Source: Ascidia mentula | Lineage: Eukaryota; Chordata; Ascidiacea; Phlebobranchia; Ascidiidae | Direction: 5' to 3' | DNA length: 64,000 nt | Assembly (NCBI GenBank): GCA_947561715.1 | Contig: OX387197.1 | Coordinates: 20,658,266-20,722,265, forward strand | Shown: positions 1-64,000 of the stretch, one piece after another | How positions within the stretch are numbered: the stretch's first letter is position 1 | Layout: each line of letters opens with the position of its first letter | Position numbers and translations under genes: made by a program | The notes under the pieces: generated by a model | Seen by the model: only the letters and a program-made list of their open reading frames with translations | What the model was told of the DNA's origin: nothing | Database searches by the model: none

Positions 1-1842
1 TTTTTTATCCACGGTTATGCTATTAGTGACATGTTCTGGTGGTTGAGTCACACAACCACATTCTGAAGTCGAAAAGTCTGTGTGAGCCACAGGAAACCTT
101 GGCATTTTTGAGCAAGTTTGCCGATGCATGACTAAATTGCTTGAATTAGGCTCATCAGTATTACCAAATAACTTGCTGCCAAGACTACTGACTTTTACAG
201 AAGTTTGATGTGGAGTCAGCAGTGGCTCAACTCCTTGTGAGTTTACAGAGGAAGACGATGTTGAAGTGCTCTGACTTTTGTTAAGTTGTGTATATTTCTT
301 CAAATGATTACCAAGTGCATCAACACTAACTTCTTCATTGTAGCTGCACAAAGATTCATCATCTGTTGTTGGCACTTCATCATAATCGGGGTCATCTATC
401 ATTTTAAGATTTGTAAGAAAATGAACGGAATTAGCATCTGATGTACATGGATGGGATCCCAGATTCGATGCCACAACCTTGTCAGTGGTACTTGAATTCT
501 CTAGCCTAACATCCTGTGGTGCTTCTTGGCCACTGATGGTGTTCAAAATTTCATTTAGCAGACTGTTGTAGTCATCAGGGATTATTTCTGGAGGAGTGGT
601 TTCAGACGAAAATAGGTCACTAGCAAAGTTTTCATTTAATGTTTCTGGTATATTGGTGATGTCTGTGATTTTACTGCTACTATTATTGTTGATGTTTTTA
701 GGCTTATCACAGTCTGCAATGGCATCCATTAGGATTTGATAAGACTCATCAAAGCGTATTTGAACAGAATTTCGCACAGAACCTTTAGAAACGGTGCTTG
801 CTGAAAAAGCAACGCGGTCATTGTCATACATGCTGTTAAGAGTGGCAGTTTTGTTCTTTGCACTGGGAAACTTGGCTGTATCATGTGCTCCCAAATTCGG
901 AGCAATTGATTTTCCTTCAACAATTCGTTGCAACTGAGGATTTCGTGGCACAATATAAGGGCGATTGGAAAACTTGTGAGATGATCGAATTTTGAGGACT
1001 AATCTTTTGGGAAGGCACATCATTCCTGCAACCAGTTTTACATCCTGTTCTATGATTTCTACATTGTTAATTGACAATATTTGGTCACCGATATGCAGCA
1101 AGTTGTCCCTTGACACTTTACAAGATGGGTCAAGTCGACTTACAAAAATCCCTTGTCTCATTGCTCCATTTTCACTGTGTTTCCTGACTTTGCGCTTCTT
1201 GATAAAGATACCCAAGCTTGCACTTTCACTTCTATCAATCTCAACAGTTTTTGTGTGGATAGAGCCATTTTTTTCAGCAAAGCTACTAATTCTTCGTACA
1301 CTTTGAAGCATTTTAACTAGGCCATTACTGGTGGAATTCTTCGCTTTCGTCGAAGGCAATTCAGATAATCCATTGCTATGTTGTTGAATTACTGCACCAT
1401 TTTGCAAAAGTGAATTTCCACCATTTTGTAGTCTTGTTTTTATGTCATTATTGATAAGAAACTGGTCTGGATTGATTGTACTGACTCTTACATCAGACTG
1501 TAGAATAAAAACAAAAGCTTAATTATTGTTACCATGCATTGTGCCACCAATCATCATTTCAAAAATTTTATTCATTCTTACCTTGCGTCCACGAAAAGAC
1601 ATTCCACCATACCAATTCTTGCTCCTTCGCAAAGTAACATCTTTGTATTCATTGTCTGGTTTGTCTTTTTCCGTAGCGATATGAGGCGTTTCAGCCTGGG
1701 ATGACTTTGGTACATATCGCTTTACCCTCTGTTTTCGTCGTTCTGGTGGCATGGATTGTGATCTTACAAAGGTGTTGCCATTTATTTCCCAGTGATTTAC
1801 TGCTGGTGCCATTTCTGTTGGTGTTGTTACAATCTGGCTCAT
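1..1842 (-). CDS. PDZ-domain protein, 5' part (3' end beyond window)
   Basis: Two exons are visible: 1842-1582 (87 codons, ATG at 1842, donor GTAAGA) and 1497-1 (acceptor TTCTACAG), both phase 0. The frame stays open to the window edge, giving at least 586 residues. Exon 2 encodes one PDZ domain at about residues 160-255: a GIFIKK carboxylate-loop region, then GIFVSRLDPSC, then HIGDQILSINN. The N-terminal part is basic (PPERRKQRVKRY). The long tail after the PDZ domain is Ser/Thr/Asn-rich and probably disordered. The loop-strand pattern resembles polarity-type scaffolds, but I cannot name the orthologue. A role as a membrane or junction scaffold is inferred only from the PDZ fold. No other catalytic or membrane segment is visible in this part. 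Confidence 0.8.
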
Positions 1843-2019
1843 AGTGAATTTGACAAACCAACGGTACTGTTTACATCTTACATTTTTGTGACGCTAACAA
1901 CCTACAAAATTGATGACTACAGAAGGTTTACTGCAACATAGACAGTGTGTTCAATCATTTGAATACCAATACTTTGGTATATGTAACTCGAAACAGATGG
2001 AATTTAGGATGAAACCTGT
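1843..2019. other. Short 5' flank of the PDZ gene
   Basis: Between the PDZ gene start and the foldback element no coding frame or RNA gene is recognisable. It presumably holds the PDZ gene promoter on the minus strand, but no clear TATA box was found. Confidence 0.4.
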
Positions 2020-2725
2020 AATTTATGGTTCCAACTTCACATCACAAATGGGTCTGACGTCACAAGCTACAGGTAAAGGCTGGTGGAAAACACATTGGTT
2101 TAGATAGGAGTTCTTCAGTAAACTGCATGCAGCGTTTTTTGGTTTAGGCAAAGTGGAAATTGTCAAAGAATGTAAGTACCAAACACCAAAAAATATAATT
2201 TACATTTAGGCGAAGAAAATCATCTGGAATTAACCGCAACTAACGCATCTAGCAGCTAGAAACAAGTTCTTCTAATTCTCTAGGACACTTCTAATTCTCT
2301 CCAGAAAGTTTTGCAAAAGATATTAAAGTTTACGAAATTTTCCTAACTTAGTTGTACTGATTAACAAAAAAACATAACAAATAAGCATAAGTGTCCATTT
2401 GCTGTCAGTTTCGACCCGATCAAGACTTATTTCAGCCACAATAAAATCGGACATAACAGCCAATTTGCTGTCAGGGATGCTAATTGTCGTTAATTCAATA
2501 CCTTTTTCTTCGCCTAAGCATAATTTTTCATTCTTGCAAGGTACATTATTCTTTAACAGTCTCTGCTTTGCCCAAACGTAAAATTTTTTCCACAAATTTT
2601 TTTTTTCCTGCGCTAAACGCGTTTTATTGAAAAACTCCAATCTAAACCAATGCATTTTCAGCCAATCTTTACCTGCAACATTGTGACGTCAGACCCATTG
2701 TTGACGTGAAGACGAAACCATGAAT
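2020..2725. mobile_element. Foldback / long-TIR MITE-like element
   Basis: The left arm (about 2020-2268) matches the reverse complement of the right arm (about 2470-2725) over roughly 240 bp with scattered differences. Shared blocks include ATGGGTCTGACGTCACA, CATTGGTTTAGAT, a GGCAAAG...AAAGAAT segment and TTAGGCGAAGAAAA. The roughly 200-bp centre has no ORF of note. Each arm holds one TGACGTCA palindrome (2055-2062, 2684-2691). There is no transposase, so this is a non-autonomous inverted-repeat element. Its superfamily is unknown and no target-site duplication was established. Confidence 0.7.
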
Positions 2726-4070
2726 TGAACTACTTTTGTGCAAAACCAACATAATTTTAGCAAATGCTTGACACCATTACACCGTAAGTTCACATTTTCA
2801 TCATATCTAACTTTAACACAAAAATGATACTATTTATTTAGGCTTTTAAAACCACCACAGGGCAAAAAACTGCGCAGCTGCTTTAACTCTCGCGTACTTT
2901 ACTGCGTCACCGTGGAATGCCTAACATCGACAAGACGTTTAGTCTTTAGTTATCACATACTTGTTTCTGGAGGGCGCTATTTATTGTTTGGATACACAGC
3001 ACACTGACAATTTCTAATATTTTTAAATTGAATTTTTTTTACCGCACCACAATTCGGACTAATGTCATCACTAATACTATGATTTGTCACAATACCGTAC
3101 ACTAATGATGCTAATGCACTTTTTAATTTAATAATAAATATAAGCGACGAAAATTCTCCTGGAGCAACAAATGATTATAGTAAACCTTACATTTAAAAAC
3201 TCTTCTGGTCGACATGCCTTTTTACTGACACTGCACTTAAAAATGCTTCGTTTGTTTGTTTCACGTTCGATCAGTGGGTAGTTTAGTGTCTTGCCCACTC
3301 GATTACTTTTTCGCTCAGTCCTTATCGCGGTTGGTCACATTAATACCCGCCTGATATCGCAACTTGTCTTTCTACTCGTATATAACGTTAGTCGTATATA
3401 ACGTTACTACTCGTATATAACGTAATTTGTTGGTTACAGTTAAGAACGCGCATCAGCAGACTTTAGAATTCTGATACAGCACATGTTTAAAGCTGCAATG
3501 TGCTATGCCAACACGTCAGTAGCAGGCTACATTCTGCAAAACAAAAAAATCTGTCTTTGAAGATCACAAAGGGTTTGGAAATGCAAACACATACATTATG
3601 ATGAGATCCCTAGTAATTGCTTTTTGATGCAAAGTGGCACAGCACGTGATTGTAGCACTTTTTCATGGGCAGGCTAATTGTTGTTTTTGTATGACAGCAT
3701 AGACAACTTAACATGTTAAGTTACAGTCCATGATGACAGACAATACATCATAGTTACAACATAGTACAGTGCTATTTAAACTATCCTTTTGAAATACCAG
3801 GCGCCACCCCAACCGGTACGACGCACAAGGAAGTTTGAGTGGCAGTGGTACTGATATAGTGCACTGCAGTGGGGATGCGACTCATTCTATTCCATTGTTT
3901 TCGTCACGCATTAGTTGTTTGGTGCAGAACCGCGGGAATGTTTGCTGTATTTTGTTGATTTTAATTTTAAACTTTAGGGCTAGTTATAGTCCCCAGACCA
4001 CGTGTAAAACAAGTTGTCGTTGTTCTTAAAAATTTTTTGGACTTTTGGCACAGGAGAAAAATGGATTATG
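2726..4070. other. Intergenic DNA, no gene seen
   Basis: This AT-rich stretch has no convincing coding frame on either strand. It contains the short tandem repeat listed separately and, at its end, the upstream region of the dehydrogenase gene. Small ORFs here lack codon bias and splice context. Confidence 0.5.
3374..3424. repeat. Short tandem repeat, about 17-bp unit, three copies
   Basis: The motif CTCGTATATAACGTTA, with small changes, occurs three times in a row. It is a simple local duplication; no function is apparent. Confidence 0.75.
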
Positions 4071-4078
4071 TATAAATA
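4071..4078 (+). promoter_or_regulatory. TATA box of the RDH-like gene
   Basis: TATAAATA lies 132 bp before the ATG at 4203, which would place transcription start near 4100 and leave a 5' UTR of about 100 bases. It is the only clear TATA element in the upstream region. No transcript data are available to confirm it. Confidence 0.5.
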
Positions 4079-4202
4079 GTCAGGATGACGCAGTTCGATA
4101 TAGCAGTGTAAATATTTGACGTGTTGCCAGATACCTTCTGCATGAGACCTGTATGAGATTTATTGTTTGGTGAATGTGACTCAGATAGGCTACTAGATAG
4201 GA

Positions 4203-5606
4203 ATGCCTGCGAACATACAAAAATCAGCTTCAGGTAGCTGGGTAAGAAGCAACGTCAAGCTGACTGGCAAGACGGTCGTAGTAACAGGGGGAAATACAGG
4301 AATTGGTCTTGAAACTGCAAAAGACTTGGCAAGAAGAAGTGCCAAAGTTATTATTGCGTGTAGAAGTTTGGAACGAGCCCAACAAGCAAAGGTTGAGGTA
4401 TAAAGGCTGAGAGTTTGCTTGCTTAATTTTTTCCAACATATTCTTAGAAACACAATCTTTGCAGATAGTTGAGGAAACGGGTTGTGAAGGTGAAACTATT
4501 GTCGTAAAACACCTCGACCTGGCCTCATTTGACTCTATCAAAAAGTTCGCAGCAGACATAAATAGTAACGAACCGAGGCTTGACATTCTTATCAACAATG
4601 CTGGTATAAGGACAAATAGGCCCTATGTTTATTTTTCAACAAACGAAGTTGTGATAACCATATAGTGCATGGCTGTTAATATAATTGTGTTGCATAAAGC
4701 TGAACTGCTACAAAAAGTGTTTATTCAGGTGTTATGATGTGCCCTGAAGGAAAAACCAAAGATGGGTTCGAAACTCAATTTGGGGTTAACCACCTTGGGC
4801 ACTTTCTCTTGACAAATTTGTTACTTGACATTATTAAGGTAAGTGACATAAAGTTGTCTTCTCCTTAGTTACTCTTTGATCCACATGTTTGCAACCTAAG
4901 ATTTTATGCAGAGAAGCGCACCAAGTCGCATTGTCGTCTTATCTTCTACGGCTCACAAACATGGCCGCATTAATTGGGATGACCTAAACATGAGAAACGG
5001 GTATTCCTCCAACAAAGCATATTCACAAAGCAAGCTTATGAATGTACTTTTTGTCAAGGAGCTAGCTGACCGACTTAAAGGTTTGTCTGTAACACACCTG
5101 GAAAGACCTGGGCGTATTTTATCTATTCTATTTATTATCACGAAGTTGGTATGTTTATGTACAGATACTTTTTAAAGGCCTTAGTTATTGATTAGTAAAG
5201 TGTCCTAATATACCAATCCACAATTCTTAACTAGATACAAAAGTCAAGACAGATCTTTGGAGGCACGTCTTTGACGGAGAATTGTCATGTTGGAGGTCAT
5301 GTCTAAGTTGTTGCACGTCACCTTTGCGTAAATGTTTCTTGAAGACCTCGGTTCACGGAGCGCAAACAAGTATATATTGCGCGATTGCACCTGAGTTGGA
5401 AAATGTCACTGGGAAGTACTTCAGGTGAATTTTTGGTTTCGCAATTGTGACTTATTACTTCAAAGGTAGGTCTAGTGCCTAATAGCAATTTATCGTTTTT
5501 TTGCAGTGATTGTGAAATCAGCAGGGAAAGCAGTCGAGCTAAAAAACTTGACGATGCTAAACGCCTATGGGAAGTTAGCGAGGAATTTGTCGGGAGATAT
5601 ACCTGA
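4203..5606 (+). CDS. Retinol dehydrogenase 11-14-like short-chain dehydrogenase
   Basis: Six exons join in phase: 4203-4397, 4465-4603, 4729-4838, 4912-5113, 5235-5424 and 5507-5606, giving 311 residues (family usually about 315-335). Visible signatures are the Rossmann motif TGGNTGIG (residues 28-35), NNAG (109-112), the catalytic serine region VLSST (157-161) and YSQSK (Tyr185, Lys189). Near the C-terminus are GAQTSIYCA and TGKYFSDCE, typical of RDH11/12/13/14. The expected product is an NADP(H)-dependent microsomal or mitochondrial reductase of retinaldehyde or other lipid aldehydes; the substrate cannot be read from sequence. The usual HPG motif reads RPG at the exon 4/5 junction, whose donor is GGGC|GTATTT. 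N-terminal membrane anchor: none obvious. A single ATG precedes the Rossmann motif, so the start is secure. Confidence 0.9.
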
Positions 5607-5869
5607 AGAAGCGTCCTGATAATTTGTTACCGGTTGTGTGTGCAAATCCTACCATTTGTTTTGAATATAAAAGACTCAAATTATTATCAAATTATAAACG
5701 TGTTTTCTTAATTTTCTCGGTCGCTTTAAAAAGATCTGCGAAAGATACTAACATTTACGAAATTTTCCCACAAAAGGATTTACGTGTTTTAGTAAACCAT
5801 AAATACAAATAAAAAAAATTGTTGAAATTTTGTATGTGGAGGTGTAATAAATAAACGGAGACTACTGTG
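5607..5869. other. 3' flank of the RDH-like gene
   Basis: There is no coding frame. AATAAA-like signals near 5846-5855 (TAATAAATAAAC) are plausible polyadenylation signals for the dehydrogenase transcript. The LTR element begins directly after. Confidence 0.45.
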
Positions 5870-5873
5870 GTAC

Positions 5874-6359
5874 TGTGGCAACACGCATGTTTTCCCTGGC
5901 CTAGTTCTGACCACGCCGCATGTTTCCTGAAATTCAATACTGGAACACTAGACGGAAAGGATGCAGGCGGAGCTAAGCCTTCCTGCAGAGTTCAAACCAA
6001 GCTGCTGATACCCTGCTGGACAACCACGTTTTTCCTGAATGTTTGTTATAAAACGCCCTCGTAGTAATTGTTCGATCGCTCAGTCGCTCGTATTCTCTCG
6101 GCCCTGTCGTTATTCTTGCCATCGCGCTGTAAACGTTCGCATGTTCTTTTAATAGTTAAATTCGCTGCAATTCAGTCACGTGTTAAACGCGCTTGAAACA
6201 AGTTAAACTTAAGCCACCTGGTAATTGCAATCGTGTGTTTCCATTAATAAAGAAGTCTGTTCACGGAGCTTTTAATTCAGTAGTCTATATCAGCAAGAAC
6301 ACGCAAACAGACTTTAGCTTCAGCAAAGCAGCGACTGGGAATCCTATTTGTACGCTGCA
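5874..6359 (+). repeat. 5' LTR
   Basis: The LTR runs TG...CA. It has a TATA box (TATAAAA, 6047-6053) followed by a CGCTCAGTCGCTCG start-site region, and AATAAA at 6246-6251. This gives a recognisable U3-R-U5 layout. Confidence 0.93.
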
Positions 6360-7900
6360 CTGGTGAACTTGCCCGACGTGATCACAATTGCTCTTACCAG
6401 GTGTGAATTTCGCGGCGAATGGTAGATGATGGTTCTCCATTATCATGAAGGACGCGAGAAAAGATGTGGACGCAATGACTAAGCATCAATTATAACCCGG
6501 TACTGTAATTTTAATTTATAAGTTTTAACGCAATATGAATAAGTTACTACGTTTAAAGCCAAACTGCTCTTAAAGCATGTTTTGTCTGTGAAACTATACT
6601 ATGCTAAGTATACTATATGCAAGTAAAACGCCTATATGGTTATGTCAGTATGTATGTATGTGCGAATTATATTCTTTTTTTGTTTCAAGAAAGGGGTTCT
6701 TTAGTTGAAGTAACTCATGTAACTAAAACGTTAGTTTTATTGGCATACGTGTTCGACGTTACTTAATGGTGAATTGTGGAACCTAGCCTAAACATTTTGT
6801 CTGCTTAGAAAGTCCTCAAAATGCACAACAGCAGAGGCGCGGCGCAGTTAAGGGACCTGACGTCTTTCGTGTAGCAAGGTCACACAGACACAATTTTCAG
6901 TCATTATGTCGGAATACCTTAGACTTTCCCTGGTCTTGACGACATGACTTCTATGCCAATGGCATTTAGTCAAGCACGACTGACGTCCCTTTAGGAGAAA
7001 TCCTTGCACTATTTTAGCTAGGGTTGTTATGGCTGCTGGTTGAAGCATGAAACTGCTGATTAACCTAACTCACGTATGATTTTAAGTTTTGGCCCATATT
7101 TTTATGACATGAATTTATCTTAAACTAAACTACCACTTTTACCGTTTTATGGTCTTTGTTGCTGTCTAATTCGAAAACATAGTTTTTTACTACTATTAGT
7201 GCCACAAACTTAGTCCTCGTCTACTTTTGACATTTTCTTGTAGCGTAAATTTGTACGAGGGGACGCCTAACTCTTGTAAGTCCATTATTTTTAGGAAGAT
7301 CACCTCCAGTTTGGAAGTATTAAGTGTGACGTGTCTTAAAACTTGGCATTATTCCAAAAATTGGCATTGAGGATAATGGTTATGCCCATACCACGTTCAT
7401 TGTTGCATACTGCTAGGCCAGCATTCATACACGTACCAGAATGAGTACAGATGATTTCTTATACGTGACGAGCCAATTTACTTTTTGACAGCCATCCAGC
7501 TGAGCCCTTACTATTTTTTATACGCGCATATTAAGTCGCATGCGGGTCGTTGCCTATACTTTTTGACGGCCCAAGAGAAAATGTAAGCATTAGTTGCGCA
7601 CGCTCTAAATGCGATTGAATTTGTGGTTCACTTTAGTTTTTAATAATCTTTTTAATTGGTCATGCAGCATGCAATTCCATTAACGTTTGATATTTTAAAT
7701 TGTTTGAGCATTTTACTGCCGGTGTTCGTTTATACACAGAAAAAAGAAACCACCGTGACAGCTTGCCACCACGACGGAAACACAGAAAATGACCAGCAAA
7801 CATTCAACCGATTTAACTCAACTCACAGCACAACAACCTAACGACAAGACGATATTGGATTTCGGAGAGAAACTATCAATCTTCACAAGGAAGGCGCATG

Positions 7901-8386
7901 TGTGGCAACACGCATGTTTTCCCTGGCCTAGTTCTGACCACGCCGCATGTTTCCTGAAATTCAATACTGGAACACTAGACGGAAAGGATGCAGGCGGAGC
8001 TAAGCCTTCCTGCAGAGTTCAAACCAAGCTGCTGATACCCTGCTGGACAACCACGTTTTTCCTGAATGTTTGTTATAAAACGCCCTCGTAGTAATTGTTC
8101 GATCGCTCAGTCGCTCGTATTCTCTCGGCCCTGTCGTTATTCTTGCCATCGCGCTGTAAACGTTCGCATGTTCTTTTAATAGTTAAATTCGCTGCAATTC
8201 AGTCACGTGTTAAACGCGCTTGAAACAAGTTAAACTTAAGCCACCTGGTAATTGCAATCGTGTGTTTCCATTAATAAAGAAGTCTGTTCACGGAGCTTTT
8301 AATTCAGTAGTCTATATCAGCAAGAACACGCAAACAGACTTTAGCTTCAGCAAAGCAGCGACTGGGAATCCTACTTGTACGCTGCA
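7901..8386 (+). repeat. 3' LTR
   Basis: It is the same length as the 5' LTR and almost identical. TSD copy GTAC follows at 8387-8390. Confidence 0.93.
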
Positions 8387-8390
8387 GTAC

Positions 8391-9169
8391 TAAGTCTTTT
8401 TTTTTTCAATACAAATGGAAGTAACATTAACGTATACATATTCACATACAGATAGGCAGTGAAAACGTGTATTAACAGTAATTGTTGATAGCTTTTAAAG
8501 CTTCAAATGCAATTAACTAGTCATACTATGGTTTCATCAGCATTATTATAAATAAGTTGTACAATTCTGTTATGCCACGGCCTATAGGACGTGGACTGGT
8601 GTAAGTAAGTAAGTTGTCCATCTTGTTGTTGAATAAGGAAACAATTGCAATGGTGTGATGTTCGGTAGTAATTAAGCTCTTGCGTGTGTAGGCTGGATAG
8701 TGTCACACATGAAGTGTTAACGATATCGTGCACTTAATGTTAAGTTGCACACATGTCAAGTTGCACTGTAATTAACAGATGTATACACACCCTCTCTCAC
8801 AATCATAATAGTGGATTGGTGGTAAATCATGTAAGCTACTAAGCAAATCAAATAAATGTGTTTTTACCCCTTTTAAAAATGAAAGTTGCTTGCAGCATGA
8901 TACAGTTGCCTTACCATTTTTTGAGCGAATATAATGTGTCAGCAACCTTATCCAATTTTGCCAAACGAAAATTTTGATACAATATATTTATAAAAAGAAT
9001 GAACGTATGCCTTACCATTCTGTTATTTTACCAACTAATTTTTGCATCACAACTAAATGTTTGAAATACATACTTATTTCACTTTCAGAAAAGTATAATA
9101 AAAAATAAATATACTGGTCATGTGATGTTTAGTACACTCTTTATGATCAAACCACCATTTAGCTAAACT
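8391..9169. other. Upstream region of DOCK gene, no gene seen
   Basis: This AT-rich stretch has no supported coding frame. It should contain the first DOCK promoter and 5' UTR. No classic TATA box sits at a convincing distance from the ATG at 9170. Confidence 0.4.
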
Positions 9170-12100
9170 ATGGCAGCATCAAATGAAATTGCTGATATTC
9201 TGAGTGGATTTAGTACAGCCATTGATGTTGGTTCTGGATTTGGACAGAGATTTGGAAGTGTGAAACTTCGGTAAATTTATTGTGAAATTATTTTTATTGA
9301 TAGTTTCTTTAAATAATATTTCTTGAATGCTCAGTCAGTCTCTTATCAAAACAGTGTACCAGCAAGTACTATAGGTTTAAAAAATAAGGTTCAGAAATGT
9401 CTTTGTTATTTAAAAATTAGATTTTCTGTGATTGCAACGATCGTTGATTTAAAAATGAATTAAAACCTATAGTTGGAAATTGATAAATTACAATTAGATG
9501 TGTTGTAAATTGTAGAATCGTTTGGGTAAGGTATGAAACCCTATTTACTAGGCATTCGTATTTTCTATTTCTTCTGGCATTCTTTTTACTTGCATGAGGT
9601 ATGGATCCACCCCATAAGTTAAAAAAAGTTAAACTTGTTTTATTCATATGTTGGTCCAAGCCAAATTTAAGATGTAACCTACCTACCTACCTACCTTTGC
9701 ATACAAAATTTTACAAATTGATATTTGTGATGACTTCATTGTGTATATATACTTCTTGTACCTACCTGCACACATATCTTTGTACAGTCCAATGATACCC
9801 TTTTGTGGTGAAATATAATTCATCGCACAATGAAGATGATTCGTGTTTGGACCATTCATAGATACTGCCTGATTATAATTGTGTACATCCTATAATAAAA
9901 TGCATGTCAACAGACAAAAGTTAATACTGTAGTAATATTACTTCTTTTCAAATAGTAAGCAGCATTATATTGGTTTAATTAGTCAACATCAAGAATTGTT
10001 GAGTGCGACTGAATTTACAGTCTCTATGTCATTTCCTCCCAGTTTCCTGTGTTTGTGAAACAGTATAAGGTGGTAATTCAGCAGTATATGAAAACTATAG
10101 CAGTTATTGCAGTGCAGCTAGTGTTTATGTTTCATGTAAGGCGTGGGTACATAAATTGTGCGCAGGAGTTTTAAGTTTGTCTTAGTTTAACCACAAAGCA
10201 GCTGTGCTGCTCCACACAATATGCTTTAGGTTAATTCAATATTTTATAAAGTGTCAGAATGTCATCAGCAGAACAGGAGGATGCTTTGTCCTCACCTGTT
10301 TTTGGGACTTTTGTTATTCGCAGGTACCAATTATCATGATGAAATATATTTGATGGTTAATGTTGAAAAGTACCGTTTTAGTTAACTGCCTTACCATTAT
10401 TATTTTTAGTTCAGTGCTTTGCCATTTTTATATGGTGTGATTATCATAAATCTGTCATGTCAAATGTAGTAAAGTGCATGTTTGAATTAGCATTCTCCTT
10501 GAATATACAGTAATATTTATCTTCACATCATATTAGTTTAATGTATATAATTACTATTTCCAAACCTTTTGATCATATCATTTTTTAAGACAGCTTTACA
10601 TTATTATTAATAACTTAATAAATATAAAAACATGAATAAAAAAGACTTGATAATTAGTGAAAAAAACTGTATATGCAAATAAGTCACCATGATGTGAAAA
10701 ATATATATACCTGAAATTTCAGTGGAATATCTCCATACTTTTTTAATAAATTACCAAGAAACTTGTAATGAAATGCCAAAGATACAAAAATATACATCGG
10801 ATTAGTACATAGATTGCTTTTTATTTAGTTCTGTATGGTGTTGTTTTATGATAAACTTCGTTGAGCAATCGTTGATTCAATTCTTGAAAAAGTTATTGTA
10901 TTTATAATGTTTTGTTCTGGCTTAAGAGTAACCCTGGCTAGTTAAAATAACCTGCATGATATGGTTGCAGTTTAAAACATGTGTTTTAAAGCAGTGGATC
11001 TCAGAGTGAAGGAAGACGACAAATTCCATCACAGTTCCTAGAATCTGTATCATCACATGCTTCTTTGGTGGAAAATGCAAGCTACGGATCAAATGTATGT
11101 TGTGTTTTATTTGTGGCCTGTTATGCCGTGTTGGTGTTACACTGCATGTTAAATTATCAGTGTGTAAGTTTAACCCACATATATACAGTATTTTATTGTC
11201 GGACGGAAATGTGCAGTTGGCTACATACACATTTCAAGTTAACATGTTTTTTTTGTAGACTTCATGGCTGGATGTGGTTGAACCCTTGGATATTGAGCAA
11301 GAGATTGAATCGCAACTGGAAGCAACATCTGGAAAAGACGAATGCATTAAAAATCTAGCAGAATTCCCTGTAGATGATATTCAGGTAAGGCAGTACAGGA
11401 ACAGGAAATAGATATTACTTTCTGTTCAATTTGGATCAATTTAAATATATATATGCCAATGGCAAGTCCTGAAAAACTCTATAACGGACTATTTGACAAT
11501 GTTTAAAGATGACTTTCCAAATACATGACCTTTTTCGTGTACTGTTGTAGTTTGTGCAATAGTAACTTTACTTTATCCAAAGATTGTTACCAATGAGAGA
11601 CAACACAGAACACTTAAGGCTCCTATCCCTAAAGACAGTCTTGAGTTGACTGCTCAACTTTCTGGCTGTATAAAGTAAGTAGTACATGCCCTTACAAAGT
11701 TATGTGTTTCATTACTGTGAAATTGTCTTTCAGAACATTCACACAAGATTATGTAGTTGTTCAACGTAATTATGAGGACTACAGCTCTGGGAAACTGGTT
11801 CAAAAAGCTAAAGAAAAAGGAAGTGATCTCAAAAGTCAACTTCCAAAACAAGTTTTTGAGGGAGACCTTGAGGAAGAACCAACCCCTGAAGAGGTTTAAA
11901 ACTTGAAAGCGTTGAATTTGTGAATTATGATAGTGGTAAAGCTTGTTGTGTACACGGTTTTTTACATTCATTTTCCTGTGTAGATTGCTAATGAAAACAA
12001 CAGCTCAGATCAAGCCAAATCTAGAGGGAGTTGGGCATCAAGTGTGGTGAACCTAAAAAACTCACAAGCAGATGTGTTGATGAAAAGTGTTCTTGACTCC

Positions 12101-15100
12101 ACTCCACAGGTTAGAACCTTTTTTGCTGTGATGGCGGCATCCATTTTTTTGGGACCTTATTGTTAACTGTAACTGTTGTAGGTTCAAATGCAAACTTGTG
12201 TTTTTAGTAAGTCTAGTGATATCTTTATATGTGATAAATCAGGATGAAATTGATGAGGAGAATTCAAAGCTGCGTTCAAAAGGAAGATTTCCCCATTTGT
12301 TTTCATTATATTTGCCTGGTCAAAATGCAAATATATCAGCTAGTTCAAGCCATACTGCTGGAACATTTGAAGATAGTGAGTTTCCTATTGAAATCCTTGC
12401 AGTCCCTCCAACACCTATGGAGCACTTTGGTTACAGGCTGTTGGTTAAGTGTTTAAGTTTAGAGTGAGTATGTTTAATTATGTGAGTTTTGGTAAATGTA
12501 ATATTGGTCTTTTCATGAATTTTACAGATTGGAAATGGATGTGGAACCAATATTTGCTTCCATAGCTCTTTATGATACAAAACAGAAAAAGAAAATTTCA
12601 GAAAACTTTTACTTCGATTTAAACTCTGATTCTATGAAGAAGATGATGCGACAAGAGGTTAAGCCACATACCTATTAATCTTATTATAAACACTTTTCTT
12701 AATTTTAAGAATAGACACGAATAGATAGAAACTTACTTTTTTGCTTTAGGGTTCAGCATCAATTTCGACTCTTGCAAGGTCTGCCATCTTTTCACTAACT
12801 CATCCATCACATGATGTATTTATAGTAATCAAACTAGAGAAGGTGAGTGTTTTATACTACGTTGGCGATGCATTTACTTGAAAACATTTGTGCACATGGT
12901 TAGGTTTTGCAACAAGGTGATATTGGCGAGTGTGTGGAAGCCTACATGAAAGATGCCACAGAAAAGCAACGGGAGAAAGCTCGTCAGAATGCAAAGTAAA
13001 TAAACTATTATTGAAGAAAAGTACAGAAGAATCTGACTATGTTGGACTTACATTAAACTCTTTGGTTGAGGTGGTTCTGCGATCGTTTGGGACGGTACCG
13101 TATGCCGTTTGCATGGACGGCCATTCACCTCATGAACATAGTGAATAGCGCCACCAACCTTCGCCCTGTGGAGGAAACTACTTCTACTTCGAACGGCACC
13201 GGTAAGCGAAAGGCCGACTGTTCGTGAACAGGATGCATAACAATAGTGACATGACGCAGTTGCGCTGCTGTAAGCGGGTGTGTTAAATAGCGCACGCTGT
13301 TTTTTGGGTGACCATCCCGTCATACTTAATTTTTGTTGGTAATAGTGTGTTCTGTAACATACTCCTCCTTCAAAATAATTTGATAATGATTATAAGCAGT
13401 AATGCTTACCTCCAATTCTCAACATTACACCTTTTGCGCCAATACGATTTTTTCTGCTCAAAATGCTATTATATGTAGCTGACGAAGGCAGCCGACCTTC
13501 TACAATTGACAGTCAGTACCGCCGAAGCACGTTGACTCGCCAATGCAGTTTAAACGACATGGAACTGAATATGCTTTCATCATTTAAACCTGTTACCCTA
13601 ACTGTTTCAAGCTTTTTTAAACAGGTAGGAGGTGTTTGTTTTGCTGGTTTTTTCACTGTTTAGTCAACTTTAGTGTATATTCTTTCTTTCGGAAATCCAA
13701 GCTTTAAAAGTAGTTTTGGGCGTGCTGCAATTAAAACCAAACCAACCAAGGATATTATTTCCTGATCATTTTTTATCATATTGTTAGTATTACATGGGTG
13801 AGTTGGAGTTAGCGATAAAATGTAATTAATTATAATTTCAAGAATCAAAACTTTTTTTATACGTGCATCAAAACATATGAATATGCTTCAGTCCTAGTCA
13901 AAGAATGAATTTTGCAAAAAGTTTCAATGGGCGCCAAAAAATTGCGCGCGTCGGTTAAAACATAAACAAATATAAATTAGAACTAAATTGTTGCTGTGAT
14001 ATGTTAGTGCAGTGCTTGCCGACCTTTTCCGGTTTTGTCGTGACGTTTTCTTCATTCTCAAAAAATACGACGGTATAACAGCATGTATAGCCCATTTTAA
14101 TTTTAGATACACTGAAAAAAAAACATAATTTGTTTAGGTGGCCAAAGACTGCGTTATACAAACGCCAGAAATATTACGTTAAATAAAGTCTGGTGCGTCG
14201 TCAGTGTTTTCCATATACAACCCCTACATCAGGTTTTGGACTTCAACTCCAGGCCTTGTTAATCGTACTCTACAAAACCGTTTGATTGCATACAATTCAC
14301 AATGTTGGCTGTATTGCTTCTACAAGTCGATTCAAATTTGATCAGTATGCTAAAAGCTAAGAAACTAATGTGTATTATGTAATACAAATAATTGGGTTCG
14401 TGGCTGATAAAGTAAAGATTTAAATGAAAAACGTTTCATCTCCCAAAGGAGGGTGAGCGATTAAAGGACGAAGACTTGTACAAGTTTCTGATGGACTTGA
14501 AGCGACCCAGCAATATCCTCAAACGACTAAAATGTATTCCGGGGAAAATGAAAATTGACGTTTCTCCCGCCCCAGTCAACTTTCCCTACTGCATAACTCC
14601 TGACCTCCACAGGGTAAATAAAAATGTTGTTTTGTAATTCATTATATTTGGTTAAAATTGTTCTTATCTTTGCATTGTATGACATAAGCGTTCAGACTTG
14701 ATAGACTTAATTCAAGTGTGTTTCCCAGTTAATTTTGATTTCAGGTTTTGTGTACAACTAGGTGATTAGTTACATGCAACTGTTTCATAAGTACAAGTAC
14801 GGTGTATGTTATATGAGGATTTTCACATCAAAAGTTTTAAGTTACTTTTGTTTAAAGGTGAAGCCATATCCGGACCAGCGAGGTCGACCCACCCGCGAAA
14901 TTCAGGAGTTTCCGTCGAGGGAAGTAACTTTGCCAAACACCACATATCGCAACTTGCTTTACGTTTACCCACATACTGTTAACTTTACCAACAGGTCAGA
15001 GCTTGTTATATGTGTATAAAGTTCTGTAGTACAGGAGAGGCTTAATCCACTAGCATGATTTTGAACATCGATTAAAAATCCCCCTTTTTGCTGCGATTTC

Positions 15101-18100
15101 AACAACTGGGAATTTGGTGCTGCAAAATTAAAGTATTTAACACAAAAAATCAGACTCAAAGCATTGAACAAATAAACTATTTCTTTCTTGCAAATGTGTC
15201 CCAAAGTTGTAAGCAGCATACAGAGTTTTCTAGTCCAAATTGGTCGAGAGCCACTTATACATTGACACGCTTCTCGGAATTTTAACGCTGGCATGGCTTA
15301 CTTCAATTCTCATTAAAGCGTATATTTTCAATGACGCATTGTTTTCTCACAAAGGCCCAACCACGCACGCAACATTGCTGTTAAAGTGGAATTGTTAGAG
15401 TCGGAAGATCCAACCAGTGTTCTATCTGCTGTGTACGGGAAGTCGAACGCCTCCGAATTCTCAACCGAGGCTTACACGGCCATCACCTATCACAGCAAGT
15501 ACGGCGATATGCTTTATGTGCACTGAGGTTGCAAATACCTAAGTTGTTTCAGTTTGGTGTATATAACTGAATGTGTGTTATATTGTTAGACAAACAGAGT
15601 ATATGTAGGACCTCGCTTGCATTTTTTGATATATTGCGTTAAAATTCAAACCTTAATTTTTTGCCCATAGAAACCCGGACTTTTACGAGGAAGTTAAAAT
15701 CCAACTTCCTACCCGTCTGACGAGTCGCCATCACCTTTTCTTCTCGTTCTATCACATCAGTTGCCAACGAAAACAAGATCTTAATCCCATTGAAGCGCAC
15801 GTGGGATACACGGTATGGAAGTATATAGTTAGCATGTATAAAATCGCTTTTCCTTGTTCACGCCCCAAAGAATTCCTGGCTTTTGTGGTAAGCTGCTTCT
15901 TATCGGCACCGCAAATTTTTAAACCCGAATTAAAATAAAACAAAAAAAGGTTGTGCTACTTTTGCTGCCAGGCATACAACAATTTAAACCGGACTGCTCT
16001 TGTGGCATAAATTTACGTACTTTATTTTTCTGATGAAGTCTTGCTGTATGGCAGACGAAACGTCGGAAAATAGCACGTTAATTTATGCCAGAAGAGCAGT
16101 CCTGTTTAAATTGCAAATTTAATTATTTAAAGCAGTTTGAATATCAAGCCTCTGTCTTGATGTAAGGTGTGACGTTAATAACGCCACCACATGTATATTC
16201 CTATAAAAGTAAAATTACGATTCAAATGTGGCAGAGTGATGGGTCGGGTCCGAATCCAGCCCATTTTTTTCAAACCTAAGCCCGGCTCGTAAAAAAATAG
16301 TTACTCCTGTACGATTTTTATTTAAATTTCATATTGGAAAAAATGTCGATGACCCTGTGATTGATGTTGAATTTTGTTGTGCACTCTGATGCAGACGCAC
16401 AGTTTTAGTGATTTATAAATGTAATTTGGTTTCATAGTGGTTGCCATTGTTGCAAGGAGGTCGACTTCGAACCGGAGAGATCAGTTTGCCTGTTTCCGCC
16501 GAAAAATTGCCTCCACATTATTCGATGCATTCCCCTGAATCACAAGTACCTGGTGTGAAATGGATCGATGGACATAAGGCTATATTTAGGTGCTGAATGC
16601 ATTTTTATCGTTGAATTATTGTGCGGTTTCTTCACTATACTAATATGTTTTTGTGTTTCAGTTTTACACTGCAGACAGTGACAACGGTACACATGCTTGA
16701 CAGGTTTCTCGAGAACTTTTTTGGTCTGTGTGATCTTATCGAAAATCCTCCTTCGAGCGGGTGATTGTCACATTTTTAGTTTGATATTTTTACGGCATAA
16801 AATTACGAAAATACCAAGGTAACCTATATTTTTTACAGATTGCATAATGCCAAACTTGCTGACGGAAGTAGAATTGACGACATTGAGCTTGAGCTACGGA
16901 AAGCGATACACTCACTCGCTAAAGACTCGCGAATTCAGGCTCTTGTCAATTTCCTTCACGTTGTTCTAGACAGGCTTGTTTTTATGCTTGTTAAACCTCC
17001 AGTTATATCCGGCCAATCTGGTTAGTAAAACTGTTATATATTAGTCAAATCGGTATTAAAATAGTTCTTAAGTGCTTCCACCAAAGCGTTGTTTATATTT
17101 AACATTCACTTACCATAGTTAGGTCTACCATAAAGGGACCAGACTTTTTTGGTAAATTAGTGGATTTGTAATTTTTGGCTCACACGTATAGCATCTTTTG
17201 ATGTGTCATCAAAATGCAATTTTTTTGCAGTGAACATGGGACAAAACTGCTTTGAGGCTCTCGCTTTTATCTCGACACGACTTCACAAGTCCAATGAATT
17301 CGCCACAGATTCACACCAGCACAACATCCTTCTCAGCACCTACTCCAGACACGTGTTTACTGTTCCTTCGTTTGAAGCAGGTTCTGGCGAAGAAGTGGAA
17401 ATGGACAAATCGGCCAAGGGATCCCATTTTGCCACTATGACTAGACAAGACAAGCGCAGTCGGCCAAGTGTGAGCAAATCAACATTCCACATCAGTAGCA
17501 GCAACCCTGATCTGAGTGCAGTTTCAACGCAAGACGACGCGTTTGAAGATGCTCATAATGGTTGGCGATGAGTTCACCTTATATAAGTTGTGTTGATAAA
17601 GAACGTTAGATAAATCTACTTGATTATTTTGTGAAACCTTACTGTTGTTTATGACATTACATTGTGTGATGTACAATTTGTACACATTGTAAACTCGAGC
17701 CTTCCGGTGATTTGCTTCAAACTTTTCACAGAAAAAGGCAAGAGTAGTTTTTGCGAGAAATGACAAAATAAACTAAAACATTATAAAACAGAAGATATCT
17801 TGATGAGTTGTAAAACATCCACAGATAACGATCGCAATTTCGTTCGAATGTCGATGACCAGATCATCACTGATGGAGCAAACTGCCCGACACCAGATGGA
17901 CACCGGTGTTCGATCCGTGTCACACAAAATCTTCCACGAGGAAATTGCATTACTTTTTGTTGTGTCGTCGGGAAATGTGAAGGTCAGTGTGACCTCAAAT
18001 CTTTTCACATTATATTTCTGTCACTACATTAGTTAGAAAACTTTTTGTTTTATATGTCAGTCGTATTTAAACAGAAGTTATGCAATTTGTGATGTTTTGC

Positions 18101-21100
18101 ATCGAAACAGGAAGCTGCGATGCAGAACGCGTGGTTTTTCTTCGAGTTGATGACGAAGAGCATGACGCAATACCTCCACGAAACCGGCATGATCGTCGCA
18201 TCACGACTTCATAGGTTCCGGGCTCGTTTCCTTGACGACCTGAACCGCCTAGTGAAGTCTGTGACGCAAGAAATTTGCAACAAATACTCCAGGGTGAGAT
18301 TTTAAATTTATGTTTTATGTAAGGAAGTGCGTATTGTGAACCATCTTTTTGAGTTTTGCTTTTTTCATTATTTTAATCTGGTGTGTTTGCAGGATTACGA
18401 TTTTGCCGAGAGGCTCAACTGCAGCCTGGCTTTTCTTATCAAGGACTTGCTCTCAATAGTAGACCGCGGCGTTGTGATGCAACTTCTTCATGTTTACTGT
18501 AGTCTGGTAAGTCACTTTATTTGTATCTCTGGATTTACTGTTGCACCACTCCAACACAGCGGATAATTGTTGGATTGTAATGTAGTGGTTCACAACCGAC
18601 GGACAAAAATTTTTACACATTATCCTATGAATAAGTATAAAGGTGACAATTAATTACTTATTCCTGCCATAAAGTAATTCTTAGATGGTTCGTGTCAGCT
18701 GTGTAGGTTTCGGAAGTGGTACGCCACATAGTTCAGGTTGGGAACCACTGCAGTAATGAAACCGAACTTGGCATGGCTCTTTGAATATTTGTCCTAAAGG
18801 ATAGATGGTTTTACTAATCCTAATTCCGCCACATTTATTTACCGATAGTTTGATGGCGAAGCCTGTAGCAAATCCTGATATTTTTTTACAGTTCAATGAC
18901 AAGCTGGCATCCCACCTTATGACGACACACGCGTCACTTCTTCAGCTCCGCGTCTCACTCTTGCGGGTAGTTTGCAGCCACGAGCATTACGTGACCTTGA
19001 ATTTACCCTTCTGTCCCCCAGTCAGCCCCTCATCTCCATCTCCTAGTATCACCTCCACTGCGTCTTCGTAAGATTTGACTCTTTTTTTGCACTATAATCA
19101 AGCTTACCATCGGATTGGAACGAAAATTCAAGCACGCTGCTTTTTTATGCCGAAATTCTATTTAATCATTTCAATAAACACTTTTCTTGCAAACGCATGA
19201 AAGGCAAGAACGCCCCACTACGCAGGTCCGTACTTGGCGATCACAGCTATCGTATCGAGATCACAAGGTTTACTTGCTTTCCGATCCATCCGATAGGCTG
19301 CAATGCGTTGGCTGCGAAGCCAGTCAGCCGTGTTTTCTCAGAAATAGCACATTTCTATTTTTTGGGGACAATGTTTGTGAAAAAAGCAATGTTAGAATAA
19401 GCACTGCACATAGCAATCCTGGCTATAATTCAAACTCTTGGACATAATTTACGTTATGTCGGCGCTTGCGTAGCGTTTTTGTTTTCCGGTGCGAACACAA
19501 CTAATGTAAACGTTTCTATAAGTTTTTACCTAACAAAAAAGTTTTACCGGTAATGTGCTGCGTCTTCATTGAAAAACGTGCTTATTTTTTGATCCAGGTT
19601 GATGGTATAAACATTTTTTCCCGTTTATTACCATAATGTCCTTCTAGGTATATATCAAGTGGATTGGCGAAGTTGTCGACACGATACGATTTAACCGAGC
19701 GGTTTACCAGACAACATTTTCTCACTGGATTGCTTCTATCCGACATTAAGTAAAACTTCTTTAATAAAATAGACAAACTGCACACACTGATACAATTTCA
19801 TTAATTTAGGTTGTCGTTTGACTTAGCTGAGCAAGGTAACACTGCGCCACTGAGTAAGGTTCAATTGTATGCGGTCACGTCACTTCGAAACCTCATGGCC
19901 AGTCACGACGCCGATCCGAGAATCAACAAGTTCCCGGAGGTATGTTTACGTAAAATATGCGTTTTGGTGGGTTGCCCTGTGCTAAGTCCTATGTTGTTGT
20001 AGTATTAATTTATTTAGCACACTGTTTAAATGCCTAATCAAAGAAAATACTAGTTATAGTTTTTTTCCACATTTGTCTTCAGTGCAAATGGTATTACTCA
20101 CCTAATGCATACGTGCCAAGGTAAAACCTATAGTAGACTGAGGCAAGATGGATCCCCCAACCCAAAAAAAGTTTTTCTTTACTTTTGAGCCCAAAATTCC
20201 GAATATGTTTGGGACAGGGTCTCTGCTTTGTTTTACCAAAAATTCAATCAGTTTTGTGCATTGGTTAGAATAATTTTGCCGTATTTTCAACCGTACATAC
20301 ATATGGTAGTAACCACATTGTTAATACTCTGAACAACATTAACAATCTTACAAAACAATTGTAAACAAACTAAAAAAATCTGAAATTGAATTGATGCAGC
20401 TGTAGTAATGCATTTACAAACAAATAAAGCTGTTCTTTATGCATAAAGTCCTTATGAGACCATCTTTTGTAAAACTTTGACATTTGAACCCAGTTTTCCC
20501 TACATTCATCATCATAAAAAAATGCCCACGAATTGCTGGAATCTGTAAAAGCCTTGTTTTGTTTTTGATTTTCTTAGCTGTTTTTCAACCTTTATTTTTC
20601 TTCAAGCTAACATTTAATGGCAGTTTGCTAGCCTCGATTGTATTCTTCCGCTCTTGGTTGCATTTAAGACACCAATGAACCTTTTTTTTTAATAAATGGC
20701 ATTTTTATTTTGAAAACTGAAATTAAGGCTTAGTAAGTTTTGATGTGGAAATAGAACATTTGCTATCGACTAGAAATAAATTGGGATAAATTTGGTGGGT
20801 ATCCTTCACTAATCATTAAACTACTCTTCACACGAAAGTAAACTCGCAAATTAGGGGATCATCTTACCTGAACAGCATGGCGTAAAAGCAACTGGCTAGG
20901 ATTAAAAAAAATCGCCAGTCACATAATTTTAAGTTTACTACAATCTCTGACATAATGTTCTTAAAATAAACCTCCTTGGAGTTTTGTGCAGTTACCTAAA
21001 ATATTCAATAATGTTAAGAATTGTTTTTTGCAAAATTTTATGTTATTGGTTTTTCAGTTTGTAAACATTAAAACAACATATCGGTAACTACACTTCATGA

Positions 21101-24100
21101 AAACGAATGTAAACAATATTTGCAGAATTTCATGGTTAAGGTGTTTTTTTTTTATTAAATAAAGAACATAATGCGTCAAGGAACCATCTTACCTGATTGT
21201 CTACCCTTTGTTGTAAATGTAATGATGAAAACTAGTACATTTGTGTGGGTAATTTTTTAATAAAATATTTAATAAAATAAAATAACAATTATTGCAACTG
21301 TACAAAAGGTAAAGAAAACTGTTGCTGCCCTCTATCTCCCTCTACTGTCGATAGCGATGAAAGCTTTGCCATTTGCTCACACATTTAATGAGCAAGAGAA
21401 ACAAGCAGTAGGCGATGATGGAATGGTAAGCTCTTCTGTTGCCTCTGCGATTGCAAGCCCTTCGCCACAACTTTCACGATCGAACACATCAGCTAACATC
21501 AGCACTGCTGTAAGTTGTTTGGACTTTTGTTTTGTTTTGTTATCGATCGTAAAGTGCGATTTCATTCAAGTTATCTCTTTTTTTTCTTTACAGCAAATGA
21601 GCACAGAAGGCACACGAAACCTACTTGTATGCTTTCTTTGGCTTCTCAAAAATACAGATGAAACTACTTTAAAGACGTGGTGGGTGGGGCTACCCCCTAC
21701 CAACTTGATCGCCATTCTTGATCTTCTCTACATTTCAGTATCATGCTTTGAGAATAAGGTGTGTGTAGGCGATGTATTGCAAATATACGGCCAATTGAAC
21801 ATATAGTTAAACTGCATACTAGTTAAAAAAAGTTCGGTTTCATGATGATGTCCAAGGTCTTTCTCAGGTGGGAGTTGCTTTTGGGAGGGGAGAGGGATCA
21901 AGAAATTCTGTCAAGAATACTGGAAGCAGGAAAAAAGATAACAAGAGTCGGTTGCAGGAGGCCATCCTCGGAGGATCTTCTGCTCGACAAGAACTCCTTG
22001 CACGAAGACGAGGAGCATCTGGAGGTTCGTGTGCGATTGACCGTGGCAGTCATTTGTTCTACCCACGCACGCGGTTAACAATGGGCGAGATAAGCCTGAG
22101 GACCGGGGATGGGCGCGCGCAACTGAAATGCTCTCCGGTATTGCGCATGGCATCTCGCACACGACCGCGGATGGGCGTGAGGCGGGCGAAAACGTTTCCC
22201 AGGGTCATGTGCATTTCGCGCGGCATAGGTGTGGATCCCAGCGTTCGGCCGCGCGGATTCGCGTACTCGTTGTTTGAAACAAGGGGCGCGCGTTTTCCTT
22301 CCACGGCCATTTAGTGGCCCTGTACATTCGCTCGGCTTTCGTCCATGCCTCGCATTTTGACATATATAGACGATGTTGGGAAGAAGACCTGCGCGCACTG
22401 CGAATGCGTGGCGGGCCTACACCAACACGCCATCAGCACACGACAGCCAGTAGACAAATTGAAAATATTTCGGACTTGGTCATTTTTAGGCTCTTGCCCA
22501 TTGTTAATTTCGCGCGGGTCGAAAAAGTGACGAATTCCAAAATTTTTGTAAGTGCTGAGCGGGCATTTTGCCTTAATGCGATGATGCTGCTATCCTCTCA
22601 CGTGCATTCCCAGTGCGCGCGGGCATTGTTTTGAACATCGAGTATGCGAAAACGCGCGGCCGGCCAGCGAGGCCTGGACATGGGCAGAACAAATGTACAG
22701 AGGGCCAATCAAAAGGTGTAGGCAAAAAATTGACTAAAGTCCGAAATTTTATCAAAGTACCAAACGGTGGTTGTGTGTGATGGCATGTTGCTGCAGGCCC
22801 CCCAGGCACATTTGCAGTGCGCGCGGGCATTGTTTTAAACATCAAGTATGCAAACACGCGCGGCCGGCCAGCGAGGCCTGGACATGGGCAGAACAAAGGT
22901 ACAGAGGGCCAATCAAAAGGTGTAGGCAAAAAATTGACTAAAGTCCGAAATTTTATCAAAGTACCAAACGGTGGTTGTGTGGTGATGGCATGTTGCTGCA
23001 GGCCCCCCAGGCACATTTGCAGTGCGCGCGGGCATTGTTTTAAACATCGAGTATGCGAAAACGCGCGGCCGGGCAGCGAGGCCTGGACATGGGCAGAACA
23101 AATCTACACGGCCACTCAAATAGACGAGTCGAAAAAATGACAAGGTTCCGAAATTTTATCAAAGTGCCAAACGGTAGTTGTGTGGTGATGGCATGTTGCT
23201 GCAGGCCCCCCAGGCACATTTGCAGTGCGCGTGGGCATTGTTTTAAACATTAAGTATGCAAACACGCGCGGCCGGCCAGCGAGGCCTGGACATGGGCAGA
23301 ACAAAGGTACAGAGGGCCAATCAAAAGGTGTAGGCAAAAAATTGACTAAAGTCCGAAATTTTATCAAAGTACCAAACGGTGGTTGTGTGGTGATGGCATG
23401 TTGCTGCAGGCCCCCCAGGCACATTTGCAGTGCGCGCGGGCATTGTTTTAAACATCAAGTATGCAAACACGCGCGGCCGGCCAGCGAGGCCTGGACATGG
23501 GCAGAACAAAGGTACAGAGGGCCAATCAAAAGGTGTAGGCAAAAAATTGACTAAAGTCCGAAATTTTATCAAAGTACCAAACGGTGGTTGTGTGGTGATG
23601 GCATGTTGCTGCAGGCCCCCCAGGCACATTTGCAGTGCGCGCGGGCATTGTTTTAAACATCAAGTATGCAAACACGCGCGGCCGGCCAGCGAGGCCTGGA
23701 CATGGGCAGAACAAAGGTACAGAGGGCCAATCAAAAGGTGTAGGCAAAAAATTGACTAAAGTCCGAAATTTTATCAAAGTACCAAACGGTGGTTGTGTGA
23801 TGATGGCATGTTGCTGCAGGCCCCCCAGGCACATTTGCAGTGCGCGCGGGCATTGTTTTAAACATCGAGTATGCAAAAACGCGCGGCCGGCCAGCGAGGC
23901 CTGGACGTGGGCAGAACAAATCTACACGGCCACTCAAGAGGTCTAGGCAAAAAATTGACTAAAGTCCGAAATTTTATCAAAGTACCAAACGGTGGTTGTG
24001 TGGTGATAGCATGTTGCTGCAGGCCCCCCAGGCACATTTGCAGTGCGCGCGGGCATTGTTTTAAACATCGAGTATGCGAAAACGCGCGGCCGGGCAGCGA

Positions 24101-27100
24101 GGCCTGGACATGGGCAGAACAAATCTACACGGCCACTCAAATAGACGAGTCGAAAAAATGACAAGGTTCCGAAATTTTATCAAAGTGCCAAACGGTAGTT
24201 GTGTGGTGATGGCATGTTGCTGCAGGCCCCCCAGGCACATTTGCAGTGCGCGCGGGCATTGTTTTAAACATCGAGTATGCGAAAACGCGCGGCCGGGCAG
24301 CGAGGCCTGGACATGGGCAGAACAAAGGTACAGAGGGCCAATCAAAAGGTCTAGGCAAAAAATTGACTCAAGTCCGAAATTTTATCGAAGTACCAAACGG
24401 TGGTTGTGTGGTGATGGCATGTTGCTGCAGGCCTCCCACGCACATTTGTAGTGCGCGCGGGCGTTGTTTTAAACATCGAGTATGCAAAAACCCGCGGCCG
24501 GCCAGCGATACCTGGACGTGGGCAAGGCACATGTACACGGCCAATCAAATGGTCTAGGCGAAAAAATGACAAATGCCGAAATTTTTGAAAAGTGTCAAAC
24601 GGTCTTTATGTGGTGATGGCATGTTGCTGCAGACCTCCCACGCACATTTGCAGTGCTCGCGGGCGTTCTTTTAAACATCAAGTATTCGAAAACGTGCGGC
24701 CGGCCACCTAGGCCTGGACGTGGGCAGAGCAAAGGTACAGAGGGCCACTAAAAAGGTCTAGGCGAAAAATTGACTAAAGTCCGAAATTTTATCGAAGTGC
24801 CAAACGGTGTTTGTGTGGTGATGGCATGTCGCGCAGGCCTTGTTTAAAGTGTATGCGAAGACATTCGTGGGGCTTGTGCGGACTTTTTGGGAGGGAATTT
24901 TGTATGAGATAATTTCAAACAATAACAATTACGAACCACAGTAACAGAGCAGCCAAACAGATTGCACCACGCTTGTACGTTGTATGGTTATAACTATCAT
25001 ATATGATAATTATCAATCAGATAAAGCCGCTACACTCGGTCATCAAGCGACTTCCAAGGACGTCTTAAGGTGGAATAAGAACAGAACCGAATGGAAGCAA
25101 GTAAAGCACGATGAGAGGATGAAGCAGGGATTGGAAGATTCGCTTATAGGAAGAAATTTTGCAGCAGGTTTGAGTTACTTTGTTAGAAAAATTAATAAAT
25201 GTGACGATAACTTATTCAAAGTGTGAATACAAAAAAACTTCTTTTTTATCATTAGTACATTTTAACCACGCAGTTTTTGTAATATTGTAACATTGCAGAG
25301 GCATCCATGATAATATTGGACACATTGGAACTGATAGTGAATACGGCCACTGAACTAAACGACGGTACAAGCACCTCCCAAATCCTCTCGTGTGCCCTGC
25401 GAGTCCTTCTTCAACTATTTGCCAAGCGACAAAGTGTGTCTGTCCTTCAACATATTTTCGCCATACAGCGGTCAATTGTTGCAAAGGTACCCCTGAAGTA
25501 AAAATATATTAGCAATCAAAAACTTTTTGCTGGCTTATAGTATTTTAACGCACTTGTTAATTTTTTTGCAGTTTCCCGAATTAGTTTTCGAGGAAGAGAC
25601 GGAGCAATGTGCTGATCTGACCTTACGGCTCCTGGAAAAATGCAGCAGCGGCAACGCATGCGTTAGAATGCACGCCTCCGCCTCACTATACATGCTTATG
25701 AGGCACAACTTTTCTCTGGGCAGCGTACGTCTCAGTAGATTTTGTGTGAATGAAGCATGTCGGTTTATTGTAAGTTGTCTTGTAGACTTTCGCGCGTGTC
25801 AAGATGCAAGTAACCATGTCCATGTCCGAGCTTGTGGGTGTTTCGCATAACTTTGAAGAAGAGTTTTTACGCCGTTCTTTGAAGACGGTCCTTTCATATG
25901 CTGAAATCGACTCCGAATTGGAGGGTACTTCATTTCCTGAACAGGTAGTTTATCTTGTCATGTATTAAAGAGTGCAATCTAACGTTGTTACCTGATAAGG
26001 TACGCGACCTCGTCTTCAACCTTCACATGATCCTGTCGGATACAGTCAAGATGAAAGAGCACAAAGAGGACCCGGAGATGTTGATTGATCTCATGTACCG
26101 GATTGCCAAGGGATACCAGAACTCCCCAGACTTAAGATTAACCTGGCTACAAAACATGGCCAACCAACATTCCGAGGTTAATGCAAAAATACAGTTTCAT
26201 TGTGAATACGTGTACTTACCGTACAATGTTATGCGAACTTTACGTTATCGCTGCAAACACATGCTCACTGTTCATCGGACAATTTAACCTAGAGTGTAGA
26301 ATTTCTCGGAGGTAACCGGGTGTCTGAAAAACAAATCAATGATATTTTCCAACAGCGTAAGAACCAGGCCGAAGCCGGCATGTGCTTGCTTCACTGCGCA
26401 GCTCTAGTTGCCGAGTACCTTTCAATGATGGATGACAAGTCGTACTTGCCGGTCGGATGCGTAACTTTCGAGGTGATTGATGTCTTTTTCCTCTTGTTCC
26501 CTTCAGTTGGCGCCTGTTTTTTTATATCATGCGGTACTTTTGGTAACTTTCAACATTTGTGCCTATTTTGACAAATGTCAAAAATCAGAGTAGGATAATA
26601 ATATCTACGGTATTTGAAACTACTTCCTTAACAAATAAAATGTTCACTTTCGGTTTCCAGAAAATCAGCGGAAACATATTGGAGGAGAGCGCGGTATCCG
26701 ATGACGTACTAACTTCCCACGCAGACGAAGTTTGTTCGGAAAAATATTTCTCACAGAACGGACTCACGGCTATACTGGAACAGGCTGTGCAGATCTTTCA
26801 GCTGGTAAGCTTCGTTGCATTTTTTGTTCCATCAATTGTAACCCGAAAAATGTAAGTTGGGTTTGATCGAACTCTTCCAATGTTCGTTTCACAGGGAGGT
26901 TTACATGAGGTTGTCGACATGATTTACCAAATTCTCATTCCCATCTATGAAAATAACAAAGACTACAAAAAACTTGCTCAGATACATGGCAAGTTACAGG
27001 AATGCTTTACCAAGATCAGTAGCCAGGTGTGTATTTGGTAATCGTTTAACTGTAGCTGTAGGAATTTTGAGTTTACTTCAAAAGCCCTGCGGCTGCTGTG

Positions 27101-30100
27101 GATGATTTTCTGTGTAATTTTTTGCTTGGTAGCTGTAGGTTTACGGGTGTGCAGCATGGTTGGTACGATTTTCTGCCCGGGCATCTTCCCCATGCCCGGG
27201 TTCTTTTTTGGTCAAAGACAACTTTTATGTAAAGTATTCAAAGAGTGAAAGAAACGCAACAGATTATTAATTGTCCGTTGTCGTAAGGCGAAGTATGCTT
27301 ATTCCGTAAACTTCAGTCGTGATTGAAAACGATTGCTACCAACCCTGGTGCGCAACCTTCACAAACAATATTACATTCACAAAAAGAAATTATCGTTGTA
27401 TCTGATTTTTATTGATTTCCTGATTAAGGTTTTATCAAAAAATGCAGGTTTCGTTTTAGTTTGACATCGTAAATGCCTCGTGCTATTTAGCATGGTAAAT
27501 CAAATGCCTTACTTAATTCTCAACTTTTAAGTTAATTATGTTTGATGAACTGAATGAATAACCTAGAGATGGTTTAATTCATTCGTCATTTAACCGATTG
27601 CTATAAAATTTGTTTGCCACTGATTTTTCATTTTACTCGTATATTTTTTGTTTTGTCGACGTGGCTTGGAACAGAGTTCGTACGGCGGCTGGGAGGTATG
27701 TCTCTGTCGCTTTTTTAGTTTTTGTTTCATAGGGCCTAATATTTATAAGTCTGTGCCCACTGAGGTGAAAAAATGTTAGTCGAATTCGAATTAATATAAT
27801 AGAGATAAATGAATGAGCTTCAATTTACAGAAAATAAAATATTTTCGGGCCTTGTTTGAATATTTTTAACTTGTCAGTCAGCTTGGATTTTGAGCATCAA
27901 TGCTGTTTTACAATATCCCAATTTGCAAATGCACGGTGAACAACGGGCGTAACTTGACTATAGGCTTGAAACAATAATCTCAAACAGTAGGTTAATTCAA
28001 ATTAACCTGCATGTCGTTTGCATCATAATCAATTTTGTTCATTGTTATTTTGTTTGACAAACCCGAACGCTGCTGATCCACATCGCCGGTGTAAACTGCA
28101 TTCAAATATTTGGTGAGTTAATTGCTTGCTTTGCATGTTCTTTGTTTGTTAGTTTTGTTTTATGATGCTGCACGTATAGAATTGCGTGGACTGTTTGCTT
28201 ATCACTTGCATCTAAATATCGCGGTGTGAAGGCAAGCGATTTTTAGCGCATATCGTACCGACATTGCCTTGAACGAAAGAAATAGTTGGTTTCCGTTTGC
28301 TTCAGATTGGAAAGAGGATGTTTGGAACATACTTTCGCGTCGGATTTTACGGAGCCAAGTTTGGTGATTTGAACGGGGAAGAATTCATCTACAAGGAACC
28401 AGCAATCACTAAACTCCCCGAGATATCACACCGTCTCGAGGTATACTAATTTAGTGTTATCTTTTTTTGCTGTGATAAATATCACATATAAATAAGTGCC
28501 ACGCCCTGCAGACCTTCTATAGCCAATGCTTTGGTGCGGAGAACATTGAAATGGTCAAAGATTCAAGTACAATCGACCCAGAATCACTTGATCCAGACAA
28601 GGCTTACATCCAAATCACATTTGTCGAACCTTACTTTTACGAATATGAAAACGCGCACAAGACTTCCTACTTTGACAGGTATTTGATCATGACCAATACT
28701 CTGCTATATGTCTGGAAGTTTCAGGTTTTACCCTGTAAAAGTCCAGAATGTCGTTCCGGAAAAAGAATTCTTGTCGGTACGCAGTTCCGGTAGAATTCAA
28801 CGGCTGGTGTGTCTTAATTAGTTAAAAAGAAAATTGAGTAAATGTAGAAATAATGGCTGATCCAGCTTGGCTGCAATGCCTTGGCTGCGAAGCCTGTGAA
28901 CCTTATTGAGTAAATGTATTCGCTTATTATAGAATTCTCACCCAGTATTCGAAAACACATTGCGTCATTTTTTCGTTTAAACTCAATCGTTCCGGTAAGA
29001 ATTTTTGTACCTTTAACACAGCTCGAAACATGTGTCTTGAGGCGCACAAAAACATGAACTTTATTGTTGTTTTAATTACTCATGTAACGCCATGTTGACA
29101 TTTGCAGAAACTTCAACATCGACAAATTTATGTACGCCACACCCTTTACCAAAGACGGCAAAGCTCACGGGGAGATGAAAGAACAATTCAAGCGCAAAAC
29201 ATTCCTACAAGTTTCCAACGCCTTTCCTTATATAAAGACGCGCATTAGCGTCATTAAGCGGTGAGTTAAGCGTCCATTATGTTGAAATAAGAACATATAC
29301 GTTATCATTGGTTGACCAATCGTTTTTTGCGGTGCCTCTTTGAATGTAACAAGTTAATGTAAGTGATATTTTTCTGAACTTTTGTTTTCCGGCATGAAAG
29401 TGTTTGTTATTTCGTGCAGATGGGAAACCGTTTTAACTCCCCTTGAATCGGCCTGTGAGGATGTAAAGAAAAAAACTACGCAGTTGTTAAAAGCGGTCAA
29501 CATGAATCCACCGGATGTTCGGATGTTACAAGTCAACTTACAAGGAGCTGTATTGACGTCGGTTAACCAGGTGAGTTTTAAAATGTTAAAGCATGGCTGT
29601 TTGTGATAGAACATGAGCTTAATTTTGGTTTCTTGTTTTTAGGGCCCTATGGAAGTTGCAAACACGTTTTTAACAGAAATTCCAGAGGAGTCCAAGTTAT
29701 GGGTCCATTACAACGAACTTCGATTATCGTTCCGCGAATTTGACCACGCGTAAGTGTATAATTAGTTCCTTGTAAATGTAGATGTCCCTTTTCTGTGTAG
29801 CTTTTGTTATGGAGTGTACCGTACTGTAGGCCCGTTACTACCATATTGTTTTAGTTCGACGACCCTTTTATCCCCCACCTGTAACTTTGCATAATTTTCG
29901 CAGTTGTTCTGTGGCATTAAAAAAGAACAAAAGTCTCATCAGCTCCGACCAGAAGGAATATCAGCGTGAGATGGAACGAAACTTTCACAAAATGTCTGAG
30001 AAGCTTAAATCCATGGTGAACGATCGGAAAGTCGTTCAGCAAATACTCGAAGCGAGCAGGTTGGAAAGCTTTTATTGTACTAAGCCAAATAGGGATATTT

Positions 30101-30208
30101 TGTCACAAAGAATCTTTTTGGTGACATTTTCAACAAACAAACAAACCGTTTAGATCAACGTGAAAAACTCAAACATAACTTTTTTGCAGTGACATGCGGC
30201 TACTGTGA
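9170..30208 (+). CDS. DOCK6/7/8: DOCK-C (Zizimin-related) guanine nucleotide exchange factor, orthologue of DOCK6/7/8
   Basis: About 45 exons join in consistent phase, from ATG 9170 to TGA 30206-30208, for about 2,137 residues (human DOCK7 about 2,100). Landmarks: LPKQVFEGD (exon 5), [42 protein letters not shown] (13071-13201), the DHR-1/C2 region beginning near [13 protein letters not shown] (14858-14994), [12 protein letters not shown], and the DHR-2 Rho-GEF region from about 26000 ([17 protein letters not shown]-type block, [58 protein letters not shown]). DHR-1 binds phosphoinositides and DHR-2 activates Rac/Cdc42. DOCK7/8 act in neuronal polarity and leukocyte migration; the role here is inferred. 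Some parts resemble DOCK8 and others DOCK7, as expected of an unduplicated gene. The exon 22024/25021 intron contains the satellite. The weakest call is the exon 25 acceptor (19648, or 19660 as alternative). Confidence 0.95.
10259..10323 (+). other. Alternative first (or cassette) exon of the DOCK gene
   Basis: ATG at 10259 opens 21 codons and leaves AG before a GTACCA donor, the same phase 2 as exon 1 (9170-9270). Either joins in frame to exon 2 at 10995. The AG at 10256-10257 would also allow use as a 66-nt internal cassette in frame. The encoded end FGTFVIR is plausible protein. Which form exists cannot be decided without transcripts. Confidence 0.5.
15981..16112 (+). repeat. Hairpin element enclosing a hammerhead-like motif
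   Basis: The left arm 15981-16015 is nearly complementary to the right arm 16079-16112 (AATTTAAAC, GACTGCTCTT and GGCATAAATT against their complements). It lies in the DOCK intron between 15812 and 16438. The loop holds the ribozyme-like core. It is probably the terminal part of a retroelement or a small mobile hairpin. Confidence 0.7.
16004..16089 (+). ncRNA. Hammerhead-ribozyme-like motif (type I), copy 1
   Basis: Core CTGATGA (16030-16036) and GAAA (16057-16060) are both present. Helix II is GTCT...AGAC with an inner GCT/GGC extension (16038-16056). Helix III is ACGT (16060-16063) with ACGT (16075-16078). The cleavage site would follow T16079. Helix I pairs GGCATAAATT (16004-16013) with AATTTATGCC (16080-16089), with a large bulge on the 5' side. 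One extra A sits between the core and helix II, which may weaken activity. Hammerheads of this kind are known from Penelope-like retroelements. No catalytic claim is made. Confidence 0.55.
18583..18750. mobile_element. hAT-type MITE in a DOCK intron
   Basis: Terminal inverted repeats TAGTGGTTCACAACC (18583) and, on the other strand, CAGTGGTTCCCAACC (ending at 18750) match the classic hAT terminus. The 8-bp flanks TTGTAATG and CAGTAATG share six bases and look like a decayed target duplication. At 168 bp with no ORF it is non-autonomous. Confidence 0.8.
22074..24850. repeat. GC-rich satellite, homologous to the rDNA-upstream array, inside a DOCK intron
   Basis: After a leading segment starting GTTAACAATGGG (22074) comes one forward-oriented unit (about 22240-22500). 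A junction CGCGCGGGTCGAAAAAGTGAC (about 22512-22530) follows, then about eleven inverted units with period about 205 bp. The landmark CCTGGACATGGGCAG recurs near 22669, 22872, 23079, 23282, 23487, 23692, 23897, 24092, 24303, 24505 and 24711. Each unit contains CGCGCGGCCGG, TGTTGCTGCAGGCC and GTGCGCGCGGGCATTG. The block sits between DOCK exons ending at 22024 and starting at 25021, so it is spliced out. ORFs across it shift frame each unit and are not genes. Confidence 0.95.
27675..27695 (+). other. 21-nt microexon of the DOCK gene
   Basis: AG at 27673-27674 and GT at 27696 bound seven codons, SSYGGWE, phase 0. Exon 27026 and exon 28306 also join in phase without it. DOCK7 has a similar short GWE insert just before RMFGTY, whereas DOCK8 reads differently, so inclusion may be regulated. 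Confidence 0.7.
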
Positions 30209-30755
30209 TAGAAACGTACATCAGCGCATCACACCCATCTGCTTGACAACTTCTGCAGCAATCATGACTCTTCACTACGCAACGAAACCGCTGCCAGTTG
30301 ATACAAAACTGTAAAAGCTGCCATTGTTTGAAGCAGTCCCCGTTTCGTATATCGAAGGCCTATTACAGTTCCTATTTATGTCTTCAATGTATACACAGAA
30401 CTTATTTGCATTCGCCTCGATAATCAGAGAACTGTTTTTTGTTTCTTACCTTGTTGTGTTTTTCCAAGGGTCTCCCTCACCGTCATCAAAGTCTAATATA
30501 ATCTTGTTAGAAAATCATATTTTCTTTCTTTCTTCGCGGTTTGAAGTCAACACACTGCTTGCTTCAATGCGGCCTTTTCGTAAATTGCCGTTATAAGTAT
30601 TTAAGCGGATATTAAATAAGCATTGCACTTGAATGTTCGTTGCAACAATACAATGATGATTCGGTGAACGTTTATTATTATTTATCTACCATAAAAAATA
30701 CATGTCTCTGAATATAGGTTTTTCGCACGCAAAAAGGCACTCGAGCAAACAACAA
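30209..30755. other. Convergent 3' region between DOCK and SLC6 genes
   Basis: There is no coding frame. This is the space for both 3' UTRs. TTTATT motifs near 30670-30680 could be the minus-strand polyadenylation signal of the transporter, and ATTAAATAAG near 30611 that of DOCK. Confidence 0.5.
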
Positions 30756-33351
30756 TCAGGGAACAAAACAATTTTCTGGGTTGGAACTTGCTTTTCTCAA
30801 ACGCAGTGTTTCCACTTCGTCGCATATGGCAGATATTTTGCCGTCATCCAACTGGCATTCAAGACGTGATGCCGAGACAACCGACATAAATCGCTGCAAA
30901 TATAAAGTTGGTTGTAGCAGTTCCCATTCGTGAGAGAAACACGCAAACTATTTTATGCTTTGTAATCATAATATTAACCTGCTTGAGTGACCCTTCTGCT
31001 CGAATGAGTCGGTAGACTGCATAACCAGGGATCCACAAGCACGAACTGAGTCCCATGCACCATCCAACCGCTTGCGCCCATACCGGATAAACGTATGTGC
31101 GGTTGTAGGTAAGTGGTTTGTACAGACTCAGCCAGTATATAAGAATGCCCTGTTAATACATTTAGCGTTATCACGTTGAATTATAGCAATCTGCAGCCTA
31201 TTTTTGCGATTAACCTTACCATGGACGCGCCAGGGCCAGCAAATTTCCAGCAAAATGTGATCCACGGGGTGCGCAGTTTGGTTCGTAGCATATCCTGCAC
31301 ATGCCGCCAGAAGCGGTCTTTTCCATAAACCCAGGCCAAACCGAGGAATTCACATGTGCCGATAAAGAACAGACACCAACCAGCGCTCGCATAATCGTTC
31401 ACCAACAGGAAGACGTATATCCCACCCTATAAGAGTAATTAATGATGTGAATTTGTAATAAAGCGCTCTTGCGTCACTTGGCTGCACTTTTAAAACTGCT
31501 AAAATTATTTTTTCATGATAAAATGTTTTTAATCGAAAAAGTGACATTGAAATATAAAAAAAGTTTGCTTGTTTGCCTGTATGTACCTGAGTAATCATCG
31601 TGGAAGCCATCATGACGATAAGAACAGCGAAGATTGCCTGTACGATTTCTCTGCCCCAGCGCTGTCTGTACCACCACGGAAACATATCCATTATGGAAAC
31701 CACAAGACATTCGTGGAAAACAAACTGCATAACGTGATTGATCAATGATGTTAATCGTGCTTCATTTAAACCGCCAACTTACCAAGCAATCAAATCCCAG
31801 CAATACAATCATCAGAAAAAACAAAGCGTTCCAAAAGTTCGGCATTGGCAACATAGAGAGCGCCTGGGGGTAAACGATAAAAACCAATCCAGGACCAGAT
31901 TCGGCTACAAGGTCAATTGTCGTATTCTGCAAAAATATGTAAAATGTAGACTGTGTAATGTATGCACTAGAACTGCAATTAAAACCAACATGTTGTTTGG
32001 CCATAAATCCGAGAGTTGAAAATACCGCAAAGCCAGCAAGAAAACTTGTTCCGCTATTTACCAACGCCACCATTATGGAGTCCCTGTAATTAAGGTGTAA
32101 CACCGTTTGCAACTTGGTTCTGGCCTACGGTCTGTAGTTGTGTACCTGTACACATTATGGTGATATTTATTGTAGCTTCCCAAAGTCACCAACGCCCCGC
32201 TTCCGATGCCGTACGAATAGTACACTTGCGTCACTGCATCCATCCACACCTAAAAGTAAAATTTTAGCAGTATTCCTAACAAGACCTTAAAGATCAGCGC
32301 GCAAAACTTACTTGGGGATCAGCCAGTCTTGATATATCGGGACGAAGGTAGTATCGCAATCCGTCCATCGCTCCGTCAAGGGCCAAGCCACGAACTAGAA
32401 TAACCACCAACATTATGATTGGTAGAGAAGCAGTGACGTACACCACCTGTAAGAAATATGTAATAAAAAGTTCAAAAGAAAACACCAAAGGTACAAACCT
32501 TCGTGGACCACTTTATGCCCTTAAACACGCAGAGATAGGCAATAATCCATAGTCCAACCAGATAAGCAAATATGTTCCACTGCATATTGCCAACATGGTC
32601 GATTCCCGAAGATACTCCAAGCACACTGCGTCTAAATACAAACAACACTTACTTTTATTCTTATCGCTTAACTTTTCCGAAAATAACTCAATTGTTGAAA
32701 TATTTACTCCCAAAATTCCACCGCAGACGGGGTTCCATTAGCAACAGGCACGACCACTCTCCCGTGTTGTGTTGTTGAATTTTTTCCATCAGATCCGTTG
32801 AAAATTAAAGAAACACAGTTCTCTGTATTCCAAGGATTATCGCAGGTGGTCCATGGTAATACTTTAGAAAAGCTTCCAACAAAATATCGGAACGCCCACG
32901 CCAACACAACACCGTACAAACTATTTGCGTACCACGTTATCATTGCGTTAGCGTAACCAATACCTGCAACACGAATATACTTTGTAATCAAATTAATCAG
33001 GATAGTGACAACGTACCTTTAACCAATGGAATCATGGCCCAGGCTTTGGTCATTCCTTTGCCTACATACTGACCAAGAGAAGTTTCCAAAAAGAAGAGTG
33101 GAAATCCAATGAGCACAACAGAAAGTATGTATGGAATAAGAAAAACACCTGTATAAAAAACAGGTAAACTACAATTGTATTCAGGTAAATTTTTCAGAAA
33201 ACCTACCCCCGCCGTTTTTGTAACACAAGTATGGAAAGCGCCATATATTTCCAAGTCCAATAGTCATAGCAGCAATGTTGAAAAAGAAATCTACAGATGT
33301 CTGCCATTTCTGTCTTTGCTGTGGTCCTTTTTTTAAGGTGTTTCCTTCCAT
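30756..33351 (-). CDS. Sodium/chloride-dependent transporter, SLC6 family (amino-acid/GABA/taurine type)
   Basis: Twelve exons: 33351-33207, 33148-33017, 32963-32708, 32631-32499, 32446-32312, 32249-32146, 32083-31990, 31926-31783, 31724-31587, 31426-31220, 31149-30979 and 30893-30756. All phases agree, giving 598 residues with the usual 12 membrane spans. TM1 reads [18 protein letters not shown]. The position that is Asp in monoamine carriers is Gly32, which argues for an amino-acid, GABA, taurine or creatine-type substrate. Also seen are [15 protein letters not shown] in the second outer loop, [16 protein letters not shown] (TM6/7), [20 protein letters not shown] (TM8) and [16 protein letters not shown]. 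The exact substrate is not decided. An ATG at 33375 lies in the same ORF, but 33351 has better flanking sequence. A possible 5' exon near 33486-33518 does not join in frame. Confidence 0.93.
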
Positions 33352-33753
33352 TTTGTTTCTAAAAAGCTGATGCAAAACAATATCAACTAAGGTATGTAAC
33401 TTATAACATTACACCACTACTTTCCAGAACTCCAATGTACAGATAGTGCTCTTGCAGACAATAAATCATTTTATACTTACTGACTTCCTTCCCATTCTCT
33501 TGGTGGCCCTCCATGGTATCAATCATTTTTAATGCAGATGAAGGTTTGGAATTTTGTGTTCACTCTTGAAAGTGTAACTTAACAAAAATTTGTTGATTCC
33601 AAAAAAATTGTTTTAATGATCAAATACATGGAGCGAATATCTGAAATCGCAACAATATTGTGCAATTATCTTACAATTTCAATTGGGAAACTATTTTTAC
33701 CTGAATTTCTTTTAAAAGTAGTTAACGTTTGCATAAAGTCAAAGCAATATCAG
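33352..33753. other. Upstream region of SLC6 gene / downstream region of FDXACB1
   Basis: Both neighbouring genes are on the minus strand. A short minus-strand stretch at 33486-33518 starts ATGGAGGGCCACC and ends at a good GTAAGT donor. Joining it to the transporter breaks the frame, so it may be a 5' UTR exon. Nothing else is recognisable. Confidence 0.4.
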
Positions 33754-36115
33754 TCATCGAACCAAAACTTGAAGATATTTAGAAATGTTTACACTGATTT
33801 TTGCTTGTAACTGCAATGCATTAGATTTTGAAAAACTATACTCATGCGAGGAGTATACTAATTCATAACACAGGCTTGTTCTAGTCTTTGAAGGTGTGTC
33901 AGTTAAATGTTCAACATATTTGTCAGTAAGTTTCACTGATTTTAGCAAATCATCACATGTGTGTGAAAGAATTTCTAAAAAATTTTCTTCGGTAAACTCA
34001 ATTCTTCCATCATCTAAAAGATAAAATAACACTGTTAAAATAACATAAGAAGACACCTTTTTAAAAAAGCAGCAGATTTCAGAACCTTATCATATGTTAC
34101 TATAACATTTTACTGATACTTTAAAACTTACCGACTTCTTGTTTTGCCTTGGGATCCAAAATCCAAAAGCTTACATGAAAATTGTGAGAGGGAGGATATA
34201 ACGATTTTTGTTGGTAAGGTTGGTTGTTAGTACAGGATGCAGTCAATACACCTTGAGTTTCTGCTGAAAGTGACCAAAGTACATTCTTTTTCTTCTTGCC
34301 TAGTGCATGGACAAGCAAGCAAGATAAAATATCAATGTCAATAATCGTTGAACAAATTTTGAAGTCATCTTTGGTAAAAAATGAGCATGTGTATCCCAAA
34401 ACATCAGATGACCCATTGCTTTCTTTAATGTGAAGCAACTGAACAGAATGTTTTCGATGTGTTCCAAATTTTACCAAAAACCATAACAGTCCCAAGTAAA
34501 GGTTGTTGGAAAGTGATCTAGTTTTGCAAAATGTATGAATTTCATGGTGTGCATCTACATCATTATGATGTTGAAAATTTAATTCCTCCATAAAAGTACT
34601 TAGTTTTGGATTATGTTTATTAAATGTAGCCTGTAAAACATCTTGAATCAATGTTTCATGTTGGTCTTCTTTTGTTTTTTCTATAACCACCAATTCATAT
34701 GAGAAACTTGAAAGGTTGTTAAGTGAGGGTTTTGTCACAACATGATTTGATGCACAAAATATTCCTTGGTCTTTTGAATTTAAAATACTGCTGCATATAC
34801 ATTGGATTTCCAAGAATAATGAAGGACGAAGAGCATCAAACGTACAAAGCTCAGGTAAAGTATCATAGTAACTTAGAGCTAAAAAAGTTGATACACACTC
34901 CTTGCACAACTTTGACAAGTTCATTTTCACATGGTGACTTGTTTGGAGGTAAGTTTGAACTGCTTTGGATGTGAAATGGTCGTACATACTATTGTTTCTT
35001 TGAATTTGCTCACAGATTGTCTTGACAAAAAACTTTTGTGGAAACAAGTACTCGTCCTTAGCTTTATTAACTAGTCTTCTACCAATCCCTGATGGTAACA
35101 TGTCTTCTTTTAGGTGTTGCACAAGTCCACTTTTCCAACCTTAAGATAAAACATCCAACAGAAGTCCAGTTACATACGCGTACAACAAGAAACAAGTAGC
35201 AAATTAAACACAATCAATAAGAAAACTAAAAATCCACCTTCATTTAACATTGGTGGTTGAGCATATTTGACAAACGTATGTGTTCTTGCGCCAGCAATGT
35301 TAAACACATTTCCAGCTCCTCTTCTTCCAGTGCTCACGTAACCATTCAATGGAGTAAATTTGACAACATCCATCAAAATAAATCCTCCTTGTGTAGCCAT
35401 ATCAACTATCTTTGAACAACAACAATAAATCTGGTTTACATGTGAAAAAAAAGAAGTGTCACAAATGGACGTAGTCACCTGCCAGTGATTGCATTTTTCT
35501 CTTTGGTAACTGTCAGCTGGAGTTCCCCCCTGACCAGCACAAAGGGTAACTTCGACCTTTCCATCATTTTGTATAACTTTTGACACAGATTCAAAAAAGT
35601 TCCGCAGCAGGGCTCTATCCCAAAGTACCACATGATTTAATGTGAAAAAAAAAGAATAAAAAAACTGGATCAATTTAAAAACCGAAGGCCCCTGGCAGGC
35701 TGTCGAGCGATCACACACCATATCAATATAATTATATTTGTGGAATTTAACATACAATTACACCACATGATTATTTAATAAATGCACACAAAAAAATAAT
35801 AGATTCATGCCTGTTCAACTTGATGCCAGCTTTTCGTCCAATATGTGGAAAGTTGAATATTACTCTTCGAATTTTCAGGGTGTCTCTAATAGATGGATAC
35901 TCTTCAAGACGTGTGGCATCAATGGAATGAATAATTTGACAACCCATTTGTTTAAGCACCTTTAAGTTTGTAATTACTGTTTTGCCATACTTCTTTATGC
36001 AAGTATCACAATCCTCAAAAGATGTTGCAATTATCTTCTCCTGCGGAGACGTTGTTCCATTTTGTGCCAACGATGCACTGAATGAAAAATTGCCATCACC
36101 GAGTACTAAAATCAT
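33754..36115 (-). CDS. FDXACB1: Ferredoxin-fold anticodon-binding domain-containing protein 1
   Basis: Five exons: 36115-35811, 35614-35479, 35409-35238, 35139-34132 and 34013-33754. They total 626 residues, close to the vertebrate length. The N-terminal third is the BMT5-like Rossmann domain (LVLGDGNFSFSASLA at residues 3-17, FNFPHIGRKAGIKLNR, then AGQGGTPAD). This fold is related to rRNA methyltransferases. The C-terminal FDX-ACB domain starts at YPPSHNFHVSFWI near the end of exon 4 and continues through EENFLEIL and SLCYELVY, as in phenylalanyl-tRNA synthetases. Function in animals is poorly known. The start is the first ATG of the open frame; upstream in-frame codons lack an ATG. The exon 1 donor must be AG|GCATGA, a GC-AG intron. 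It shares a divergent promoter with TYSND1. Confidence 0.93.
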
Positions 36116-36258
36116 TTTTGGTGAGGATTCGTATAATTCAAATTCCAAAATACACTGATTCCACGAGACAGCGGCTGCCCGTTGCTACAAAACTCAATCA
36201 AGCGTGAAGTGTTGTAAACACAGAAAGTTAGCCTCACACGTGGGCGTTGTGTTAAAAA
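36116..36258. promoter_or_regulatory. Divergent promoter between FDXACB1 and TYSND1
   Basis: Only 143 bp separate the two start codons, which point away from each other. There is no TATA box. One short region must therefore hold both 5' UTRs and the shared promoter. This is an inference from geometry. Confidence 0.65.
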
Positions 36259-37914
36259 ATGCAGAAGAGCAAGAAAAGCATGGCTGCAAACTCACGAAAC
36301 GTTTTTTGCTTTCCTTGTTCAGTGACTGCAAGTTGCGATGTTTCAAAGTCGGAAGATCGGTTAACAGAAATATGGAGCGGATTTGGAATAACAGAAAATG
36401 CAAAAGACGCGTTTGTTGTTACTCATCTGCTACCGTTGGTTAAGTTTGTGTCGTGTGAAAGCATTTCAAACATTTACAACAAACAATCATGCTTATTGGG
36501 TGACCAATTACCCGGTGTAACCTTTCAATGCAATCTGTATAAAAGTGGACAAACATTTTTCACTATTGAAGCAACTCCATTATGTGCTTGGAAATGTGCA
36601 AGATTTGACAATTTGCTAAAAAATATATCTTCAAACATTCCTGAAAATAAGAACAGTGAACCACCCTGTTGCAAGTCACATTTGTCAAACAACTTCTTGT
36701 CCTGGGCTATGCTCCTAAAAATTAATTTGCAATTGCCAATTACTGCTAATGAAGGTGTCAGACATGGAATTGTAGGTAGAAGTGTTAATTTGAGACAGGG
36801 CAATTACTTGTGGGTTCAATCCCACCCATTTGGCCCAACAACAAAAGGCATTTTTTCAGGCTGCCTGACAACAGGCATATTGTCAAACATTGTCCAAGAT
36901 TCTTTGTTGCTTACTGATGCGTGCTGCCTTCCTGGTTCTGAAGGTGCACCAGTTTTTACACATTCAAATGAGCTTATTGGTATGGTTGTGTCACCCCTTG
37001 CCATGAAATCTGGTGATTTATCAGGTTTAACCTTTATTTGCTCATGGCCTGAAATTGTTTCATCCTTTTATTCATCAGCACTTTGTCATATGGTAAAGTT
37101 TGTGGATTTTGGAAATGTGTTTTTTGACATGAAATTTGTAAAGCATCATCCATCACCAACTGTGGTACAGATGAAGCATATGAAGGGGTGGGGTTCTGGT
37201 ATAGTTGTGGCTGTGGACAAGTGTACATCCAATCCCTCTTTCTTTGTTGTCACATGCTGTCATGTTGTACAACCAGCAGACCAACATGTGTTGCATATAC
37301 GGGTTGGTTACGATTCAGATCATAGCAGGTGGTTTCAAGGTTTGGTTGTGTATGTTGCACCACCATCCTGGTTTGATTTTGCATTAGTTCAAGTGAGGTG
37401 TAATGTTTCTACAATTGACTACCTTTTTGCCAACATTCATTTTGACAATGCTACAGAGACTGTTGCTACAATTCCATATTGTAAGGACCCAAGAAGTGGC
37501 ATTGAGGTGTATGCAAAAGGACATTGTTTGTTTGAAAACATTGCAATGCTGCCAACAATTACCAGTGGAATTTTGTCCAGTGTAGCTTATGAAGAAGGTA
37601 AACTTGCTGTTCTCTTGCATTCAACTTGTGTAGTTCATGACGGAGCAAGTGGTGGTGCTTTAGTGTCTTATGCAACAGGGGATCTTCTCGGATTGATTGT
37701 AAATAATGTTAAGGAGACTAATGAAAGTGAGGCAACCATTTTGTATCCCAAAGTAAACTTTAGCCTTCCGGCTATGTTGTTCATGCCAGTTATTGAGGAA
37801 TATTTACTGGGTAATAAAAATGCTCTTAATAAAATTAAACATCTTTCGTCCATTGAATGTGATGTTTGGAAATTAAATGAAAATGAGTTATCTGTTCCAA
37901 AGGCAAACCTGTGA
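36259..37914 (+). CDS. TYSND1: Peroxisomal leader-peptide processing protease (trypsin-like)
   Basis: A single exon encodes 551 residues (human about 566). The C-terminal half is a trypsin-like domain with His335 (VTCCHVVQ), Asp373 (WFDFALVQV) and Ser464 (DGASGGALVS), the complete triad. The N-terminal half is a diverged protease-like repeat (PGSEGAPVFTHS near residue 230), as in known TYSND1. The enzyme trims PTS2 leader peptides and cuts acyl-CoA oxidase and other peroxisomal enzymes. The C-terminus is VPKANL. KANL is a non-canonical PTS1, the form used by catalase, where vertebrate TYSND1 has SKL. The gene is followed 200 bp downstream by DDX31 on the same strand. A second in-frame ATG at 36280 is possible. 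Confidence 0.93.
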   Translation: MQKSKKSMAANSRNVFCFPCSVTASCDVSKSEDRLTEIWSGFGITENAKDAFVVTHLLPLVKFVSCESISNIYNKQSCLLGDQLPGVTFQCNLYKSGQTFFTIEATPLCAWKCARFDNLLKNISSNIPENKNSEPPCCKSHLSNNFLSWAMLLKINLQLPITANEGVRHGIVGRSVNLRQGNYLWVQSHPFGPTTKGIFSGCLTTGILSNIVQDSLLLTDACCLPGSEGAPVFTHSNELIGMVVSPLAMKSGDLSGLTFICSWPEIVSSFYSSALCHMVKFVDFGNVFFDMKFVKHHPSPTVVQMKHMKGWGSGIVVAVDKCTSNPSFFVVTCCHVVQPADQHVLHIRVGYDSDHSRWFQGLVVYVAPPSWFDFALVQVRCNVSTIDYLFANIHFDNATETVATIPYCKDPRSGIEVYAKGHCLFENIAMLPTITSGILSSVAYEEGKLAVLLHSTCVVHDGASGGALVSYATGDLLGLIVNNVKETNESEATILYPKVNFSLPAMLFMPVIEEYLLGNKNALNKIKHLSSIECDVWKLNENELSVPKANL

Positions 37915-38114
37915 TTGTTGCAATATTTGTGTGCTAGTTAGTTAATATTCTGTTTTAGCAATGCTATGCAATATACGTTGTTCTCATGAACTAATGCTGT
38001 AATTTCTTATATTAAATTAATGTTTTTTTTCTTTTCATAGGTTTGTTTCGAACAAGTATGTATTTATTTTCTAGGTCTGTACAATAGTTGTTAAACATAG
38101 TGCCTTTGAAAAAA
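37915..38114 (+). promoter_or_regulatory. TYSND1-DDX31 intercistronic region with splice acceptors
   Basis: Within 200 bp there are two strong 3' splice sites: TTTTTTTCTTTTCATAG ending at 38040 and TATTTTCTAG ending at 38074. No matching donor for an upstream exon is evident. Such sites before a start codon fit spliced-leader trans-splicing of the DDX31 message. The alternative is an untranslated first exon whose donor lies in or upstream of TYSND1. Confidence 0.5.
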
Positions 38115-40457
38115 ATGGATGATATTACATTGAATCTTTCTTTAGCACTATCTGTACCGGTGAAGAAACATAAACGACATGTGAAAGGCATTGTTAACAG
38201 AAAAAAACGTATTGAGGCAAGAAGAAAGCTGAAAAAGAGAATTTTAAAATTTGGTGAAATTTCATCAAAAGGCTCAAATGAATCAATTGATATGGAGAAT
38301 GACAACAATGAAAATGGACTGCAGGCAGGTTTAAGTAAAACACAAAACCAGAGAAGTCGCACTCTGAAATCAAAATCAATTTTTTCTGGTAATCCTGACA
38401 TTCCAGAACTTAATCTAACCAAACTTCGACCAGAAACCCACAAAGACAGCAAGTTTTCAGGAGATAAATTTAGCAACATTGATATTCATTCTGGATTAAA
38501 GGCCTACATTGTAGAAAAGATGGAACTTGAGGAAATGACACCTGTTCAATCTCTCACCATCCCTTTGTTATTTGCAGGCCATGATGCATTAATAAGATCA
38601 CAAACAGGTTCTGGCAAAACCTTGGCATATGCTTTGCCTATAATCCAAAGCTTGCAAGCTATCAGGCCTGAGGTAACAAGACAGAATGGTCCATTGGCTA
38701 TCGTCCTCACACCAACTCGGGAACTCACACAACAAAGCTTCGGAGTTTTTCAGCAACTTACACTGCCAATTCGGAGAATAGTTGCTTCATGGTTTGTTGG
38801 TGGAGTAAGTAGAAAGTCAGAAAAGGCCCGGGTTCGTAAAGGCATCAATATATTGGTTTCAACACCTGGTCGATTTGTTGACCATTTGGAAAACACATCC
38901 TGTCTTACCTTAGAGAATGTAAAGTGGTTGGTTTTTGACGAAGCTGACCGTTTGTTGGATATGGGCTTCCAGAAAGACATAAACAGAGTTCTAAAAGAAA
39001 TTAAGACACAGTGCAATGAAAAACCTCAAATTGTGCTTCTTTCGGCGACCTTGAATAAGGGTGTCGAAAATTTGGTTGACTTGGCTCTATCGAACCCAAG
39101 ACGGGTTGACATAAATGAAAAACACTTATCTGACAATAGTAGCATGGCATTTGTTAATCCTTCAACTGGTCTTAAAGTTGAAAAAGTGTCATTACCAGAG
39201 CAACTCAAGCAACGTATTGTTGTGGTACCCACTAAATTGCGGTTGGTTACCCTTTTATCATTCATTATGAAAAAAATGAAATCTTCAAATTTGCTTGTAT
39301 TTCTCTCTTGTCGAGATTCTGTTGAATTTCATTGTCAGCTTCTTAAATACTTTCTTGCAAAAGAAATTCAGTCTGGGATGGAAAAAAAAGTCTTGCAACT
39401 TCATGGTGGAATGATGCAGGCAGAAAGAACAGAAGTAGTAACAAAGTTTAAAAAAAGTAACTACAGTGTATTGTTATGTACAGATGTTGCTGCAAGGGGT
39501 CTGGACTTTCCACATGTTAATTGGGTTGTACAATACACCAGTCCAGGTAGTCCTGCTGACTATATACACCGGGTAGGACGTACTGCACGGGCTGGAAAGA
39601 ACGGAAATGCCATACTTTTTCTTACTCCAGTTGAAGCCCCATATGTTAAGCTTCTTGGCAATTATGACATTGCAGTTGATGAATTAAAGGTGGATGATAT
39701 TTTGGTTGGTTTGCTATCTGCCAATTCAATGAAATATCAAGAAAATCTAAGGTAGCTTGCAGTAAATTTTCTACTGTTTCATTTAAAATGTTACCAGTTT
39801 AAGTTTATACAAATTATGACACATAGTTGTACAATATGTGCACCAATGTAATATGAAGTGTTTACCCTCAAGGTTACAACTGATCCAAGAGAAAGCTGCT
39901 GAAACTCACAGAAAATTGGAAGCATTTGTAAGCGAAAACAAAATTTTAAAGGAATGCGCCTCTAGTGCATTTCTTGCATTTGTGCGGGCATATGCGACTT
40001 ATCCGTCGACTCTCAAGCACATTTTTCATGTCAAAAACCTTCACATTGGACATGTGGCTAAAAGTTTTGCTCTTCAGGTATTTTGGCTTCTCTTGTAATC
40101 ATTATGTTTGCATTTGCATATTAGGTTTATTGATATATTGACAAAAAGGTACTTTACTATAAAACTATGTATAAAACACATTTACAGGATACACCAAATG
40201 ACGCAATCAAGCATCTTCAGAGAACAGTGGGACAGAAAGCTGTGCAACAAATGCAAGAAAAGAAACTCAACAACAAAAGAAAAATGTTGAAGACCAAGCA
40301 AGGGCAAAGTAACACTGGTACAAGAAAGACTTCCAAAGCAAACAGACTGCAAAAGCCATTAAAACGGCATCCTATTGTTGCCAAATTTGATCTCTTGTCC
40401 GAATTTAGCAGTGGCATTGAAGAAATACCATTACCAAAACGTATGAAGTCAAAATAA
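38115..40457 (+). CDS. DDX31: DEAD-box RNA helicase DDX31 (yeast Dbp7 orthologue)
   Basis: Three exons (38115-39751, 39873-40077, 40188-40457) encode 703 residues. Motifs in order: Q motif (MTPVQS), I TGSGKT (164-169), Ia PTRELTQQ, DEAD (275-278), SAT (310-312), GGMMQAERTEV region, DVAARGLDFP, and VI HRVGRTARAG (from 485). The DDX31-specific C-terminal extension follows (AFVRAYATYP, HVKNLHIGHVAKSFAL), then a Lys-rich tail. The protein acts in the nucleolus in 60S ribosomal subunit assembly. The start is the ATG at 38115 (MDDITLNLSLALSVP); the open frame extends nine codons upstream without another ATG. It converges on ZBBX with 23 bp between the stop codons. Confidence 0.95.
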
Positions 40458-40472
40458 ATATGTACCGTGGTG

Positions 40473-40478
40473 AATAAA
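40473..40478 (+). promoter_or_regulatory. Polyadenylation signal of DDX31
   Basis: AATAAA lies 15 bp after the DDX31 stop and 2 bp before the ZBBX stop codon on the other strand. The DDX31 3' UTR therefore must run into ZBBX coding sequence antisense. Confidence 0.6.
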
Positions 40479-40480
40479 AG

Positions 40481-43400
40481 TTAGTCAATACTATTTTCTT
40501 CTGAGTCTGATTCATTATTAAGGTCCCCCATCATAAATTGTTCCATTTGTTCGAAATCATGCAACAAATTTTCCTCTTCTTGCCAAGTAGTACTTTGCAT
40601 TATGGTTGACCCATGACTGTAAGATTGTAAAAAATGAAAATTATTTGTAACATGTAAACCTGAAAATAAGTTTTTTCAACATATGTCCTGTGATGCAAAG
40701 TTTTTTTAAAAAAATTGTGTTATTATAAAAGTCAAAATGACAACACCTGCGTTGATCCACTTCTGGTGATGAAAGTCCTGAGCCAAGTCCTGGGTCATTA
40801 ATAATACCAAGGTCTTCTTCCTCAGATGACCAATCATCAATTAACCGTGAAATCCTGCCATCACTTGTTAAATTTCCTGGAACAGAAACTTTTTTGCACT
40901 GCATAAGCACCACGAATTAAGTAGCCAAACCTTACCTGTTTGTGAAGCTAATTCCCATTCCAATGCATCAAGAGCATTTGCATCTGCCTTTTCTAGTTCA
41001 TCTTGCAGATTACTAGTTTTATCATGGGTTTCTATAATACATAATTTTTTTTGTTAAGTTGAATAAAATGTGTTGGCTGCAAATCACAAGCTTAAACTCA
41101 TACGATTATCCAAAACATTATGAAAAGACAAACATCCTAGAAAAAAAATTAGATTTTTTTATGTAGCACCTTGAAAGAATGGTTCGTTTGTTACTTCATT
41201 TTCTGAGATTACAAGGCTTGATAATGGTTCCCACAACTGAGGTCCTATAAAGGGATGTATCGCGTTCTTTATGTTTTTGATAGTGTAACCAGAGTTTTTA
41301 CCTTTACTGGATGTTATTAGGTCCTTCGGTAAATTTGTGTTGTCATTTTCCAAACACTGCTGTTTAGCTATGTCCGAAAAAAAATCTCCCAAATCATTGT
41401 GGTAAAATGCATCTGGGTTGAGAGGTAAAGTACTGACCACATGCAACAAATCATCATATGATGACTGCACATCTAAAAAAACAAATAAATATTGTTTATT
41501 TACAGTCTTTTGTCGTGGCATTTGCTTGATTGTAAGCTGCGACTTAATAAGGTTTATTATCCTACCGTTTATGTGGCTTACAATTGAGGGCAGTTCATAT
41601 TTTTAATGTGACAGGGATATTTTATTTGCGGCTTTGTTTATTAGGAATTCATCTGTAAGGATATCAGCATAACCCGCAATTTTGAATGACATATACAGTG
41701 ACAATACTTGCTGTACTAAAATTAGTGTATCAAGTAACCACAGTATTTATTGTACGCATATAATGATTTTTTTGCTAAAAGTTGAATTTTTAGATTGCAT
41801 TTCTTATGACTGATACTTACCATTACAAGAAACTTTTATACCACAGGAAGTTTTTGGTCTTGTTTCCTCTTTTACTTGAACTTTGGGATTTTGAACCAAT
41901 TTTCTGTGGAAAACTGCAGATTTTGATCCACTTGGCCTTTTAGGGGTATTTGTTACTTTGGTGGAATTTAGATGTTTTGATGGCTCAGGACTAACAAACT
42001 TCTGTTCATGCTCATCTGACATGCATTCAGGCTTCAATTCAGTGAATGTACATTCTTCAATACTGACACTGAAGAGCAGAAGGAAATAATTCCTGTTCAT
42101 GTCAGTACTGGCAATTAAAATAAGCAAACCTTGAAACTGATGTCTTGGGTTGTGCAACTTCAGTGTCATCCTCAGCTTCATCCACAAAACATCTCACACT
42201 TGATCCTTCATCACATTCCTCATCATTCCAACAATCGTCTATACCCAAGACGATAGAAGTTAACATGCAACTACTCAACACTTAAATTTGATAACAATGA
42301 ACCTGCAGGGAGTTCTGTTATTATACATGGTTGCGGTGTTATGTTCCCCTCCAACATTTCAATCGTTGAAACTGACTCAGACCTTGTCTGTGGTGTAAAC
42401 ATTTCCCTAATTCGATTGTGGTCATCCAACTCTTGTTCTATACACAAACAAAATAATTCAGGTAATCTTCAAGATATACAGCAAGTTGTGAATTTTGTGA
42501 AAGGGAATGTGGTTATTTTATCTTGTTTTGTCACAGTTGTTTATGTGTACACATCAGTTGTTTAACCTGTAAGCCCAACTAAATCTTCTGAAACTTGGTT
42601 ATCTTCATACTTTGCAGGTGTGAGCAGGGGAGGCACTTCACTTGTTCTGTACAAAATCAAATGCATGATACACATTTTCCTATATGCCTTGAGTCAGTGG
42701 TCAAGTTGAGCAGATGCCCAAGCAACGGGGCTGGGCAAAATTATGGTGACAGGGACAAGATTTTTTTATGCAAAACCTCCAAAAAATGCGGCACAATTTT
42801 CATAGGACCTGAGAAAGTTTAAAAAACCTGAAGAAGATGGGACAGAAATATTTGGAAACCACCACCAAGCCGCTTTTAACAAAAATTACCAAAATAAGTT
42901 TTATTTTGTAAATACCTGTGTTTCTTCAGCAGTAACCTTTCCATAAAAGATAATGTTGTAGTCTCGGAAAAGTTTATCTCAATTTCAGTAGGATCAGACT
43001 GAACAGCATGAACTGACATCTCTACAGGAGCGGCATCTGATATTTGATCTGACAAGTTTGCAATATGTTTTTTCTAAAAAGTTACTACATCAATGAAAAA
43101 CAACATTTTTTGTTACATTTTCAAAAAAGATAAAATTTTAACTTGCGACCAAACCTTGACCATGCTTTTGTCTCCATTCAGCAATAGCATTTTTAAATGA
43201 TTGTGCACTTTGTTCTTCATTGAAAGCACCCTAAAAAATTCCCATTAAAAAAAGAATTACTTGAAAGTATTTAGTATATGCATGTTATAAGGCAACCTCA
43301 AGCAGTCTTCCACCCTTTTTCACATCCAAAAAAGTATTTTGCTTAGTGGGTGTTGTTTTTGGACTTTCCTTGGTTGGTGACACCATGACATTTGTCTGTT

Positions 43401-45120
43401 TCAGAACGTTTGTCAGAACACAAGCAATTGTGTGTAATGTATTACTAAGACAAAATGAAACCCACAAAAGCAGCAGTTCAGTATTGCAAAAAACCTGTGG
43501 TCTTTAGTCTGTTTGTTCGATTCAGTACTTGTATGTTAATTATTTACCCTTTGAGGGGACACATTTCCAATGTAGGGGTAGTACACCTCTGAGCCCCAAC
43601 CCTGTTTTGGTTTAAACATTTTACCGTCAATTGCTAGAATTAATCGTTTTCTCCCCCATCTACAATACAAAAAGTAATTATTTATTGGAAAACATTTGTT
43701 AATAGCTATATCATACTTTTTATAGTAAAGACCAATTGACATTGGTTCGATCGCAGCTAAACATGCTAAAGGAAGGTTGCCATTTGGATCACTTTGCATC
43801 TCCATAACCTGCACAGAATGTGTAACATACATTGTTTTTAATCGCGGTGACCAGTGTATGCTGCATGCACCAACAGTTGCTAATTGCACGATTGCCAGTG
43901 ACGCATAATACCAGAAACAGTCTTGCATGTAAGGAAAAAAAATGACAGATTTAAAGAAATAAAATTTGCCTATTTCTGGATAGGATAGAGGACGGCAGCC
44001 TTCAGCTCTGGAGCTGCATGTGGCTCTTTCGACCTGGCCACACAGACATAACAAGTTGATTACAGTAGAACTTGGGTAAATCAGATACAATTTGTCCAAA
44101 AAAATTGTATGGATTAGGCGATTGTTTGTATAGTCTGAACTCTAAAGACATTTGTTTGAAGCCCTTGTTGTGTAGTTACTGGACTGTAACACCTTACAAA
44201 CTGATGACCATAAAGTATTGACTGTATTCAGAGTTTTGCCTAGGATACGCATGGTCTTTCATTCTGCAATAACTGCATAATAATAAGTTTTTAAACACAC
44301 CTCTTCGCTATGGGGCTCCAATGCTACCGATATCCAGGTTTCTTGGTTAACAATTGGTGTAGCTTCTTGCTGCCTGGGTAAGTCCGCAATCAGTGGTTCC
44401 TTGATTTTTAAATTATCTATTAAATCTTGTGTGTGATTTTTTCTTTGCCGGATGTCTGCAATAATTTTTAGAGTGAACACATGAGAGGTGAAAAATTTAC
44501 ATTTATACCTAACGGCTCATCCTTTAAGACCTTTACTTTGGGCTTAACTGGTGCATGTGGCGTTTTTGTTGTTTTTACACTGTGTCCCAAAGTATTTCTG
44601 GCATGTGATTCCAAGTTCACAGCTTTACCGGACTTCCATATGTAGCCTTGACCTCTGCAATAAAAAAAATGAAGTTTCAAACAGTGTTAAAATACCCAAC
44701 GTATATATTATTTTTATTGCATGGCTAACACATCCCATAGTGTAGAATTGTACCAAGTTAATATTGTCGATTGTATGCGGGGCAGAGAATAGTAGGAAAA
44801 AATTACTTTGAAAGGCATTGTCAATATTTTAAAATACATAATAAAGCAATTAATATAATTATTTGTTTTCACCCCCGTTCTTCCTTTTCTTTTTCCATAG
44901 CTTTCTTTAACTGAAGAAGCCTCCATTCCATCTGTTTGTTGTCAATTTCAAGCTTTTTGCTTTCTCGCTTTTTTGCTGAGGCTGTGCTGGGTGATTTATC
45001 CTGAAGTTTTTTTGACACTGGCTTTTTACCAGGAGGAAGGACCATAAAGTCAACGTCTATGTGGTGACTCATTATTAGTGATTTAATCAGATTTTCTTGA
45101 TCTGCATCCAGAAAAAACAT
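40481..45120 (-). CDS. ZBBX: ZBBX-like protein (zinc finger B-box domain-containing), cilia-associated family
   Basis: Many small minus-strand exons carry ZBBX signatures: DFMVLPPGKKP then a coiled coil (MEWRLLQLKKAMEKEKEERG, exon 1), GYIWKSGKAVNL (about 44670-44510), ESPKTTPTKQNTFLDVKKGG, FNEEQSAQSFKNAIAEWR (43150-43230), LSFMERLLLKKHR (about 42915-43075), then acidic low-complexity exons (EQELDDHNRIREMF, DDCWNDEECDEGS, IGPQLWEPL, ALDALEWELASQTG, SDGRISRLIDDWSSEEED). It ends ...EENSID with stop TAA at 40483-40481. ATG may be 45120 or 45072. Vertebrate ZBBX is expressed in ciliated tissue; its molecular role is unknown. I could not place the cysteine-rich B-box itself; 43470-44260 is where it should lie. 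Exon borders are approximate. Confidence 0.8.
43975..44090. mobile_element. hAT-like MITE fragment in a ZBBX intron
   Basis: GACGGCAGCCTTCAGCTCTGG...GCATGTGGCTCTTTCGACC resembles the subterminal sequence of widespread hAT-derived MITEs (glcagccttcggctc...catgtggctcttt type). No full terminal repeat pair was found. It interrupts the place where the B-box exon would be expected. Confidence 0.35.
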
Positions 45121-45495
45121 TTTATTTTTTGAGCAAACTTTTAGCACCAGGGTATAACGTAATTATTGTTTATACACAAATAAATTTACATTTTAGCAAA
45201 TCGTACGTATAATACAGTTGTCTTAAAAATTTTGTACATAACAATAAACAAAACAAGATCGTTTCCAAGCACAACACGCCTTTACTGCAGGGAATTTGAT
45301 TTTTACTACGCATAGCAACAGCGCCCCGTGTGGAAGAAATATTTGTTTGTGGGGCATTTTTACAGCAAAACGAGTTATCGTGAATAACAGCACAATAAAA
45401 TTTGCAAACATACAAATGGGTGCCGGAGACAAAATGTAGAAAACGTTGTTTAAGACCGATTGATTTGAATTGTTTCTTTACACGGTGAGGGGCGT

Positions 45496-46137
45496 TTACG
45501 GATACTTCAATGATGCGAGCAATGAAGCAAAACCTCCAAAAAGACTAAAAATTGCTCCAATCCAAACTAGAATGAAAGAATAGCCGAATGCAACTCCTGG
45601 TTTAAGTTTATATTCAGCAGAAAACACACTTCCAGCAACGATGTTGGATATAGCTGCAAAAAAATAACAACTGAAAGTTATTTTGCAAATTTTTAAACTT
45701 TTTGTTTTACTAACCACAAACAGAAAAAAATACAACACCACTCCAAAGAACCACGATTTCTCGGCGTGGAAAAAATGAAAGTGCACACGATGAAAACATC
45801 AAAATTGCAGAAACACACACAGAAAAAACCATGAATCCTCGGACAGTGACAAGGTATTCCAAGACATCTTGTAAAAGAAACTCAATATTAATACTGATAC
45901 GATATTAAACGGGTGTCCATTTATTCTCTTACCTTGAAGGGGCTGACATGAACCCGTTGATAAACAAAACTGCCATAAGCCTACTTGTACGTCAGCGCTG
46001 ACGGCCCAGGACGAGGTAAGTAGTGAAACAAATCCAAAGGTTGTAACTACAAATGCTGCCATCAAAACGGCAATAATCGCACTCTTGTTGTCATTTGCAC
46101 GTTTAGGCCCAGTTAACGGCGCCTCTTCGATGTCCAT
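45496..46137 (-). CDS. Claudin/PMP22-superfamily four-span membrane protein
   Basis: Three exons (46137-45933, 45867-45715, 45653-45496) join in phase and give 171 residues. Four hydrophobic spans are visible: IIAVLMAAFVVTTFGFVSLL, FMVFSVCVSAILMF, VVLWSGVVFF into the next exon, and FILVWIGAIFSLFGGFASLL. The first outer loop carries the claudin signature W...GLW..C........C (SSWAVSADVQVGLWQFC LSTGSC). It is shorter than typical claudins (about 210 residues), nearer to PMP22/TMEM47-like members, so a junction role is possible but not shown. An upstream in-frame ATG at 46209 would add 24 residues. MDIEEAPLTG is preferred because the short cytoplasmic N-terminus fits the family. Confidence 0.8.
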
Positions 46138-46209
46138 CCTTATACGAGTAGGAAATAACACAAAATATCCGCGTAGCAGATGGCCTAGCGTTGTTTTACT
46201 ACTGACCAT

Positions 46210-47074
46210 AGGAATTCCGAACGCTGTTTGAACAATCTTCACAACTGTTTACGTAGAGGGCGTATTCAGGTGGTTGCGCTGAAAGCATGGCATATCGCTT
46301 GCGAAAAAAAACATCTTCGAATACTGTTGTATACAAACTAACAATGAATACTTAATTTTATTACTTAAAATTTCATATTTTACCAAATATGCAACAACGA
46401 AATTTAGGTAGGCTAATTACAGAAACACTAAACATTCTAAAGAAATCACTGTTATAGGCTACAAGCTTGTAGGATGTTAGGTTTTTTGTGGTTGTCGAAT
46501 CATGGTAAAAATCAGACACAATTAAATTTTGAGTGTGGACAAATACGAAGAGTAATTGCTTGGTATATGTCCAACGTATTTCTTGAGCCGTATCTGTTTT
46601 GAAAGCGTGCAATGAAAAAGCTACGTGTAAGGAAATATCACACTTACGTGGTATTGCGAAAAAGTGGCATTAGAAAGTTTGTTATATGGCAACTCGACTG
46701 ACGCAATCGTGAAAAATCGATTTCGCTTGGACGGGCATCCTCAGTTTATGCAAATTCGAATTTGCAAGTAAACACAGAAAGCTGTACGGTAAAACAAATC
46801 CAAGTATAAAATAAATATAAAATGAATCAAAATGAAATAAAACTACTGAAGTTAAAAAGCAAGAAATCCTGTACTGCTTCCCCTATGCATTTTAATTAAT
46901 TTCACAGTATTAAATTGGTGGAATAAAAGCCTTGGCTTCGATGCCAGTGAACAGAGGCCACTCATCTTGATTGGGAGTAAAATAAGATTCTCCTGTTGTT
47001 GTCTCTTTCCGGTGTCGCAATCGTGATTCTATTTTTATCTTGAGTGTGTGAACTTTGTTTGCGGTTTCACAATA
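46210..47074. other. Intergenic, no gene seen
   Basis: This AT-rich stretch has no supported coding frame. It contains the promoter side of the claudin-like gene and ends at the left terminal repeat of the transposon nest. Confidence 0.45.
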
Positions 47075-47330
47075 ATCCGTCTGTTTGCCGTGCCGAGGAA
47101 TTCGGGGTCACACGCAGTTAACCGTGAATTTATTTTTGTGGTCGTGTAGCGTTTGTGGGTCTATCTGGTGAATTGTTTCCTAATGCCTTCACGATGACAT
47201 TACGCGAGAGGCGACGAGATCAACAAACAATTGTGTGTCGATCAGTTGTAAATTGTAAAATTCAGCATTCTTCGTTTTCAGAGTTCTTGAAAAGCACAAA
47301 CATACAAAGACTTTGGTACAACGTGCGTTC
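47075..47330 (+). repeat. Outer inverted repeat A, left arm
   Basis: It matches the reverse complement of 57520-57770 over most of its length with small indels. Divergence is high enough to indicate an old insertion. Confidence 0.75.
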
Positions 47331-47404
47331 TTATTTCGGCGAAATAATATTTTGATTCCACGAAATATATTTCACGCACGAGTGAACACAACTTCAAAGG
47401 ATTT

Positions 47405-47650
47405 ATCTACTGTTTTTTTCTAGTTCCGTCATAAAATCTTACAGTTTTTTTTTTCTTCATGCAAGGTGATAATTGGGGAAGCAATACTTGTAAATTTGGT
47501 ACAAACATAAACAAAGCAGATAGTGGTGTATAGGCAAACATTCGAAACCTTTTCGGTCCATAGGATTTTTTTAAATTTTGCACAGGGCTTGCCTTGAGCA
47601 TGCTGATGAACGTGGTATAAGTTGAAATACCATTTCATTTCAAATTTCAC
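47405..47650 (+). repeat. Inverted repeat B, left arm
   Basis: Blocks CCGTCATAAAATCT, CTTGTAAATTTGGTAC, ACATAAACAAAG and CATCAATATGCTC-type sequence pair with 51270-51510 in inverse orientation. With its partner it brackets the 3.6-kb segment carrying all the minus-strand ORFs. Confidence 0.85.
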
Positions 47651-47950
47651 AGCAAAATGTACTTAAGCGTAGGTCACCGGCTGTGACGGCATAGAGGCCA
47701 TTGCCCGCGTACAGCTTAGCGACAAAATGTAAACATATTGTTTTATTCTGAAATTTGTCACAAAAAACACAAGTGATAATTTAGTGCACATGCGTGGATG
47801 TGTTCTTATACACTGGTTTAGAACCATTTTGTAGCCAGGGATCCCCTTCTAAAAAACTCTTGTTTATTAAAATGAACGGGGAAACAAAAAATATACACAA
47901 GAAGAAGGCTGGCAAATTTAATTGTGCCCTTTTTGAACAAAACCCGATGG

Positions 47951-48642
47951 TTAAGAACCGACCCTTCTACACGTTTCCTCGTATGTACTGCTACTCATAC
48001 TCATTAAATAGCAAATGATGGCCTCAAAGTACAAAACGTTGTTCAGGAAAAAATTCACATCCAGTACTTTGTCAATCAACATTTCACTCAACATGCTTCG
48101 TTCCACAATCATCCGTGGTTTCAAAAATGATTCACGGAAAACCTGACTACCAACAAGTCGTTGACGCACTAGACGTCGACAAAATGAGTATTCAACAAAT
48201 CGCATCATGTTGTTCATTTCGTCTTGGGAGATTTTGAGATGTAAAAAATTGTTATTATAGTTTATCAACACGTTTTTCTTTCCGTGGTAATATAAACATA
48301 TGCGGTAACATTCCGGTAAATCTTTTACTAGCTTAAATGATTTTGACAAATCCCATTAATATGTTTATAAACGAAGTTATATGATTGTTTTATTGCGGGG
48401 GTCAATTTCGTAACATCTGAAATTACAATACTTCGTCCATCAATGTATTGTTCAAGAAGAAAATTTCTGTGTATAATGCGATCTGCAGATTTCGCTACTG
48501 CCTCGTTAAAACGGCGTGGTTTGCGATGGACAACAATCTTTGGCTGAGGTGAAATGGGAGACGGAATATCGGACTTTACTTTCTTATTATAATAAATCCA
48601 ACTACCAGTAAATATCGTTTCTTTAACGCTTTTCCATGTCAC
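47951..48642 (-). pseudogene. Decayed transposon ORFs downstream of the USP-like segment
   Basis: Two overlapping minus-strand frames (48642-48328 and 48349-47951) have coding-like composition (RKPRRFNEAVAKSADRIIHR; MRFVEYSFCRRLVRQRLVGS). They are probably one gene split by a frameshift near 48340. No family is recognised. They end about 300 bp inside repeat B. Confidence 0.35.
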
Positions 48643-48760
48643 ATATTTACTATGTCGTCATTGTATTCAGTCAATTTTTTTTGAGAAAGTTTATGCGCCA
48701 AATTTTGACCCTAGTTAACAGCAGTTCCTATGTGATCAAGTACAGACACGAGCCTAAACA

Positions 48761-49297
48761 TCAATCTATTTGAAACAGGCAAAAATTCATCTGGGTTAAT
48801 CCGTAACTACTTTCTTTGCCGCCTACATTTCTAAAAACTGCAATGCAGTGGCTAATGGCAACGTTGTGAAACTGAGTTTCACAATATATACTGAGATGGA
48901 CGTTGTCCGGGATGTGATCGAACAACGGCAACGTCAGTACAGATTGGTCGTTCTCAAATTTCTCCTCGTTGCCAAATGTCTTTTGCTGTATTATAATTAA
49001 ACGAGGAATATAGACCACAACTATTAAAAAAAAATGAAAAAGCATTAAAAATTCAAAAGGGTCCTGCTGCTGACATAACTTAAAATTAAGGAGACAACAA
49101 ACGTCTTTAACCAACTGCAAGTATGACGTGGAATCGACAAGTTTATGAGCTAGGTGACAAAGAAATTGGCCATTTTTGCCTTTTAGGACAGTTTGTTTTG
49201 GAAAAATACAAGTGTTATCTAACAAACATTGGACAGCTTGCAACACGGATTGTAACCAACAGTTGTTGTATAAATTAGGAAAACCGGGCAAAATCAA
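48761..49297 (-). pseudogene. Ubiquitin-specific-protease-like (C19) transposon ORF fragment
   Basis: This 178-codon frame has no ATG at its head. It contains GFPNLYNNCWLQSVLQAV, the C19 Cys-box pattern (normally G.xNLGNTCYLNSxLQ), and later QQQDPFEFL, matching the QQDAxEFL box. The nucleophile Cys is kept (NNCW). The His box is absent before the stop. It is unusual cargo for a DNA transposon, either captured from a host USP gene or an element-specific protease. Confidence 0.55.
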
Positions 49298-49309
49298 GAA
49301 TTTAGTTTA

Positions 49310-50040
49310 TCACTGCAACTTATCGATTCCTGAACAAGCGCAAACACAATCCAAATGCGATATCGCGCAACGTCGAACTGAATTCGATTTAAGAGAAACA
49401 TCATGACCGTTAATTGAAATTAAAATCGGAGACGTAAGTTCCTTGCGCTGATTTCTGGCAGAATCGTAGAAAACAAATTCATTCTTAAAATGTTTTAACC
49501 ACAAAACCACAAAATGGTCTTCAAAAAGTAAAGGAATAAAAGCGTGCTTACACAGCCGTTCATTACAAAACAAGCTTTGAAATACCCTGCGAATAATTTT
49601 GAACGCTTTGCCACGCAAAACTTGATTTTGTTTTGGACAGGTTGTTACAAATGTCATTATCGGGGTGCACTCAAGTGTTAACATTGGTTGTGGAGATTTT
49701 CGTTTTCGTATTTTTAACGTTTACATATGATTTCCAATGAGTAAAAGCTGGTTTTGTTTCTTTTCCTCTTTTTAAAACTTTGACACCACAACCAATGTAC
49801 GTTTAGCTGTTTTGGGGGATTTTTCGGTTTTCCGCGAAAGTGCAATAACGAATCGGCAAAGATTTTTTGTAAAACTTTAATAGCATCATAGTATTTCTAA
49901 GCAAAATCGTCTATTCGAGCTATTCACTTTCCATCAATGTTTCGTTTTAAATCTCGAAAATGTACAATAAATCCTTGAGTTTTGTTGTTGTGAAGGATTG
50001 TTTGGTGGAGACAACTCTTTATCACATTGAGGAAGTTGGT
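49310..50040 (-). pseudogene. Protease-like (C48/Ulp1-type) transposon ORF, broken
   Basis: From 50040 a coding-like stretch (NFLNVIKSCLHQTI, YYDAIKVLQKIFADSLL) runs through at least one stop and a frame change. It leads into a clean 124-codon frame at 49684-49310 with HAFIPLLFEDHFVVLWL...EFVFYDS. That pattern (FIP....HFVVLW and YDS) resembles the His-Asp part of Ulp1/adenain-like cysteine proteases. The catalytic Gln/Cys block is not clear. Such proteases occur in several large DNA transposon groups. Confidence 0.45.
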
Positions 50041-50460
50041 GTCTTAAAACTTGTTTTCAAAATTTTTCAATAAAAAAAGGGGACTGTTTTTCCTGTAATT
50101 TATATGTTTCTTTTCTCGAAAAAACACACCCTTGTCGTGCCCTGTCACGTTGAATCAAATTGAATTTACCGGACGCACCTTTAGATTTCAAGCGGTTGTA
50201 AAGAAATTCGACTAATGAGGAAGGAACTTCGCAGTTAGTCAAAACAATAAAACTTTCCACAGCTATATCCAGATCCGTAATACTCTCGCAATTGAAAAAA
50301 AAGGGTTTAACCAGAACAAATAAGTCTTTGACAGTTTTGAACTTTTATAGTGTTTGCTGCATAAAATTTTGTCTGCTTTCATTGCATGGCTGTAGCAGTT
50401 ATGGACCACAGTTTTCTGCAAGTTCCAGAAAATGACTAATTCTGATCGCATCATGCTTTG
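50041..50460 (-). pseudogene. Decayed transposon coding segment, unknown
   Basis: Two adjoining minus-strand frames (50454-50263 and 50260-50057) show coding-like composition, with stretches such as VESFIVLTNCEVPSSLVEFL and NLIQRDRARQGC. They are separated by a stop or frame break. The family is not recognised. Confidence 0.35.
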
Positions 50461-50694
50461 ATGTCACGCAAGTTGCAACCGGAAGTAGTGCGGCACCTAT
50501 AATACCTTTCAATTCGGCGCAGCACACTGCCAGTAGAATCACTCAATATCAAACGCGCACACGCGACAAAAATTATTTATCTGTGCGTCGGAATACATTG
50601 CACCATAGGAATTTTTTTTGTCCATTTGCTGCGCTGCATATTTAAATTTACAAACCATAAACCGCATATTCGTTTGCTGCCACCATGTTCGCAT

Positions 50695-51042
50695 TTAATG
50701 TTGTTTGAAACTGATTGTGAAAGCAAAATACGTGTAAGTCTTTAACCAACGTTCCTCTGGCAATAATTCGTCAAACATTTCATGTTGCAGTTTTTTGCGA
50801 AGTTCTCCCCTCATTAGTCCACTCACACGACTACAATGTTTATAACCTCGGTGATTGTTTCTTTTTCCAGTAATTTGTACGTGGCCTTCAACTTTATCCA
50901 CAAACGACCAAAACGTCACTTTCAATTTTACCTCACAAACACAATTTTCACATCTTTTATGCGCACAATACAAGTTAACCCAACCTTCCTTAACACATTT
51001 GTCAAATTTCTTTATATTGTTCACGGCACTACAGTAAACCAT
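50695..51042 (-). CDS. Zinc-finger (FLYWCH-like) transposon protein fragment
   Basis: An ATG-started 115-codon frame lies just inside repeat B. It contains YCAHKRCENC, then a hydrophobic stretch with TFWSFVDKVEGH, then KRNNHRGYKHC, followed by a charged helix (MRGELRKKLQHEMFDELLPE). The Cys/Cys...His/His spacing fits the FLYWCH-type finger that precedes many MULE transposases. It may be a complete small protein or the first exon of a broken transposase. Confidence 0.45.
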   Translation of the reverse strand: MVYCSAVNNIKKFDKCVKEGWVNLYCAHKRCENCVCEVKLKVTFWSFVDKVEGHVQITGKRNNHRGYKHCSRVSGLMRGELRKKLQHEMFDELLPEERWLKTYTYFAFTISFKQH

Positions 51043-51269
51043 GTAATTGTTAGCTATGTTCGGGACACAACTCGCTTAGATTTTCTAAATTGTCTACATC
51101 TGTCAAGGGTGTAGTAAACTTGTTACATGCGAATGAAAATCTAGCCCAGAAAACGATCGGTCATCGGTATCAACCACACTTTGCTCTCTATTACTTTTTA
51201 AAGTTTTATCATTACCGAAAGCAAAATGATCGGATTTTATGTACAAAACAAAATTTCGAGCACAAATCA

Positions 51270-51510
51270 AGTTCATTGGAAACTTTGAAATGGGTTGGTA
51301 TTTTAACTTATATCACGTTCATCAATATGCTCCAGGCAATGCAAAATTTAAAAAATCCTATAGAACGGAAAGGTGTTGAATGTTTGCCTATTTCAAGCGA
51401 CACCACTATCTACTTTGTTTATGTTCGTACCAAATTTACAAGTAGTGTGGCCTCAATATTCACCTGGCATGGACAAAAATAGTCAGATTTTATGACGGAG
51501 GGTTGCTAAA
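51270..51510 (-). repeat. Inverted repeat B, right arm
   Basis: It is the partner of 47405-47650, roughly 75-80% alike by eye. The plus-strand ORF across it (to 51482) is a by-product of this repeat. Confidence 0.85.
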
Positions 51511-51569
51511 GTTGCAATATTTTGCCGAAATGACAGTAGACCTGACTCTTGCCCATAAGTTGATTACAT

Positions 51570-53600
51570 ATCATAAAATGTGCCCCTCGCAAACCCCTTG
51601 TCTGTAGATTTAATTGGTGGGCCACAAGGTCTTAAGTGGCTGAGGTCGCGCATGGGTTGATAACATATGTTATTGCTGTGTTTGTGTAGGTAAACGATCT
51701 GTTTAACAGGTCGAATGGTCTAACGCGGCGGGCGCCGTCTAAATGGATTTTAATGACATTACTCTGGTCACCTATTTAATTTTCTGTCGATCGCGATGCT
51801 TTGTAGGCCGCTTGTTTCCTTTTTGTGACTTTCGGGCGAAATACTCATTTAACGATATGTACCAGTAATGAATGATTAACATGTCAGCGAATAAGATCAA
51901 TAAGAAAACGTTCATTTGGAGTAGTTTGCGCATAGTTGTCGCGATACTGAAATATATTTCACAAAGACAAAACAAAATCAGACGCATCGATCAGTTATGG
52001 GAAAACGACGTGTTGGCCACCCTAAGGTGTAACCGTTGTAACGTATGCATTCGTTTAACGATTGCGAAGACATTTGGTATCTACCCGGACAAATTTTGGT
52101 TTTTGGTGAAATAAAACTTTTTAATCTCTAACGCTGACTTGCGCATGGGGAGTTTTGCATTCTCATAGGAATATAGCCCAGAGTTTAGCCTCGTTATGAC
52201 CTTTATCCGCAAGCTGAAGTGAAAAATAAGGACGAACAAGATTTATTTTATGATTTGCTAACAAATAAAACTGATAGCGAAGGGTCAATAATACATTGGT
52301 CATTTCCGGAATCAAGTTAAATAAGTACACGAATCATTGCTTGTATTGCTTGCAATTTGTCCTAATTATGTATCTAAGTAACCTTATTCATGACATCCGC
52401 TAAGCGAGCGGATTAAAGTAATGCGTGGATTGAAGTAATTATTAAAGCTGTGTTTGTGACAACTGATATTCCACCTTTTGTTGTTGCGTTTCTTGGTCGT
52501 AAATGTTCATGAATACCCTTAAAGTGCATATGACACGGCCATGGCAATTTTTCGTAAATCTAAAGGTACATCTACATCAAACATATATCCAAAGTTTTCG
52601 GTTCTACGTCAACTCAAAAATGCAGATAACTACACAAAAATTGCAGCGAAAAAAAATCGTAAACCTTTTGCGCTGTGGCGAAATTGACATCACACAAGGC
52701 TCTCACGTCGAAAAAATGCATTGTTTGGGAGAATCCACACTTTACGTTACCCCAAAAGTCAGGACAAGGTTTTACATCACACAAAAATATGTCACTGTGA
52801 CGTCACAAACCAAAGGATTATTTGTAATTATGGGAAGACCAAAGAGTATACCAGCAACGACATTGCTCTGTACTTCGATGAGACAGGGATGGTGCGTTTC
52901 TTTGCTCAGTGACAATACATGACGTCATTTTGGGTGTGATGTCGTAACTTTAACCTTACTTTAATTTGACTTTAATTTGATGATTCCAACATTTATAGTT
53001 ACAAGTGTATTGCGAAAAATACATTAGTGGTTGATTGTGTCAAATTAAATAAATCATTTATGACGCGAACTGAAAACATTCGCATTATGACGGTACAATG
53101 TGTTGCATAATCAGCTAATTTGGGCTGCCTTTCTCGGCGTTCTTTGCCAGCCTCAAAATTCAATTACTTATATCCGTGAGTGGACAAAACGGCAATGCTT
53201 AATTGAAAAAGTTCATGCATTACGTTAGGGAACACAAAAGCTTCAACCACCAGAACACCCTGTCCCAGTAACTGTTTGAACTAAAAAGGACTTATCAGGT
53301 CGATACAGCGGCCATCTTTCTTTCCTACACATAAGACTTGCTGCCAGCACTTGCACGACTTAAGTACCTTATGTGATGTCACGCAACAATAATCTCGATT
53401 TCGTTGGCAACTGTATCGCAGAAGTTTATTAGTTTTATTTTTATTATGTTTTGTTTTTCCGTGCCTTGCATCCTGAGTCCGTGGTCGTGGTGTGGCATGG
53501 CAGGACTCTTGTCGATTAAAAGTTAACTTTATCATATACGTAGGTTTTCATTTTATAATTACTGGCATTACATATTTTTGATGTGCTCTAGGGGCAAGTG
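51570..53600 (+). repeat. Inverted repeat C, left arm (interrupted)
   Basis: Segments 51570-51715, 52135-52530 and 53455-53600 match, in order, the reverse complement of one continuous block 55790-56420. Shared runs include CCCCTCGCAAACC, GACTTGCGCATGGG, GGTCAATAATACATTGGT and GGACTCTTGTCGATT. Two insertions (about 420 and 920 bp) therefore split the left arm. Confidence 0.8.
52660..52990 (+). repeat. Inverted repeat D, left arm
   Basis: It pairs with 54600-54945. Shared blocks: GAAATTGACRTCAMACAAGG, TGTGACGTCACAAACCAAAGG and GATGATTCYAACATTT. It lies within the second insertion of repeat C's left arm. Confidence 0.85.
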
Positions 53601-53904
53601 CCATGCAATGGTAAGATACAGCGAACAAAAACCTGGTGGTCTACGAAGCGACACGCAGGTTTAACGAAACGCGTTGTGATTAAACTATACTGGGCAATTC
53701 GCTTGTTTGGCAGATGTCATAGATAGGCAAGATACAAAATTGCGAGCAATACAGGCGATAATTTGTGGTACTTGTTTATGTTGATTCATGACATAGCCTT
53801 TGTATTAATTACGGAAGCGGGCAAATGCAAAACAGTGGGATCGTTATAGTGCATTTGTGACACGGAAAATTAAACTAAAAAATCATTAAACTATGAAAGC
53901 AATT

Positions 53905-53939
53905 TTTGGCTTGATACGGCTTGATACGGCTTGATACGG
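53905..53939. repeat. Three tandem copies of a 10-bp unit
   Basis: CTTGATACGG is repeated three times in a row. It is a simple minisatellite with no evident role. Confidence 0.85.
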
Positions 53940-54192
53940 TCACAGGTTTCTAGGATACAGCTGATGAAAGTTACGTTTAAACCGTTGCGACTGTAATCGT
54001 GCGAAAGCGAGATTGTTGTTGCATGATGTTATAGAAATATAAAGTTTTGCTGGAGCTGCCAGCGAGGCTTATGCATAGGGATGGAAATCTTTGCAAAACT
54101 GGTTTAGTAGATGAAAAAACAACGAACTGCTGTCGATCGAGTAGTAAGGAAAACTTTTAAGTCAATCTTTCAGACAGCTCTTTTTGAGATGT

Positions 54193-54346
54193 GTTTTTAT
54201 TATTAGCAGGAAAATATGTTTCGCCCTGAAAATCATCAGTTTCTGCGAAGATTAAAAACAAAAACAACGTAAACAACTAAGTTAAAGCAAACGTCTACAA
54301 AAAAAATTGTAGTTTCGAAACATATTTTTCTGCTAATAATAAAAAC
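54193..54346. repeat. Small hairpin MITE
   Basis: The 31-bp arms 54193-54223 and 54316-54346 are almost perfect inverted copies (GTTTTTATTATTAGCAGG... and its complement), separated by about 92 bp. It has the size and shape of a short MITE nested in element D. Confidence 0.75.
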
Positions 54347-54599
54347 AAACATTTTTTATTAAACAGGAGCAAAACTGACTAGTGAACAGGTGCAGCAAAC
54401 GAATGTTGATTGTTTATTTCAACTGCAAACAAAGGGCGGCTGTTTCGACCTGCTAGGTCTTGTTTAGATTCGTTGGAATAAAATTGATACTGGGACAGTT
54501 TTGCGGTCAAAGCATATTGAAGCATTGTCGTTTTGTCCAAAGACAAGTAAATCTATTTTGAGGCTGGCATATAGACCGCCGCCGCGCGAATCCACCGCC

Positions 54600-54945
54600 C
54601 AATAACGTTAGCGACTACAAATGTTAGAATCATCATCTAACGAGGTTAAGGTTAGACGACTGAGCGAAGAAACACAAAACCTCATCTTGAAGTACAGAGT
54701 AATGTCGTAGTTGCTGTACTTTTTGGGTTGCCAGTAATCAGAGACAAATAAGCCTTTGGTTTGTGACGTCACAGTAACATACTTTTGTGTGATGGTACTG
54801 CTTCCCCTGACCTTTGTGGTGACATAACTTGGGGTTCTCCTATGTTTAAAACTATTCGATATTGACAATATTGCTTTTCTTATGCAAAGAAGGCACTTGT
54901 TGACGCAACCGCCTTGTTTGACGTCAATTTCCGAAATACTTATAT
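54600..54945 (-). repeat. Inverted repeat D, right arm
   Basis: It is the reverse-complement partner of 52660-52990. Together they delimit a 2.3-kb foldback element whose interior has no intact ORF. Confidence 0.85.
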
Positions 54946-54966
54946 GTTTATTGTGGACATAGGCGC

Positions 54967-55004
54967 CTAGTCCGGGGGGGCAGGGGAGCGGCGCCCCCCC
55001 AGGT
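54967..55004. repeat. G7/C7 hairpin
   Basis: A CCGGGGGGGCAGGGG run is followed by GCGGCGCCCCCCCAGG, able to form a strong hairpin in otherwise AT-rich DNA. A related GCCGCCCCCCCTGG lies at about 55300, so the pair may bound a 350-bp mobile piece. Confidence 0.55.
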
Positions 55005-55789
55005 TTTTCAAAAATAACGAGTGGCTTTTACGCGCGTCTGTCCGCACCATGTAACTCGTCGCATTCGTAACGTTCAAAGAAAAAAAGAACTAAAAACAAT
55101 GTGTTTCTTACACGACGCGCACAAAACATGTCGACCTAGTTTCGCTTACGTGGTTGTGGTTGGTTGTGTCGTAGACCGATCTCGTGCGTTCATCGTTAAC
55201 GTCGCCCTTTTGGTTAATACGCCTCGTGCATTGAAATTCAAACACAGTTTTTCGATACTTGATGACGTCATAGTAACAAATTATGACGTCATAATATAGC
55301 CGCCCCCCCTGGAAAATGATTGTGGATGTACCTATATTACGCAAAGTTGCCATGACCGATGCATGTGCACTTTCAGTCGCACTTGCGTCGAGAATTTTGA
55401 TGTTAGTGACATGTAGCATTTTCTTGCATTAGAACATTACAAATGAGAAATATTTGGCGACTGTGTATCCAACGGCAAAAGCACCATACGAGTGCATTGC
55501 ATATCTTTGACAAGAATTTTACAAGTTCCAGAATAAACCAAACTGAGGTATGATATGTAGACTAAAAAAAATCACAAAACGTAGACATGGGTAGCCAAAG
55601 CTTGAAAGTATGTAAAGCAAGCTGCAACATATTAATCTCACACCACGACGACACTAAATAACTGTGGAAATACCACCAAACGTCGTAAAAACTTCGTTTC
55701 TACTGCCAACCAGATCGTAAGCAGTTTGATTTAACATAATTTTAGGGGTGAAATATTTTTAAATATCTTGGCAGACAATAAAAAGTATG

Positions 55790-56420
55790 TAATAGCACTG
55801 ATTATAAAATGACAAACTACTTAAAGCACACTTTCAATCGACAAGAGTCCTACCATATATGGCACGCCACGACCACAGATGCAATTTTAAGGGCATTCCT
55901 GAACATTTGCGACCAAGAAACGCAACAACAAAAGGTGGAATATCAATTGTCACGGGGGTTAAAAAGAAAACACCCAAAGCTCAACGCATTACTTCACGTT
56001 TTGCGGATATCATGAATAAGGTTACAAGATACATAATTATAGGACAAATCGCAAGCAACACAAGCGACGATTCGTGTACTTGTTTAACTTGATTCCGGAA
56101 ATAACCAATGTATTATTGACCCTTTGCTATCAGTTTTATTTGTTGTGAATAGCAACATTTCACTAGTAATAAAATGCATATTACTAGTCGTTATTTTTCA
56201 AAGGTCATAACGATGCTAAAATCTGACCTCGATTCCTGTGAGAATGTTAAACTTCCCATGCGCAAGTCATTCGACCCTGTGATACAGATTGTTTATCTAC
56301 ACATCTACACATTGTAACAATCCACGCCCATCATGCCTTGTCCCACGAAATGAACTTACAGACAAGAGGTTTGCGAGGGGTATGGACCAAAATAACACAC
56401 CACAAAAAGGATATGACAGA
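55790..56420 (-). repeat. Inverted repeat C, right arm (continuous)
   Basis: It is the partner of the split arm at 51570-53600 and shows the uninterrupted ancestral order. ORFs called across it are fragments without domains. Confidence 0.8.
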
Positions 56421-56997
56421 GCGGCTATCCCGGCCATGTTTCCGATTCTTGGAGAATTATTTCGTACTTTAGATCAAGAACGGAAATAAGTTGTGCAACA
56501 AGTCGACGTAGTCATAAAACGGGTTACTGTCTTCCCCCATTACGCTAATACAAAGTCGAAATCAGACAAGAAAGTATCCGCGCAATAAAAATGAAGTAGG
56601 TTGTCGTTCAGTGTTTGTGAAACAAGAGTTTAAAGTGCTTCATACTAGAGAACCCGTGAGACTCTAAAGAAACCGTAAGACGTGTGACGCATTTAAATTT
56701 ATTCCGACTTGTTATACTGGGTTTTCGCGATTTCGGCAGGATTAGTGCGTTTCCATACACTTTGGGAAATTACCAAATACTGCTACATTTTGTGATATGT
56801 CACGCGTCATGGTTGATTGAATTTCAAAACCCATCGCTCAATATATTACAAGGATCTGTCTTGAACGATTAATCGTCAAGTGTAACCAAGACATTGAGGT
56901 TTGTTGCCCAAGCTCAAAAGTGTTTTGCTTTCGTGGCAAAGAGAGACGTAAGAAATCTCTGTTGCTGTCAGGCATATTGCAATTAAAAATGTACTGA

Positions 56998-57019
56998 TCA
57001 TATCATATCATATCATATA
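56998..57019. repeat. CATAT simple repeat
   Basis: Four tandem CATAT units lie directly before the second hammerhead-like core. Confidence 0.8.
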
Positions 57020-57020
57020 C

Positions 57021-57081
57021 CTGATGAAGTCTCGCCGCATGGCAGACGAAGAACGTCGTAAAAGTACAGCACGTTTATGCC
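57021..57081 (+). ncRNA. Hammerhead-like motif, copy 2 (degenerate)
   Basis: CTGATGA at 57021-57027 is followed by a helix II GTCT...AGAC with inner GCC-GCAT-GGC, then a changed core GAAGAAC (expected GAAAC), and ACGT at 57071-57074 with TTATGCC after it. The helix I 5' strand is missing. It is clearly related to the 16.0-kb motif, but the core insertion should abolish cleavage. Confidence 0.5.
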
Positions 57082-57519
57082 AAAAAGAGACGTGTTCGCC
57101 ATTGTAAGTGACTGCACAGTTTGCTGGCGGTATATCAAGTGAATGATTTTAGAAAAGATACTAATGCAAATGTAATGCAAAAATTACTTGCATTGGATAT
57201 GACAAATTCATATAACGAGCAACGTTTCGCGATGCGCTTTACGCGACCGAAACATTGTTCGACCAGTCACCATGAAACAGGTGGTGCCACGTCATTAAAA
57301 TGATGACATCAATCAGACTGCTCCAAGGTTAGAACACATCAATCAGACTGTTCGAAAACGCCACGAAATCTGCGATTTTTGCACCTGAAGTGGCAAGATA
57401 ATCAAGTCTGGACACCACTTTAACGAGTGTATGCTGTACATGACGGGTGGCAAAAAAAGGGTAACAAGTGGCCTGACAAAACACGGCAATATTCAGTGTG
57501 GCCCTGAATACACCCAACA

Positions 57520-57770
57520 TTGCAAATCCAATGGACAAGGAACGCAAACCATTGTATGTGTGTGCTTTTCAAGAGCTCTCAAAATAAGGCTGAATTTTTG
57601 CTAGCGGTTACAATAGGTAGTCGATACTCTGATAATTATTTGTTGGTCTCGTCGCCTTTCGCGTGATCTGAAAGGCATTAGAAAACGGTTGCATTCATGA
57701 AACAATCCAGGACAATAAATTCACGCTGAATTGCGTGGGACCCCGAATTCCTTGACACGGAAAACAGACC
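57520..57770 (-). repeat. Outer inverted repeat A, right arm
   Basis: It is the partner of 47075-47330. A homologous boundary ends near GTCTGTTTTCCG on the minus strand. No target duplication could be fixed. Confidence 0.75.
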
Positions 57771-60700
57771 TACTCTATCAACTATATACTACTCGTCTAT
57801 AATAGGGTCCTAATCTGTCTTTTTTTCCCGCCAAACCTCTTGATTCCTCTGTAAGCATTCGTCAAACCACTGACGTAGATGACATAATTGCAAACAAAGC
57901 AGAATAAGAACTGCAATCAATCTAACACAATTTTGAATGAATGTGGGTTACTGTATCGAAGCAAAGTCATGTTATGTTATTTCGTTTTACCGCACCTAGA
58001 ATGCAATGGTGGGTCGGGAAGAAATGGAAAAAATATTCGGGATGACAGCAGTGTAGAATGGGTGAAACACAATACATCAGCAACGAGACAGTTTTGGGGT
58101 CCTCAGTACAAACAGGGCACGATCGAGATTTCTGAAGTTCAGAGTACCACGCTTCTATTAAGATTTACGAAATTTATTCACAAAAACTAAATTTTTGTGT
58201 TCACCCAATTTTTTTTTTATTATTTGAAATTCAAATTCAAATTTGTCAGTTCTGGCAACAATTCAATTAAACATCCCACCTAGGAGAGAACAAATAAAAC
58301 TTGCGATATTAAAACGAACTGATATTGATACGACAATGTTTTAAAGTTTTTTAGGCTTAAACAATTGTATTCGACTTTGATTTAAACAAATCAAGTTTAT
58401 CACCAAGTGGTTAAACAACGAAACTTTAATGTTTCAAGTACCTTGGCCCTTATCAACTCCAAAATCACTAAAGCTACAACTTCCATAAAAGTTTGCCATA
58501 AAACGGGCGCAAATTCTCGGACGGCGGTTTAAAGAGCTCGATCAATTCCAAAAGTACCAAAGCTACAGCATTAATCTTTGCAGAGGATATTAACATGGAA
58601 CATTACAGCGAATTTCAGAACTATGCATGCGTGCAAAAAGATATTAGATATTCGATAAAAAACGGTTGGTTCGAATTTGATATAGCTTGTATCCAGTAAA
58701 GTATTAAACCCGCAACATTCATTATAGAAATTTTGGTTGTATTTTAATTTTTTTTACAAAAGGGAAACTATCATTTCATTGATGTTTGCGAAAGAAATTT
58801 TAGTCCTGTTTCCGCCAAAGTTTTCACCTAGGAGTGTATGGCACTTTAATAGTGCATTCCTAAAACAGATACATGAATGCTTGCAAGAAAAACATAAAAC
58901 ATGTAGCGTGTTACGTCAGTATATGTCTGCTAAATTTCAATTTGTAAAAGTAAATTCTTACATTTGATTTAAAAGACAAGGTTATTACGCGTTGTACGTC
59001 GAAATAAACATTCTTTGCTAAATTGCAAATCACGCAATTTGGGTTGGCAATTGATGTTATCCAGTATTCCTCGTTTAGGAAATAAGAATCAATCGCAAAA
59101 TCCGCATATGTACATAGTCCTCTGCGAAAAATTGGATTTGGAAACAAAATTTGACCGTGCTATAGGGTAAAAACGAAATTTCAAGTCGCTTAATTCAAAA
59201 ATGTTGAAATTGTCGAAATTAGCCAACATTAGCCACCATAGTTTCAAAAATGCGTTTTCGGTCATGACATACGCCAATTTGGTTTTCACTGCTCGTTTTT
59301 GTAGTGGCATCTGTGAACGTTATGAATGTATTATTTACTGTGATTTACCAATTTGCCACAGAGCGCTGGTTAATGTTCCGCTGGTTAAGGTTTGTGGGGT
59401 TTCACATCATGCCGTGAATTTTGGATACTTTTTGAGACGTTATGTTGTTTTGAAAGCAGGTAGTTTCTGTGTTGTTAGCTAATCAGTATTGATGGTTGTA
59501 ATTTAGAAACTATGAAACATGCCGCAAATTTTCATAACGTTGAAAAATGCAAGGTTGGTTAAAAAAATACAGAACTACTATATATTATGTATTCTTTTGG
59601 ACAATAATACTTATTATGAAGCCAATCATATCGGTCACGCATTTGTATAACTACTACTATATAGTGTTTAAACACAGTAATATAAACGAAATAATAAGTA
59701 TTTGTCAAAATTAGTTTGAAAATCTTTAACGTTCAGCTGAAAACAAGTAGTCAGCAAAACCAAACAAATAAACGGAAAAGATGCAAACCAAGGTACGGCC
59801 CAAAATTTCAATTTAAAGTCCGCTAATTTTTCACCTACGAGAAGAACTTTTCACTTCACGAAAGTTGTTAAACGGTTGGTTGATAGGATCTTATTAGCCA
59901 CACACGACAATGGATGAAACAAAAATATTCATTATAAACAAAATAAAACAAGGTTTAAGCCATTTACGATTGCAGAAGCTGACTGTGACATGCATACTTA
60001 CTGTTTGTAATACCTCAGTTCGATTTTTCTGTCACCCCAGGGAAAACCGTTGAACGTAAGAACAATGCTAGATCAAATTCGGACTGTTTTGAAGCTTGTG
60101 TTTAGCCAGGAGTGCACTACGTAGAAGACACACGTAGGTTTTTTACCAAACTGCAAATCCCGACAAAAATGTTTTTTCCTACATGTTAAAGATATTCGAG
60201 AAAAAGAAAAACTTAAACTTAAAGTTGAACTTGAACTGGTAAGAAAATTTCAGAAAGCTTTTGATGAATCTCACAAACTTATAAAGATCCAGGATGAAAA
60301 GCGCCAGGAGAAATGATAAAATTGGAAAATGTGCAAATGTGCAGTCATGTTGAAAAAGAAGTTATGTTAATTTAAAACCTAGGAATTTATGTAATTAGAG
60401 GCTTCAAGTGTTTTTTCGGTTGCCCCCAAAAGTTGTTAAACCACAGTTACCAAAAGGAGAACCTCGTGCCTTGACTACTATATGAGAATATGACCCGTGA
60501 AAACCGAGTAATTACACTGTTCAAGTATTAATTAAAACCCAAAGTACATGTTGACAGATTTTAGAAATTGGCTTTCACTTACTTTTGTATTTATTCTCTT
60601 TTTCTTGCTATAGCCTACCATTGGTTACAATGTTATTGGTCTATTGTAAGTGCTGTACAAGAATTTTTTGCAATTGATTTTGCAAAATACACATGTTATA

Positions 60701-61318
60701 ATTACAAAAACTTACAAACAAAACAAGGTTTAAATTGTACATACCAGTTGAATAAACTGTCCGGGGACAATAGTAAAACGTACCAAAGTGGAGGTCGGAT
60801 AGTGCACATTGGAATTGAAAATTGAAGCAGGCACTAAAAGAAACATAAAAAAAAAAAAAAACAGTAAACAAAAATTTAAATCAAACAAAAGACAAACTAT
60901 ATTCCTTGCAGAGTGCGCTAAATAGATAAAAAAAAAAAAATTAAAGTAAGAGCGGATACCATGTTTAAGGGGAAAAACCTGCGTAGACCTGCGTCATCAT
61001 TTTCGCGTTCCGCGCGATTGAATTCACGTCATCATTAGTTAATTTGGCTTATTTAGGCTGTTTATTTAGGCTGTTTATTTAATTGCATTATCAATCTTAT
61101 TTTTTATAGTCAATTACTGTGAAAAAAATAGCAAGAAAATGCTCCAACAAAAAAGTTGAAAATCATTCGCAAACGACCTAGTTGAAGATCGGGGTGTCGT
61201 AATCACTAGAGCAGTATTTTCACTGCGATTTGTTGAGAGTAAGCCTCAAGATCTGTCGATTTGTCCGCAAGGGCGGGCGCAAAAGGAGCGACTCTGCATG
61301 CCTGTTGGCGTGCGGGGT
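57771..61318. other. AT-rich gene-poor region
   Basis: There is no gene I can support. A short plus-strand frame near 60184-60318 has coiled-coil-like composition (EKEKLKLKVELELVRKFQ, ending KRQEK stop) without an ATG or exon context, perhaps a relic. Poly(A) runs occur near 60848-60862 and 60930-60942. Confidence 0.45.
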
Positions 61319-61397
61319 CGCTTCTTCTTTTTTTTTTGAAATTTTTTTTGGAAAAAAAAACCAAGTCCGACGATCGGCTTTTTTTTTTTTTTTTTGA
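61319..61397. repeat. T/A-rich low-complexity tract at the array border
   Basis: Runs of T, A and T again end in a 17-base T tract just before GTTAACAATGGG. It marks the sharp change from AT-rich DNA to the GC-rich spacer array. A T tract upstream of rDNA can act in Pol I termination, but that is speculation here. Confidence 0.6.
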
Positions 61398-62960
61398 GTT
61401 AACAATGGGAAGGATAGGGGCGGGGGGTCGTTGGGCCGCGCGCGCCCAACCCTGTCCGCGCGCGTGCAACTGAATTGTGGTCCGGATGGCGCACGGCATC
61501 GCTTACAACGACGTCACAGCCCCGCCGGTCGCACTTGCACGGTTGGTCGTGGGCAGGCAAAAACCAGGAGGCTGTTTTCCAGGAGGCTGTGCATTTCGCG
61601 CGGCCTAGGTTGTGGGCCATGCCGGCCGGCCGCGCGGATTCGCGTACTCGATGTCTGAAACAAGGTGCGCGCGCACTGCGAATGCGTGTGGCAGGCCTGC
61701 AGCCACAGGCCATCAGCCAACGACCGTTGTTTGGCACTTTGAAAAAATTTGGGACTCTGTCGTTTTTTTGCCCGGCCATTTCGCTTGGCCTGTACATTTG
61801 CGCGGCCAGTAGTGTGACCCTGTACATTCGCGCGGCCTAGGTTGTGGGCTCGCCGGCCGGCCGCGCGGATTCGTGCACTCGATGTTTGAAACAAGGTGCG
61901 CGCGCGCTGCGAATGCGTGTGGCAGGCCTGCAGCCACAGGCCATCAGCCAACGACTGTTGTTTGGCACTTTGAAAAAATTTGGGACTCTGTCGTTTTTTT
62001 GCCCGGCCATTTCGCTTGGCCTGTACATTTGCGCGGCCAGTAGTGTGGCCCTGTACATTTGCACGACCAGCGTCCAGGCCTCGCCGGCCGGCCGCGCGGA
62101 TTCGCGTACTCGATGTTTGAAACGAGGCCCGCGCGCACTGCGAATGCGTGTGGCAGGCCTGCAGCAACAGGCCATCAGCCAACGACCGTTGTTTGGCACT
62201 TTGAAAAAATTTGGGACTCTGTCGTTTTTTTGCCCGGCCATTTCGCTTGGCCTGTACATTTGCGCGGCCAGTAGTGTGGCCCTGTACATTTGCACGACCA
62301 GCGTCCAGGCCTCGCCGGCCGGCCGCGCGGATTCGCGTACTCGATGTTTGAAACGAGGCCCGCGCGCACTGCGAATGCGTGTGGCAGGCCTGCAGCAACA
62401 GGCCATCAGCCAACGACCGTTGTTTGGCACTTTGAAAAAATTTGGGACTCTGTCGTTTTTTTGCCCGGCCATTTCGCTGGCCCTATGCATTTGCGCGGCC
62501 AGTAGAGTGGCCCTGTACATTCTCACTCGCGCGAGCCAAAAAAGTGACAGAGTCCCAAATTTTTTCAAAGTGCCAAACGGCGGTCGTTGGCTGATGGCCT
62601 GTTGCTGCAGGCCTGCCACACGCATTCGCAGTGCGCGCGCACCTTGTTTCAAACATCGAGTACACGAATCCGCGCGGCCGGCCGGCGAGCCCACAACCTA
62701 GGCCGCGCGAATGTACAGGGTCACTCTACTGGCCGCCCAAATGTACAGGGCCAGCGAAATGGCCGGGCAAAAAAACGACAGAGTCCCAATTTTTTACAAA
62801 GTGCCAATCAACGGTCGTTGGCTGATGGCCTGTTGCTGAAGGCCTGTCACACGCATTCGCAGTACGCGCGGGCCTCGTTTCAAACATCGGACGCGCGAAA
62901 ACGCGCGGCCGCCCGGCGAGGCCTGGACCCTGGACGCGCGAACGTACAGGGACACGCCAA
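61398..62960. repeat. rDNA-upstream (intergenic spacer) array with inverted halves
   Basis: About four forward units of period 231 bp (GCCGGCCGGCCGCGCGG...CGATGTTTGAAAC...GCAGGCC...TTGGCACTTTGAAAAAATT) run to about 62520. Then a junction CTCACTCGCGCGAGCC leads into about two inverted units (62540-62950). The first and last arms (61840s and 62700s) are near-perfect inverted copies. Because 231 is divisible by three, both strands carry long frames (up to 299 codons), which are artefacts. The array lies directly before the 18S gene. Confidence 0.93.
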
Positions 62961-63526
62961 TGAGGAAAAACGACGGATTTTCTCTGAAGAGTTGTGTGTC
63001 GTTGGCGTGTTGGCGTCGCACACCCGCGGCTCGCACTCGCACAAGGTGGCCGCCTTGTAAACCAGCGCGCGCGGACGGACAGACAAACAAACAAACCTGC
63101 AGGAGACCCGAGCGAGTTTCGTGCGTCACGAGGAAGTGGGTGTCTCGCGGTGGACGCAGAACCGTTCCAGCCCTACTATGTGGGGCAACCCACACTGGAT
63201 GGGTGAAACGCGCTCGCGTGCGTTTTCTACCGCCTGTAGGCGCGCGGCTCGCTGAGCAGATGTGCTGCTGCTCGTACGACGCCGGTCGCTTTCACGGGGT
63301 GTCCCATCGCAAGCGTTCGGTACAGTTGCCAGCCTCGCCGGTGAGCATACGCCGACCCGCTCTCGTTTTCGACTGCGGTCGGCGCTGCCGGCGTCGGTGA
63401 CGGTTTTCCGAGTTCGCGCGGCGAACCAAGCAAAGAGTGTCGGTCGGTGGGTCGCGTCCTCGCGGGCGTCGGACCCGGTGCGTGAAAAGGCGGCGGCCTC
63501 GTGCCGCCCAGCCCAGCTCTCGTAGC
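62961..63526 (+). promoter_or_regulatory. Pol I promoter region and 5' external transcribed spacer
   Basis: GC-rich unique sequence lies between the spacer array and the 18S start. By position it must hold the Pol I start site and the 5' ETS. No conserved promoter motif can be named, since these differ between species. Frames here are not protein genes. Confidence 0.65.
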
Positions 63527-64000
63527 TACCTGGTTGATCCTGCCAGTAGTCATATGCTTGTCTCAAAGATTAAGCCATGCAAGTCTAAGTACGCGCTCTC
63601 GTACAGTGAAACTGCGAATGGCTCATTAAATCAGTTATGGTTCATTTGATCGTACATCGTACGTGGATACCTGTACAAAATCTAGAGCTAATACATGCGG
63701 CAGGCGCCTGCCTCGCGGCGGGCGTGCATTTATCAGTCCAAAAACCGACCGGGCCGGCCTCGCGTCGCGCCCGACACGTGTTGGTGACTCTGGATAACTC
63801 AGCGGATCGCACGGTCTCGCACCGGCGACGGATCATTCAAGTGTCTGCCCTATCAACTTTCGTCGGTAGGGTATCGGCCTACCGAGGTTCTTACGGGTGA
63901 CGGGGAATCAGGGTTCGATTCCGGAGAGGGAGCCTGAGAAACGGCTACCACATCCAAGGAAGGCAGCAGGCGCGCAAATTACCCATTCCCGACGCGGGGA
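63527..64000 (+). rRNA. 18S ribosomal RNA, 5' part
   Basis: It begins with the universal eukaryotic start TACCTGGTTGATCCTGCCAG and continues through GTCATATGCTTGTCTC, AAGATTAAGCCATGCAAG and GAAACTGCGAATGGCTC. About 474 nt are present to the window edge, ending in the AAATTACCCATTCCCGAC region. It is cut off by the window, not by the gene. Confidence 0.99.

Follow-up and report, generated by a model that had tools for sequence, protein, structure and literature searches.

A tandem array related to the rDNA spacer in a DOCK gene intron of Ascidia mentula

An rDNA-spacer origin has been proposed for satellites of several organisms, and intermediate stages are hard to catch. The tomato satellite derived from the intergenic spacer (IGS) is a tandem array in which one subrepeat type was amplified and its neighbours were lost (Jo et al. 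2009, PMC2679016). The locus described here shares the apparent birth in the IGS and the amplification of a single subrepeat type, but the tomato work is FISH-based and involves a retrotransposon in the 18S gene, whereas here a 2.8-kb intron array retains an inversion junction. The IGS repeats at centromere 3 of Drosophila melanogaster (PMC6516634) also have a single origin, lie outside the rDNA loci and form a variant of their own; they are centromeric and CENP-A-associated, in contrast to an intronic array on the rDNA chromosome. The As51 satellite of characiform fishes is likewise dispersed and proposed to derive from the 45S IGS, although it went into heterochromatin, and the abstract of that study mentions no intron array (PMC13170303). 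Intronic satellite arrays are represented by the 1.688 satellite in Drosophila Netrin introns (PMC7642928), whose euchromatic copies have diverged further than those in heterochromatin and are concentrated on one chromosome, with spread by extrachromosomal DNA mentioned. These traits have parallels here, but the passages on these arrays do not describe 1.688 as derived from rDNA spacer. In Lepidoptera the spread of rDNA is tied to IGS satellites through ectopic recombination or rDNA circles, but there whole rDNA loci move rather than a spacer fragment entering an intron (PMC10257491); a further study treats transposons in rDNA (PMC12235515). No IGS array within the intron of a protein gene turned up in a literature search, which covered mostly titles and abstract openings and is no proof of absence. 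Satellites derived from the IGS are already known away from rDNA, and the present block adds a case that has an unusual architecture and is unusually well preserved.

The window, which is the whole 64-kb stretch of A. mentula DNA analysed here, contains a DOCK6-like gene, which we take to belong to the DOCK6/7/8 subfamily. The block lies in a phase 1 GT-AG intron of this gene on the plus strand (22025..25020; GT at 22025, AG at 25020), and the rDNA array has its edge 36 kb away. The reading frame is open across the exon join, and the joined product is colinear with the PDB entry 'Dedicator of cytokinesis protein 6' (E 1.9e-11) in a match that crosses the join, which supports the original reading that the block sits inside a DOCK intron. 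A Pfam search of the two joined exons returned 0 families, and it was a longer peptide that gave the DOCK6 match in PDB. Matches to DHR-2 lobe B follow 3′ of the intron at 28563-28682 and 29082-29219, the second of which is interrupted by one in-frame stop.

At the right end of the window, also on the plus strand, the left edge of the rDNA array is formed by the last ~100 bases of a 28S gene (61157..61262). An Rfam search of the window itself gave no 28S call at this position; the edge is placed from stretch L062, in which 918-1135 matches 61160-61379 at 97.7% and 645-1020 is the LSU rRNA 3′ end (RF02543). The spacer then runs through a head (61399..61620), a forward array of 231 bp x 3.9 (61621..62526), the inversion junction TCGCGCGAGCCAAAAAAGTGAC (62527..62548) and inverted units (62538..62962, two units by model; by repeat period 231 bp x 1.8 at 62537-62955) to the 5′ part of the 18S rRNA gene (63527..64000; RF01960, 415.7 bits). 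The unit model finds four forward and then two inverted units, versus three inverted units in each of nine other rDNA loci modelled. A search for close copies of the IGS head elsewhere found none and also missed the head in the DOCK intron, and within the array much of the IGS that precedes the units is given as N in the assembly.

The DOCK intron block has the same succession of parts, namely a head, a CATTTCGCGCGGC block, a forward unit, an inversion junction and inverted units. Its head (22061..22130, plus strand) is a fragment of a satellite of contig C1 (TTAACAATGGGCGAGATA...) running into IGS head sequence. The CATTTCGCGCGGC block with a forward-unit fragment (22194..22292, plus strand) is homologous to 61574-61673 (blastn, 82.5% over 103 columns, E 1.4e-23), CATTTCGCGCGGC itself lying at 22212 in the intron and 61592 in the IGS. 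The forward unit (22306..22487) is a minus-strand match to the inverted-orientation unit model (135.2 bits) and has 73.1% identity to a junction-proximal IGS unit. The junction spacer (22488..22521, plus strand) includes TTTCGCGCGGGTC and, in inverted orientation, a CCCATTGTTAA fragment of the satellite. It is 34 bp long, and its IGS counterpart 75 bp; the junction motif lies at 22510 in the intron and at 62527 in the IGS. Eleven full inverted units of 202-205 bp each follow on the plus strand (22522..24764), and a partial, decayed last unit (24765..24865) is covered by the model to 24840, the right limit of homology at ~24865 being set by eye. The tandem period is 205 bp x 10.9 (22611-24839), and the unit model reports a unit and a fragment in forward orientation, followed by 11 units and a fragment in the inverted array. 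No rRNA genes are present at the intron locus, the sole Rfam gathering match in the window being the 18S gene at 63527.

We noted previously that the intron carries a copy of the spacer array in identical order, and alignment upholds this. The intron (22025-25020) matches 61157-63526 with a best blastn E of 4.8e-118, including 22371-23286 against 62658-61615 at 66.4%, and the heads (22074-22250 against 61398-61625) align with a score of 131.5, which none of 300 dinucleotide shuffles reaches (maximum 74.5). The homology is ordered and includes non-repeat parts. The leading GTTAACAATGGG segment, said to be common to both, is not specific to rDNA, as it is a monomer motif of an abundant C1 satellite (28,370 sites). 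The noted periods of 205 and 231 bp are also confirmed, the difference being accompanied by an internal 30-bp tandem duplication in the IGS unit. Four alignment columns separate five junction-proximal rows from 13 other rDNA-type rows; at three of these columns all 11 intron rows carry the junction-proximal state, and at the fourth one of 11 does. But some forward IGS rows come nearly as close to the intron units (80.0% at full length, 81-82% for two truncated rows) as the junction-proximal rows do (79.0-82.1%).

The inverted intron units form a separate lineage. In the unit tree they make up one group (10 rows, 11 units; support 97/92), and the other copies outside the rDNA locus group with rDNA units. 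This tree has no root, and support is poor for 15 of the 26 inner branches, so it does not fix the direction of copying. All eight sites diagnostic of intron-type units are in the DOCK intron, and these units average ~76% identity to rDNA units. The eight central units are 90-100% alike, and for the first and eleventh the likeness to other units is 78-88%, so that a homogenised middle lies between decayed edges. The proposal that about eleven inverted units amplified on their own is supported. With its homology to the IGS, its array away from rRNA genes and its own homogenised lineage, the block shares these properties with IGS-derived satellites outside rDNA; evidence that it came from the IGS and not the other way round is indirect.

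Copies were sought across the readable assembly, outside N stretches and within the allowed mismatches. The junction occurs at 13 sites, all on C1: the rDNA locus has ten and the DOCK intron one, and the remaining two belong to pieces of IGS located at 16.66 and 16.98 Mb. A unit pattern is likewise confined to C1 (61/61; control 0), with 42 sites in rDNA, 10 in the DOCK intron, eight at 16.62-16.98 Mb and one at 25.21 Mb, and so is a second, IGS-type pattern (55/55, as 46, eight and one) that is absent from the DOCK intron.

The likely explanation is an old IGS insertion into the DOCK intron followed by growth of the array in place. The IGS segment copied into the intron would have reached from the satellite-like head across forward units and junction into the inverted units. 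It most likely arrived when repair of a chromosome break captured spacer DNA, with either broken rDNA in cis or an extrachromosomal rDNA circle as the source. The forward part, cut off from rDNA homogenisation, would have decayed to about 73% identity, and unequal exchange or slippage would have enlarged the inverted part to the eleven-unit array with its homogenised centre. The array is presumably spliced out with the intron and probably has no function of its own. Of the two origins first offered, spacer copied into a gene is the better supported, by the conserved order, the junction-proximal states, the other IGS fragments outside the rDNA and a duplication-flanked insertion in a likely P450 intron (below), and from these we infer the direction of copying; a composite mobile element gains no support.

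That a satellite-bearing mobile element inserted in both IGS and intron is very unlikely. TTAACAATGGGC and its inverse bound the forward part of the block and resemble inverted ends with TTAA, but the bounding motif is the satellite monomer, for which reason the inverted TTAACAATGGG was dropped as a candidate for transposon ends. The outside copies, of which four kinds can be judged (DOCK intron; L059 and L061, one shared piece; L062; L063), start and stop at different IGS points, and this lack of common ends disfavours such an element; L060, with N on its left and a continuation into 18S on its right, was left out of the comparison. Two block ORFs gave no Pfam family, a result compatible with a non-autonomous element, and no target duplication is recognisable at the block (longest word common to the flanks 7 bp), where age may have erased it. 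Somewhat less improbable, though still unlikely, is independent seeding of IGS and intron by an existing C1 satellite, either the one that forms a large array around 15.4-17.0 Mb or a relative since lost, with neither copied from the other. The satellite does resemble the intron head (score 52.5; 0/300 shuffles, maximum 41.5) and an inverted fragment of it lies at the intron junction (0/300), and this satellite surrounds the pieces of IGS found at 16.6-17.0 Mb. However, the roughly 200-bp unit in the four stretches there (L059-L062) occurs in all four in pieces with rRNA-gene, ETS or 28S-flank sequence, and head, junction and unit order agree with the IGS, as do the junction-proximal states of the intron units. 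Scores of the satellite against the 28S-flank part of the IGS (reached by 14/300 and 3/300 shuffles) and a forward-unit piece (2/300) are dominated by T-runs. Under the preferred reading of an IGS insertion, the fit of the first ~60 bases of the intron head to the satellite suggests that IGS with satellite already attached may have served as donor.

Wrong joining of spacer reads into the DOCK gene is extremely improbable; rDNA and satellites are error-prone in assemblies, but the intron-type units are found nowhere else, differ from rDNA units as given above and are flanked by a continuing DOCK frame, although the array length could still be wrong. We also consider it very unlikely that the array is maintained by selection, whether as a spacer enhancer of Pol I type or as a nucleolar tether. 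The intron units are oriented as promoter-proximal IGS units, and one IGS unit shows a weak likeness to the stretch that separates the array from 18S (score 63; 0/200 shuffles, maximum 59), but a second, in L060, scores only 50 in a comparison made without shuffles, and a promoter origin of the unit was rejected on these weak likenesses. Functional constraint was rejected as well, as the units show no excess conservation: their longest identical run (14) is reached by 4518/5000 permutations and their best 40-column window by 1511/2000.

In addition to the presumably old DOCK insertion, a likely P450 intron, identified by its downstream exon (p450, E 2.5e-10), holds 328 bp with 96.6% identity to window positions 62723-63050. 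Perfect direct repeats of 24 bp flank this piece, and their sequence occurs only at these two places with up to two mismatches allowed. This IGS piece is younger than the DOCK block and of the same general kind. Several stages are seen on one chromosome: the young insertion with its duplication, fragments of rDNA lodged in a large satellite, and the older DOCK insertion, which turned into an array and kept the donor's forward-junction-inverted layout. It is conceivable, though rather doubtful, that spacer DNA leaves the rDNA array preferentially in cis, seeding the DOCK and P450 introns and becoming entangled with the megabase satellite, and so acts as a chromosome-limited self-spreading repeat rather than as a rare accident. 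Should related species show the same restriction to C1, it would provide a countable system for the escape of spacer from concerted evolution. The P450 insertion also has an 11-bp filler and may represent another route.

In the 195.8-Mb assembly (79 contigs) the window corresponds to positions 20658266-20722265 of contig C1, which also carries the rDNA, and the satellite-bearing block lies within an intron at 22025-25020 of the window. This intron has a GT donor and an AG acceptor, with the frame open over the joined exons; the peptide spanning the join is colinear with the PDB entry 'Dedicator of cytokinesis protein 6' over residues 21-120 of 137 (E 1.9e-11), and downstream there are two matches to DHR-2 lobe B (28563-28682, and 29082-29219 with one stop within the matched stretch). 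The original prediction of a DOCK gene with the block in one of its introns is therefore borne out.

The intron contains a tandem array (22611-24839; period 205, 10.9 copies, 91%), and the intergenic spacer (IGS) upstream of the 18S gene (a eukaryotic SSU rRNA beginning at 63527) includes a forward array with a period of 231 (61621-62526) followed by an inverted array (62537-62955). By a unit model, the intron has a forward unit and a forward fragment, followed by eleven inverted units plus a fragment, and the window IGS has four forward and two inverted units. The model covered nine further rDNA loci, leaving out two more near 20.760 and 20.935 Mb, and each of the nine has three inverted units and an upstream part that is mostly unreadable; a large part of the rDNA array consists of N. 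The core common to the units is ~196 columns, the 231-bp IGS unit contains a 30-bp tandem duplication (TRF rows 61998-62070, 62229-62301 and 62701-62765), and in L060, an IGS fragment outside the rDNA locus, the two units lie at a spacing of 201 bp. The rDNA array starts in the window with the last ~100 bases of a 28S gene (61157-61262).

Comparison of the intron with 61157-63526 by blastn gives a best E of 4.8e-118, and outside the units the intron head (22074-22250) aligns with 61398-61625 at a score of 131.5, reached by none of 300 shuffles (maximum 74.5); without the CATTTCGCGCGGC block the alignment scores 82.5 against a shuffle maximum of 57.5 (0/300). However, the head also fits a satellite of TTAACAATGGG monomers (score 52.5, shuffle maximum 41.5, 0/300), so that the leading segment, although common to intron and IGS as predicted, is a satellite monomer joined to the IGS and by itself no evidence of rDNA origin. 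An inverted TTAACAATGGGC satellite fragment is present at the intron inversion junction (22488-22521), where the IGS has other sequence, and scores 35.5 against the satellite (shuffle maximum 29.5, 0/300). The palindrome at this junction has decayed in the intron, with arms 68.6% alike versus 89.8% in the IGS.

The satellite perhaps forms one ~1.5-Mb array on the rDNA contig (C1:15.43-16.98 Mb), with rDNA fragments (L059, L061 and L062) embedded in it. TTAACAATGGGMGASATAGG has 28,370 sites at ≤1 mismatch, positions being listed for about the first hundred, with sites on other contigs possible; the spacing would be one per 55 bp if every site lay within 15.43-16.98 Mb. A longer, rarer variant has 33 sites, all on C1 at 15.43-16.59 Mb.

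A maximum-likelihood tree was built from 29 distinct units, which stand for 57 units (≥150 bp) in 16 sequences after identical units were collapsed and shorter pieces dropped. The ten rows of inverted intron units (11 units) group together (97/92; recovered in 97% of 200 bootstrap trees), as do the 18 rDNA-type rows, among them the outside copies (98/93). A long branch (0.28) leads to the intron forward unit, and support is weak for 15 of the 26 inner branches. The intron inverted units average ~76% identity to IGS units and the intron forward unit 70-71%, compared with 87.5-93.6% for the other outside copies. Four columns set five junction-proximal inverted rows, from units adjoining the inversion junction, apart from the 13 other rDNA-type rows, and the intron rows (10 inverted, 1 forward) carry the junction-proximal state in 11/11 cases at three of these and in 1/11 at the fourth. 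The intron consensus shares 79.0-82.1% identity with the junction-proximal rows, 80.0% with one full-length forward row, 81-82% with two truncated forward rows and 74-78% with all others. These column states and identities thus make units flanking the junction on either side the best candidates for closest relatives of the intron units. Transfer from rDNA to intron is supported, not proved; the tree is unrooted.

Within the intron, identity among the eight central units (22724 to 24153) is 90-100%: the units at 23336 and 23541 do not differ over the core, the one at 22724 matches each of them at 100%, and those at 22928 and 23949 share 99.5% although five units apart. Identity to the other units is 78-88% for the first and eleventh and 78-91% for the tenth. 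Compared with a junction-proximal IGS unit, the forward unit is 73.1% alike, the first inverted unit 74.5%, and central ones 78.8-81.5%. An alike centre with decaying edges is what exchange in mid-array usually produces.

Genome-wide counts, valid up to the stated mismatches, place the junction motif (≤2 mismatches) at 13 sites: ten in the rDNA locus, two at 16.66 and 16.98 Mb, and one in the intron. All 61 sites of a 35-base unit pattern designed to fit both intron and IGS versions (≤3 mismatches) are on C1: the rDNA locus has 42, the intron 10, the stretch at 16.62-16.98 Mb 8 and 25.21 Mb 1. Controls for the motif and for this pattern gave 0. An intron-type pattern has eight sites, all within the intron. 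A second, IGS-type pattern has 55 sites, again all on C1 (46, 0, 8 and 1, respectively), and since it is blind to the intron, copies elsewhere of equal age would be missed too. C1 is 14.3% of the assembly, and the chance of all three non-rDNA groups (intron, 16.6-17.0 Mb, 25.2 Mb) falling on it is 0.003, assuming independent placement; the distance from the end of the block to the rDNA edge is 36.3 kb. Both figures are suggestive only, because the pattern was spotted post hoc and the window preselected.

Among the other copies, L059 (16.62 Mb) and L061 (16.81 Mb) have 1577 identical bases in common and are a duplication inside the satellite region, counted as one event. By blastn their shared rearranged piece comprises the 18S 5′ end, ETS and two unit stretches, with this 18S absent from Rfam matches at the gathering threshold. 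L060 contains the junction, two units, ETS and 18S, and L062 has the 28S 3′ end (RF02543), 28S flank, forward units and junction, then satellite. At 25.21 Mb, L063 includes 328 bp of IGS/5′ETS matching window 62723-63050 at 96.6%. In this insertion (1338-1723; C1:25207837-25208222) perfect 24-bp direct repeats flank the insert, together with an 11-bp filler. The insert starts with the final base of one 24-bp copy and stops 11 bp short of the second; the 24-bp word occurs in exactly two places with ≤2 mismatches allowed. The host site probably lies in a P450 intron (downstream exon, p450 E 2.5e-10; upstream exon read by eye). This young rDNA-spacer insertion shows that IGS DNA entered a likely intron in this genome with duplication of the target.

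Most likely, a stretch of IGS, supplied by rDNA in cis or by an rDNA circle, was captured where the DOCK intron had broken and then amplified locally. The first kind of step can be seen elsewhere in the P450 insertion and the last in the array pattern; the repair route is one we infer. For Lepidoptera, rDNA is proposed to have spread through ectopic recombination and extrachromosomal rDNA circles (PMC10257491), and a paper on Drosophila 1.688 mentions extrachromosomal DNA (PMC7642928). IGS-derived satellites are already known, being described in tomato (PMC2679016), at Drosophila centromere 3 as IGS repeats in a paper also citing plant cases (PMC6516634), and in characiform fishes as As51 (PMC13170303); satellite arrays inside introns are described for 1.688 (PMC7642928). 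The DOCK block combines the two and retains the donor's forward-junction-inverted layout; its architecture is unusual. Several stages can usefully be seen together on one chromosome.

Along the unit, conservation is clustered no more than by chance, which gives no sign of function. Between array and 18S, window 62998-63130 is weakly similar to one IGS unit (score 63; 0/200 shuffles, maximum 59), and another unit scores only 50 against the array-18S region; the IGS units look as if they were old promoter-region duplicates, although the similarity is weak. Protein-coding ORFs with Pfam families occur ~20 kb from the start of the rDNA array; between DOCK and rDNA, at 34-40 kb, there are a BMT5-like rRNA methyltransferase fragment (35170-35757, minus strand), an ORF with a Trypsin_2 domain (36259-37914, plus strand) and a DEAD-box helicase ORF (38088-39755, plus strand).
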